Shown here: positions 1 through 40,704 of the stretch, piece after piece
Layout of the letters: each line of letters starts with the position of its first letter
Position numbering within the stretch: position 1 is the stretch's first letter
Assembly (NCBI GenBank): GCA_018693105.1
Contig: JABHLN010000025.1
Location: forward strand, 1 to 40,704
Length of the DNA: 40,704 bases
Source of the DNA: Desulfobacterales bacterium
GTDB taxonomy: Bacteria > Desulfobacterota > Desulfobacteria > Desulfobacterales > SURF-7
Direction: 5' to 3'
Translations under genes and position numbers: made by a program
The notes under the pieces: generated by a model
Seen by the model: the letters and a program-made list of their open reading frames with translations, nothing else
The model's database searches: none
What the model was told of the DNA's origin: nothing

Positions 1-624
1 GTATGTACCACCCACAATCCCCACAACAAATGTGAGAAGTATCAGCCCTGCGGCATTAAAAGAAAAAGTTTCGCCGTAGAAGGAATATGTATATTTTGTT
101 AATGAATAATTAATAGTTCTGATCTCAGCCTTTAGATCCGAAGCCTTTATTATCCCTTTCCTGATATCATCAGCTCTTTTATTAAATCTTTTTTCAAGCT
201 CTTTTGCCTTTTCAGCATTCACACCTTTATTTTCAAAAAGACTTTTAAAAAGACGTATGCCAATGTAAAGAAGAACACACCCCACAAACATTTTGAAGTT
301 TCCCGGATCAGGAAGATACCTCACCCTTATCAAAGCACCAATAAAAACACCTGGAAGTGTCCCTACAGTAATTATAATTGCAAGAGGCCATGCCATACGC
401 CCCTCCCTGATATAACGGTACACACCACTTGGTATGGCTACAATATTATACACAAGATTTGTAGGACTTACCGAAGGGCTGTCAAAGCCAAGAATACTGA
501 CCTGAAAAGGAAGAAGCAGGAATGCACCGGAAACACCGCCCATTGAAGAAAAAAATGAAACAACAAGGGCGACTGTAAAAGGTATATATGGTGCTATATC
601 AATTCCTGAAATGCTGAAATGCAT
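1..624 (-). CDS. TauE/SafE-family membrane permease, partial (C-terminus beyond window)
   Basis: This open frame is absent from the ORF track because it runs off the left edge. It starts at an ATG on the minus strand and stays open for 208 codons. The product begins MHFSISGIDIAPYIPF and shows hydrophobic helices with the glycine-rich SSMGGVSGAF stretch and the SPTNLVYNIVAIPSGVYRY segment typical of the first half of TauE/SafE permeases. A charged stretch of about 50 residues (KSLFENKGVNAEKAKELEKR) lies between the helices, longer than in minimal family members. The family exports sulfite or other organosulfur anions, but the substrate here cannot be read from sequence. It starts 6 bp after the MFS transporter stop, so the two are probably co-transcribed. 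Confidence 0.8.
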   Translation of the reverse strand, partial: MHFSISGIDIAPYIPFTVALVVSFFSSMGGVSGAFLLLPFQVSILGFDSPSVSPTNLVYNIVAIPSGVYRYIREGRMAWPLAIIITVGTLPGVFIGALIRVRYLPDPGNFKMFVGCVLLYIGIRLFKSLFENKGVNAEKAKELEKRFNKRADDIRKGIIKASDLKAEIRTINYSLTKYTYSFYGETFSFNAAGLILLTFVVGIVGGTY

Positions 625-630
625 GGCGGT

Positions 631-1812
631 TTATCCTGACCAGACAGCCCGTTGTCTCAAAGTACAAATATAAAACAACAAGACACCAAAAAACATTATT
701 ATTGAACCAAAGTAGAAAGAATAGCTGAGTTCAAAAAGATCCATTGCCAAACCGGCAATTATTGAGCCGTTCAGCATCCCAAGGCTGTGAGCAAGAGTCA
801 TAAGAGCCATTACGGAACCCATGGAGCTGGTTTCATTACCTTTCAGAACTGACATTGCCATAAGAGGAGGCATTGCTATTCCACCGCCAAGGCCAAAAAT
901 GATATTTGCAATAACAAGATCCTTGAAGCCGTCCGCCAATAAGAAGAAAAAAAATGCAAAACAAACTACAATACCTCCAAATATTATCATATAGACTTTA
1001 TTTACTCTATCTGCAAGATATCCCATAGGAACCTGCATCAGTCCGCTTATAAAAACAGCGAGCATAACAAGAATCCCGATAGATGAACTTGAAAGCCCGA
1101 ATTTGGAATCAGCATAAACAGGCAAAAAGCACCAGATAATCCCAATACATGTAACATAAGCAAGTCTGACGATGCAAAGACCTGAAATAATCGGATCTTT
1201 TAATAGGCGCCCCCATTCAACCGGTGCCATGTTCCTGCTTACAACATTCTCTGTTTTAACAGAAGGAAGAAATGCAAGACTCATAAAAAAACTGATGAAT
1301 GAAAAAAAGCCCATGGAAATAAATGCTGTCTGAAGGTTGAAATATTCACTTATTACACCACCTAGAAGAGGACCGATACTGAGACTTCCGAAAATTGAAA
1401 GATTAAAAAGCCCCATATAAAAACCTTCTCTTCCTTTTGGGGTTATATCACCGACATAAGCCTGTGTTACAGGCATGATCATGGCGGAAGCAATTCCCTG
1501 GAAAAATCGTATAATTATAAGGCTTTCTACATTTGTGAAAAAAATGAAGGCAATAGAAACAAGTGCATATCCCAGTAGACCTGCAACAATATATGGTTTA
1601 CGCCCCTTCCTGTCTGAAACCCTTCCAAAATATGGTAGAAGAAAAGTTCTTGAGAGTGAAAAAGATCCGAATATAAGGCCGATATAAATGCCACTGGCCC
1701 CAAGGTCATGGGCGTAAACAGGGAGGAGTGGTACAACAATGCCTACACCCAGTACTGCGGTAAATAAGGAAAAGAAAAGAGTGGTAAATATTTTTATATT
1801 ATTTTTTTCCAT
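631..1812 (-). CDS. MFS transporter
   Basis: The product has about twelve hydrophobic segments and the MFS signature loop between TM2 and TM3 (FGRVSDRKGRKPYIVAG), with a second related loop in the C-terminal half (GYLADRVNKVYMI). At 393 residues it has the normal length of a 12-TM drug or metabolite exporter. The ORF track begins at a GTG. I prefer the ATG three codons later because AAGGAAA lies at good distance from it and would sit almost on top of the GTG. The TauE/SafE gene follows after 6 bp, which suggests a two-gene transport operon. Substrate is unknown; multidrug or sugar efflux are both possible. Confidence 0.85.
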   Translation of the reverse strand: MEKNNIKIFTTLFFSLFTAVLGVGIVVPLLPVYAHDLGASGIYIGLIFGSFSLSRTFLLPYFGRVSDRKGRKPYIVAGLLGYALVSIAFIFFTNVESLIIIRFFQGIASAMIMPVTQAYVGDITPKGREGFYMGLFNLSIFGSLSIGPLLGGVISEYFNLQTAFISMGFFSFISFFMSLAFLPSVKTENVVSRNMAPVEWGRLLKDPIISGLCIVRLAYVTCIGIIWCFLPVYADSKFGLSSSSIGILVMLAVFISGLMQVPMGYLADRVNKVYMIIFGGIVVCFAFFFFLLADGFKDLVIANIIFGLGGGIAMPPLMAMSVLKGNETSSMGSVMALMTLAHSLGMLNGSIIAGLAMDLFELSYSFYFGSIIMFFGVLLFYICTLRQRAVWSG

Positions 1813-2226
1813 ACGAAACACTTTCCTTCAGAATGGACATTAATATCACCACAATCATTTAAGGACAAGAAACATTTGTTCAACACCGCCTATAGTTAAG
1901 CCATGCGGTACAGAATCATGCAAACCGAATTTCTAATCTTTAAATAATATTTTAAATGATGCACTTTTTTTTAAGAAAGTTAATTGATATTGTATAGCAG
2001 AATTTGATATAATGAGGTTTAAAAAAACATGTGGACAAGCTTATGGTTGTGACTTGCCAAAAGCCTGTCATACTTTTTACTGCTTAAAAAAAGAAAGAGG
2101 CATCAGAATCATTTTCCCGGAGAAAATAGGATAAAGTCTACTATCGACCCAAAGAAGTTGAAATGTTATATGTTGCAGCATGTAACATCCAACTCATCAA
2201 GAGGATAAAAAAACCAAAGGTGTACA
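1813..2226. other. Divergent intergenic region between MFS gene and NlpC/P60 lipoprotein
   Basis: No convincing gene. The only clear signal is a plus-strand sigma70-type promoter (annotated separately) about 200 bases before the lipoprotein gene. A 40-codon Cys-rich frame starts at 2012, but its ATG lies inside the -10 box and it lacks a ribosome binding site. Confidence 0.6.
1984..2013 (+). promoter_or_regulatory. sigma70-type promoter for the NlpC/P60 lipoprotein
   Basis: TTGATA, an 18-bp spacer, then a perfect TATAAT. Transcription would begin near 2020, giving a leader of roughly 200 nt before the lipoprotein start codon. Confidence 0.55.
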
Positions 2227-2805
2227 ATGGCTGAAAAAGTGAAAATATATATTTTTTTGATCATTTTCTTTGCAATTTTTAATGCATGTTCAACTGCGGT
2301 TAAAAAACCTGCTTTTACTTTAAATAAAAAAACTCAATCTCCATCTGAAAGTGTTTATAAAATCCTGGAAGAAACCGTACCCGATACTTCAAAAAAATAT
2401 TTTGGTAAAGGTTTTAAATTAGGAGCCAACCCAGATAAATCCGGATACTCTGATTGTTCCAATCTCATATGTGCTATTACCCGAAACAGCCTTACCGGAT
2501 CAAATTTTAATTTTAAGCCGGTCTATTTGCCCACACCCAACCTAAAAGAAAACAGTTATCCAGTAAAGCGGTCAGATTTAAAAATCGGTGATATGGTTTT
2601 TTTCATAAAATCAAAGGGTAATAATAAAATAAACCATGCCGGAATTATCATACAAATAGAACCGGCAAAATTATCTTTCATTCATGCTTCTACAAGTAAA
2701 GGAGTTATTGTAACATCAACCGACTCTGATTCATGGAATTATTACTGGAAGGAACGATTCAGTTCTTTTAGACGATGGAATAAAAAAGTGTTTGTGGGAA
2801 AGTGA
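2227..2805 (+). CDS. NlpC/P60-family lipoprotein (putative murein endopeptidase)
   Basis: The first 21 residues form a lipoprotein signal ending in the lipobox FNAC, so the mature protein is probably anchored by Cys21. The rest is a single NlpC/P60-like domain: catalytic Cys77 in YSDCSNLICAI, His137 in INHAGIII and a third polar residue, His153, in FIHAST, in the usual order. Enzymes of this family cut peptide cross-links in murein. The context around the catalytic Cys is DCSN rather than the usual DCSG, so the domain is divergent. An AAAGGTG ribosome binding site precedes the ATG. The gene converges on rsmA with a short gap and no obvious terminator. Confidence 0.8.
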   Translation: MAEKVKIYIFLIIFFAIFNACSTAVKKPAFTLNKKTQSPSESVYKILEETVPDTSKKYFGKGFKLGANPDKSGYSDCSNLICAITRNSLTGSNFNFKPVYLPTPNLKENSYPVKRSDLKIGDMVFFIKSKGNNKINHAGIIIQIEPAKLSFIHASTSKGVIVTSTDSDSWNYYWKERFSSFRRWNKKVFVGK

Positions 2806-2872
2806 AAAGTTCAAAATTTCAGTCTGTATGCATCGTGCTGGCAGGAATGATTAGAACGTATAACATTTTACA

Positions 2873-3727
2873 TCAACCGACTTTTATCTTATTCCACAGT
2901 TTGTTACTCAATCGTGAAAATTCTTCTACCGAGAGTGTTTCAGCTCGTCTTTTAAGATCTATACCTGAGTCGGTTAACACTTCAGTTGCAATTTGTGCAT
3001 CAATATGAAGTTCACTTCCCATAAGTGCGTTTTTCAATATTTTCCTTCTTTTCCCAAATCCGGCCTTAATTACTTTAAAGAAAAACTTCTCATCAGTCAC
3101 AGGGAATTCAGGTTCATCTTTGAAATCTATTTTAATAACCGACGAATCTACCTTGGGTTTCGGATAAAAATGTTTTGCCTGGACATTTGCTATATTTTTT
3201 ATGTCAGCACAGTATTGAAGCATTACAGAGAGCCGCCCGTAATCTTTGCTGCCCGGCCCTGAACAAATGCGCTCAGCAAGTTCTTTTTGAAACATCAGCG
3301 TTGAACTCTTTACCAGATGTCTGGAATTTATCAACCGAACCAGAATCTGTGAAGAAATGTTGTAAGGCAGGTTTCCTATTACAACTATTTTACATCCTTC
3401 TTTTACTGCAATTTCATCAATATCAACATCAAGTATACTCTTTTCAATTAAAATAATGTTTTCAAGACTTTTCTCTGTAAACATTGTATTTAGAAGGGGA
3501 ATTAACTGGCGGTCTTTTTCAACAGTATATACTTTCCGTGATATTCGGGCGACCGGAACCGTCAGTGCCCCAAGGCCTGACCCTATTTCAAGAACAATGT
3601 CATCAGCCATAATTTTAGAGCGACTGACAATCTTTTCAACCATATTCTTGTCAGATAGAAAGTTCTGTCCCATCCCTTTCTTGGGCCGAAGATTCGATTC
3701 TTTCATTATTAATGCCGGTGATCTCAT
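2873..3727 (-). CDS. rsmA: 16S rRNA dimethyladenosine transferase RsmA (KsgA)
   Basis: The enzyme dimethylates two adjacent adenines in the 3'-terminal hairpin of 16S rRNA during late small-subunit assembly. The N-terminal KKGMGQNFLSD, the SAM-binding VLEIGSGLGALTVPVA and the catalytic NLPYNISSQI (NLPY) motifs are all present and in order. The length of 284 residues is normal. Two start codons are possible, the annotated ATG and one seven codons later (MKESNLRPKKG); neither has a strong ribosome binding site. A palindromic repeat copy begins about 58 bp upstream of the start, so any promoter must lie in that short gap or be shared with the repeat. Confidence 0.95.
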   Translation of the reverse strand: MRSPALIMKESNLRPKKGMGQNFLSDKNMVEKIVSRSKIMADDIVLEIGSGLGALTVPVARISRKVYTVEKDRQLIPLLNTMFTEKSLENIILIEKSILDVDIDEIAVKEGCKIVVIGNLPYNISSQILVRLINSRHLVKSSTLMFQKELAERICSGPGSKDYGRLSVMLQYCADIKNIANVQAKHFYPKPKVDSSVIKIDFKDEPEFPVTDEKFFFKVIKAGFGKRRKILKNALMGSELHIDAQIATEVLTDSGIDLKRRAETLSVEEFSRLSNKLWNKIKVG

Positions 3728-3784
3728 AAACTTATATAACCTGTTTCTTATTTAATGCTTCCGTATAAAATATAACTCATAATC

Positions 3785-3941
3785 TTGATGAACTCGTAAA
3801 AAAGTATAACCGATGGCTAAGTAAAAATCTTCATATACAAGGCATAGTGGTTGGCCAGGCGCGAAGGCATACATGCAGTATGTCGAGAGTCTGGCCAAAC
3901 GCTATAACGCAGTAGATGGAGACTTTTTACGACGCCATCAA
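3785..3941 (-). repeat. Dispersed ~155-bp palindromic repeat, copy 1
   Basis: A near-complete copy. It begins TTGATGAACTCGTAAAAAAG and ends with the complement of TTGATGGCGTCGTAAAAAGTC, so the ends are imperfect inverted repeats. The middle is a large hairpin (TGGCCAGG / CTGGCCAAACGCTAT arms around GCATACATGCAGTATG). The six bases AATCTT occur directly at both outer edges (3781-3786 and 3940-3945), as they also do around copy 3. Confidence 0.9.
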
Positions 3942-4119
3942 TCTTCATAGTTTCAGATTGTTTTTTAGTCCGGCCTCATCTTAGAACGAACCAAATACCA
4001 TGGAATCTATGGGTGATCAATATTTCATTATTTCAATATTTCATAAAAAACTGTTTAATAAGATATCAGTTTTTCTGCCCGGTTAATAAATGCAAAATTT
4101 CCATCAAATTTCGGTATTC

Positions 4120-4148
4120 TTGACTTTTACTTGTTTATTAGATAATAT
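4120..4148 (+). promoter_or_regulatory. Putative promoter for the winged-helix-like gene
   Basis: TTGACT, 17 bp, TAATAT (within TTAGATAATATAAG). It would give a leader of nearly 290 nt before the gene. Confidence 0.4.
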
Positions 4149-4442
4149 AAGTCCGTTTTTAAGAATTTTGTTTTCCTTTTTTCCAGACCGGGCAATTATT
4201 CAAACAATTGTTTTTCACAATTAATATAACAAGATATAAATAATAGTCGATCTTGGAATTTTACTTATTGTTAGAGATAAGCCATTGTCACGGTAATAAA
4301 TCAATTCAGCTTAAAGAAATTCAACTCCCGTTAGCTAACATTGAATAAAATACCATGTAACATTTAAAAAAAATGGCCAATATAAAACCATCATTAATAA
4401 AAAAATATAACCTTTTAATTATTATTTAACAAGGAGGAACAC

Positions 4443-4829
4443 ATGACACGAAAAAAAGGAGGGAAGTCAGTGAGTTTTGATGCTATGGTTAAGTTTTTCA
4501 TGCAGCATTACGATTTACCAACAAAAAAGGATTTTAATAAGCTGTTAACCAAAATAGATCGACTTGAAACACTTATTAAAAAGCAGGCCGTTTTATCAGG
4601 TAAAGGAAGGCAGATTTACGGAACAGGCAGCATTAAATCTGGAAGAATTAATATGACTGCGTCCGATATTGTACTTGAAGTTGTTAAAAGATCAAAAAAA
4701 GGTGTTGATTTCAACCAGCTTCAGTCAAAAACAGGTTTTGAGGACAAAAAACTTCGCAATATTATTTTCAGGCTTAATAAATTAAAAAAAATAAAGAGGA
4801 AAAACAGGGGCATATATATTATAGCGTAG
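4443..4829 (+). CDS. Small putative winged-helix DNA-binding protein
   Basis: A 128-residue basic protein with a very strong ribosome binding site (AAGGAGGA). Residues 1-50 include a predicted helix with heptad character (NKLLTKIDRLETLIKKQ). Residues 70-128 read like a compact winged-helix or helix-turn-helix unit: TASDIVLEVVKRSKKGVDF, then NQLQSKTGFEDKKLRNIIFRLNKL as a helix-turn-helix, then a basic wing KKIKRKNRGIYII. I do not recognise the family by name. Four tandem 11-bp repeats lie just after its stop codon and could be a binding site. A regulator or nucleoid-associated role is inferred from fold and charge only. Confidence 0.65.
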   Translation: MTRKKGGKSVSFDAMVKFFMQHYDLPTKKDFNKLLTKIDRLETLIKKQAVLSGKGRQIYGTGSIKSGRINMTASDIVLEVVKRSKKGVDFNQLQSKTGFEDKKLRNIIFRLNKLKKIKRKNRGIYIIA

Positions 4830-5309
4830 CTTAAATTTCTCCGAATATGTGCCGGATATTTGCCGGATATATACCAGATATATAATAGACATTCCAAATT
4901 ATACATTTTTTTCTATATATATAGCATTATTTTGTTTTCCGATAAGTAAATGATCGCTTCTAAACTACATGCAGATTAACCTGTTTTTCAAAAATACGTC
5001 TGAAGTAAATCTGGATCAAATAATAAGAATTACCATATCTACAAAAGCACACCCTATAATCACCCTTAGCATTTTTCGTGTCATAAAAAATCTTCGCCTT
5101 TTCCTATCAATAAGATAAGAAGTTAGTTTTTCTGCCGAACCACCTGTTTTTCTTAAGGGTGACCAATAAATCAGATATTGAAATCTTTTATAGATTTTTG
5201 CTATATATCAATATTGGATTACATGCTGGATTACCATGTATTTTTCTGTCGGATTTAAAGTATTTATGATTCTATAGCCATTCCAGATAAAAATGAAAGC
5301 GAGATAATT
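4830..5309. other. Intergenic region upstream of the M16C protease
   Basis: A 480-bp gap. It holds four tandem 11-bp repeats (annotated), a weak promoter candidate (TTGAAA at 5178, 18 bp, TATATA at 5202) and a tandem 12-bp direct repeat TGGATTACATGC / TGGATTACCATG at 5215-5238 around the expected transcription start. No gene is visible. Confidence 0.5.
4841..4884. repeat. Four tandem 11-bp repeats
   Basis: CCGAATATGTG, CCGGATATTTG, CCGGATATATA and CCAGATATATA follow each other without gaps. The 11-bp period places each unit on the same face of the helix, as in protein-binding iterons. They begin 12 bp after the stop codon of the winged-helix gene. Confidence 0.75.
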
Positions 5310-8300
5310 ATGAATAATCATGAAGATAATAACAATTACGAACTAAAAGAAGGTGATAAAATAAGCGGTTATGCTCTTAAACGAATTGTTGAATTAAAAG
5401 AAATCGATTCTGTCTTTTACGACTTGGAACATATGAAAACAGGAGCAAAGCACGTCCATATTGCAAACAATGACAAGGAAAATACTTTCAGTGTAGCCTT
5501 TTTGACAACACCTTCTGATTCAACAGGTGTTGCCCATATTCTTGAACATACAGCCCTTTGCGGCTCAAAAAAATATCCGGTCAAAGATCCATTCTTTTCC
5601 ATGATAAAAAGAAGCTTAAACACATTTATGAATGCGTTTACTGCATCAGACTGGACGATGTATCCATTTTCCACGCAAAATAGAAAAGACTTTTATAACC
5701 TTATGGAAGTATATCTTGATGCTGCTTTTTTCCCTCGCTTGACAGAACTTAGTTTCATGCAGGAAGGTCACCGAATGGAAATAATAGGAGACATAAAAAA
5801 TATTGACCTGAAAAACAGGGATTCATTCGACCTTGAATATAAAGGTATTGTCTATAATGAAATGAAAGGGGCCATGTCTTCTTCATCTCAGGTAATGATC
5901 AGGTCTCTTCTAAATGCTCTCTACCCTTCTACAACATACAGTTACAACTCTGGAGGTGATCCTGCAGTAATCCCGGATCTCACTTACAAACAACTTCTTG
6001 AGTTTCATAAAAGGTATTATCACCCTAGCAACGCCTTTTTCTATACATACGGTGATATTCCCCTTAAAAGCAATCTTGATTTTATCAATGACAAAGTTTT
6101 AAATAATTTTATCGGCATTGACCCAGATACTGCTGTTCCGTCACAACCACGCTGGAAAGAACCAAGAGAGGTATCATATCCATACCCTATTGCCAAAGAT
6201 GAAGATCCTTCAAAGAAATATCAGTTTTGCCTGGCCTGGCTTCTTGGAGATATAAAAGATTCATATGAAATTCTTTTATGCACAATACTTGAACAGATCC
6301 TTTTAGGAAATTCAGCCTCACCTCTCAGGAAGGCCCTTATTGATTCGGAACTGGGATCTGCCCTATGTGATGGAGCAGGATTTGATTCTGACAATAGGGA
6401 CACAATGTTTGCCTGCGGTCTCAAGGATATAAAAAAATCATCTGTAGAAGAAATTGAAACAATTATATTCAATACCCTGAATGATCTTGCTGATAAAGGG
6501 ATAGACAAAAAATTTATTGAATCCGCTATTCATCAGATCGAGTTTCACCGAAAAGAGGTCACAAATATTCCATATCCATACGGGATAAAACTACTTCTTT
6601 CATTTTCCGGGAGCTGGTTTCACGGAGGAAAACCAGAAGAGGTACTTCTTTTTGATACAGTACTGGAAAGGCTGAAAAAGGACCTTTCAACCGATTTCTT
6701 CCTTGAAAATAAAATAAGGGAATACTTTATTAACAATACTCACATGGTAAATTTAACTCTGGTTCCCGACCAGACAATGGAGGATACAAAAAACCGGGAA
6801 ATAAACAATCAACTCAAGCGTGCTAAAAAGGAATTGTCTGACAAGGATATAAAAAAAATTTATAACGACACAATTGCATTGAAGAATCTTCAAGAAGATG
6901 ATGAAAACATATCCTGTCTGCCTACACTTGAGCTTGAAGAAATCCCTCCAAATGTTCTAAGTGTTAAAACTACAGACCCTTATGATCAATGTCCCGCAGT
7001 ATGCTATAAACAGCCGACATCAGGAATAAACTATTTTGTATCTGCTGCAGGGGCTGCAGATATTCCGGGAAGTCTGCTTCCATATGTTCCTTTTTTCAGT
7101 ACTGCTTTCTCAAAAATGGGATCAAAGAAGCACGACTATGCTGAAATGGCACAGTTGATAGATACCTATACCGGAGGCATAGGCCTGTCCTCTAGTGCCC
7201 GCACCAGATACGATGAACAGGGGGAATGTGTTCCAATAATATCATTTACAGGAAAATGCCTAAAAAGAAACCAGGATAAAATGTTTGATATTATTAAAGA
7301 ATTAATATGCGAATACGATTTTTCTGATTTATCCAGGCTTAAAAAACTCCTTTTTGAATACCGCGCCGGCATGGAAAATACTATTATTCAAAATGGCCAT
7401 GTGTTCGCTCTATCTATAGCTTCACGAAACTTTTCCACCACATGCGCTATGGATGAGAAATGGCACGGAATAAGCCAGGTCCGAATGATAAAGTCCCTGG
7501 TTGATCAATTACAAAACAACAACGGGGACGGCATACTTAAAGACTTTTCCGACAATTTGACAAAGATACCTCAACACCTGTTTTTCTCCAGCAATTATAA
7601 AATGGCCCTGATATCTGAAGAAGAATCCTTACCTTCTTTAATAGAAAATTCCAGAAAAATTCATGACTGTCTTGAGAAAAAGGAGATCAACGGTTTTGGT
7701 AGTCCTGATTTAATCCCCGGAAATGATCTCCCAATCGAAGGCTGGAGCACATCGTCGTCGGTTTCTTTTGTAGCAAGCTGTTTCAAAACTGTACGCATGG
7801 AACACGAAGATGCACCGGCATTATCCTTAATAAGCAAAATATTACGTTCCATGTACCTTCACCGGGAAATTCGTGAAAAGGGCGGAGCATACGGCGGTTT
7901 TTCCATGTACAAACCTGAAAACGGGCTTTTCTGCTTTGCTTCATACAGAGACCCGCATATAATTAATACCCTGAAGGTATTTGACAATGCAACATCATTT
8001 ATTACTTCCGGGAAGTTCAGCAACCTTGATGTAAAGGAAGCAATTCTGCAGATATGTTCGGAAATTGACAAACCCGATACCCCAGGGACCTCAGCAGTCA
8101 AGGCCTTTTTTCGAAGCGTTGTTTCACTAACTGATGAAGTAAGGAACAGTTTCAAAGAAAGGCTTCTTAGAATAAATCGGGATAATATTATAGAAGTTGC
8201 GGAGAAATACTTCGGTAGTGACACATCTGAAAGGTCCATAGCCGTTATATCCAGCGAAGAAAAACTGAAAAAGGCAAAAAGTGAACTTAAAGACAGGGAA

Positions 8301-8321
8301 ATGAAACTTTACAAAATTTGA
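5310..8321 (+). CDS. M16C-family zinc metalloprotease (PreP/Cym1/falcilysin-like)
   Basis: At 1003 residues it has the full length of the two-halved M16C peptidases, which degrade peptides inside a closed chamber. The inverted zinc motif HxxEH is at residues 76-80 (HILEHTALCGSKKYP), and the third zinc ligand is Glu184 in YNEMKGAMSS. The C-terminal half carries the conserved IREKGGAYGG stretch that shapes the substrate site. There is no signal peptide, so it is probably a cytoplasmic oligopeptidase. The stop codon TGA is formed by the outer bases of repeat copy 2, so the coding end coincides with the repeat boundary. The gene converges on the histidine kinase. Confidence 0.93.
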   Translation: MNNHEDNNNYELKEGDKISGYALKRIVELKEIDSVFYDLEHMKTGAKHVHIANNDKENTFSVAFLTTPSDSTGVAHILEHTALCGSKKYPVKDPFFSMIKRSLNTFMNAFTASDWTMYPFSTQNRKDFYNLMEVYLDAAFFPRLTELSFMQEGHRMEIIGDIKNIDLKNRDSFDLEYKGIVYNEMKGAMSSSSQVMIRSLLNALYPSTTYSYNSGGDPAVIPDLTYKQLLEFHKRYYHPSNAFFYTYGDIPLKSNLDFINDKVLNNFIGIDPDTAVPSQPRWKEPREVSYPYPIAKDEDPSKKYQFCLAWLLGDIKDSYEILLCTILEQILLGNSASPLRKALIDSELGSALCDGAGFDSDNRDTMFACGLKDIKKSSVEEIETIIFNTLNDLADKGIDKKFIESAIHQIEFHRKEVTNIPYPYGIKLLLSFSGSWFHGGKPEEVLLFDTVLERLKKDLSTDFFLENKIREYFINNTHMVNLTLVPDQTMEDTKNREINNQLKRAKKELSDKDIKKIYNDTIALKNLQEDDENISCLPTLELEEIPPNVLSVKTTDPYDQCPAVCYKQPTSGINYFVSAAGAADIPGSLLPYVPFFSTAFSKMGSKKHDYAEMAQLIDTYTGGIGLSSSARTRYDEQGECVPIISFTGKCLKRNQDKMFDIIKELICEYDFSDLSRLKKLLFEYRAGMENTIIQNGHVFALSIASRNFSTTCAMDEKWHGISQVRMIKSLVDQLQNNNGDGILKDFSDNLTKIPQHLFFSSNYKMALISEEESLPSLIENSRKIHDCLEKKEINGFGSPDLIPGNDLPIEGWSTSSSVSFVASCFKTVRMEHEDAPALSLISKILRSMYLHREIREKGGAYGGFSMYKPENGLFCFASYRDPHIINTLKVFDNATSFITSGKFSNLDVKEAILQICSEIDKPDTPGTSAVKAFFRSVVSLTDEVRNSFKERLLRINRDNIIEVAEKYFGSDTSERSIAVISSEEKLKKAKSELKDREMKLYKI

Positions 8322-8471
8322 TGGCGTCGTAAAAAGTCACCATCTATTGCGTTATAGCGTTTGGCCAGACGTTCTACATACTGCATGTATGCCCTCACAC
8401 CTGGCTAAACATTATGCCTTGTATATGAAGATTTTTACTTAGCCATTGATTAAAGTTTACAAGAGTTCATT
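8318..8471 (+). repeat. Dispersed ~155-bp palindromic repeat, copy 2
   Basis: Begins TTGATGGCGTCGTAAAAAGTC and ends in a slightly decayed TTTACAAGAGTTCAT. The central arms GCGTTTGGCCAGACG and CACCTGGCTAAAC surround CATACTGCATGTATG. The TGA at the left edge is the stop codon of the M16C protease. Confidence 0.9.
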
Positions 8472-8579
8472 GTGCATTACCGCTATAAAGAAAAATAACT
8501 TGTTAATTTCATTAAATTTTAGAATGAGTTATTTTGAAGTACCACCTGTGTGGCAGGATTAATCCGAAGAACGTATTTT

Positions 8580-10136
8580 TTAAATTGAAGTTTTCTCAAT
8601 GGAGAATGCTGCAGTATACATAATACCATTAAAAGGAAAATTCAAAAGTTCGACATCTTTGCACCCCATCTCCCTGAAATATTCCAGTATGGTGGGGATG
8701 CCTTCTCCTGTCCCATCTTCTTTGGTGGATTTTATCACACCTCCTGACTTATATGACGCATACTGTTCTTCACTCAATCCGCCGGCATAATCTTTCAGGA
8801 AAAGAACAATTGAGTCGGTCTTTGAACTATATAAGGTTTTCAGTTCAAAAACCACCTTCATTATTCCATGTGCCTCACACTCCTGGTATGTATTTCTTAT
8901 TGCATTATCAAGTATATACGATAATTTTATCGGATCTATAAGAACCTTCCTATTCCCTGCTCCCAGGTTCAATTCAAAATCAACAATACTTCCGTATGAC
9001 TCTTTAATATCTACAGTTTGTATATATTCCTTTAAAAAGCCATCAAGTTCCAATAATGTTTTGTTCACGGAATTATCAATCAATTTGGGGGATTTAAACT
9101 TTTTTTCCTGATAATATATATTTTTTGTGATTGTATCCCTTATCCTCTGAAGCGAATCCTTGACTTTATTAACCTGGGCCAGGAGTACAGAATATTTTTT
9201 AGACATATCACTATCAGATTCCCCGCTAATGATTTCATTCAGAGAGCTGACAATATATTCAATTGTTGAAAGGGGGGTAACAATATTATGAAGATATCTT
9301 CGAACCCCGTTCACAATAAATTTGTCCTGTTCTTCAATAAGCCTGTCCTTTTCAAGGATCTGACGTTCCTTTTCTTCAAGCTGTTTTATCGCAAGAGCAA
9401 GAGTTGCATAGTTACCGTAACCGCGTATAGCGCGAACCAGATCGTTTGAAAACGGTATATTTCCGGTCCTTCTCACTAAAAGAATATATTGAATCTCATC
9501 AAGTCTGTCCGTCTCGATATGATATATGGGAAAACTTACTCTTAAAGAATTCCTGTCTTTGTATTTATCACTGTCCAGGTGATGAAACCGGCCTGAACTA
9601 TAATCACCATAAATAAAATTCTTTACACGTTCCCCACCCTCAAGCTTGCTTACAGATACTACACCCTCTCCATAAATATCGGTATCTCCAAGAACAGTTC
9701 CTTTTTTCAAAGTGACATACCTATCGATTTCTTCCAGCTCATCGATTTTATCACCAATCTCTGTATCAATCAGGCAGTAGAGAACCCTTTCTCTGGAAAC
9801 AAGGTCCTTCTGTATTACTCCCCTTTTTGATATAACCACCTGAAATTCTTCGGGCGTAACATCTTCTACTATATACAATGCAACATCAACACCATCTCCG
9901 ACTACCCTTTTTGTACCCTCGGTCATCAGATTCAAAATATTATATTCATTTGTATTATGCTCTATGGCAACACTTAAAAGCCGTCCGAAGTCAACATCCT
10001 TGTATTCCTCACGACGAACATTTTCAGCCTTTAATTTGTTGTTTTTTGCAATTGCCTCCTCAAGTAAAGCAATTTTATTTCTTAGCAACCTGTTTTCTTC
10101 AACCAGATCAGCATGGTCTTTAGTTTTGTCTTCCAT
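8580..10136 (-). CDS. Soluble histidine-kinase-like sensor protein
   Basis: No membrane segment or signal peptide is visible. Residues 12-45 form an N-terminal coiled coil (ENRLLRNKIALLEEAI). Residues 50-250 look like a GAF-type sensor region, judged from pattern only. A second coiled coil (250-275) leads to a short dimerisation helix with a candidate phospho-acceptor His283 in RRYLHNIVTPLS. The C-terminus is a HATPase domain: N-box LDNAIRNT (Asn411), G1 DYAGGL, G2 GTGEGIP. A proline five residues after the His fits the usual H-box. No receiver domain or response regulator is adjacent, so its partner lies elsewhere. The start ATG has only a weak AAAGAA ribosome binding site. Confidence 0.75.
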   Translation of the reverse strand: MEDKTKDHADLVEENRLLRNKIALLEEAIAKNNKLKAENVRREEYKDVDFGRLLSVAIEHNTNEYNILNLMTEGTKRVVGDGVDVALYIVEDVTPEEFQVVISKRGVIQKDLVSRERVLYCLIDTEIGDKIDELEEIDRYVTLKKGTVLGDTDIYGEGVVSVSKLEGGERVKNFIYGDYSSGRFHHLDSDKYKDRNSLRVSFPIYHIETDRLDEIQYILLVRRTGNIPFSNDLVRAIRGYGNYATLALAIKQLEEKERQILEKDRLIEEQDKFIVNGVRRYLHNIVTPLSTIEYIVSSLNEIISGESDSDMSKKYSVLLAQVNKVKDSLQRIRDTITKNIYYQEKKFKSPKLIDNSVNKTLLELDGFLKEYIQTVDIKESYGSIVDFELNLGAGNRKVLIDPIKLSYILDNAIRNTYQECEAHGIMKVVFELKTLYSSKTDSIVLFLKDYAGGLSEEQYASYKSGGVIKSTKEDGTGEGIPTILEYFREMGCKDVELLNFPFNGIMYTAAFSIEKTSI

Positions 10137-10646
10137 ATTTCTTTAATCCATTGTTTTCGCAGTGTTAATCAATCCATTTCAATGAAACAGACCATGTATA
10201 AATCTTAATGGCGTCGTAAAAAGTCTCCATCTACTGCGTTATAGCGTTTAGCCAGACGTTCGACATACTACATGTATGCCTTCACGCCTGGCTAAACGCT
10301 ATGCCTTGTATATGAAGATTTTTACTTAGCCATTGGTTATACTTTTTACAAATTCATCAATCTTAACAGATAAATCTTGATTTTTTTCCCGTTATACAGA
10401 TTCGAAAATTATACAGAAAAAAACCTTATTTTATTTTCAGCTATACTGTGAAACTTGTCAAGCATATGATACTTTTTTGTATTTGATACTTATTAGAGTT
10501 TGGGATCTTTTTAGCGTTTTTTTGAGGTTCTGCACCCACCACCTAAAGACGATTAGTTGAATTTAAAGAATAGCTTGTGTGGATCGACAACACCGCTATG
10601 TGACAGGTAAATTTTATTTGAGGATGATGACTTTTTTACGAGTTTA
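10137..10646. other. Intergenic region between histidine kinase and permease, with repeat sequences
   Basis: Contains repeat copy 3 and, at its right edge, a repeat terminal fragment (both annotated). The sequence in between (about 10365-10627) is A+T-rich, with no gene or terminator I can support. Confidence 0.6.
10205..10360 (+). repeat. Dispersed ~155-bp palindromic repeat, copy 3
   Basis: Begins TTAATGGCGTCGTAAAAAGTC and ends ACTTTTTACAAATTCATCAA. The hairpin arms are GCGTTTAGCCAGACG and CGCCTGGCTAAACGC. The six bases AATCTT flank it directly on both sides (10201-10206 and 10359-10364), as for copy 1. Confidence 0.92.
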
Positions 10647-10650
10647 TCAA
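10628..10650 (+). repeat. Terminal fragment of the dispersed repeat at the permease 3' end
   Basis: GACTTTTTTACGAGTTTATCAA is the complement of the repeat end TTGATGAACTCGTAAAAAAGT with one change. The permease stop codon TGA is the TGA of this terminus. Confidence 0.7.
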
Positions 10651-11780
10651 ATAACTATATTAAACAAATACCCCATCAGCAATATTCCACAACTGACAAC
10701 ACTTATGAAAACACCTATCAAGCGGGGTTTAAGCACCTTTCTTAAAATCACCATTTCAGGCAGGGAAAGAGCAATCACACTCATCATAAACGCCAGTACT
10801 GTACCCAGAGCAGCCCCTTTTCCAAGCAGGGCTTCTACAACCGGAATAATCCCGGCAGCATTTGAATACATGGGAACACCCATACCAACTGCAAGGGGAA
10901 CAGACCACCATGAACCTTTTCCCATAACTGATGCCATAAGTCCTTCAGGTACGAATCCGTGAATTACTGCTCCCACAGCAATTCCTAAAATCACATAAAT
11001 CCATACCCGTCCTATGATTTCCACAACGGCATCCCATCCATATATGATACGGTCATTCAGTGTCAGCCTGTCATCAGCAATATTGTCTTCACCTGGATTT
11101 ATTTCCGTTACCCATCCTTCAACATCTTTTTCCATATTCATACGGCCGATAACCCAGCCCGCAAGAATAGCAACGGTCAGCCCTGTCGCCATATATAACG
11201 CAGCCACTTTCCATCCCAGGAGCCCATATAGAAGTCCAAGGGCGATTTCATTTACCATAGGCGCTGCAATCAAAAATGAAAAAGTTACACCAAGCGGCAC
11301 CCCAGCCGCAACAAAGCCAATGAAAAGCGGCACAGCCGAACATGAACAGAAAGGAGTAACAATGCCAAGAAAAGCAGCCATAATATTTCCAAGAAATAAA
11401 TTTCGTCCGGCAAGCATGGCTCGTGTTTTCTCCGGTGTAAAAAAACTGCGTATTATACCAACACCAAAGACAACCAGCAAAAGAAGCATCATTACCTTAG
11501 GCGTATCATAGAGGAAAAATTGAATTGCTCCCCCTATGTGAGACCCTTTTGTTATCGAAAAAAGGTCATAAGTTATCCACGAAGAAATTTGCGGTAAAAA
11601 CCGGTACAACTTCCACCAGAGATAAACAAGAACAATTCCTGAGGTCAAATAAAGATACGGATAACTTCTTGGAACATCAGATTTGCAGCTTTCATCTGAA
11701 TTGCATGAGCTGTCTATTACTTCTTTTGATTCCATTATTAATTCCTTAAATTTTCCAGGAGTTAAATTTGCTGTTTTCAT
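10647..11780 (-). CDS. PF03773/ArsP-type permease (metal or metalloid efflux)
   Basis: A 377-residue polytopic protein with about eight to ten hydrophobic helices. The first half contains TPFCSCSAVPLFIGF, the Cys-containing signature of the PF03773 (DUF318/UPF0718) permeases, and the second half has the matching GVPMYSNAAGIIPVVEALL repeat. Family members include ArsP, which exports trivalent organoarsenicals, and the SO_0444-type transporter proposed to export copper or zinc. As the last gene of an arsR-acr3 operon, an arsenic-related role is the best inference. The ATG has a CAGGA ribosome binding site. The gap from the acr3 stop is about 140 bp, longer than elsewhere in the operon. Confidence 0.88.
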   Translation of the reverse strand: MKTANLTPGKFKELIMESKEVIDSSCNSDESCKSDVPRSYPYLYLTSGIVLVYLWWKLYRFLPQISSWITYDLFSITKGSHIGGAIQFFLYDTPKVMMLLLLVVFGVGIIRSFFTPEKTRAMLAGRNLFLGNIMAAFLGIVTPFCSCSAVPLFIGFVAAGVPLGVTFSFLIAAPMVNEIALGLLYGLLGWKVAALYMATGLTVAILAGWVIGRMNMEKDVEGWVTEINPGEDNIADDRLTLNDRIIYGWDAVVEIIGRVWIYVILGIAVGAVIHGFVPEGLMASVMGKGSWWSVPLAVGMGVPMYSNAAGIIPVVEALLGKGAALGTVLAFMMSVIALSLPEMVILRKVLKPRLIGVFISVVSCGILLMGYLFNIVI

Positions 11781-11921
11781 ATTCCTGAATGGATATTTAT
11801 TAATTATATTTTCTGGATTCCATATCCAAAAACCTTAAAACCAATATAACCGCCAAGCTCATTCCAAGAGACAGCTATACCTGACTGACACAAACTTACA
11901 TCTACACATGTTGTATGTAAA

Positions 11922-13025
11922 TCATGTTCCCGGATTGTCCCGGGGCAGTCTGTTAACATGGCAAATACCTGTTGGTGTTTCGACGGCATAAGTAAAATAT
12001 CTACGTTTAATCCACAAGGCAACACTTACAAGACTGATAAGAACAGGTACTTCCACCAACGGACCGATTACAGCCGCAAACGCCTGTCCCGAATCAATAC
12101 CGAACACTGCAACAGCAACAGCAATGGCAAGTTCAAAATTATTAGAAGCCGCCGTAAAGCTCAGAGTGGCAGATTGTTCGTATGTCGCCCCGACTTTTAT
12201 CGACATAAAAAATGACACAAAAAACATAACTATAAAATAAATGCAGAGAGGAATCGCAATACGAATAACATCAAATGGTAACTGAACAATATATTCACCT
12301 TTCAAAGAAAACATAACCAGTATGGTGAAAAGCAGAGCGATTAAGGTTATGGGGCTTATCCTTGGAATAAATTTCTGTTCATACCATTCTATCCCCATAG
12401 TTTTCAGTCCGATCATACGTGAAATAATACCGGCAATGAAAGGAATACCAAGATATATAAAAACGCTTTCCGCAATCTGTCCTATAGATATATCAACAAT
12501 AACCCCTTTTAATCCAAACCACTGGGGTACTAATGTAATAAAAATATATGCGTACACTGAAAAAAACAGGACCTGAAATATTGAATTAAATGCCACCAAG
12601 CCTGCACAGTATTCCGTATCCCCTGACGCCAGGTCATTCCAGACAATCACCATGGCAATACATCGGGCCAGGCCTATCAAAATAAGTCCCACCATATACT
12701 CATGGTGTCCGGAAAGAAAACAAACCGCCAGTAAAAACATCAGTATGGGGCCTATTATCCAGTTCTGAACAAGTGACAGGGCCAACACTTTATAGTTTCT
12801 AAATACTTCTCCGAGCTGTTCATACTTGACCTTAGCCAGTGGCGGGTACATCATCAATATGAGACCTATGGCTATAGGTATGTTGGTAGTACCCACCTGA
12901 AACCGGTTGATAATATCACGGATTCCGGGATAAAAATATCCTGTTCCCACTCCGATTAACATGGCCATAAAAATCCACAAGGTTAAAAATCTATCCAAAA
13001 AAGAAAGACGTTTATTATGTGACAT
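11922..13025 (-). CDS. acr3: Arsenite efflux pump Acr3
   Basis: The ten-helix bile-acid/arsenite family pump that expels arsenite across the inner membrane. The diagnostic Cys122 sits in [22 protein letters not shown], and later helices carry the conserved [18 protein letters not shown]. Length of 367 residues is normal, with a slightly long hydrophilic C-terminal tail (about 20 residues after KRRYF). A run of eight Gs provides the ribosome binding site. It follows the CcdA-like gene by about 30 bp in the operon arsR, thioredoxin, ccdA-like, acr3, permease. No arsenate reductase of the ArsC type is in the window; the exported thioredoxin and CcdA are the only redox partners. Confidence 0.95.
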
Positions 13026-13056
13026 ACCCCCCCCATTAATATTTTAATATTTAGTT

Positions 13057-13764
13057 TTATATATTTACAAACGGACTGAGAATAAAATAAGCGCCGAGTA
13101 AACCGATAGTTATACCTGCACCCTTACTAAATATATTGGCTGCCCCTTTCCAGGCATTGTTTTCCATAATATTCCTAACGACTGCCATAGAGCTTCCTGC
13201 AACCATGATCGGAAGGCAATGCCCAATAGCAAATAAAAGTATAAATAAAAAACCGGTTGCCAATTTTTTCTGTATAGTAATAATAGCAAGAATCGGTGCT
13301 ATAAAACCGAATGTACATGATCCGGATAATAAACCATAAGCAAGCCCTAAAACAAAAGCACCAAAGATTCCCTTTAGTTTAAGCCGGTAAAACATTCCTC
13401 CTGACAATCTGAATTTATCCACTCCGAGCATACCTATAGCTACCCAGATCAGTATGCATCCTGTAATAATATTCCAGTAACTGCTTACATCTCCAAGTAT
13501 ACGGCCAAGATAGGCGCAAAGTATGCCGATAAGAGCGATAGTAATAAAAAGGCCTGTAGTAAACATGACAGCGAAGATAGATGCGCTTTTGGAATTGACT
13601 GCTCTATCCTGCCCCCCGACATATGCAACTATAAGAGGAATGGAAGCTATGTGACAAGGACTGAAAATTAAACTTATCATTCCCCAAATAAAACAACCAA
13701 AAGCAGCAATAATCGAACCGGCTGCAATCCATTCATTAACCGTCATAAAAAATGAATCAAGCAT
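13057..13764 (-). CDS. CcdA/DsbD-type transmembrane thiol electron carrier
   Basis: A 235-residue, six-helix protein of the cytochrome-c-biogenesis/CcdA family. These proteins carry reducing power from cytoplasmic thioredoxin to extracytoplasmic thiol proteins through two membrane cysteines. Both are visible: Cys37 in IFSPCHIASIPLIVAYVGG and Cys150 in GLLSGSCTFGFIAPIL. The ATG has an AAGGTGA ribosome binding site. The exported thioredoxin gene lies immediately upstream, so that protein is the likely electron acceptor. Its place inside an arsenic operon suggests it supplies electrons for an extracytoplasmic thiol step in metalloid handling, which is an inference. Confidence 0.9.
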   Translation of the reverse strand: MLDSFFMTVNEWIAAGSIIAAFGCFIWGMISLIFSPCHIASIPLIVAYVGGQDRAVNSKSASIFAVMFTTGLFITIALIGILCAYLGRILGDVSSYWNIITGCILIWVAIGMLGVDKFRLSGGMFYRLKLKGIFGAFVLGLAYGLLSGSCTFGFIAPILAIITIQKKLATGFLFILLFAIGHCLPIMVAGSSMAVVRNIMENNAWKGAANIFSKGAGITIGLLGAYFILSPFVNI

Positions 13765-13795
13765 TCGTCACCTTCAAATCAAGCCCACCATATCT

Positions 13796-14179
13796 TTACT
13801 CTACACCCATTTTCTTTAGCTGCTTAATAATTTGCTCTTCACCCAAAAATCCCGAATGGCGATATACTTCTTCCCCATTAAGATCAAAAAATATTTGAGT
13901 TGGAATTCCTCTTATGCCAAAACGGCTTGCCTGGTCACGATTCTTCCAAACATCAATAAAAACAATATCAGCTTTACCGCTGTATACTTTCTCAATCTTC
14001 ACCATAATCGGAGCCATCATTTTACACGGTATACATTTTTCAGCCCCAAGATCGATCATTGTAACCATTCCTTTTTGAGGGAGTTTGCTGTAATCCTGAG
14101 GCTGGTCAATTCCGTAAGCAATGCTGGCTGTAAAAAGAATACAAATAAGAATAGATTTTATTAATGAATTTAACTTCAA
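13796..14179 (-). CDS. Exported thioredoxin-fold protein
   Basis: A 127-residue protein with a signal peptide (about residues 1-23, ending SIAYG) and a single thioredoxin fold. The active site is Cys49-Ile-Pro-Cys52 in LGAEKCIPCKMMAP, and the cis-Pro loop is GIRGIPTQIFFD. It is expected to work in the periplasm as a reductant or oxidase of thiols. Directly downstream is the CcdA-like gene, the natural electron donor. A palindrome matching the arsR operator lies in the 93-bp gap upstream, between this gene and arsR, so it may have its own ArsR-controlled promoter. The start codon is preceded by GGAGGA at short distance. Confidence 0.9.
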   Translation of the reverse strand: MKLNSLIKSILICILFTASIAYGIDQPQDYSKLPQKGMVTMIDLGAEKCIPCKMMAPIMVKIEKVYSGKADIVFIDVWKNRDQASRFGIRGIPTQIFFDLNGEEVYRHSGFLGEEQIIKQLKKMGVE

Positions 14180-14238
14180 TATTATATCCTCCAGGTTTTA
14201 GTATAGCTCCCCCTTTCAGGAGGAACTCCGCAAAGCCT

Positions 14239-14262
14239 CTATATCGTGATATAGCGATATAG
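14239..14262. promoter_or_regulatory. Second ArsR-type operator, between arsR and the thioredoxin gene
   Basis: CTATATCG-TGATATAG-CGATATAG has perfect 8-bp inverted arms and an inner half-site. On the minus strand it contains CTATATCACGATATAG, which matches the operator before arsR (CTATATAACGATATAT) at 14 of 16 bases. It starts 11 bp after the arsR stop codon. It is too A+T-rich to be a good terminator. Confidence 0.65.
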
Positions 14263-14272
14263 ATAATAAAGA

Positions 14273-14617
14273 TTACTTTTTACATATTTTCTCTCGGTTG
14301 ATTCCAGGCAAAGTTTTTATCAATGCCATCATTTCCGGATCGTAATCAAGCCAATGCTTAAGATTTCCAACCAAATTAGCAGCATAAGCGCTTGCAGAGC
14401 CATCTGTAAGAATATAGTTAACCCACAAACCTTTTTTAAAAGATGAAATCAAGCCGGCTTCTTCGAGGGTTTTTAAATGCTTGCTTGCTGTAGACTGGGC
14501 AATCCCCAATGCTGCCTGAATTTCACAAACACACATAACCCGATGTTGAAGCATCTTCATGATCTTCACTCGTCCTGGATCAGAAAGAGCCTTCATAACT
14601 TTTATAAATTCTTTCAT
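14273..14617 (-). CDS. arsR: ArsR-family arsenite-responsive repressor
   Basis: A 114-residue winged-helix repressor. The helix-turn-helix is ALGIAQSTASKHLKTLEEAGLI, and the inducer-binding pair Cys29 and Cys31 lies in VMCVCEIQ at the start of the recognition unit, as in the classic As(III)-responsive ArsR proteins. A further Cys112 near the C-terminus might be a third ligand. It is the first gene of the operon, so it should repress its own transcription and release on binding arsenite or antimonite. The promoter and an operator directly upstream are recognisable, and a second operator follows the gene. The ribosome binding site is GAGG. Confidence 0.95.
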   Translation of the reverse strand: MKEFIKVMKALSDPGRVKIMKMLQHRVMCVCEIQAALGIAQSTASKHLKTLEEAGLISSFKKGLWVNYILTDGSASAYAANLVGNLKHWLDYDPEMMALIKTLPGINREKICKK

Positions 14618-14626
14618 AATAACCTC

Positions 14627-14642
14627 ATATATCGTTATATAG
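14627..14642. promoter_or_regulatory. ArsR-type operator at the arsR promoter
   Basis: On the minus strand CTATATAACGATATAT, an imperfect palindrome placed just after the -10 box, over the expected transcription start. A repressor here would block initiation. Confidence 0.65.
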
Positions 14643-14643
14643 G

Positions 14644-14672
14644 AATGTATTCATATTATTAACGGATGTCAA
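14644..14672 (-). promoter_or_regulatory. Promoter of the ars operon
   Basis: On the minus strand: a perfect TTGACA, a 17-bp spacer and TACATT. Start of transcription is expected near 14637, about 20 nt before the arsR ATG. Confidence 0.7.
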
Positions 14673-14802
14673 TATATAATGCAGAAGGAAGGCCAACCGG
14701 ATGAAAGTGAAGAAATGGTAATGATTCGTATATCAAAATGGTAGCTTTATTAAGTGAAATATCTCTAATAGGTTTTTCATTTTTTTGAAATCTTTGAAAA
14801 AG

Positions 14803-14816
14803 TTGACATAAGTCAA
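14803..14816. promoter_or_regulatory. CRP/FNR-superfamily-type site upstream of the zinc-ribbon gene
   Basis: TTGAC-ATAA-GTCAA is a perfect inverted repeat with the 5-4-5 geometry of FNR-type boxes. Its centre is about 42-45 bp before a start that would fit a -10 box in TTTATATATA (near 14843), the activator position. Alternatively TTGACA here is a -35 box with TACAGA 16 bp later, which would make the site a repressor target. Confidence 0.45.
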
Positions 14817-14878
14817 TGCATCTGTACAGATTTTACCATATTTATATATATAATATTAACTTAATAAAGGAGATAAAT

Positions 14879-15121
14879 ATGCATGATGGATGCTCACAAT
14901 GCTTTGATAACGGGATGCAGATTGTTGATAAAATAAGAACGATGGGTTTCAACAACACATCGCTTGGAATGCCGCTAGAAATAAAATGCACAAACTGTGA
15001 TATAACCTTTGAAATGAAAACTATGGAATGCACTTGCCCTGATTGCCGGATGGTATTCGGTGTCACGCCTTGTCATTCACACAGTGCCGAGTTTGTATTG
15101 CCGGCAGGGATAGATTATTAG
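14879..15121 (+). CDS. Small zinc-ribbon-like Cys-rich protein
   Basis: 80 residues from the ATG preceded by AAAGGAGAT. The longer ORF-track start lies inside the promoter region and adds an unlikely tail. The cysteines are arranged as C5xxC8, C37xxC40, C51xC53xxC56 and C65-His-Ser-His68, which looks like one or two zinc-binding knuckles. I do not recognise the family. A small coiled protein follows after 10 bp, so the two probably form an operon. The upstream FNR-type palindrome suggests control by oxygen, nitric oxide or another redox signal, but this is inference. Confidence 0.7.
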   Translation: MHDGCSQCFDNGMQIVDKIRTMGFNNTSLGMPLEIKCTNCDITFEMKTMECTCPDCRMVFGVTPCHSHSAEFVLPAGIDY

Positions 15122-15131
15122 GGATATATTA

Positions 15132-15311
15132 ATGATGAATACTATAAATGAACTTAAGGAAAGACTTGCAGAACTTGACAAATTGATAACAGAAACAAAA
15201 AAAAGACTCCCGGCTCATTCAACAAAGCCACCTGTGATGATGGATTTAATTGATCTTGAAGATGAATATGATAGTGTTTTAGGAAAAATAGAAGACTATA
15301 ACATAAATTGA
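15132..15311 (+). CDS. Small coiled-coil protein, function unknown
   Basis: A 59-residue frame too short for the ORF track: MMNTINELKERLAELDKLIT, then KKRLPAHSTKPPVMMDLIDLEDE and a short final helix. It lies 10 bp after the zinc-ribbon gene on the same strand. The helical heptads, acidic C-terminal half and central PAHSTKPP turn look like real protein rather than chance. No clear ribosome binding site is visible, so translation may be coupled to the gene before it. A perfect 11-bp inverted repeat starts 8 bp after the stop. Function unknown. Confidence 0.6.
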   Translation: MMNTINELKERLAELDKLITETKKRLPAHSTKPPVMMDLIDLEDEYDSVLGKIEDYNIN

Positions 15312-15319
15312 ATTGAAAT

Positions 15320-15363
15320 CGGGGTAAGAGATTTTGACAATCACTCGTTTTTCTCTTACCCCG
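15320..15363. repeat. 11-bp perfect inverted repeat between convergent genes
   Basis: CGGGGTAAGAG, a 22-base loop, then CTCTTACCCCG. It lies between the 59-residue gene (+) and deaD (-). Neither side has a T-run directly after the stem, so it is not a standard intrinsic terminator, though a transcription-stopping or mRNA-protecting role is possible. Confidence 0.6.
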
Positions 15364-15436
15364 GATTGAACTATTGATCACTTGAAAGGTTCTGCACCAG
15401 GCCATGTTTTAGGAAATAATGTCCTCTGATAAAGTT

Positions 15437-17125
15437 TTATTTTCTTTTCCGCATTACCCTTTTTTTACTTTTTACAGATCGTTTTCTTTGGGTTCTCTTT
15501 TGTTCAGCATATTGTACTCTGATATCACGCCCGTCTATCTTTGCACCTTTCATTGATTTTAGTACTTTTTCCGCCACACTTGCATCTACCTCGAAAAAAG
15601 AAAACTCACGTAATATCTCTATCAAGCCGATCTTGTTAGCGCGGATACCCGATTTTTCACATATGACTCTAATAACAGCACCTTTTTCGATATTATCCAT
15701 TTCACCGGCATTCAGAAAAAAACGTTTTGTTGTTCCGGATTTCAAACGATTTTGCTGCCGATCTTTTTTTCGTGGGGACTTACCATCATTTTTTTCTCTC
15801 CGGGTTGCATTTATATCACCGGAATTTTTGTAATAGTCAAGAAAACGGTTAAACTCGACCGAAACAAACTTCTGTATAAGTTCTTCTTTATTTAGGCTTG
15901 CAAGAGTATCATAGACAGGCGGCAGAAATTTTCCTATCTCTTCATGGTTAACATCAACAGTTACCAGTTTTTTTATCATGGAGTAGAGCTGCTTTTCACA
16001 AATTTCATAACCTTCAGGAATTTTTGAATAATTAAATTTTATACGGGCTTTTCGTTCAATGAACTGAAGCTTTTGTCTTTCCTTTATGTTAATTATTGTG
16101 ATGGAGATACCAGTTTTACCGGCCCGTGCAGTCCTGCCGCTCCTATGGGTATAGTTGTCAGGTTCATCAGGAAGTTTGTAGTTTATCACATGGGATATGT
16201 CCTGAACATCTAAGCCCCTTGCGGCAACATCCGTGGCAATGAGAATCTGGATGGATTTTCTCCTGAATCTACCCATGACCTTGTCACGTAATTGCTGGGA
16301 TAGGTCACCGTGCAGAGCATCTGCACTGTAGCCGTCTTTAATGAGTTTTTCTGCTATTTCCTGAGTGTCTTTTCGTGTACGACAAAACACAAGGCCATAA
16401 ATATCAGGGTAAAAATCGATAATTCTTTTTACAGCCTGATACCTGTCTTTTTCCCGTATAATATAATTTACATGCTTTATGTTTTCAGCACCGCTGTTTT
16501 TTTCACCTACAATGATCTCAACCGGCTTATGCATATAATTTTTAGCAATCTTAGCAACTTCTCTCGGCATTGTGGCAGAAAACAACCAGGTCCTTTTATT
16601 TTCAGGCGTTTTATCCAAAATAGCATCAATATCTTCCTGGAATCCCATATTCAGCATTTCATCAGCTTCATCAAGAACTACATAAGCTACTTTAGAAAGT
16701 TTTATTACATTTCTATTCATCAGGTCGAGCAGTCTTCCCGGTGTAGCAACAATAATTTGAACGCCTCTCTGGATCGTACGTATCTGATCCTGAATACTCG
16801 CACCTCCATATACGGCAACAACCTTTGATCTCTTCGTATATTTACAGTAATTTTTAATATCTTTTGTGATTTGCATGCATAGTTCTCTTGTGGGACAGAC
16901 GATAAGTCCTTGAACATGTTTTAAATCAAAATCAATCAGCTGGATCATCGGCAAGCCAAAAGCTGCCGTTTTTCCGGTTCCGGTTTGTGCCAGTCCAACA
17001 AGATCTCTTTCACCACTAATAATTTCAGGAATAGCCTCAGTTTGAATCGGTGTGGGTTCAACAAAGCCAAGCTCACTGACAGCTTTAAGTAACGCGTCAT
17101 TTAAATCTAAATTTTCAAAACTCAT
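15437..17125 (-). CDS. deaD: DEAD-box RNA helicase (DeaD/CsdA type)
   Basis: An ATP-dependent RNA helicase expected to act on ribosome assembly or mRNA decay, especially in the cold. All core motifs are present: Q motif PTPIQTEA, Walker A AQTGTGKT, PTRELC, TPGRLLD, DEAD, SATMP, RGLDV and HRSGRTARAGKTG. After a basic linker (about residues 440-470) the C-terminus carries a DbpA/CsdA-type RNA-binding domain (SFFEVDASVAEKVLKSMKG) and a very basic tail (KRSVKSKKRVMRKRK). At 562 residues it is close to the usual DeaD length. A cold-shock protein gene lies upstream on the same strand, 600 bp away, consistent with a shared cold response but not a tight operon. Confidence 0.93.
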   Translation of the reverse strand: MSFENLDLNDALLKAVSELGFVEPTPIQTEAIPEIISGERDLVGLAQTGTGKTAAFGLPMIQLIDFDLKHVQGLIVCPTRELCMQITKDIKNYCKYTKRSKVVAVYGGASIQDQIRTIQRGVQIIVATPGRLLDLMNRNVIKLSKVAYVVLDEADEMLNMGFQEDIDAILDKTPENKRTWLFSATMPREVAKIAKNYMHKPVEIIVGEKNSGAENIKHVNYIIREKDRYQAVKRIIDFYPDIYGLVFCRTRKDTQEIAEKLIKDGYSADALHGDLSQQLRDKVMGRFRRKSIQILIATDVAARGLDVQDISHVINYKLPDEPDNYTHRSGRTARAGKTGISITIINIKERQKLQFIERKARIKFNYSKIPEGYEICEKQLYSMIKKLVTVDVNHEEIGKFLPPVYDTLASLNKEELIQKFVSVEFNRFLDYYKNSGDINATRREKNDGKSPRKKDRQQNRLKSGTTKRFFLNAGEMDNIEKGAVIRVICEKSGIRANKIGLIEILREFSFFEVDASVAEKVLKSMKGAKIDGRDIRVQYAEQKRTQRKRSVKSKKRVMRKRK

Positions 17126-17739
17126 ATAGTAACTTTCTTATCTTAAATTGTGAAATAATTAAAAATCCATATTGTGATTGTCATGAAGCTTAAACTTTTT
17201 CCTTAACTCTTTCAATGTTAATTATTAATTTATCCAATAAACACCTAAATCAGCATACATCATAAAAGCTTATATATTTATCCCAAAGTGTAGTTTATGG
17301 TTTAAAGCAATGAGATTTATAAACACCCACGTATTCAAAGAGTCATATATTCAAACGTTTATAGATAAACTATTACATATTGATTTTGGCTTTTTAGCTG
17401 AAGCCTGACCTTTTAAATTGTAAATTTATTATTTAAGTTCAAGGAAGGTAATTCTGCCATTTAGGGGTTAGACCATGCGAACACATTGAGTAACTCAAGG
17501 ATTTATCCGCCTCAGGGGGTTTTGCATTTCTTGACTGACACAGGAATTGGATAAAAAAGAAATGTTTTTGCAAAAGCGCCATACAAACAATTACTTAATT
17601 TCACAGCTGCTTATGCAATACTGATAGTTATTTCATCATAAACAAGATAAATATGTATAGGTAATTTCTTTAAATTCCTCCATTTTAGATTGCTGAACAA
17701 TATCTTGGTATTATATTTTAAAGGTTAACAATAATATTA
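17126..17739. other. Intergenic region between the cold-shock gene and deaD
   Basis: 614 bp without a supported gene. It could hold a long deaD leader, as cold-induced genes often have. The only compact signal is a perfect 13-bp palindrome TTGAGTAACTCAA at 17486-17498. Confidence 0.5.
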
Positions 17740-17943
17740 TTATTTTATTTTTCTGACATTAACCGCCTGAGCCCCTCGGTTGGTTTCTCGTATCTCATAT
17801 GAAACACGATCAGTTTTCTGCAAAGTAAAAAAACCATGATCTTTTATACCACTACTGTGCATGAACAGTTCATCATTCTCTTCGGTTTCAATAAAACCAT
17901 AACCTTTTTTTTCGTTGTACCACTTAACTGTTCCTTCTTTCAT
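17740..17943 (-). CDS. Cold-shock domain protein (CspA family)
   Basis: A 67-residue single cold-shock domain, the normal size for CspA-type nucleic-acid chaperones. It begins KEGTVKWYNEKKGYGFIE, which includes the RNP1 motif; RNP2 reads ELFMHSSG in place of the usual DVFVHFS. The fold binds single-stranded RNA or DNA and melts mRNA structure. It has its own strong promoter with a leader of about 55 nt and an AAGGACTT-type ribosome binding site, and a DEAD-box helicase gene lies downstream. The leader is shorter than that of the E. coli cold-induced genes, so constitutive or growth-phase expression is possible. Confidence 0.93.
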   Translation of the reverse strand: MKEGTVKWYNEKKGYGFIETEENDELFMHSSGIKDHGFFTLQKTDRVSYEIRETNRGAQAVNVRKIK

Positions 17944-18365
17944 ATGTTAAGTCCTTTTTTTTACATATTTTATAAGGGATAATAACCTGCCTTTTCTTAG
18001 AGGATGTATAACAAGAGTATGGTTGTGTGTCAATTTTTAAAAATATTTAGAGTGTTATGAACACTTATTATAGAAAATTTGCAGAAATATTTTGACACCA
18101 ACCTAACATATGTATGGCTGTTGAACTTTTTGGCAGAAGTATTGGTCAAAGTATTTTTTTTACCTGAATTTTCCAGGCATCATACTCACTGATTCAATTC
18201 TTTTAAACATTGTTTTCCCTATTGATTTGATATTTGTTTTATATCAAACTTGACTCATTTGAAATCTTATGTAAATCATTATGCTCAAAAATATTATGAG
18301 TTGAAAAAAATTTACGACAGAACCATTTTTTATAGAACACATTCATTTAATATAAAATCAGGCAC
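17944..18365. other. Divergent intergenic region between csp and arfB
   Basis: 422 bp. It holds the csp promoter (annotated) and an 8-bp inverted repeat TTTGATAT-N7-ATATCAAA at 18226-18248 that could be a regulator site. No gene is visible. Confidence 0.5.
18005..18033 (-). promoter_or_regulatory. Promoter of the cold-shock protein gene
   Basis: On the minus strand a perfect TTGACA, a 17-bp spacer and TATACA. Confidence 0.7.
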
Positions 18366-18791
18366 ATGCTAAAGATTAAAGATGGAATTGTAATAGGAGA
18401 GGAGGAATTATCTTTCACCTTTTCCCGTAGCAGCAAACCAGGCGGCCAGAATGTCAACAAAATCAGCAGCAGGGTTACGCTTCTATTTGATGTTGTTAAT
18501 TCACCAACCCTTTCGGCAGAGCATAAAAAAAAAATTATTACCCGATTGAAAACAAGAATCAACAAATACGGAGTAATGAGGGTTGTTGCACAAATCCATC
18601 GTAGCCAGGCAGCTAATCGGGAAGTTGTGATTGATCGTTTTATTGAACTTTTGCAGGAATCTCTTAAACCTGTAAAATCCAGGAAAAAGACCAGGGTTTC
18701 GTTTGCTGCAAAAAAGCGACGATTAAACGGGAAAAAGCATCGGGGTAAACTCAAAAAAAAACGTGCAAAACCTGATGTTTGGAACGAATAA
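18366..18791 (+). CDS. arfB: Alternative ribosome-rescue factor ArfB (YaeJ-type peptidyl-tRNA hydrolase)
   Basis: A short release-factor-like protein that hydrolyses peptidyl-tRNA on ribosomes stalled at mRNA ends. The catalytic GGQ is in SRSSKPGGQNVNKISSRVTL, in the usual N-terminal position. The C-terminal tail is very basic (KKRRLNGKKHRGKLKKKRAK), as needed to enter the empty mRNA channel. The length of 141 residues matches ArfB rather than a full release factor. The GIY-YIG gene follows after 48 bp on the same strand. Confidence 0.93.
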   Translation: MLKIKDGIVIGEEELSFTFSRSSKPGGQNVNKISSRVTLLFDVVNSPTLSAEHKKKIITRLKTRINKYGVMRVVAQIHRSQAANREVVIDRFIELLQESLKPVKSRKKTRVSFAAKKRRLNGKKHRGKLKKKRAKPDVWNE

Positions 18792-18839
18792 GCCCCAAAC
18801 AATGAAACTGATTGAAAACATTTATATTTGTTCAAATTC

Positions 18840-19226
18840 ATGGAAGAAAAAAAATCTAAAAAAATGAATATACATAAATGGGTAGTTTACCTGGTACGCT
18901 GCTCTGATAAATCATTGTATTGTGGGATAACAAATGATCTGAAAAAGAGACTGGAGGCCCATAATTCGGGTAAAGGGGCTAAATACACAAGGTCTCGTAG
19001 ACCTGTAAAATTAGTTGTCACAAGTTCTGAGATGACTAAGAGTGATGCGCTTAAGCTCGAATACAGAGTGAAACAGGTACCTGCAGACAGAAAATATTAT
19101 GTATTAATAGAAAAAGAAAATGAGATAGTTATGGATCTTAAGGAGACACTTAATGTTGTATCCAGGGATATCAAGGTACTCGCAAACAAAGTTGATGAAC
19201 TCGTAAAAAGCATTAACGATGGGTAA
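18840..19226 (+). CDS. GIY-YIG domain protein (UPF0213/YhbQ-like) with a repeat-encoded C-terminus
   Basis: A small single-domain GIY-YIG nuclease-fold protein. The signature reads VVYLVRCSDKSLYCGITNDLKKRLEAHNSGKGAKYT, followed by SRRPVKLV and a conserved ALKLEYRVKQ helix with the Glu. The ORF track starts at a TTG; the ATG four codons later gives 128 residues. Normal YhbQ-like proteins are about 80-100 residues long. Here about 35 extra residues follow, and the last eleven (VDELVKSINDG and stop) are encoded by a fragment of the dispersed palindromic repeat. Nuclease activity on branched DNA is reported for relatives; the role here is unknown. Confidence 0.85.
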   Translation: MEEKKSKKMNIHKWVVYLVRCSDKSLYCGITNDLKKRLEAHNSGKGAKYTRSRRPVKLVVTSSEMTKSDALKLEYRVKQVPADRKYYVLIEKENEIVMDLKETLNVVSRDIKVLANKVDELVKSINDG

Positions 19227-19240
19227 GTAGAAATATTAAT
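19192..19240 (-). repeat. Terminal fragment of the dispersed repeat inside the GIY-YIG gene end
   Basis: TTGATGAACTCGTAAAAAGC followed by ATTAACGATGGGTAAGTAGAAAT matches the repeat end TTGATGAACTCGTAAAAAAGTATAACCGATGGCTAAGTAAAAAT over about 46 bases with few changes. The TAA of GGGTAAG is the gene's stop codon. Confidence 0.85.
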
Positions 19241-19259
19241 GAAGGGGGTATGATACAAT

Positions 19260-20162
19260 TCAATCGATAGTCAAATTATTTCTTCCCGATTCTTTGCTCT
19301 TATACAAAAGGGTATCTGCTCTTTTTATGAGACTATCAATAGTGTCATTTTCGTTAACTATTGAAGCTCCAACTGAAATTGTGACATAAAGCTTCTCGTT
19401 TTCATGAATTATGTATGAATTTTCTATCATTAAACGAAGCCGGTCACCCAATATTTTAAGGTCTTTTACATCAATATTACGTATAATACCAATAAACTCA
19501 TCACCTCCCCAACGGCCATAACAATCAAAAGGCCTGGCGTTGGTTGTAAAGGTACTCGCAACAAATTTTAGAACATCATCACCCACATCATGACCATAAT
19601 TGTCATTAACGTTTTTAAAATGGTCAATATCCATAAATAAAATACCAAATTGCACATTAAAACGTTTATATTCTTCGAATATGCTTTGAACTTCTCTCTC
19701 AATATAGTTTCTGTTTGCTAATTGAGTAAGATTGTCAAGAAGAGCTAACTTTTCAAGTTCTATTACCCTTAATTCATTGGCTGCCTGATAACTGATATCT
19801 GAAAATAATTCAATCCCGCCTATTATATTACCGTCTTTGTCAGTTAATTTGCTGACCCGAATAGAAACAGGTATTCTGTGACCGTTCTTATTGTGTATGT
19901 ATACCTCAGCTTCACGAGGCTTTCCATCAGCAATGGTTGCGTCAATAGGGCACATTCGGGCACAAAGATTATTACCATCACTATCTACATGAGTCAGTAT
20001 ATTATCAGAACAGGATTTACCAACAACCTCATCAGCAGTAAACCCTGAAATCTGCTCAGCAGCATTATTCCAATATGTTATAACCTTGTCCCGGTCCACA
20101 CAATATAAACCATCATGAAGGTTTTCAATAATATTTTCATAAGAGTCTTTTTCTAACTTCAT
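19260..20162 (-). CDS. PAS-GGDEF diguanylate cyclase
   Basis: Cytoplasmic c-di-GMP synthase. Counting residues from the ORF-track start, a PAS domain spans about 15-130 (YWNNAAEQISGFTADEVVG) and a GGDEF domain 145-300. The active site GRWGGDEFIG is intact, and an RxxD inhibitory site (RPFD) lies five residues before it, so product feedback is expected. The PAS core contains a Cys72-x3-Cys76 pair (NNLCARMCPIDAT), a feature seen in some sensory PAS domains that might respond to redox or metals. The track's TTG start is replaced by the ATG at 20162, which has AGGA at good distance, giving 300 residues. It stands alone, transcribed away from the old yellow enzyme gene. Confidence 0.92.
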   Translation of the reverse strand: MKLEKDSYENIIENLHDGLYCVDRDKVITYWNNAAEQISGFTADEVVGKSCSDNILTHVDSDGNNLCARMCPIDATIADGKPREAEVYIHNKNGHRIPVSIRVSKLTDKDGNIIGGIELFSDISYQAANELRVIELEKLALLDNLTQLANRNYIEREVQSIFEEYKRFNVQFGILFMDIDHFKNVNDNYGHDVGDDVLKFVASTFTTNARPFDCYGRWGGDEFIGIIRNIDVKDLKILGDRLRLMIENSYIIHENEKLYVTISVGASIVNENDTIDSLIKRADTLLYKSKESGRNNLTID

Positions 20163-20412
20163 AGGTTTTCCTGTCAATTTTTATTGGTGGTTGCTTATTC
20201 TGCAGAATATTATTTATTCAATGACATGATTCATTTAATATATCAAGTTTCTTGATTTTTCAATCCAAGATTAGGCAAAGCTTGTTTTTTGGATTTAATA
20301 AACTGTGGTATTTCGTGAGATATGGAAAACTAAGAATGTGAACAGAATGATTTTCCTTTTTTTGCATTTTGATATGAAATAGGATATAAAACGAGAATTC
20401 AAACTATTCCCC

Positions 20413-20434
20413 AATAGATGGGGTGCCATCTATT
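20413..20434. repeat. 9-bp perfect inverted repeat
   Basis: AATAGATGG, a 4-base loop GGTG, then CCATCTATT. No T-run follows on either strand, so a regulator site or leader hairpin is more likely than a terminator. Confidence 0.5.
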
Positions 20435-20621
20435 TATAAAGCAGGATATTTTTACCATTTTTTATATATGCTTTATTAACTTTTAAAAATTGAATCGAAA
20501 CAAATCCTTTATTATATCGTTCCACCGAGTACTTATCACGACAGTGAAATCTTGATTCGGTAATGAATAATATTATCAATATCCAAAGGGAGAATTGTTA
20601 AAATCCCAATTAAATTTATAA

Positions 20622-20690
20622 GTGAATAGTGCAGTTGAGCAGATTGCAGACATCAACAACTCAGGCAATTTAACTCAAAGGTTTTGTTGA
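20622..20690 (+). pseudogene. Possible remnant of a HAMP-domain/chemoreceptor gene
   Basis: The frame GTG AAT AGT GCA ... reads VNSAVEQIADINNSGNLTQR before running into a stop. The block EQIADINxSGxLTQR resembles the HAMP connector region of chemoreceptors and sensor kinases. It is only about 20 residues, with no flanking receptor sequence in the same frame, so it may be chance. Confidence 0.25.
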
Positions 20691-20739
20691 AGACATTGAG
20701 ATAAGACTATTTGTAATTTTATCATAAGGAGAAAATAAA

Positions 20740-21828
20740 ATGGGAAAAAGCAACCTGTTTGAACCGATTTCAATAGGAAACCTTAATTATAAAAATAGAA
20801 TTGCTATGGCGCCTATGACCCGGGGGCGTGCTGGATTGGAACGTGTACCAAATGATTTAATGGCCGAATATTATTATCAGAGGTCCGGTGCCGGCCTACT
20901 GATATCAGAGGCGACCGTGGTTTCAAAGCAAGGGATCGGCTGGAATGATTCACCCGGGATCTACACTGAAGGAATGGTGGAGGGTTGGCGTAAAGTCACG
21001 GAAAGAATCAAGCCAACAGGGTCTCATCTTTTCCTTCAGCTTTGGCATTGCGGCAGATCTTCACATAGTGAATTTCATAACGGCGAACTTCCGGTTTCTG
21101 CTTCAGCAATTAAGCTCAACGGAGATCATATACACACACCTTTAGGCAACAAGCCTTATGAAACACCAAGAGCATTATCAGTTGATGAAATCAAAGAGAC
21201 TATTAGTGACTACCGCAAAGCAGCTGTAAATGCTAAAGAAGCCGGTTTCTCAGGGGTAGAAGTTCACGGTGCCAATGGGTATTTGATTAACCAGTTCCTT
21301 GATTCGAAAACGAATCACCGGGATGATGAATACGGGGGAAGCCTTGAAAACAGATTCCGTTTTTTTAAAGAAGCGCTGGAAGCTGTTTTGGAGGTCTGGG
21401 ATAAAGAGCAGGTGGGTGTCCGTATTTCACCAAACGGCGTTTTTAATGATGTGGGCAGCGAAGACTTTAGAGAAACCTATATTTATGTGGTTAAAGAACT
21501 AGACAAATTAAACCTTGGCTATCTGCATATTATGGATGGTCTGGCCTTTGGCTTTCACGAAAAAGGTGAACCAATGACCTTGGCAGAATTTAAAACCATT
21601 TATAATGGGGTAATTGTTGGTAATTGTGGTTACACCAAAGAAGCTGCTGAAGAAAGAATAGCTGAAGGAAATGCCGATTTGATTGCTTTTGGCCGTCCTT
21701 TTATTACTAACCCTGACCTGGCAGAACGATTCATGAATAACCTGCCTCTAAATCCTTATGATGATATGTCATTCTGGTATACTTCAGGTGCCAGGGGTTA
21801 TACTGATTACGAGACACTTAAATCATGA
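20740..21828 (+). CDS. Old yellow enzyme family alkene reductase (NemA-like)
   Basis: A FMN-dependent, NAD(P)H-using ene-reductase of 362 residues. It shows the start LFEPISIGNLNYKNRIAMAPMTR, the flavin and substrate site (QLWHCGRSSHSE), the substrate-anchoring His and Asn in GVEVHGANGYLINQFLD, the following DEYGGSLENRFRF, and the phosphate-binding end IAFGRPFITNPDLAERF. Family members reduce activated C=C bonds and electrophiles such as N-ethylmaleimide, quinones or nitro esters. There is no Fe-S cluster domain, so it is the short OYE class rather than the 2,4-dienoyl-CoA reductase class. A strong AAGGAG ribosome binding site precedes the ATG. The lipoprotein gene downstream is separated by 149 bp and need not be co-transcribed. 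Confidence 0.93.
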   Translation: MGKSNLFEPISIGNLNYKNRIAMAPMTRGRAGLERVPNDLMAEYYYQRSGAGLLISEATVVSKQGIGWNDSPGIYTEGMVEGWRKVTERIKPTGSHLFLQLWHCGRSSHSEFHNGELPVSASAIKLNGDHIHTPLGNKPYETPRALSVDEIKETISDYRKAAVNAKEAGFSGVEVHGANGYLINQFLDSKTNHRDDEYGGSLENRFRFFKEALEAVLEVWDKEQVGVRISPNGVFNDVGSEDFRETYIYVVKELDKLNLGYLHIMDGLAFGFHEKGEPMTLAEFKTIYNGVIVGNCGYTKEAAEERIAEGNADLIAFGRPFITNPDLAERFMNNLPLNPYDDMSFWYTSGARGYTDYETLKS

Positions 21829-21977
21829 TACTCCTTGTAAGTCTGACCTGGTAAACAAAATGTTTCTCCTGAAAAGTAAAAAAGGCACTATAAGATCAAA
21901 GGGGATACGTCGCAGGCAGGCCTATTGCGCTGGATTCTCTATTGTGCAACTGTATAGTTGAAAGGGAAGCTTACAAT

Positions 21978-22709
21978 ATGACCTGGAATAATAATCGTTA
22001 TCTTGAGGAATGTCTTGTAATAGTCGCTTGTTTATTGCTGAATAGCTGTGTTTCGCCCGATGCAAGAAGCCCTTATAAGCAATATGCACAGGTGTCTAAC
22101 TCATCTGCACCCATATCAACTAATGATAAAGAAGCCTTGAAGAAGGCAATCGTAATTCACTTGGTGCCTAGTAAAAAGATTAAAACATCAATCACCACAG
22201 AAGACCCAATAATAGTTACCAATAATGTTTACTCGAACTACAAAGTTTTCGAAATCAAGGGCGACATAAATACCCGTTACAATATTGAGCTGAGAAGCCT
22301 CTGTGATTGTTTTGGAATGAACAAGCTGGTGCTTTATCCGATAGCGCGCCTTGTTGATGCGCAAGGAGAGATAATCAACAACAAACCCTCGGATGTTGCG
22401 TTGCGTGATCCGGATATGAAATACCCGGTCAATATTCAGATGAACTGGGAAGGCACGTTTAATAAGAACGGCAAGTATTATTTTCTGGTTTCCGCGTACA
22501 ACGAAAATATTGGCTCAAGTTACATCACTTTTAGCGAATTTGATTTTCTGGCAAGTCAAATACAGAAGCTTCCTTTGGCGGAAGCTTATCTTGATTTAAT
22601 GAACAGTGTGGGAAACCGAGAAGATGAAATCAAAAACCCATCATTACATCCTTTATGGGCTTTTCCTACAGGAAAGATTGTGGTCACACTGCGCACAGAG
22701 AAGCAATAA
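21978..22709 (+). CDS. Putative lipoprotein, function unknown
   Basis: The ORF track starts earlier, but the ATG at 21978 has AGGGAAG upstream and gives a proper signal: a short polar start, a hydrophobic stretch LVIVACLLLNSC and a lipobox Cys. The mature part is about 220 residues, predicted mostly beta (IELRSLCDCFGMNKLVLYPIARLVDAQGEI and FNKNGKYYFLVSAYNENIGSSY), like small periplasmic beta-sandwich proteins. I do not recognise the family. Some stretches (GATAGCGCGCC, GTTGATGCGCAAGG) are richer in G+C than the neighbours, a weak hint of recent arrival. Confidence 0.65.
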   Translation: MTWNNNRYLEECLVIVACLLLNSCVSPDARSPYKQYAQVSNSSAPISTNDKEALKKAIVIHLVPSKKIKTSITTEDPIIVTNNVYSNYKVFEIKGDINTRYNIELRSLCDCFGMNKLVLYPIARLVDAQGEIINNKPSDVALRDPDMKYPVNIQMNWEGTFNKNGKYYFLVSAYNENIGSSYITFSEFDFLASQIQKLPLAEAYLDLMNSVGNREDEIKNPSLHPLWAFPTGKIVVTLRTEKQ

Positions 22710-22801
22710 CTTTGCGGGTGTGCAGCACCTTGCTTCTGAGAAGAGAAAGAATGATAACAAAAAATGTTTAAACAATTTAAAATCAACTCAAGGGTTGGAA
22801 A

Positions 22802-22838
22802 ATAAAAAAGGGTTTAGAGATGATATTCTCTAAACCCT
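22802..22838 (-). terminator. Intrinsic terminator downstream of tRNA-Asn
   Basis: AGGGTTTAGAGA-loop-TCTCTAAACCCT, a perfect 12-bp stem, followed on the minus strand by TTTTTTATTTT. It lies 9 bp beyond the tRNA 3' end. On the plus strand only a loose T-rich tail follows, so it mainly serves the minus strand. Confidence 0.85.
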
Positions 22839-22847
22839 GTATTTTGT

Positions 22848-22923
22848 TGGCTCCCCAGCACGGACTTGAACCGCGGACTTAGTGGTTAACAGCCACTCGC
22901 TCTGCCAACTGAGCTACTGGGGA
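22848..22923 (-). tRNA. tRNA-Asn (anticodon GTT)
   Basis: On the minus strand the sequence folds as a cloverleaf: acceptor TCCCCAG/CTGGGGA, D-arm AGCTCAGTTGGCAGAGC, anticodon arm AGTGG-CTGTTAA-CCACT with anticodon GTT, T-arm GCGGTTCAAGTCCGT, then discriminator G and an encoded CCA. It sits about 100 bp downstream of aspS on the same strand, with its own promoter and terminator. Confidence 0.97.
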
Positions 22924-22977
22924 TCAGTTTTTCCTGATTCAGAATCATTTTTTTTATCCTGAAATCAAGAAGTGAAT

Positions 22978-23006
22978 TTTGTAATAAAAAATGCTTTAAA
23001 AGTCAA
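22978..23006 (-). promoter_or_regulatory. Putative promoter of tRNA-Asn
   Basis: On the minus strand TTGACT, 17 bp, TACAAA, just after the aspS stop codon and about 50 bp before the mature tRNA. Confidence 0.45.
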
Positions 23007-23022
23007 GACAAAAAAGTCTTTA

Positions 23023-24801
23023 CTATAAAGTAATTTTCAACGCAAGCTCTTCGAGCTGCTCGTTGCTTGCATCGGATGGAGCATCAGTCAAAACACAAGC
23101 TGCTCTTTGTGTTTTGGGGAAAGCGATAACATCGCGTATTGAAGACTGACCGCAAAGCAACATTACAAGTCTGTCAAAACCAAATGCAAGTCCTCCATGA
23201 GGAGGTGCTCCCGATTCAAGCGCTCTAATAAGGAAACCAAACTTTTTATCATATTCTTCTTTTTCCATGCCAAGGGCTTTCAACACTCTTTCCTGAAGAT
23301 CCTTCTGATGAATACGGATACTTCCCCCTCCAATTTCAGAACCGTTGAGGACCAGGTCATAGGCACGAGACTTTACCGAAAGCGGATCGGACTCAAGCTT
23401 GTCATAATCTTCTTCCAGGGGCGCAGTAAATGGATGGTGCAAAGCCTGGTATCTTTTTTCAGTTTCATCATATTCGAACATGGGGAACTTTGTCACCCAC
23501 GCAAACCTGAATTCATTTTCATCTATCAGCCCTATCTTTTTCCCAATTTCGTTTCTCAGATGTCCAAGTGCCTCGTTTGTTATCTTTGGCTGATCAGCAA
23601 CAAAAAACACAAGATCACCTGGTTCCATATTGATACGCTCGGCCATACTTGCTTTTTCTTCATCTGTAAAAAATTTTGCGATTGGAGACTGCCATTCATC
23701 TTCTCTTACTTTTATCCATGCGAGACCCTTAGCCTTGTAAATGGAAACAAATTCAGTAAAACCATCGATTTCTTTTCGAGTAAAATCAACGCAGCCTTTT
23801 GCATTCAAGGCTTTGACCATGCCGCCTTTCTTAACTACAGATGCAAAAACTTTGAATCCGGTGTTTTCAACAATGTCCGATATATCTTTAAGCTCAAGTC
23901 CAAAACGAAGATCAGGCTTATCGAGACCATACCTGCTTATAGCCTCATCATAAGGAATTCGCTCAAATGGAGTTATCAGGTCTTTTCCCAGAACATCTTT
24001 GAAAAGATTTGTCACCAGACCTTCGGCAATATCCATTACATCATCTTCACCCACAAATGACATTTCCATATCTATTTGTGTAAATTCAGGCTGCCGATCA
24101 GCCCTGAGATCTTCATCCCTGAAACATTTAACTATTTGATAATACTTATCAAAACCTGATATCATAAGGAGTTGTTTAAAAAGCTGGGGAGACTGGGGGA
24201 GAGCGAAAAAGCTCCCTTGATTTACCCGGCTTGGTACAAGATAGTCTCTTGCACCTTCAGGTGTGCTCTTTGTGAGCATGGGCGTTTCAATATCAATAAA
24301 TCCATTGTTGTTCATGTAATTTCTTACGGAAACAGAAGCTTTGTGCCTTAAGAGAATATTCCTCTGGAATGTGGGCCTTCTCAAGTCAAGATGTCGGTAC
24401 TGCAAACGTATATTTTCCGAAACATCAACATTTTCTTCGATCATGAAAGGGGGTGTTTTAGCCCTATTGAGTATTTTTAGCTCCGATGCCATTACCTCAA
24501 TCATACCGGTTTTAAGATTCGTGTTTGTCATTCCATCCGGTCTCTTTTCAACACGCCCGCAAATACCTAAAACAAATTCACTCCTGATCTCATGAGCCTT
24601 TGCATGTAAATCCCTGTCATTTTCAGGATTAAAAACAACCTGTGTTACACCTTCCCTGTCACGGAGATCAATAAAAATAACTCCCCCATGATCCCTGCGG
24701 CGCTGAACCCATCCCATGAGTACAACTTCGGATCCGACAGATTCCGCATCAAGTTCACCGCAGTTGTGAGTTCTTCTCATTTCTCCAAGAATATCATTCA
24801 A
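23023..24801 (-). CDS. aspS: Aspartyl-tRNA synthetase, predicted non-discriminating (tRNA-Asp/tRNA-Asn)
   Basis: A 592-residue bacterial-type class II synthetase with an N-terminal anticodon-binding OB domain, motif 2 (CFRDEDLRADRQPEFTQ), the bacterial insertion domain, and motif 3 (GGLAFGFDRLVMLL). In the anticodon domain His38 (RRRDHGGVIFI) replaces the Leu30 of E. coli AspRS, and Gly90 stands at the position of E. coli Lys81. Published work on Pseudomonas aeruginosa associates these His and Gly residues with non-discriminating enzymes that also charge tRNA-Asn with aspartate. The GatCAB amidotransferase would then complete Asn-tRNA; it is not in this window. The gene starts 11 bp after hisS and is followed by a tRNA-Asn gene. 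Confidence 0.95.
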   Translation of the reverse strand: MNDILGEMRRTHNCGELDAESVGSEVVLMGWVQRRRDHGGVIFIDLRDREGVTQVVFNPENDRDLHAKAHEIRSEFVLGICGRVEKRPDGMTNTNLKTGMIEVMASELKILNRAKTPPFMIEENVDVSENIRLQYRHLDLRRPTFQRNILLRHKASVSVRNYMNNNGFIDIETPMLTKSTPEGARDYLVPSRVNQGSFFALPQSPQLFKQLLMISGFDKYYQIVKCFRDEDLRADRQPEFTQIDMEMSFVGEDDVMDIAEGLVTNLFKDVLGKDLITPFERIPYDEAISRYGLDKPDLRFGLELKDISDIVENTGFKVFASVVKKGGMVKALNAKGCVDFTRKEIDGFTEFVSIYKAKGLAWIKVREDEWQSPIAKFFTDEEKASMAERINMEPGDLVFFVADQPKITNEALGHLRNEIGKKIGLIDENEFRFAWVTKFPMFEYDETEKRYQALHHPFTAPLEEDYDKLESDPLSVKSRAYDLVLNGSEIGGGSIRIHQKDLQERVLKALGMEKEEYDKKFGFLIRALESGAPPHGGLAFGFDRLVMLLCGQSSIRDVIAFPKTQRAACVLTDAPSDASNEQLEELALKITL

Positions 24802-24812
24802 TGGTCAATCCC

Positions 24813-26063
24813 CTATATTAATTTTTTTATATTATCGATAATATTGTTTATACTTATTTCAGTCTGTTCTTTTGTTTTCATATTTCTTAATATGGCAAAT
24901 CCACTTTCAAGTTCATTTTCACCAAATATAAGCACGTGCATTGCATCCAGCCTGTCTGCCCGTTTCATCTGACTCTTCAGACTTTTCCCACCAAGGTCCA
25001 TTTCAGTTCGTATACCTTCAAGATTAAACAGACATTGCCAGTTAAAGGCTTCGGAAACACACCTGTCACCAAGAGCGGCAATATACAGGCTCGGTTTATT
25101 TATAAAATCTTCAACGTTAAGACCCGCTATATCAATAAGCCTTTCAAAACCGACTCCGAAACCGATTGCCGGCTGTTCAGGCCCTCCAAGAGCCTTTACA
25201 AGACCGTCATACCTTCCACCACCTGCAACAGCATTCTGAGCGCCAAGCATTTCAGTTTGGATCTCAAAGGTGGTACGGGTATAATAATCAAGGCCTCTTA
25301 CCAGACGCTTGTCAACTTTAAACGGTATATCCATTTTTTCAAGAGAAGATATGAATGTTTCAAAATGATTTCTGCATTCAGTGCATAAAAAATCACTTAT
25401 CGACGGCGCATCTGAAAGAGCCTCCCTGCATGAAGGAACTTTACAATCAAGAGTTCTCATAGGATTTTTACCGCTACGTCTTGTACAATCTTCACATAGT
25501 TTGTCCTTTACAGATTCCAGCACATCTTCAAGTGCTTTGTTAAATTTAGGCCTGCATTCCGGACATCCTAAAGAATTGACATGGGCTTTCACATCAGGAA
25601 TCGACAGTCTTTCAAAAAGCTTAGTAATCAGGAGTATTACCTGGGCATCCATAAGTGGTGATGTGACACCGAAAACTTCGGCGTTAATCTGGTAGAACTG
25701 ACGATATCTTCCTTTCTGAGGTCTTTCCCTGCGAAACATGGGGCCTATAGTGTACAACTTTCTTACAGGATCTGTTGCATACATTTTATGTTGAATATAA
25801 GATCTGACAACAGATGCCGTAGCTTCCGGCCTGAGTGTGATAAGGTCACCTTTTCTATCGGGAAAGGTATACATTTCCTTTTCCACAATATCGGTTTCCT
25901 CACCAATACTCCTTTTAAAAAGCTCCGTCCGCTCAAGAATCGGTGTTCGGATTTCAGTGAAACCAAAATCCTCAAAAAGAGCACGTGTTATTTTTTCCAC
26001 ATGCTGCCATACTTCAACTTCACCTGGAAGTATGTCTTTGAAACCCCTGATAAGCTGTATCAT
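24813..26063 (-). CDS. hisS: Histidyl-tRNA synthetase
   Basis: A class II synthetase of 416 residues when started at the ATG giving MIQLIRGFKDILPGE. The track start is a TTG six codons upstream; neither start has a clear ribosome binding site, and the ATG matches the usual HisRS beginning. Motif 2 is TIGPMFRRERPQKGRYRQFYQ, and the histidine-binding signature LVRGLDYYTRTTFE is intact. A Cys-rich segment (CPECRPKF, CEDCTRRSGKNPMRTLDC) sits in the insertion domain; many bacterial HisRS have it. The aspS gene follows after 11 bp, a common hisS-aspS pairing in bacteria. Confidence 0.96.
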   Translation of the reverse strand: MIQLIRGFKDILPGEVEVWQHVEKITRALFEDFGFTEIRTPILERTELFKRSIGEETDIVEKEMYTFPDRKGDLITLRPEATASVVRSYIQHKMYATDPVRKLYTIGPMFRRERPQKGRYRQFYQINAEVFGVTSPLMDAQVILLITKLFERLSIPDVKAHVNSLGCPECRPKFNKALEDVLESVKDKLCEDCTRRSGKNPMRTLDCKVPSCREALSDAPSISDFLCTECRNHFETFISSLEKMDIPFKVDKRLVRGLDYYTRTTFEIQTEMLGAQNAVAGGGRYDGLVKALGGPEQPAIGFGVGFERLIDIAGLNVEDFINKPSLYIAALGDRCVSEAFNWQCLFNLEGIRTEMDLGGKSLKSQMKRADRLDAMHVLIFGENELESGFAILRNMKTKEQTEISINNIIDNIKKLI

Positions 26064-26477
26064 ACTATTATAAACTTTCAATTTCGTTAGTTTTATTCAA
26101 TAACCACAACTCTGTTTTCAAGTCATGCATAAATTTTTTATATTATATAACTGCACAAGTTTAGTCAATATTTATGTTACTTTAGGTAAAAGTAAAATAT
26201 TTGATTTACTAATAATTTATATAGTTACACATGGTATGGAACAAAAGAAGCCGATTATTATTTTTTGCTTTCTTTCCATTTAAAATAGGGATAAAATGTA
26301 AAAAAGTTATATAGCTTCAAAAAACTTACTACTTAGTTAAATTGCTTACGTAAAAAAATAGTATGACCGATGAGTAATTAAGCCGTGGTATTTCATATAT
26401 AAGCCATGGCGCTTGGCTAAACACGATAATTTATAAATCCAATCAATAATTATTTTTCTTAATAAAATGGAGGATCC
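26064..26477. other. Divergent intergenic region between hisS and panB
   Basis: About 410 bp of A+T-rich DNA with a decayed repeat copy (annotated) in its right part. No gene or clear promoter stands out. Confidence 0.5.
26342..26427 (-). repeat. Decayed copy of the dispersed repeat upstream of panB
   Basis: ACGTAAAAAAATAGTATGACCGATGAGTAATTAAG followed by TTTCATATATAAGCCATGGCGCTTGGCTAAACACG follows the consensus CGTAAAAAAGTATAACCGATGGCTAAGTAAAAATCTTCATATACAAGGCATAGCGTTTGGCCA with several changes. Only about half of the element remains. Confidence 0.6.
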
Positions 26478-27266
26478 ATGAAATCTCAAATAACACTTAC
26501 CTCCCTGTATAAGATGAAAGAAAAGGGTGAGAAAATAGCTGTTCTCACTGCATATGATTACCCGTTTGCAACTATGGCGGATGAATCAGGCATACATATC
26601 ATACTTGTAGGAGATTCACTTGGAAATGTTGTGCAGGGCCAAAAAACAACCCTGCCGGTAACTATGGATGAAATGATATACCACACCCGCATTGTATCTA
26701 GAGCTGTAAAACACGCCATGGTTATCGGTGACATGCCCTTTTTGTCCTATCAGGCAAGCATAAAAGATGCAATTTACAACGCGGGCCGTTTTTTAAAAGA
26801 GGCCGGAGCGGGAGCAGTGAAACTCGAAGGTGGAGCTTCGGTAAGTGAACTGATTAAAGCAATCTCTGATGCATCTATACCGGTTCAGGCTCATATCGGC
26901 CTTACTCCCCAGTCAGTGCATAAAATGGGCGGATTCAAGGTACAGCGTGATGAAGATCGTCTTATGGAAGATGCTATAAAAGTTGAAGAGGCCGGAGCCT
27001 TTTCGGTAGTACTGGAGGGAATACCTGCCGATATTTCAAAAAAAATAACCGACAATCTTAAAATACCTACAATAGGAATAGGTGCAGGTCCTGATTGCGA
27101 TGGGCAGGTGCTGGTTTTGCATGATCTTCTTGGCCTTAATCTGCGACACCTTCCGAAATTCGTAAAACAATATGCCAGCCTTGGTGAAGATGCCAGAAAA
27201 GGTATGAAAAAATATATTGAGGAAGTCCAGAAAGGGGTGTTTCCTTCAAAAGATCATTGTTATTAA
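26478..27266 (+). CDS. panB: 3-methyl-2-oxobutanoate hydroxymethyltransferase PanB
   Basis: First step of pantothenate and CoA synthesis: adds a hydroxymethyl group from methylene-tetrahydrofolate to ketoisovalerate to make ketopantoate. The 262-residue protein has the metal and substrate motifs [56 protein letters not shown], and [29 protein letters not shown] ribosome binding site precedes the ATG. The DUF2520 gene follows after 21 bp and may carry out the next step. No panC or panD is in the window. Confidence 0.97.
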
Positions 27267-27287
27267 CTTAGTAAAGGATTCTCTTTA

Positions 27288-28154
27288 ATGAAACCATCTT
27301 TTGCAATCGTCGGATGCGGCCGGGTGGGAACAGCCCTTGGCAGACAACTTGTAAAGACAGGCTATAAACTTGTCGGGCTGGCAAGTAAAACCATAACATC
27401 CGCAGAAAAGGCTGCCGGTATAATTGGTACCGGTGAAGCTTTTCAAACACCCTGGGAAGCCTCAAAATCTGCCGATGTTGTATTCATTACTACCCCGGAT
27501 GGTGTAATTAATGAGTGCTGTGAAGAAATATCCAAAAAAAAAGGTTTTAAAAAAGACGCAATAGTACTGCACTGTAGCGGGGCACTCCCATCTACCATAC
27601 TTTCAGGGGCAAAAAAATGTAATGTTCTAACAGGTTCAATGCATCCCCTGCAAAGCTTTGCAACATCATACAAATCCGGAAATCCTTTTGAGGGGATTGT
27701 TATTTCTGTTGAAGGTGATAAGGCCGCAGTAGATATTTCAAAAAAAATAGCAAAAGAGCTTGGTGCTGTATCTATAGAGATTAAAACTGACGGCAAAGCA
27801 ATGTATCATGCTTCGGCAGTAGCAGCATCAAATTATCTTGTGACATTAATGGATTTTGCTTTTAAGATTCTCCGGGAAGCCGGGATACCGGAAAATGAAG
27901 CTTTTAAAGTTTTAAGCCCCCTCGTAGAAGGCACCCTTGCAAACATTGAAAATGTTGGCACTATAAAAGCGTTAACGGGTCCAATCGCAAGAGGTGACAT
28001 CTCCACTATAAAAACACATCTGGAAAATATCAGCGACAAAAGCCCGGAATTATTGAACCTTTATAAAACGCTAGGTTTTTATACAACAGAAATTGCAAAA
28101 CAGAAAGGGACAATTAACGAGTCAACAGCCGGGGAATTAAAAAAAATATTTTAG
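27288..28154 (+). CDS. Rossmann-fold/DUF2520 oxidoreductase, candidate ketopantoate reductase
   Basis: A 288-residue NAD(P)-binding protein. The dinucleotide fold is at the N-terminus (FAIVGCGRVGTALGRQL). The middle holds VLHCSGALPSTIL and GSMHPLQSF, and the C-terminal half is the all-helical DUF2520 region (MYHASAVAASNYLVTLMDFAF, with Asn and Ser/Ala positions typical of 6-phosphogluconate-dehydrogenase-like folds). It follows panB closely, and panE is absent here. I recall that the alternative ketopantoate reductase PanG described in Francisella has a similar architecture, so this gene could do that step; the assignment is from context and memory. Confidence 0.75.
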   Translation: MKPSFAIVGCGRVGTALGRQLVKTGYKLVGLASKTITSAEKAAGIIGTGEAFQTPWEASKSADVVFITTPDGVINECCEEISKKKGFKKDAIVLHCSGALPSTILSGAKKCNVLTGSMHPLQSFATSYKSGNPFEGIVISVEGDKAAVDISKKIAKELGAVSIEIKTDGKAMYHASAVAASNYLVTLMDFAFKILREAGIPENEAFKVLSPLVEGTLANIENVGTIKALTGPIARGDISTIKTHLENISDKSPELLNLYKTLGFYTTEIAKQKGTINESTAGELKKIF

Positions 28155-28354
28155 ATAATACTATTTCTGCTACTCATTTTACTTTTTCCAAAAGTATCAG
28201 GCTTCATAACTTAAAACTCATTTACTATTATGGACAGTCTTGATTTAGTAATTTAAACCTTCAGGAACGTTCATTTTTCAGTCTTAATTTTCGTTTAAAG
28301 GAAATTGAATTATAATTTTTCGAGTATATTTCTTACCAGACTCACCTTAACCAT

Positions 28355-29179
28355 CTAATTCTTCTGCCCCTCCAAGTTATTTTTATTAATTTTTCTAACC
28401 GGCAGGATAAAAGCTCTCTCTTTTTTTCTCTGACGATGTATTTCTCCGGAATATAGTGAGACCGCATATGCATGAAGTTTTTTATCTGATATCCCTGTCC
28501 CTGTCCAATATGATGCATGAACAACAATATTTACAAAAGGATTTGGTTCAACAAGTGCAGGAAATTGCATTTCTGTATCAATTAAACTTTTCCATTGTTT
28601 TACAGTAGGAAGCTCCCAGTCTGTGTAACTTCCGTGCTTGAAATCCCTGCAGCTCCTAACAGCATCATTCCAGGTAACCGATGAAAAAAAGTCCAGTCTC
28701 CACCCGTTTTTTATCCACATAAGTTTTGTTGCATTATCTGTTATAGTCCCGTCTTTATTGTCTATGAATCGCTTTTTAGTATTATTTGCATATTGATTTT
28801 TTTGGCCTTTCTCTACTGCACGTTTTTTATTTATCTTAGAATTAAACACAACAGGATCATGAAACTCATATATACCACAATAACTTACCGCTCCTTCTAT
28901 TTTCAATTTATTCCATACTTTCATAGCCTTTTTCCGGTCATCGTATCTACCAAGATATACACGGTAAAACATTCCTTTACCTTGTACATCAGTCTTTTTC
29001 CAAAAAACTGTCTTCTCTTTTGTTTTCAAGGAGTTTGTATATTTGTTTGCATTTTGTAGAAGTTTAAATGATGCAAGATGGATACTATAGTGCGTTTCAT
29101 TTAATCTTTTAGCAAAGCAGTTTGTTAGAAAAAAAACAGCTGGGAAAAAAATAATTACTATTTTTAAAATATTTTTCAT
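28355..29179 (-). CDS. SPOR- and DUF1566-domain lipoprotein
   Basis: A 274-residue exported protein. Residues 1-21 are a lipoprotein signal (VFFLTNC). Residues 28-110 look like a SPOR domain (YSIHLASFKLLQNANKYTNSL ... YRVYLGRYDDRKKAMKVWNKL), a fold that binds denuded septal murein. Residues 138-265 are a DUF1566 domain (RFIDNKDGTITDNATKLMWIK, WELPTVKQWKSLID, YWTGTG, FILPVRK), a C-type-lectin-like fold. The same DUF1566 signature ends the caspase-like protein 3 kb away, which ties this gene to the signalling island. It is transcribed away from the cyclase-FHA gene. Function unknown; an envelope sensor or adaptor is inferred. Confidence 0.78.
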   Translation of the reverse strand: MKNILKIVIIFFPAVFFLTNCFAKRLNETHYSIHLASFKLLQNANKYTNSLKTKEKTVFWKKTDVQGKGMFYRVYLGRYDDRKKAMKVWNKLKIEGAVSYCGIYEFHDPVVFNSKINKKRAVEKGQKNQYANNTKKRFIDNKDGTITDNATKLMWIKNGWRLDFFSSVTWNDAVRSCRDFKHGSYTDWELPTVKQWKSLIDTEMQFPALVEPNPFVNIVVHASYWTGTGISDKKLHAYAVSLYSGEIHRQRKKERAFILPVRKINKNNLEGQKN

Positions 29180-29239
29180 GATATAATATTTTACAACATA
29201 TAAAACACAGATTAATCAAGCATAAATTAATTTTTTCCA

Positions 29240-29268
29240 TTGACACAACTGATACTATTAAATATTAT
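29240..29268 (+). promoter_or_regulatory. Promoter of the cyclase-FHA gene
   Basis: A perfect TTGACA, a 17-bp spacer and TATTAT. The -10 region lies inside a 25-bp near-perfect palindrome annotated separately. Confidence 0.65.
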
Positions 29269-29272
29269 CAGT
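29248..29272. promoter_or_regulatory. 25-bp near-perfect palindrome over the cyclase-FHA promoter
   Basis: ACTGATACTATT-A-AATATTATCAGT: eleven of twelve base pairs are symmetric. It covers the spacer end and the -10 box, the position of a repressor operator. I see no second copy in the window. Confidence 0.55.
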
Positions 29273-29351
29273 TTTTAAATAGTGTTTTTCATATAATGGC
29301 GAAAGCGCTGGATTTAATAATTATCAGGGATATATCATATTAAGGGGAAGC

Positions 29352-30263
29352 ATGCCTAGAGAAACAGCTACAGTCGCAATCCTCTTTGCTGACATAGCAA
29401 AAAGTACTCAGATATATGAATCGCTGGGCAATAAAATCGCTCAAAATCTCATAGCGGTATGCCTGAGTCATCTCTCGAATGTTACTCTGAAACACAAAGG
29501 AACAATTATTAAAACCATTGGTGATGAGCTGATGTGTACGTTTCCCACTCCTTATGATGCAGTTGAAGCTGCAAAGGAAATGCATCAGACCCTTGAAGAA
29601 ATAGTAATTCCTGAAAAACCGGGTTATCCTCCACCAAATATCTATGTAGGCATTCAATACGGCAGAGTTGTCATGGAAAAAGGTGATGTTTTCGGTGATG
29701 CTGTAAACGTTGCCGCCCGAATGGTCTCATATGCAAAACAACGTCAGATCATAACAACTGATGAAACCATAAAAGCCTTGCCTCCCGGCCACGATACAAT
29801 GGTGCAATGCATCGATTCAACTAATATCAAAGGCAAATCAGGAAAAATCGATATTTATGAGATAATATGGGAACAGCATGACGTTACTGTTATGTTTGAT
29901 AGCCCTGATGATGATTCCATTAATCCTCTGAACATACAAACTCACCTTGAATTAGAATATCAGGGAAAAAATATTGTCGTAGACCAGAATAATCCCGCTG
30001 TCACACTTGGGCGACAGAACCACAATGATATTGTAGTTCAGGACAATCCGGTTTCCAGAACACATGCGCGAATCGAATACCGAAGAGGTAAATTTTCACT
30101 GATTGACCAGAGTTCAAACGGTTCCCACATCCTTATCCAGGGTAAAAAAAGCGTTACACTCAAACGTGACGAATACTCTCTTATCGGATACGGCGTCATT
30201 GGTCTTGGCCGCAAAGTAGACTCTGATTCTCCATTCGCAATAAGCTATAAAATCAAATTATAA
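29352..30263 (+). CDS. Class III adenylate cyclase fused to an FHA domain
   Basis: A 303-residue soluble protein. Residues 5-175 are a class III nucleotide cyclase domain with every catalytic position filled: metal-binding Asp14 (FADIAKST) and Asp58 (TIGDELM), purine-selecting Lys54 and Asp112, and transition-state Asn119 and Arg123 in FGDAVNVAARM. The Lys/Asp pair predicts ATP, hence cAMP. Residues 203-300 are an FHA domain with the phosphothreonine-binding residues in LGRQNHND (Arg221), PVSRTHARIEYR (Ser235, His238) and SSNGSHI (Asn256). The FHA domain should dock to a phosphorylated partner, and a Ser/Thr kinase lies 5 kb downstream. The ribosome binding site is AAGGGGAAG. Confidence 0.93.
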   Translation: MPRETATVAILFADIAKSTQIYESLGNKIAQNLIAVCLSHLSNVTLKHKGTIIKTIGDELMCTFPTPYDAVEAAKEMHQTLEEIVIPEKPGYPPPNIYVGIQYGRVVMEKGDVFGDAVNVAARMVSYAKQRQIITTDETIKALPPGHDTMVQCIDSTNIKGKSGKIDIYEIIWEQHDVTVMFDSPDDDSINPLNIQTHLELEYQGKNIVVDQNNPAVTLGRQNHNDIVVQDNPVSRTHARIEYRRGKFSLIDQSSNGSHILIQGKKSVTLKRDEYSLIGYGVIGLGRKVDSDSPFAISYKIKL

Positions 30264-30381
30264 CTGAAATTAGATTTCTTTATATAAACTCATTATCCCT
30301 AACAATATTTCAGGATACTTAATTCCCGAATCTTACTTCTTTCACTCATTTAGATCTATGAGCCACAAGTAATTATTATAT

Positions 30382-30426
30382 ATGACTAAGTAGAATCATC
30401 TACAAAGCATGGTTTTCGGCCATGTA
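30382..30426 (-). repeat. Decayed fragment of the dispersed repeat
   Basis: ATGACTAAGTAGAATCATCTACAAAGCATGGTTTTCGGCCATG follows the consensus ATGGCTAAGTAAAAATCTTCATATACAAGGCATAGCGTTTGGCCAGG with substitutions and small deletions. Confidence 0.5.
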
Positions 30427-30533
30427 TATATAGTTATATGACAACTATAAAGATTAAAAAATTTCCAACAAAATATTACTATGATAATATCAAACGGAAG
30501 ACAATAAGGACGGGGGTAGAAAAAAACCGGATT

Positions 30534-31319
30534 TTAAACTCTGGAAATTACAACACTCACATTGTCATTTCCACCGGCATTATTTGCAGCATCAATGAGC
30601 TTTTGTGTTAGATTATTTACATCAGTTTCTTCGTTCATGATATTGATAATTTCGTCTTCAACAATCATATCATTAAGGCCATCACTGCACATGAAATATA
30701 AATCACCTTTCTTATATTCTTCCCATGCAATGTCAGGTACTGCTCCCTTGCTTGGACCAATAGCTCTTGTAATAACATTTTTCCCGGGCTTTTCACCTTT
30801 TTTCCCTTTAACTTCCCATTCGGAAAATGCGGAATGGTCAGAGGTCAGGCGCTGGAGCTTAGAATCTCTCCAACGATACAGCCTGCTGTCACCAACATGG
30901 AACCACAATATATATATACCAACAAAAACAACTCCGACTAAGGTGGTGCCCATATAACGCTCTAAATTTGCTTCCTTGTTACGCTTCTGGAGTTCTGCAT
31001 TTGCTTTGGATACAGCATCGTCAACCATAGAATAAAGACAATTAATTTCTGTAGGGATCCCTTCCACCTGCGTAGTATCCATAACCTTTTCGGACAATAT
31101 ATCCGGCTGGATATGCTGGGAAATAACTTCCAGAGCAGTTGAGCTTGCCTCTGATCCACGTTCATGCCCACCCATGCCATCTGCGAGTAGCAAACAAAAT
31201 CCGTCCTCATGCAGACTTATAGAATCCTCATTTTCAGATCGTACACGTCCGGGATCAGATATACCGCAGGCAGCAATACTTGAGGTCTCGACTTTAATAG
31301 TTTTTTTTTCTCTATCCAT
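30534..31319 (-). CDS. PP2C-type Ser/Thr protein phosphatase (first of two)
   Basis: A 261-residue cytoplasmic metal-dependent phosphatase. All metal and phosphate motifs are present: SENEDS, LLLADGMGGHERG, FHVGDSRLYRW, FMCSDGLNDMI and GGNDNVSVVISR. The track starts at a TTG; the ATG five codons later is preferred, although neither has a clear ribosome binding site. The gene converges on the cyclase-FHA gene and diverges from the caspase-like operon, with back-to-back promoters between. It should reverse phosphorylation by the membrane kinase of the island. Confidence 0.93.
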   Translation of the reverse strand: MDREKKTIKVETSSIAACGISDPGRVRSENEDSISLHEDGFCLLLADGMGGHERGSEASSTALEVISQHIQPDILSEKVMDTTQVEGIPTEINCLYSMVDDAVSKANAELQKRNKEANLERYMGTTLVGVVFVGIYILWFHVGDSRLYRWRDSKLQRLTSDHSAFSEWEVKGKKGEKPGKNVITRAIGPSKGAVPDIAWEEYKKGDLYFMCSDGLNDMIVEDEIINIMNEETDVNNLTQKLIDAANNAGGNDNVSVVISRV

Positions 31320-31359
31320 GTGTTTTGTCTGCAAAGAAAGTCAATAACGATAATTTTTT

Positions 31360-31389
31360 TATATAATATAAATAACAGCACATTGTCAA
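31360..31389 (-). promoter_or_regulatory. Promoter of the first PP2C gene
   Basis: On the minus strand a perfect TTGACA, 18 bp, TATATA. Confidence 0.55.
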
Positions 31390-31458
31390 TAACTACGTGT
31401 TATTATTTTTATCAGTGTTTTTACATATAGATAACCTAATTGATATAAAGAATGCCAC

Positions 31459-31487
31459 TTGACAGTTTAATAATAACATCATATATA
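31459..31487 (+). promoter_or_regulatory. Promoter of the caspase-like/PP2C/kinase operon
   Basis: A perfect TTGACA, 17 bp, TATATA, giving a leader of about 65 nt. It is back-to-back with the PP2C promoter. Confidence 0.65.
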
Positions 31488-31558
31488 AATTATGTTTTTC
31501 ACAAGGAATATCGGATATAAAAACAGATTTTTAAAACTAATTCTTCTGGAAAAAAAAT

Positions 31559-34240
31559 ATGCGTACTTCCGGAATAATAAAAGTCATATTATTTCTATTT
31601 TTCATAATTATCTGTGCTGGACTTGCCGGGGTAAATCTCCATGCATTACCCGGTAATAAAGTTTCAGGTGAAAATCACGCATTGATTATCGGGATAAACA
31701 ACTATGAAAACTGGTCAAAGCTAAAGAGTCCAGTCAAAGATGCAGAAGAAATTTCAAAAATACTTACCGGAAAATATAATTTCAAAAAATCTAATGTTGT
31801 CCTTCTTACTGACAATTCACATAAAAAACCTACTGAAAACAACATATTTGATAGTATAGAATCATTCTATAAAAAACTGACTCCGAACGACAATCTCCTT
31901 TTATTTTACTCTGGCCATAGCGCTGAAGATGACAAGGGTGATACATACTGGATTCCAATAGATGCAAAAAAAGACAGTAAAAGGACCTGGCTGAAGCACT
32001 CTGATCTGAGCGAAGATTTTTTCGCAGCAGAAAATTTCATGGCAAAAAACCTTTGCATTATTACAGATTCTCTTTTTTCCACATCAATAATCAAGAAGAA
32101 ATCTATTACTCTATCACCTTTTGATCTTCGCTACGAAGAAAAAATCAGTGAAAAGTCAACGCGCAGGTCAAGGGAAGTAATTTCTTTTGGCGACCAGCAC
32201 TGGGAGGGGGACGATAAATCAGGGGGCATAGGTCTTTTCACCCAATACATAAGCAATGCATTAAATGACAACTCACTTGATATTATAGATTTTGAAAACC
32301 TGATTTTTGATGAAGAAATTATTTTTCCTATACGAAGAATTGCCGGAACAAAAATGATAAGGGGCAGGTTAAGAAATAGTAAGGACAAAGGAGGTCAATT
32401 TGTCATTGCCAGAGTCGCACCAGCATCGATTGTTGATGTATTAAACCTTGCTGTCACCCCGAAGAAAGGTTACCAGGGCGACAAATTTACTTTTGAAATA
32501 AAAACCAGTGGTCCGGCAAGTGAAGTATTTATTGAGATCGGTGGCAGAAAACACGTCATGAAGGGTTCGGGTACAGACTGGAAATATGTTGCCATAATTG
32601 ACAACCTTGGAAATATACCGTTTTCCGGAATTGCAACAAACAGGAATAATGCTGAAGGAGAAAGTCTTAAGAACAGTTTAAGGACCATAAAAAAACTATC
32701 TGAATCTGTAAATGTAGCCAGTGCTGTTGTTAATCCGAAAAGCGGGTTAGGTGGTGACAAATATCGTTTTTCTGCAGTTACAAACAGTCCGGCAAAAAGT
32801 GTAAATCTGCTTATAGGAGTAAATGAATATAAAATGAGCGGTTCAGGGACGAAATGGTCTTTGGACAGAACAATTGAGGAAACCGGCTCTGTAGAATTTT
32901 CAATGATTGCATTAAATGCAGACGGTATAACCGGAGAACCCGGAACAGGAGTTCTAAAATTAAAGGCCGGCCCTGTAAATGTTGTAAATATTAAAACCAC
33001 TCCGAAAACTGCATATGCAGGAGAACGTTTCACAATAACAGCCACAACCGACCGCTATGCCAGATCCGCTTCTCTTAAAATAGACGGCAAATCATATAAA
33101 ATGAAAGGTTCCGGTAAAATCTGGAGCATAAAAACCCAAATACCTGATATTGGCAAAAAAGAATTTTCAGTCTTTCCGAAAAATATGGCAGGTATTACCG
33201 GTCTTGCAATGAGCAGTTCCATACTTACAAAGAAAAGTCCGCTGCCTGTTCCTAATGTTGCAAGAGCAGATGTAAGTATTGTAAGCCCTGGTAAAGGACA
33301 TGTCGGAGACAAGTTCATTTTTAAAGTAGAAACCAGCGTCCCTTCAAACAAGGTATTTGTTGACATTGAAGATGAAAGTTTTGCCATGAAAGGTTCGGGA
33401 ACAAGCTGGACCTATATTGCCAGTATAGACAAAGTTGGTCTCAATCAATACACGATATCAGCGAAAAACAAGGATGGTGTTCAGGGAGAGGCCATAGATG
33501 GAAGCATAACAACAACAAAAAGACCTTCAAGACCTGTTAATGTCCTGCTGGCAGAAGTAAGCCCGAAAAAAGGTCCGAAAGGAAAAAGTTTTACTTTTAC
33601 AGCCAATACTGACTTTCCCGCAAAAAACGTATCACTTATCATAGATAAAAACCACTATCCAATGAAAGGTTCGGGAAAAATTTGGACAATTGCAAAAAAA
33701 CTTAACAAATCAGGTAAAATTAATTTTTCAATTGTTGCAAGCAATAAAGATAATGTAAAAGGAGGAATTCAAAAAGCCTCTGTTAAAGTATATAGTAAAA
33801 GATATAAATATAATAAAGACGGAACAGTTACTGACCAGACAACTGGTGAAAAACGAGATCGATTTCTTGATAATGGTGATGGAACAATATCAGATCTTGC
33901 AACCAGCAGAATGTGGTTAAAAGAGCCTAAACCCGGCCCTGTAACATGGGAAGACAGTGTTGAATATTGCAAAAGTCTTTCAATTAAAGGCTATTCCGGA
34001 TGGAGACTTCCTACTATCAAGGAGTTAAAAACTCTTGTCGACAAGAAACGGCAGAATCCCGCCCTGCCGGCCGGACATCCCTTTTCAAATGTTCAATCCC
34101 TTATTTACTGGTCAAAAACAAAAAAACTCGGCCCACAGTATTCTGCTGTAATAAGTATGTGGACAGGAAAGACCGGACACCAGAAAAAAAAGGAAACGGC
34201 AATTGCCTGGCCCATCAGGTATGTTGATCTAACAGAATAA
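31559..34240 (+). CDS. Exported caspase-fold (C14) pseudo-peptidase with five beta-sandwich repeats and DUF1566
   Basis: An 893-residue protein. An N-terminal signal or anchor helix (8-30) precedes a caspase-like domain (38-260): ALIIGINNYENWSKLKSPVKDA, LLLFYSGHSAEDDKGDTYWIP with the catalytic His120. The usual catalytic block DxCFSG reads DSLFST at 170-175, so the nucleophile Cys is Leu172 and peptidase activity is unlikely. Residues 285-750 hold five tandem repeats of about 92 residues sharing a GDKFTF-type strand, MKGSGxxW and a closing AxNxxGxxG, probably Ig-like sandwiches. Residues 755-890 are a DUF1566 domain (RFLDNGDGTISDLATSRMWLK, WRLPTIKELKTLVDKK). It heads an operon with PP2C (11 bp later) and a Ser/Thr kinase. 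An envelope scaffold or sensor role is inferred. Confidence 0.85.
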   Translation: MRTSGIIKVILFLFFIIICAGLAGVNLHALPGNKVSGENHALIIGINNYENWSKLKSPVKDAEEISKILTGKYNFKKSNVVLLTDNSHKKPTENNIFDSIESFYKKLTPNDNLLLFYSGHSAEDDKGDTYWIPIDAKKDSKRTWLKHSDLSEDFFAAENFMAKNLCIITDSLFSTSIIKKKSITLSPFDLRYEEKISEKSTRRSREVISFGDQHWEGDDKSGGIGLFTQYISNALNDNSLDIIDFENLIFDEEIIFPIRRIAGTKMIRGRLRNSKDKGGQFVIARVAPASIVDVLNLAVTPKKGYQGDKFTFEIKTSGPASEVFIEIGGRKHVMKGSGTDWKYVAIIDNLGNIPFSGIATNRNNAEGESLKNSLRTIKKLSESVNVASAVVNPKSGLGGDKYRFSAVTNSPAKSVNLLIGVNEYKMSGSGTKWSLDRTIEETGSVEFSMIALNADGITGEPGTGVLKLKAGPVNVVNIKTTPKTAYAGERFTITATTDRYARSASLKIDGKSYKMKGSGKIWSIKTQIPDIGKKEFSVFPKNMAGITGLAMSSSILTKKSPLPVPNVARADVSIVSPGKGHVGDKFIFKVETSVPSNKVFVDIEDESFAMKGSGTSWTYIASIDKVGLNQYTISAKNKDGVQGEAIDGSITTTKRPSRPVNVLLAEVSPKKGPKGKSFTFTANTDFPAKNVSLIIDKNHYPMKGSGKIWTIAKKLNKSGKINFSIVASNKDNVKGGIQKASVKVYSKRYKYNKDGTVTDQTTGEKRDRFLDNGDGTISDLATSRMWLKEPKPGPVTWEDSVEYCKSLSIKGYSGWRLPTIKELKTLVDKKRQNPALPAGHPFSNVQSLIYWSKTKKLGPQYSAVISMWTGKTGHQKKKETAIAWPIRYVDLTE
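32426..33800 (+). repeat. Five in-frame repeats of about 275 bp in the caspase-like gene
   Basis: Each encodes a unit of roughly 92 residues with a central MKGSG-x-x-W (MKGSGTDW, MSGSGTKW, MKGSGKIW, MKGSGTSW, MKGSGKIW). The units differ clearly at the DNA level, so the array is old. Confidence 0.85.
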
Positions 34241-34251
34241 CAGGATTTAAT

Positions 34252-35040
34252 ATGGATTGTACTATAGCTAGCGCATCAGACAAAGGATTACGAAAAGAAG
34301 AAAATCAGGACTATCTTTCATATTATGATGGACCTACTCATAAAAACGGGCTTCTCCTTGTCCTTGCTGACGGAATCGGGGGCCGATCTGGAGGCGGAAC
34401 AGCTTCAAAAATTGCTGTAGAAACTTTAATGGAATATTTCTACAGCAAGAAAAATATCAACATCCCGGTAGTTATAAAAAAAGGATTCAAGGAAGCAAAC
34501 AGGGTTGTTGTTGAAAAAGGCGACCAGGATATTAGCTTGAATGGAATGGGATGCACAATGAACGCGGTAGTGCTTAGAGATGACAAAATGTATCATAATA
34601 ATGTCGGTGACAGCCGCGGATATATCATATCCGGCGATGAAATAAGCCAGTTCTCGACAGACCATTCTTTTGTTTCCGACCTTGTAAAGGCAGGAGCAAT
34701 TACCGAAGAAGATGCACTTACACATCCGGAAAGACATGTCCTTACTAAAGCCATAGGTATAGACCCTAAATTACCGATAGAGACAAATAAAGAATATCTT
34801 CAAATAGAAAACAGTCAATATATTTTACTATGCTGCGACGGTCTTTATGGAGTTGTCCCTGATGAGGAAATACTTGATACGGTAAATACATTAAAATCAC
34901 CTGATGACATTTGTAAAAAACTTATTGAAAAAGCAAACGAAAACGGAGGGCCTGATAATATCTCGCTAATCGTCGTTAGAATAAATAATATAGGACTTGT
35001 TTCCAACTTAAAAAATAAATTTAAAGCTCTTATGAGGTAA
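34252..35040 (+). CDS. PP2C-type Ser/Thr protein phosphatase (second of two)
   Basis: A 262-residue cytoplasmic phosphatase with intact metal site: EENQDYLSYYDG, LVLADGIGGRSGGG, NNVGDSRGYI, LCCDGLYGVV and GGPDNISLIVVR. It differs in detail from the first PP2C of the island and is not a recent duplicate. It lies between the caspase-like gene (11 bp upstream) and the kinase (6 bp downstream). The kinase ribosome binding site (GAGG) overlaps its last codons, so the three genes are one transcript. It should oppose the neighbouring kinase directly. Confidence 0.94.
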   Translation: MDCTIASASDKGLRKEENQDYLSYYDGPTHKNGLLLVLADGIGGRSGGGTASKIAVETLMEYFYSKKNINIPVVIKKGFKEANRVVVEKGDQDISLNGMGCTMNAVVLRDDKMYHNNVGDSRGYIISGDEISQFSTDHSFVSDLVKAGAITEEDALTHPERHVLTKAIGIDPKLPIETNKEYLQIENSQYILLCCDGLYGVVPDEEILDTVNTLKSPDDICKKLIEKANENGGPDNISLIVVRINNIGLVSNLKNKFKALMR

Positions 35041-35046
35041 TATTTA

Positions 35047-36900
35047 ATGATAGGCGAACAATTAGGTGATTATCTAATCACCAAGTCACTTGGAAAAGGC
35101 GGTTTCGGAAGTGTCTGGGAAGCAAAATCAGAAACTGATGAAACGGTTGCCTTGAAGATTCTTAACCCCCAGGTACTTGAAAATGAAAAAGTTGTCAGGA
35201 AATTCTTTCATGAAGCTATGATTCTTGCAAAACTTGATCATCCGCATATATGTAAGCTTCTTGAGTTCTTTCCGGACGGCGGTAATTATGCAATTGTAAT
35301 GGAATATGTCCCCGGCATAGAATTAAAAGACCTTTTAAAGCAAAAAGGCAAACTGCCGATTCCACAAGCATTTGGTCTTGCAAAACAGACGCTTAAAGCA
35401 TTCCAATATGCTCATGAAAACGGAATACTCCACAGGGATATAAAACCCGCCAATATTATGATCTCAAACGAAGGCATGACTAAAATCATGGACTTCGGTA
35501 TTGCAAAAATGTCATCAACCGCTTCCCACGACACTGCAGCGAGCATGCTTTCAGTCCACTACGTACCTCCCGAGAGATTTGACAAAAGCAGTGAGATTGA
35601 CACAAGATCGGATATTTATTCTCTTGCCCTTGTGTTCTATGAAATGTTTACAGGACGTAGACCTTTTACAGCAACTGAAACATCCCAGATAATGTTCAGT
35701 CATCTCAACGAAATACCCGAGTCTCCTATTAATTTAGCACCTGAAATTCCTCCCCAGATAAGCGATGCCATATCAAAAGCTCTTGAAAAGTCCCCGGATG
35801 ACCGCTTTAACGATTTTCAGGAATTCAGCGATGCAATGGGTACTTTAGATGATGAAGACTTTGATGACGAAACATGTATAATGGATGATGATCTGACGCA
35901 AATCTTTGAAGAAGCCAAGCTCGCCGAAGATCTCCCGGAAACAGTCATAACAGAAGATGAACTCGAAGAGGAAATTGAAGGCAAAAAAAAGGGAAAATTC
36001 CTGCTCATTGCCTCGATTCTTATATCGCTTACTATTGCAGGTGTAGTAGGGGGGTATTTTACCTTATATAAATCCTCTTCAGGTATATCGGATCAGGAGC
36101 CGACTACAATTGTTGAAAAAGCCCAAACAAATTCCAAGGGGTTTGAGGATGTTATACATCCAGGTGATGGAAGCACCATGATCTTGATCCCTGCCAGTGA
36201 GTTTATGATGGGCTCTGAAGATTATGAAGCCGAAAAACCAGTTCAGAAAATAATGTTAAGCAATTATTATATTGATAAATACCTGGTTACCAATGCCCAG
36301 TTTTCAAAATTTGTAGAACAGACCGGCTATGTTACCGATGCTGAAAAAGAAGAATCCGGTATGGTAAGAATTGGTCGCCGCTGGAAAAAACTTCCCGAAG
36401 CTAATTGGAAAACACCTGATGGACTGGCTTCGATTGATGATAAAGACAATTATCCTGTTTCCCAGATTTCATATAATGACGCGTTAAGTTACTGCAAATG
36501 GGCTAGAAAAGATCTGCCTACTGAAGCTCAATGGGAAAAAGTTGCCAGAGGCCCGGAAGGCAACCTGTACCCATGGGGAAATACTGATCCAAACGAGACT
36601 ACGGCAAATTTTGATAATGTAATAGAATCTGTTTCAGCTGTTGATTCTTATGAAAAAGGCCAGAGCTTCTATGGCGCTTTTGATATGGCAGGAAATGTTT
36701 ATCAGTGGTGCAAAGACTGGTATGAAACTGGAGAAAGAACAACTAAAGATCCAACAGGCCCTGAAACAGGGACTGAACATGTTGTAAAGGGTGGCTCTTT
36801 CTCAGAAGGCATGGAAAGCATACGTTCATCTAACCGCGACAGATATGAGCCCAATTACAGTATGTTTATCTTCGGTTTCAGATGTGCATGTGAATATTAA
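35047..36900 (+). CDS. Transmembrane Ser/Thr protein kinase with extracytoplasmic FGE-sulfatase-like domain
   Basis: A 617-residue receptor-type kinase. The kinase domain (8-265) is complete: LGKGGFGSVWEAK, Lys38, Glu56, LHRDIKPANIM (Asp131), MDFGIAK (Asp149), VPPERF. An acidic linker (268-312) contains three threonines in similar settings, DETCIM, DLTQIF and PETVIT, possible autophosphorylation sites for an FHA partner. A transmembrane helix spans about 318-341. Residues 378-617 are an FGE-sulfatase (SUMF1-like, C-lectin fold) domain with MILIPASEFMMGS, LPTEAQWEKVARG, GAFDMAGNVYQWCKDWY and GGSF...FGFRCA. The cysteines used for formylglycine formation are not at the expected GGSF...R positions, so it probably binds a ligand. 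Last gene of the operon. Confidence 0.94.
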   Translation: MIGEQLGDYLITKSLGKGGFGSVWEAKSETDETVALKILNPQVLENEKVVRKFFHEAMILAKLDHPHICKLLEFFPDGGNYAIVMEYVPGIELKDLLKQKGKLPIPQAFGLAKQTLKAFQYAHENGILHRDIKPANIMISNEGMTKIMDFGIAKMSSTASHDTAASMLSVHYVPPERFDKSSEIDTRSDIYSLALVFYEMFTGRRPFTATETSQIMFSHLNEIPESPINLAPEIPPQISDAISKALEKSPDDRFNDFQEFSDAMGTLDDEDFDDETCIMDDDLTQIFEEAKLAEDLPETVITEDELEEEIEGKKKGKFLLIASILISLTIAGVVGGYFTLYKSSSGISDQEPTTIVEKAQTNSKGFEDVIHPGDGSTMILIPASEFMMGSEDYEAEKPVQKIMLSNYYIDKYLVTNAQFSKFVEQTGYVTDAEKEESGMVRIGRRWKKLPEANWKTPDGLASIDDKDNYPVSQISYNDALSYCKWARKDLPTEAQWEKVARGPEGNLYPWGNTDPNETTANFDNVIESVSAVDSYEKGQSFYGAFDMAGNVYQWCKDWYETGERTTKDPTGPETGTEHVVKGGSFSEGMESIRSSNRDRYEPNYSMFIFGFRCACEY

Positions 36901-36930
36901 TATATCGTCAAATTACAAAGACATTTATAA

Positions 36931-36968
36931 AAAAGGGGATGCATAAAATGCATCCCCTTTTATTTTTT
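36931..36968. terminator. Bidirectional intrinsic terminator between kinase and OmpH-like genes
   Basis: AAAAGGGGATGCAT-AAA-ATGCATCCCCTTTT, a perfect 14-bp stem with T-runs on both strands (TTTTATTTTTTTA to the right, AAAAAA on the left). It ends the kinase operon and the convergent OmpH-like gene. Confidence 0.92.
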
Positions 36969-36989
36969 TATTATTTCGACTTTAAAATA

Positions 36990-37520
36990 TTATTTTTTAT
37001 TAAGAGCTTTCAGGACAATATCTGTAATATCTACACTTGGATCAAGGTATCCTATTGTATTAGGGTCTTTAAGAATAATAGTAAATTTGTTATCCTTTGC
37101 AGCACGTTTTAAAACATTGTCCGCTTTCTTCAGAATTATGGATACAAGTTCCCTGTCTTCTCTTGTTATATCTTCTTTTGCATCGGCAACAAGCCTCTGG
37201 TATTCTTTATATTTTCTTTTTAAGGCCTCAACCTTAACATTTTTTTCTTCAGGCTTCATCTTTGGCCCATTCTTATTAATGAAGTCTTTTAACTGATTGA
37301 TTTCTTTTATTTTGATTGCAACGACAGTTTCTTTTTCCTTACGAATTTTTAAAATATCTTTCCTGGCTTCCTTGCCGAGATTTGATTCATTAACAAGCCT
37401 TTGAAGATTTATATATCCTACCTTGGCCTTGTCAGCTGCATAAGCGACATAAGATGTTAGACATAAAGCGGTTCCCAAAACGATACAGCACACAATTAAA
37501 ATTATGCTTTTACCTTTCAT
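36990..37520 (-). CDS. OmpH/Skp-family periplasmic chaperone-like protein
   Basis: A 176-residue exported protein. The signal peptide (1-28) ends SYVAYA, then the mature start KAKVGYINLQRLVNESNLGKEA matches the Skp beta-strand and first helix. Two long charged helices (about 50-135) form the coiled-coil arms that hold unfolded outer-membrane proteins in Skp, and the chain returns to strands KFTIILKDPNTIGYLDPSVDIT. A strong GGAGT-type ribosome binding site precedes the ATG. It is not beside bamA or lpxD as the standard skp gene often is, so it may be a paralogue. Confidence 0.87.
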   Translation of the reverse strand: MKGKSIILIVCCIVLGTALCLTSYVAYAADKAKVGYINLQRLVNESNLGKEARKDILKIRKEKETVVAIKIKEINQLKDFINKNGPKMKPEEKNVKVEALKRKYKEYQRLVADAKEDITREDRELVSIILKKADNVLKRAAKDNKFTIILKDPNTIGYLDPSVDITDIVLKALNKK

Positions 37521-37867
37521 TTTACTATACTCCTTTCATATCAAAAAGCCATGACAATAGAAAAGCCGGCAAGGTAAAGCCCATAGGGCTGAAATTATTG
37601 AAAAGAGCTAAAGTAAACAAATAATAACTTTATAGCTCTGAACAAATTTGAAGAAGTATAGCATAAAAAAAAATATCTGCCAAATCAATATTATGCAAAA
37701 AATATATTTCTATTTACATGCAAACATATAAAACCTAAGAAAATGAAGGGGAAAATCAATCATTTGGAAAGATAGCAATAGTATGAATCAAACTATTATA
37801 TTGGATGCAAAGACTATTCTATTTATAATATTTATGAAAATAATTTTGATGAACTGAATATACTTTT
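37521..37867. other. Intergenic region upstream of the OmpH-like gene
   Basis: 347 bp. On the minus strand a small hairpin AGCCC-TAT-GGGCT lies about 70 nt before the OmpH-like start and could be part of its leader. Nothing else is recognisable. Confidence 0.4.
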
Positions 37868-38155
37868 TTAATATTCATAAATCTCATATTCAGTTTCTCT
37901 ACCTATAAGTACATCTATCTTTTTCTGAATTTCAGCTCTTTCATCACTGTGAAACCAGTCCCTGAATTCATCAATTGATTTCCATGTACTGATCACAAGG
38001 CTTTCTCCCTGGATATCTACACGTGACAAAGTCATACCCGAAACATATCCTGATCTTTGAATGCAACGGTTTCTCATTTGACTTAACAATGGAGTAAGCT
38101 CTTTTGCCTTCCTTTCTTCAGGTAATTTCCTTTTAATAAAAACCTTAATAGCCAT
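37868..38155 (-). CDS. ABM-fold (antibiotic biosynthesis monooxygenase-like) protein
   Basis: A 95-residue ferredoxin-like alpha/beta protein starting MAIKVFIKRKLPEERK. The track's upstream start is rejected because AGGGGGGAGA lies directly before this ATG. It shows the ABM pattern: first strand, a helix KELTPLLSQMRNRCIQRSGYVSG, strand SRVDIQGESLVISTWKS, then FRDWFHSDERAEIQ and a closing strand TEYEIYEY. Such proteins include small monooxygenases and heme-degrading enzymes, but most have no known function. No heme- or substrate-binding residues can be named here. It appears monocistronic. Confidence 0.8.
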   Translation of the reverse strand: MAIKVFIKRKLPEERKAKELTPLLSQMRNRCIQRSGYVSGMTLSRVDIQGESLVISTWKSIDEFRDWFHSDERAEIQKKIDVLIGRETEYEIYEY

Positions 38156-38515
38156 TCTCCCCCCCTTCAATTTTTTGTATTTAAAACCAATACTCAAATT
38201 TTAATATACGTTTATAAAACTATAATGAAAGGTATAAATGTAACTATAAATCAGGCAAAAAATCAGGGATACAGACAGGAATAGAATCTATTGAAAAGTA
38301 AACGCTTATTTACAATTATAAAAAACAAGGTGGATAAAGTCAAATGAAAAGATCTTATAAAATTGAAGTTATTTCAATAAACGATAAGAGCTCAAGGTAA
38401 TATACAAAGGAACTAAAAAGCATTGCTACAGTTAGTCTGTGAGCATTTTGAGCCGATTTGTATTGCTCGCCGCTGTATTTTTACTTAGCCATCGGTTATA
38501 CTTTTTACAAGTTCA
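38156..38515. other. Intergenic region with repeat remnant
   Basis: 360 bp, A+T-rich, no supported gene. The right end is the dispersed-repeat fragment annotated separately, preceded by TGAGCATTTTGAGCCGATTTGTATTGCTCGCC, which is not part of the repeat consensus. Confidence 0.5.
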
Positions 38516-38519
38516 TCAA
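38477..38519 (+). repeat. Terminal fragment of the dispersed repeat at the membrane gene 3' end
   Basis: ATTTTTACTTAGCCATCGGTTATACTTTTTACAAGTTCATCAA equals the last ~43 bases of the repeat with hardly a change. Its TGA is the stop codon of the 174-residue membrane protein. Confidence 0.9.
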
Positions 38520-39040
38520 TATTTGAATTTCTTTAAAAGCGCTTCTAACAACAAGCCGTTAAGAATTGAGAAAACAATTATGTATATTGAAAGCACAACC
38601 GTATACTTGACACCGAAATAATAAATCAGCGGTGGTAGAAACGGAATCTTAACATTCCTGTTATATAATACTACTGCAAGAAATGAATTTCTCATCCCCC
38701 TTTTTTTCAATTGTCCCAGAAGTGGATATATCACATAAGGAGGACCTAATAATAAAATCCCGGAAATAACAGCATATATCCAACCCATAATACCGGATTT
38801 ACTCCCCAGATATCTGTCTGTCCTTTCCCTTGTAAAAAACATATTGATCGCTATCATTGCCACAAAAACGATACCAAGTATCGGAATAATCCTTCCAAAC
38901 ATCTTAAGAAAGCTAATAACTGCAGCTTCTGCTGTATGAAAATTAAATACTGCTACTGCAAGGTAAATAACAAGTATGGACAAAAGGAATTTCTTTCCAC
39001 CACTAAAAGAGTTTATATTTGGTCTGTCTTTTTCTTTCAC
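38516..39040 (-). CDS. Half-size permease subunit (resembles the N-terminal half of PF03773 permeases)
   Basis: A 174-residue membrane protein with about five hydrophobic segments. It starts with GTG, whose G is shared with the TAG stop of the upstream gene, so translation is coupled. The segment FFTRERTDRYLGSKSGIMGW, then GILLLGPPYVIYPLLGQLKKRGM, aligns by eye with FFTPEKTRAMLAGRN...GIVTPFCSCSAVPLFIGFVAAGV of the ars-operon permease in this window. The CSCS cysteines are replaced by GPPY. It probably forms one transporter with the preceding half. The stop codon is provided by a fragment of the dispersed repeat, so the original C-terminus may have been changed. Confidence 0.65.
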   Translation of the reverse strand: MKEKDRPNINSFSGGKKFLLSILVIYLAVAVFNFHTAEAAVISFLKMFGRIIPILGIVFVAMIAINMFFTRERTDRYLGSKSGIMGWIYAVISGILLLGPPYVIYPLLGQLKKRGMRNSFLAVVLYNRNVKIPFLPPLIYYFGVKYTVVLSIYIIVFSILNGLLLEALLKKFKY

Positions 39041-39453
39041 TATAGAACCTTCAAAGTATATATTGTTAAAATCGCAATAATTATGGCAAAGAAAAAATTA
39101 ATAGTGTTTCGAATTATTGCAAAACGCTTTCCAAAAAAAGTGGCTTCAAGGGGAAGCATTGCAAGTCCTACAGTAGTCCATGCCATAATAAACGCTGTAA
39201 CAGCAAGCAGGCTTACACCGTCTTCCAGAAGTTCACCACCGACTATATAGCTCGTCACCGGAATTCCGAATGAAATACTCCCTGCAATTGTTCCGATGAG
39301 AGGATCAAGAACAGGGTTTCCTGAAAAAATATCAGTATAGTAATCCCGAAAGCAGGCATTTAAAAGGTTTATAAACAGTAGCAGACCGATCATCACAGGC
39401 ATAAAAGACTTAAAAACCTGAAAGGTACTAACAACAGACTGTTTTACAGACAT
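39040..39453 (-). CDS. Half-size permease subunit (resembles the C-terminal half of PF03773 permeases)
   Basis: A 137-residue membrane protein with about four hydrophobic segments. The stretch FGIPVTSYIVGGELLEDGVSLLAVTAFIMAWTTVGLAMLPLEATFFGKRFAI corresponds by eye to MGVPMYSNAAGIIPVVEALLGKGAALGTVLAFMMSVIALSLPEMVILRKVLK in the ars-operon permease. An AAAGGAAG ribosome binding site lies before the ATG, 12 bp after the acetyltransferase stop codon. Its partner half follows with a one-base overlap, so the order of halves is swapped compared with the full-length family. Substrate unknown. Confidence 0.65.
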   Translation of the reverse strand: MSVKQSVVSTFQVFKSFMPVMIGLLLFINLLNACFRDYYTDIFSGNPVLDPLIGTIAGSISFGIPVTSYIVGGELLEDGVSLLAVTAFIMAWTTVGLAMLPLEATFFGKRFAIIRNTINFFFAIIIAILTIYTLKVL

Positions 39454-39465
39454 ACACTTCCTTTA

Positions 39466-40653
39466 TTAAAAGATATCCGGGCAGAACGGTTTATATTCCG
39501 TCCTGAAGATTGAATCATACTTACCATGGGATGCGTTCTTACTCATATCCATTCGCCCCATGCGAAAGGCTTCGGTAGCACTTATCTGTCCGAAAGATAA
39601 GAGGCTTAATGTGTTGACAGACATTGAAGCCTCTGCACTTTCGCCGGTCAAACTGACAGAGGTTTCTTCACCTGAAGTTTCCAGTTTCCACCTGCCATTA
39701 TTCCAGGGACAGAAATCATCATGAATATCAAATACCAATTTCCCTGCAGTGTTGTATCGCCTCATGGAAAGAGCCTGTTTAACATCCACAATACGGCCCA
39801 GAATGCCATCTCTGGTTGCAATATTTAACATACGGGGTTCAAGAATCATATGAGGCAATGGATCATCAACAGGGGCCTGTTTCCATACGATATTTTCAAT
39901 CACATCCATATTTGCGAAAAAACTCCATATGGCCCTGTACGCCGAAGGTGTCAACCATGCAATATCACGAATAGTAAGGTTTTGTTTTGGTATTGGCCCG
40001 CGCAGCGGAACTGAAAATATGAAATATCCAAGAGGCTTGCCGTTCTCTTCATATATTATTCTGCTTACCTGGTTTTTCTTAGGGATACTCGAGAGTATAC
40101 CAAAATCCCAAGCAGCTTTGCTACGGTGAAGATATCCCGTCCTTTCAGCCCTGAATTCACGATAAATAGAAACGAGCGCCTCAAATTCATCATCACCCAG
40201 CTCACGGAATGTTCCGCGAGGCTTAACGTCATCAATAAAATCAAGATACCGTGGTTCAACCTTGTATGAATTCTGGAATGACACAACACCGTATCCGTAC
40301 CGCTGATAGATTGCAGCCATTGAAGCTACAAGGATTGCAATTGGCTGTTCACCACGTTCATAAAGTTCTTCAAAATGTTTAGAGGTAATGCTTCTAAGAT
40401 ATCCCCTGCGACGATAAACAGGCAGAGTGCCAACATGGGTAACACCGGCAACAGGAACTTTTTCACCATTAAAACGCATATTTAAAGGCCATGCGGCATA
40501 CGAGGATATCAGCCTTTCATTTTCAAATCCGCACAATGTCCATTCTGGCTGAATCCCTTTCAATACGTCAGGTGATAAAGTTAACGAAGTAGCGGCTACA
40601 CTCCTGAATTCATCTATTTCCTCAGGCCTTACATTCCTTATTTCAAAGTTCAT
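39466..40653 (-). CDS. Eis-like GNAT N-acetyltransferase
   Basis: A 395-residue protein of the Eis architecture: an N-terminal GNAT domain (MNFEIRNVRPEEIDEFR; acetyl-CoA loop VTHVGTLPVYRRRGYLRSI), a second divergent GNAT-like domain (about 150-290), and a C-terminal SCP2-like domain (VFDIHDDFCPWNNGRWKLE ... VNTLSLLSFGQISATEAFRMGRM). Eis proteins acetylate aminoglycosides or other polyamines at several positions, but most environmental relatives have unknown substrates. It is the first gene of an operon with two half-size membrane subunits, a pairing I cannot explain. An AAGGAG-type ribosome binding site lies before the ATG. Confidence 0.9.
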   Translation of the reverse strand: MNFEIRNVRPEEIDEFRSVAATSLTLSPDVLKGIQPEWTLCGFENERLISSYAAWPLNMRFNGEKVPVAGVTHVGTLPVYRRRGYLRSITSKHFEELYERGEQPIAILVASMAAIYQRYGYGVVSFQNSYKVEPRYLDFIDDVKPRGTFRELGDDEFEALVSIYREFRAERTGYLHRSKAAWDFGILSSIPKKNQVSRIIYEENGKPLGYFIFSVPLRGPIPKQNLTIRDIAWLTPSAYRAIWSFFANMDVIENIVWKQAPVDDPLPHMILEPRMLNIATRDGILGRIVDVKQALSMRRYNTAGKLVFDIHDDFCPWNNGRWKLETSGEETSVSLTGESAEASMSVNTLSLLSFGQISATEAFRMGRMDMSKNASHGKYDSIFRTEYKPFCPDIF

Positions 40654-40704
40654 GCCTACTCCTTTTTAATATGTTTTTTTGCCTGGAATTCAGCATTAAT
40701 TAGC

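Follow-up and report, generated by a model that had tools for sequence, protein, structure and literature searches.

A Desulfobacterales caspase-fold protein lacking the catalytic cysteine is encoded next to a transmembrane Ser/Thr kinase

Gene organization of the pseudo-caspase locus

The window, i.e., the whole 40,704-nucleotide stretch of Desulfobacterales contig JABHLN010000025.1 analyzed here, carries on its forward strand an open reading frame for an 893-aa protein (31559..34240), supported by Pfam matches and by orthologues that are 50-53% identical to it from end to end. We refer to its product as the pseudo-caspase. The coordinates in the initial annotation (31559-32340) covered only the first ~260 aa of a frame that runs to 34240.

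All the features of the protein are encoded on the forward strand. Residues 1-30 (31559..31648) read as a hydrophobic N-terminal export signal, and every aligned orthologue also has a hydrophobic N-terminus; the protein is thus probably exported, as initially proposed. A C14 (caspase-fold) domain follows at residues ~38-285 (31670..32413), as supported by Pfam, AlphaFold2 and Foldseek. Next, sequence, alignment and model concur on five Ig-like beta-sandwich repeats of ~90 aa (32429..33763), each of them with the motif MxGSGxxW. In the full-length model of the 893-aa protein, these repeats are all-beta with a local pLDDT mostly of 80-90; the overall confidence of this model is low (pTM 0.32), and it was used for the Ig repeats only. 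At the C-terminus, residues 775-887 (33881..34219) constitute an Lcl_C domain (PF07603, 79 bits).

Based on Pfam matches, the conserved neighbors upstream are an exported SPOR + Lcl_C protein (28355..29179, reverse strand), a nucleotide cyclase with a C-terminal FHA domain (29352..30263, forward strand) and the PP2C phosphatase PP2C-a (30534..31334, reverse strand), which is divergent from the pseudo-caspase gene in the window. The Lcl_C domain type is common to the SPOR protein and the pseudo-caspase. Just 3′ of the pseudo-caspase gene lies a second phosphatase, PP2C-b (34252..35040, forward strand), followed by a Ser/Thr kinase with one predicted transmembrane segment and a C-terminal FGE-like domain (35047..36900, forward strand). 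The locus is bordered by the gene of an OmpH/Skp-like periplasmic protein (36990..37520, reverse strand), also a conserved neighbor. From SPOR-Lcl_C through cyclase-FHA, PP2C-a, pseudo-caspase, PP2C-b and kinase to OmpH, the gene order is conserved, with the upstream part sometimes reoriented. The pseudo-caspase, PP2C-b and kinase genes follow one another in 15 loci including the window, and in the four loci of one distant family, which lack PP2C-b and Lcl_C, the pseudo-caspase gene still precedes the kinase gene. The kinase/phosphatase neighborhood that had been pointed out in the window is, therefore, a property of the clade.

An anti-phage caspase system, which would comprise an active caspase with defence partners, was considered for this locus and rejected. 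The PADLOC 'caspase' match is partial (87 aa), the protein lacks the Cys, the conserved locus stands amid housekeeping genes, and what PADLOC matched in the kinase and the cyclase are generic domains.

Caspase fold and placement of the catalytic positions

The Pfam Peptidase_C14 profile (PF00656) matches residues 40-141 with 54.6 bits, above its gathering cut-off of 21.4, and AlphaFold2 predicts a caspase fold for the domain with high confidence (pLDDT 91.1, pTM 0.91); on both grounds, the protein belongs to the C14 family. The best Foldseek matches of the domain model were the MALT1 paracaspase (E 4e-12) and the yeast metacaspase Yca1.

Sequence and alignment place the catalytic-histidine position at His120 in FYSGHS (31916..31918, codon CAT, forward strand), and the nucleophile position at Leu172 (32072..32074, codon CTT, forward strand) in the block TDSLFST, where D170-S-L172-F-S-T stands for DxCxSG. 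When aligned with 40 related C14 domains with intact dyads, His120 was opposite His and Leu172 opposite Cys in every case. The initial annotation, in which the SGH histidine was kept and the nucleophile Cys read as Leu172, is upheld by this alignment. The structure prediction that it had suggested as a check agrees: two predicted beta strands, spanning residues 112-118 and 164-169, end just before His120 and Asp170-Ser-Leu172, respectively, as in C14 enzymes. The His-Cys dyad of active orthocaspases and caspases is, hence, incomplete in this protein. CTT and the nearest Cys codon differ at two bases, and Leu172 is thus not accounted for by a sequencing error in one base; additionally, Cys is missing from this position in 24 other sequences.

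Drift at the nucleophile site in a single clade

Searches over relatives, class, order, phylum and named genomes yielded 25 distinct pseudo-caspase sequences, including that of the window. Those with named records come from Desulfobacterales or Deltaproteobacteria MAGs, Olavius symbionts among them. A tree was computed after masking of both catalytic columns, and all 25 sequences formed one clade with 100/100 support. Outside this clade, the related sequences in the tree keep both His and Cys, except for one tandem copy in genome G019, with Arg at the nucleophile position. This copy belongs to an array of five C14 genes (L040:2749-11675), in a genome with 24 C14 matches.

Among the 25 pseudo-caspases, position 172 is occupied by Pro (10 sequences), Leu (5), Val (3), Met (3) and Phe, His, Ala or Tyr (1 each). 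Neither Cys, Ser nor Thr occurs there in any of the 25, while Cys is present in 40/40 of the intact-dyad relatives. Conservation of Leu among orthologues, which had been put forward as a check, was not observed; Pro is the most common residue, ~12 residue changes are needed at this position on the tree, and in a 20-sequence alignment it ranks 10th in variability among the 249 positions of the domain, with the flanking Asp170 and Phe173 invariant. The histidine position has also changed, being His in 14, Gln in 7 and Arg in 4 of the 25 sequences. The resulting pairs at the two dyad positions are HL in the window, and HP, HV, QP, QM, RP and others in the relatives. One or both dyad residues of a C14 p20-like domain are, therefore, replaced, which is what defines a pseudo-orthocaspase.

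Two other cysteines were considered as substitute nucleophiles and rejected. Cys166 lies inside a strand and is Cys in only 11/25 sequences, while Cys151, the only other recurrent one, is Cys in only 10/25. Across the 25 aligned relatives, no cysteine is conserved anywhere in the C14 domain, and the possibility raised in the initial annotation that Cys166 or another Cys could serve as the nucleophile fails on this point. It might still be argued that the protein is a peptidase using a relocated nucleophile or a metal, as His120 is kept in 14 of the sequences and residue 171 is Ser or Thr in 24/25. Nevertheless, Ser171 is also present in 35/40 intact-dyad relatives, so it is inherited rather than new, and with no conserved Cys and the His lost in 11/25 sequences, we find this explanation very improbable. 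The loss of the catalytic cysteine in the ancestor of the clade is the best explanation of these data, and, judging from the aligned residues, the loss of catalysis appears near certain.

Conservation of the acidic pocket and selection on the domain

Asp61 (31739..31741, forward strand) is an S1-pocket residue of the TbMC2 Asp95 type; the profile alignment of SPVKD with GCIND of Yca1 sets it opposite the Asp of the metacaspase motif GCxND, and such alignments to PDB profiles cover the His half of the domain only. The other S1-pocket residue, Asp170 (32066..32068, forward strand), was located by alignment two residues before the nucleophile position. Position 61 is acidic (D/E) in 24/25 pseudo-caspases, and Asp170 is present in all 25 of them and in 40/40 intact-dyad sequences. 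In Trypanosoma brucei MC2, Asp95 and Asp211 coordinate basic substrate residues (PMC6426788); as far as the alignments indicate, Asp61 and Asp170 correspond to them. The clade thus retains the acidic S1-pocket residues, which are likewise kept in cyanobacterial pseudo-orthocaspases (PMC6426788).

Of all parts of the protein, the C14 domain is conserved best, with 55-64% identity to the window sequence vs 45-53% for the Ig repeats. In close pairs, dN/dS ranges from 0.05 to 0.38, and the C14 domain is under purifying selection. These values, well under 1, argue against gene decay and against a faulty assembly, as do the open frames, which are long in nearly all relatives, and the motif conserved around site 172 in many independent assemblies. 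A sign of decay was seen in a single relative, the G019 orthologue (L038:6955-9730), which has a frameshift within the Ig repeats, as well as Gln for the His and His for the Cys; we regard decay or misassembly as a negligible explanation for the clade.

The conservation of the domain also bears on the main rival interpretation, according to which the protein is a surface adhesin or envelope scaffold that binds an extracellular target through its dead caspase head, Ig stalk and Lcl_C tip, as an output of the kinase/phosphatase locus and not as its sensor. Lcl_C is named for the Legionella collagen-like surface protein, there is a weak NCBIfam match, far under its cut-off, to the surface adhesin Lsa25, the same locus encodes a second exported Lcl_C protein, and the protein length varies among relatives, with frames of ~840 to 1,380 aa. 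However, an adhesin role by itself accounts neither for the C14 domain being conserved above all other parts nor for the position of the gene immediately before that of the kinase in distant relatives without Lcl_C. We consider this interpretation possible but doubtful.

Association with the kinase

The kinase has intact VAxK, HRD and DFG motifs, and the phosphatase motifs are also intact. By contrast, the outer FGE-like domain of the kinase (36160-36897) has lost the catalytic Cys pair (GGSxxC....C) that characterizes a formylglycine-generating enzyme, the window sequence being GGSFSEGMES. These cysteines are absent from all the aligned kinase orthologues, also when judged against FGE structures. 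The pseudo-caspase locus thus contains a second dead enzyme.

An orthologue of the kinase was found in 17/19 genomes with the pseudo-caspase, and the pseudo-caspase in 17/18 genomes with the kinase (Fisher ~2e-26, a value that ignores shared ancestry and derives from counts in two slightly different genome draws). Three exceptions were identified. In G204, the contig ends after PP2C-b and the kinase was not found elsewhere in the genome. In G121 (L142:6356-11020), the cyclase, PP2C-a, PP2C-b and kinase genes are contiguous and the pseudo-caspase is naturally absent; since this kinase locus is otherwise intact, the kinase can persist alone. In G049 (L143:5183-8719), the gene after that of the most divergent pseudo-caspase encodes not the Ser/Thr kinase but a hybrid histidine kinase, composed of HAMP, PAS, HisKA, HATPase, receiver and Hpt domains; this is the one genome in which a histidine-kinase partner is known. 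The G049 locus also has a response regulator and adjoins a fliM-like gene.

The genomic distribution is also informative about whether the protein acts on active caspases of its own cell, as their decoy or regulator, in the way that cFLIP does on caspase-8. Two other C14 proteins with intact dyads are encoded in the genome of the window, which would fit such a role. Nevertheless, in seven genomes, six of which are at least 91% complete, no C14 protein other than the pseudo-caspase was found, which makes a decoy role unlikely. Nor does the gene have active C14 genes in its vicinity, and those active relatives that were examined occupy other loci. Overall, we give the decoy explanation little credence.

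Comparison with known systems

Pseudo-orthocaspases account for 858 of 9,994 orthocaspases, and 90% of them are alphaproteobacterial or cyanobacterial (Klemencic et al. 2019, PMC6426788). The clade described here resembles them in its C14 p20-like domain with replaced dyad residue(s) and retained acidic S1 residues, and in that some genomes have the pseudo form only (PMC6426788). The reported pairs are typically YS, YN, YA, FS, HA or QC (PMC6426788), whereas the Desulfobacterales clade has HL, HP, HV, QP, QM or RP pairs with a freely varying nucleophile site; it also differs from the reported proteins in its Ig + Lcl_C architecture and its kinase locus. Pseudo-orthocaspases are, thus, already known, but the Desulfobacterales clade and its setting appear new; no report of either the clade or the locus was found in the literature searched, in which subscription papers were incompletely covered.

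As in the MALT1 paracaspase (caspase-Ig3), the caspase fold is followed by Ig-like sequence, here five repeats. However, MALT1 has protease activity and carries a death domain at its N-terminus, while the window protein is probably exported and, with its Cys replaced, lacks the active His-Cys dyad of paracaspases. Clostridioides difficile CspC is likewise a pseudoprotease thought to sense a signal rather than to cut (PMC6636752), although it has a different protease fold and acts in spore germination, so the likeness is an analogy only. The kinase, in turn, shares with PknB/Stk1-type kinases a cytoplasmic kinase domain, one transmembrane segment, an extracytoplasmic sensor domain and a PP2C partner. 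Nevertheless, its outer domain is FGE-like and not PASTA, and its NCBIfam PASTA-kinase score of 286 bits is below the cut-off of 450.

Proposed role of the pseudo-caspase

Because the Cys is gone in all 25 sequences and the gene is almost always beside a kinase gene, the fold probably now serves in sensing or binding and not in protein cutting. The binding or scaffold role suggested in the initial annotation would be consistent with the retained pocket, the purifying selection and the kinase linkage. We place at about even the chances that the non-catalytic C14 fold is an extracytoplasmic ligand-binding partner of the neighboring membrane kinase.

In this model, the protein would be a secreted pseudo-protease whose C14 domain was retained as a non-cutting domain after the Cys loss and is borne by an Ig-like stalk of five repeats, which ends in an Lcl_C tip. 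As the acidic S1 pocket is kept, the domain probably still grips a peptide or protein via a basic side chain. Ligand binding would take place outside the cytoplasmic membrane, in partnership with the transmembrane Ser/Thr kinase and its non-catalytic FGE-like outer domain, and the kinase would relay the signal to cytoplasmic targets. The PP2C phosphatases would oppose the kinase, and the cyclase-FHA protein would read its output. We infer the location outside the membrane, the peptide binding, the kinase contact and the direction of signaling; the pseudo-caspase could also be encoded in one operon with the kinase and yet make no contact with it.

Taken one step further, and with somewhat less than even confidence, the locus may encode a receptor built from two dead enzymes, in which a secreted caspase fold, after a single loss of catalysis, became the extracytoplasmic ligand-binding part of a Ser/Thr kinase with a dead formylglycine-generating sensor, and in which the partner can be swapped for a histidine kinase.

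For a dead caspase fold in bacteria, the locus provides a specific partner and a function that can be tested, in a clade where the Cys is never present, its site drifts freely, the pocket is maintained and the gene stays tied to that of a membrane kinase. It would thereby provide a parallel to the non-catalytic signaling by caspase-like proteins in animals.
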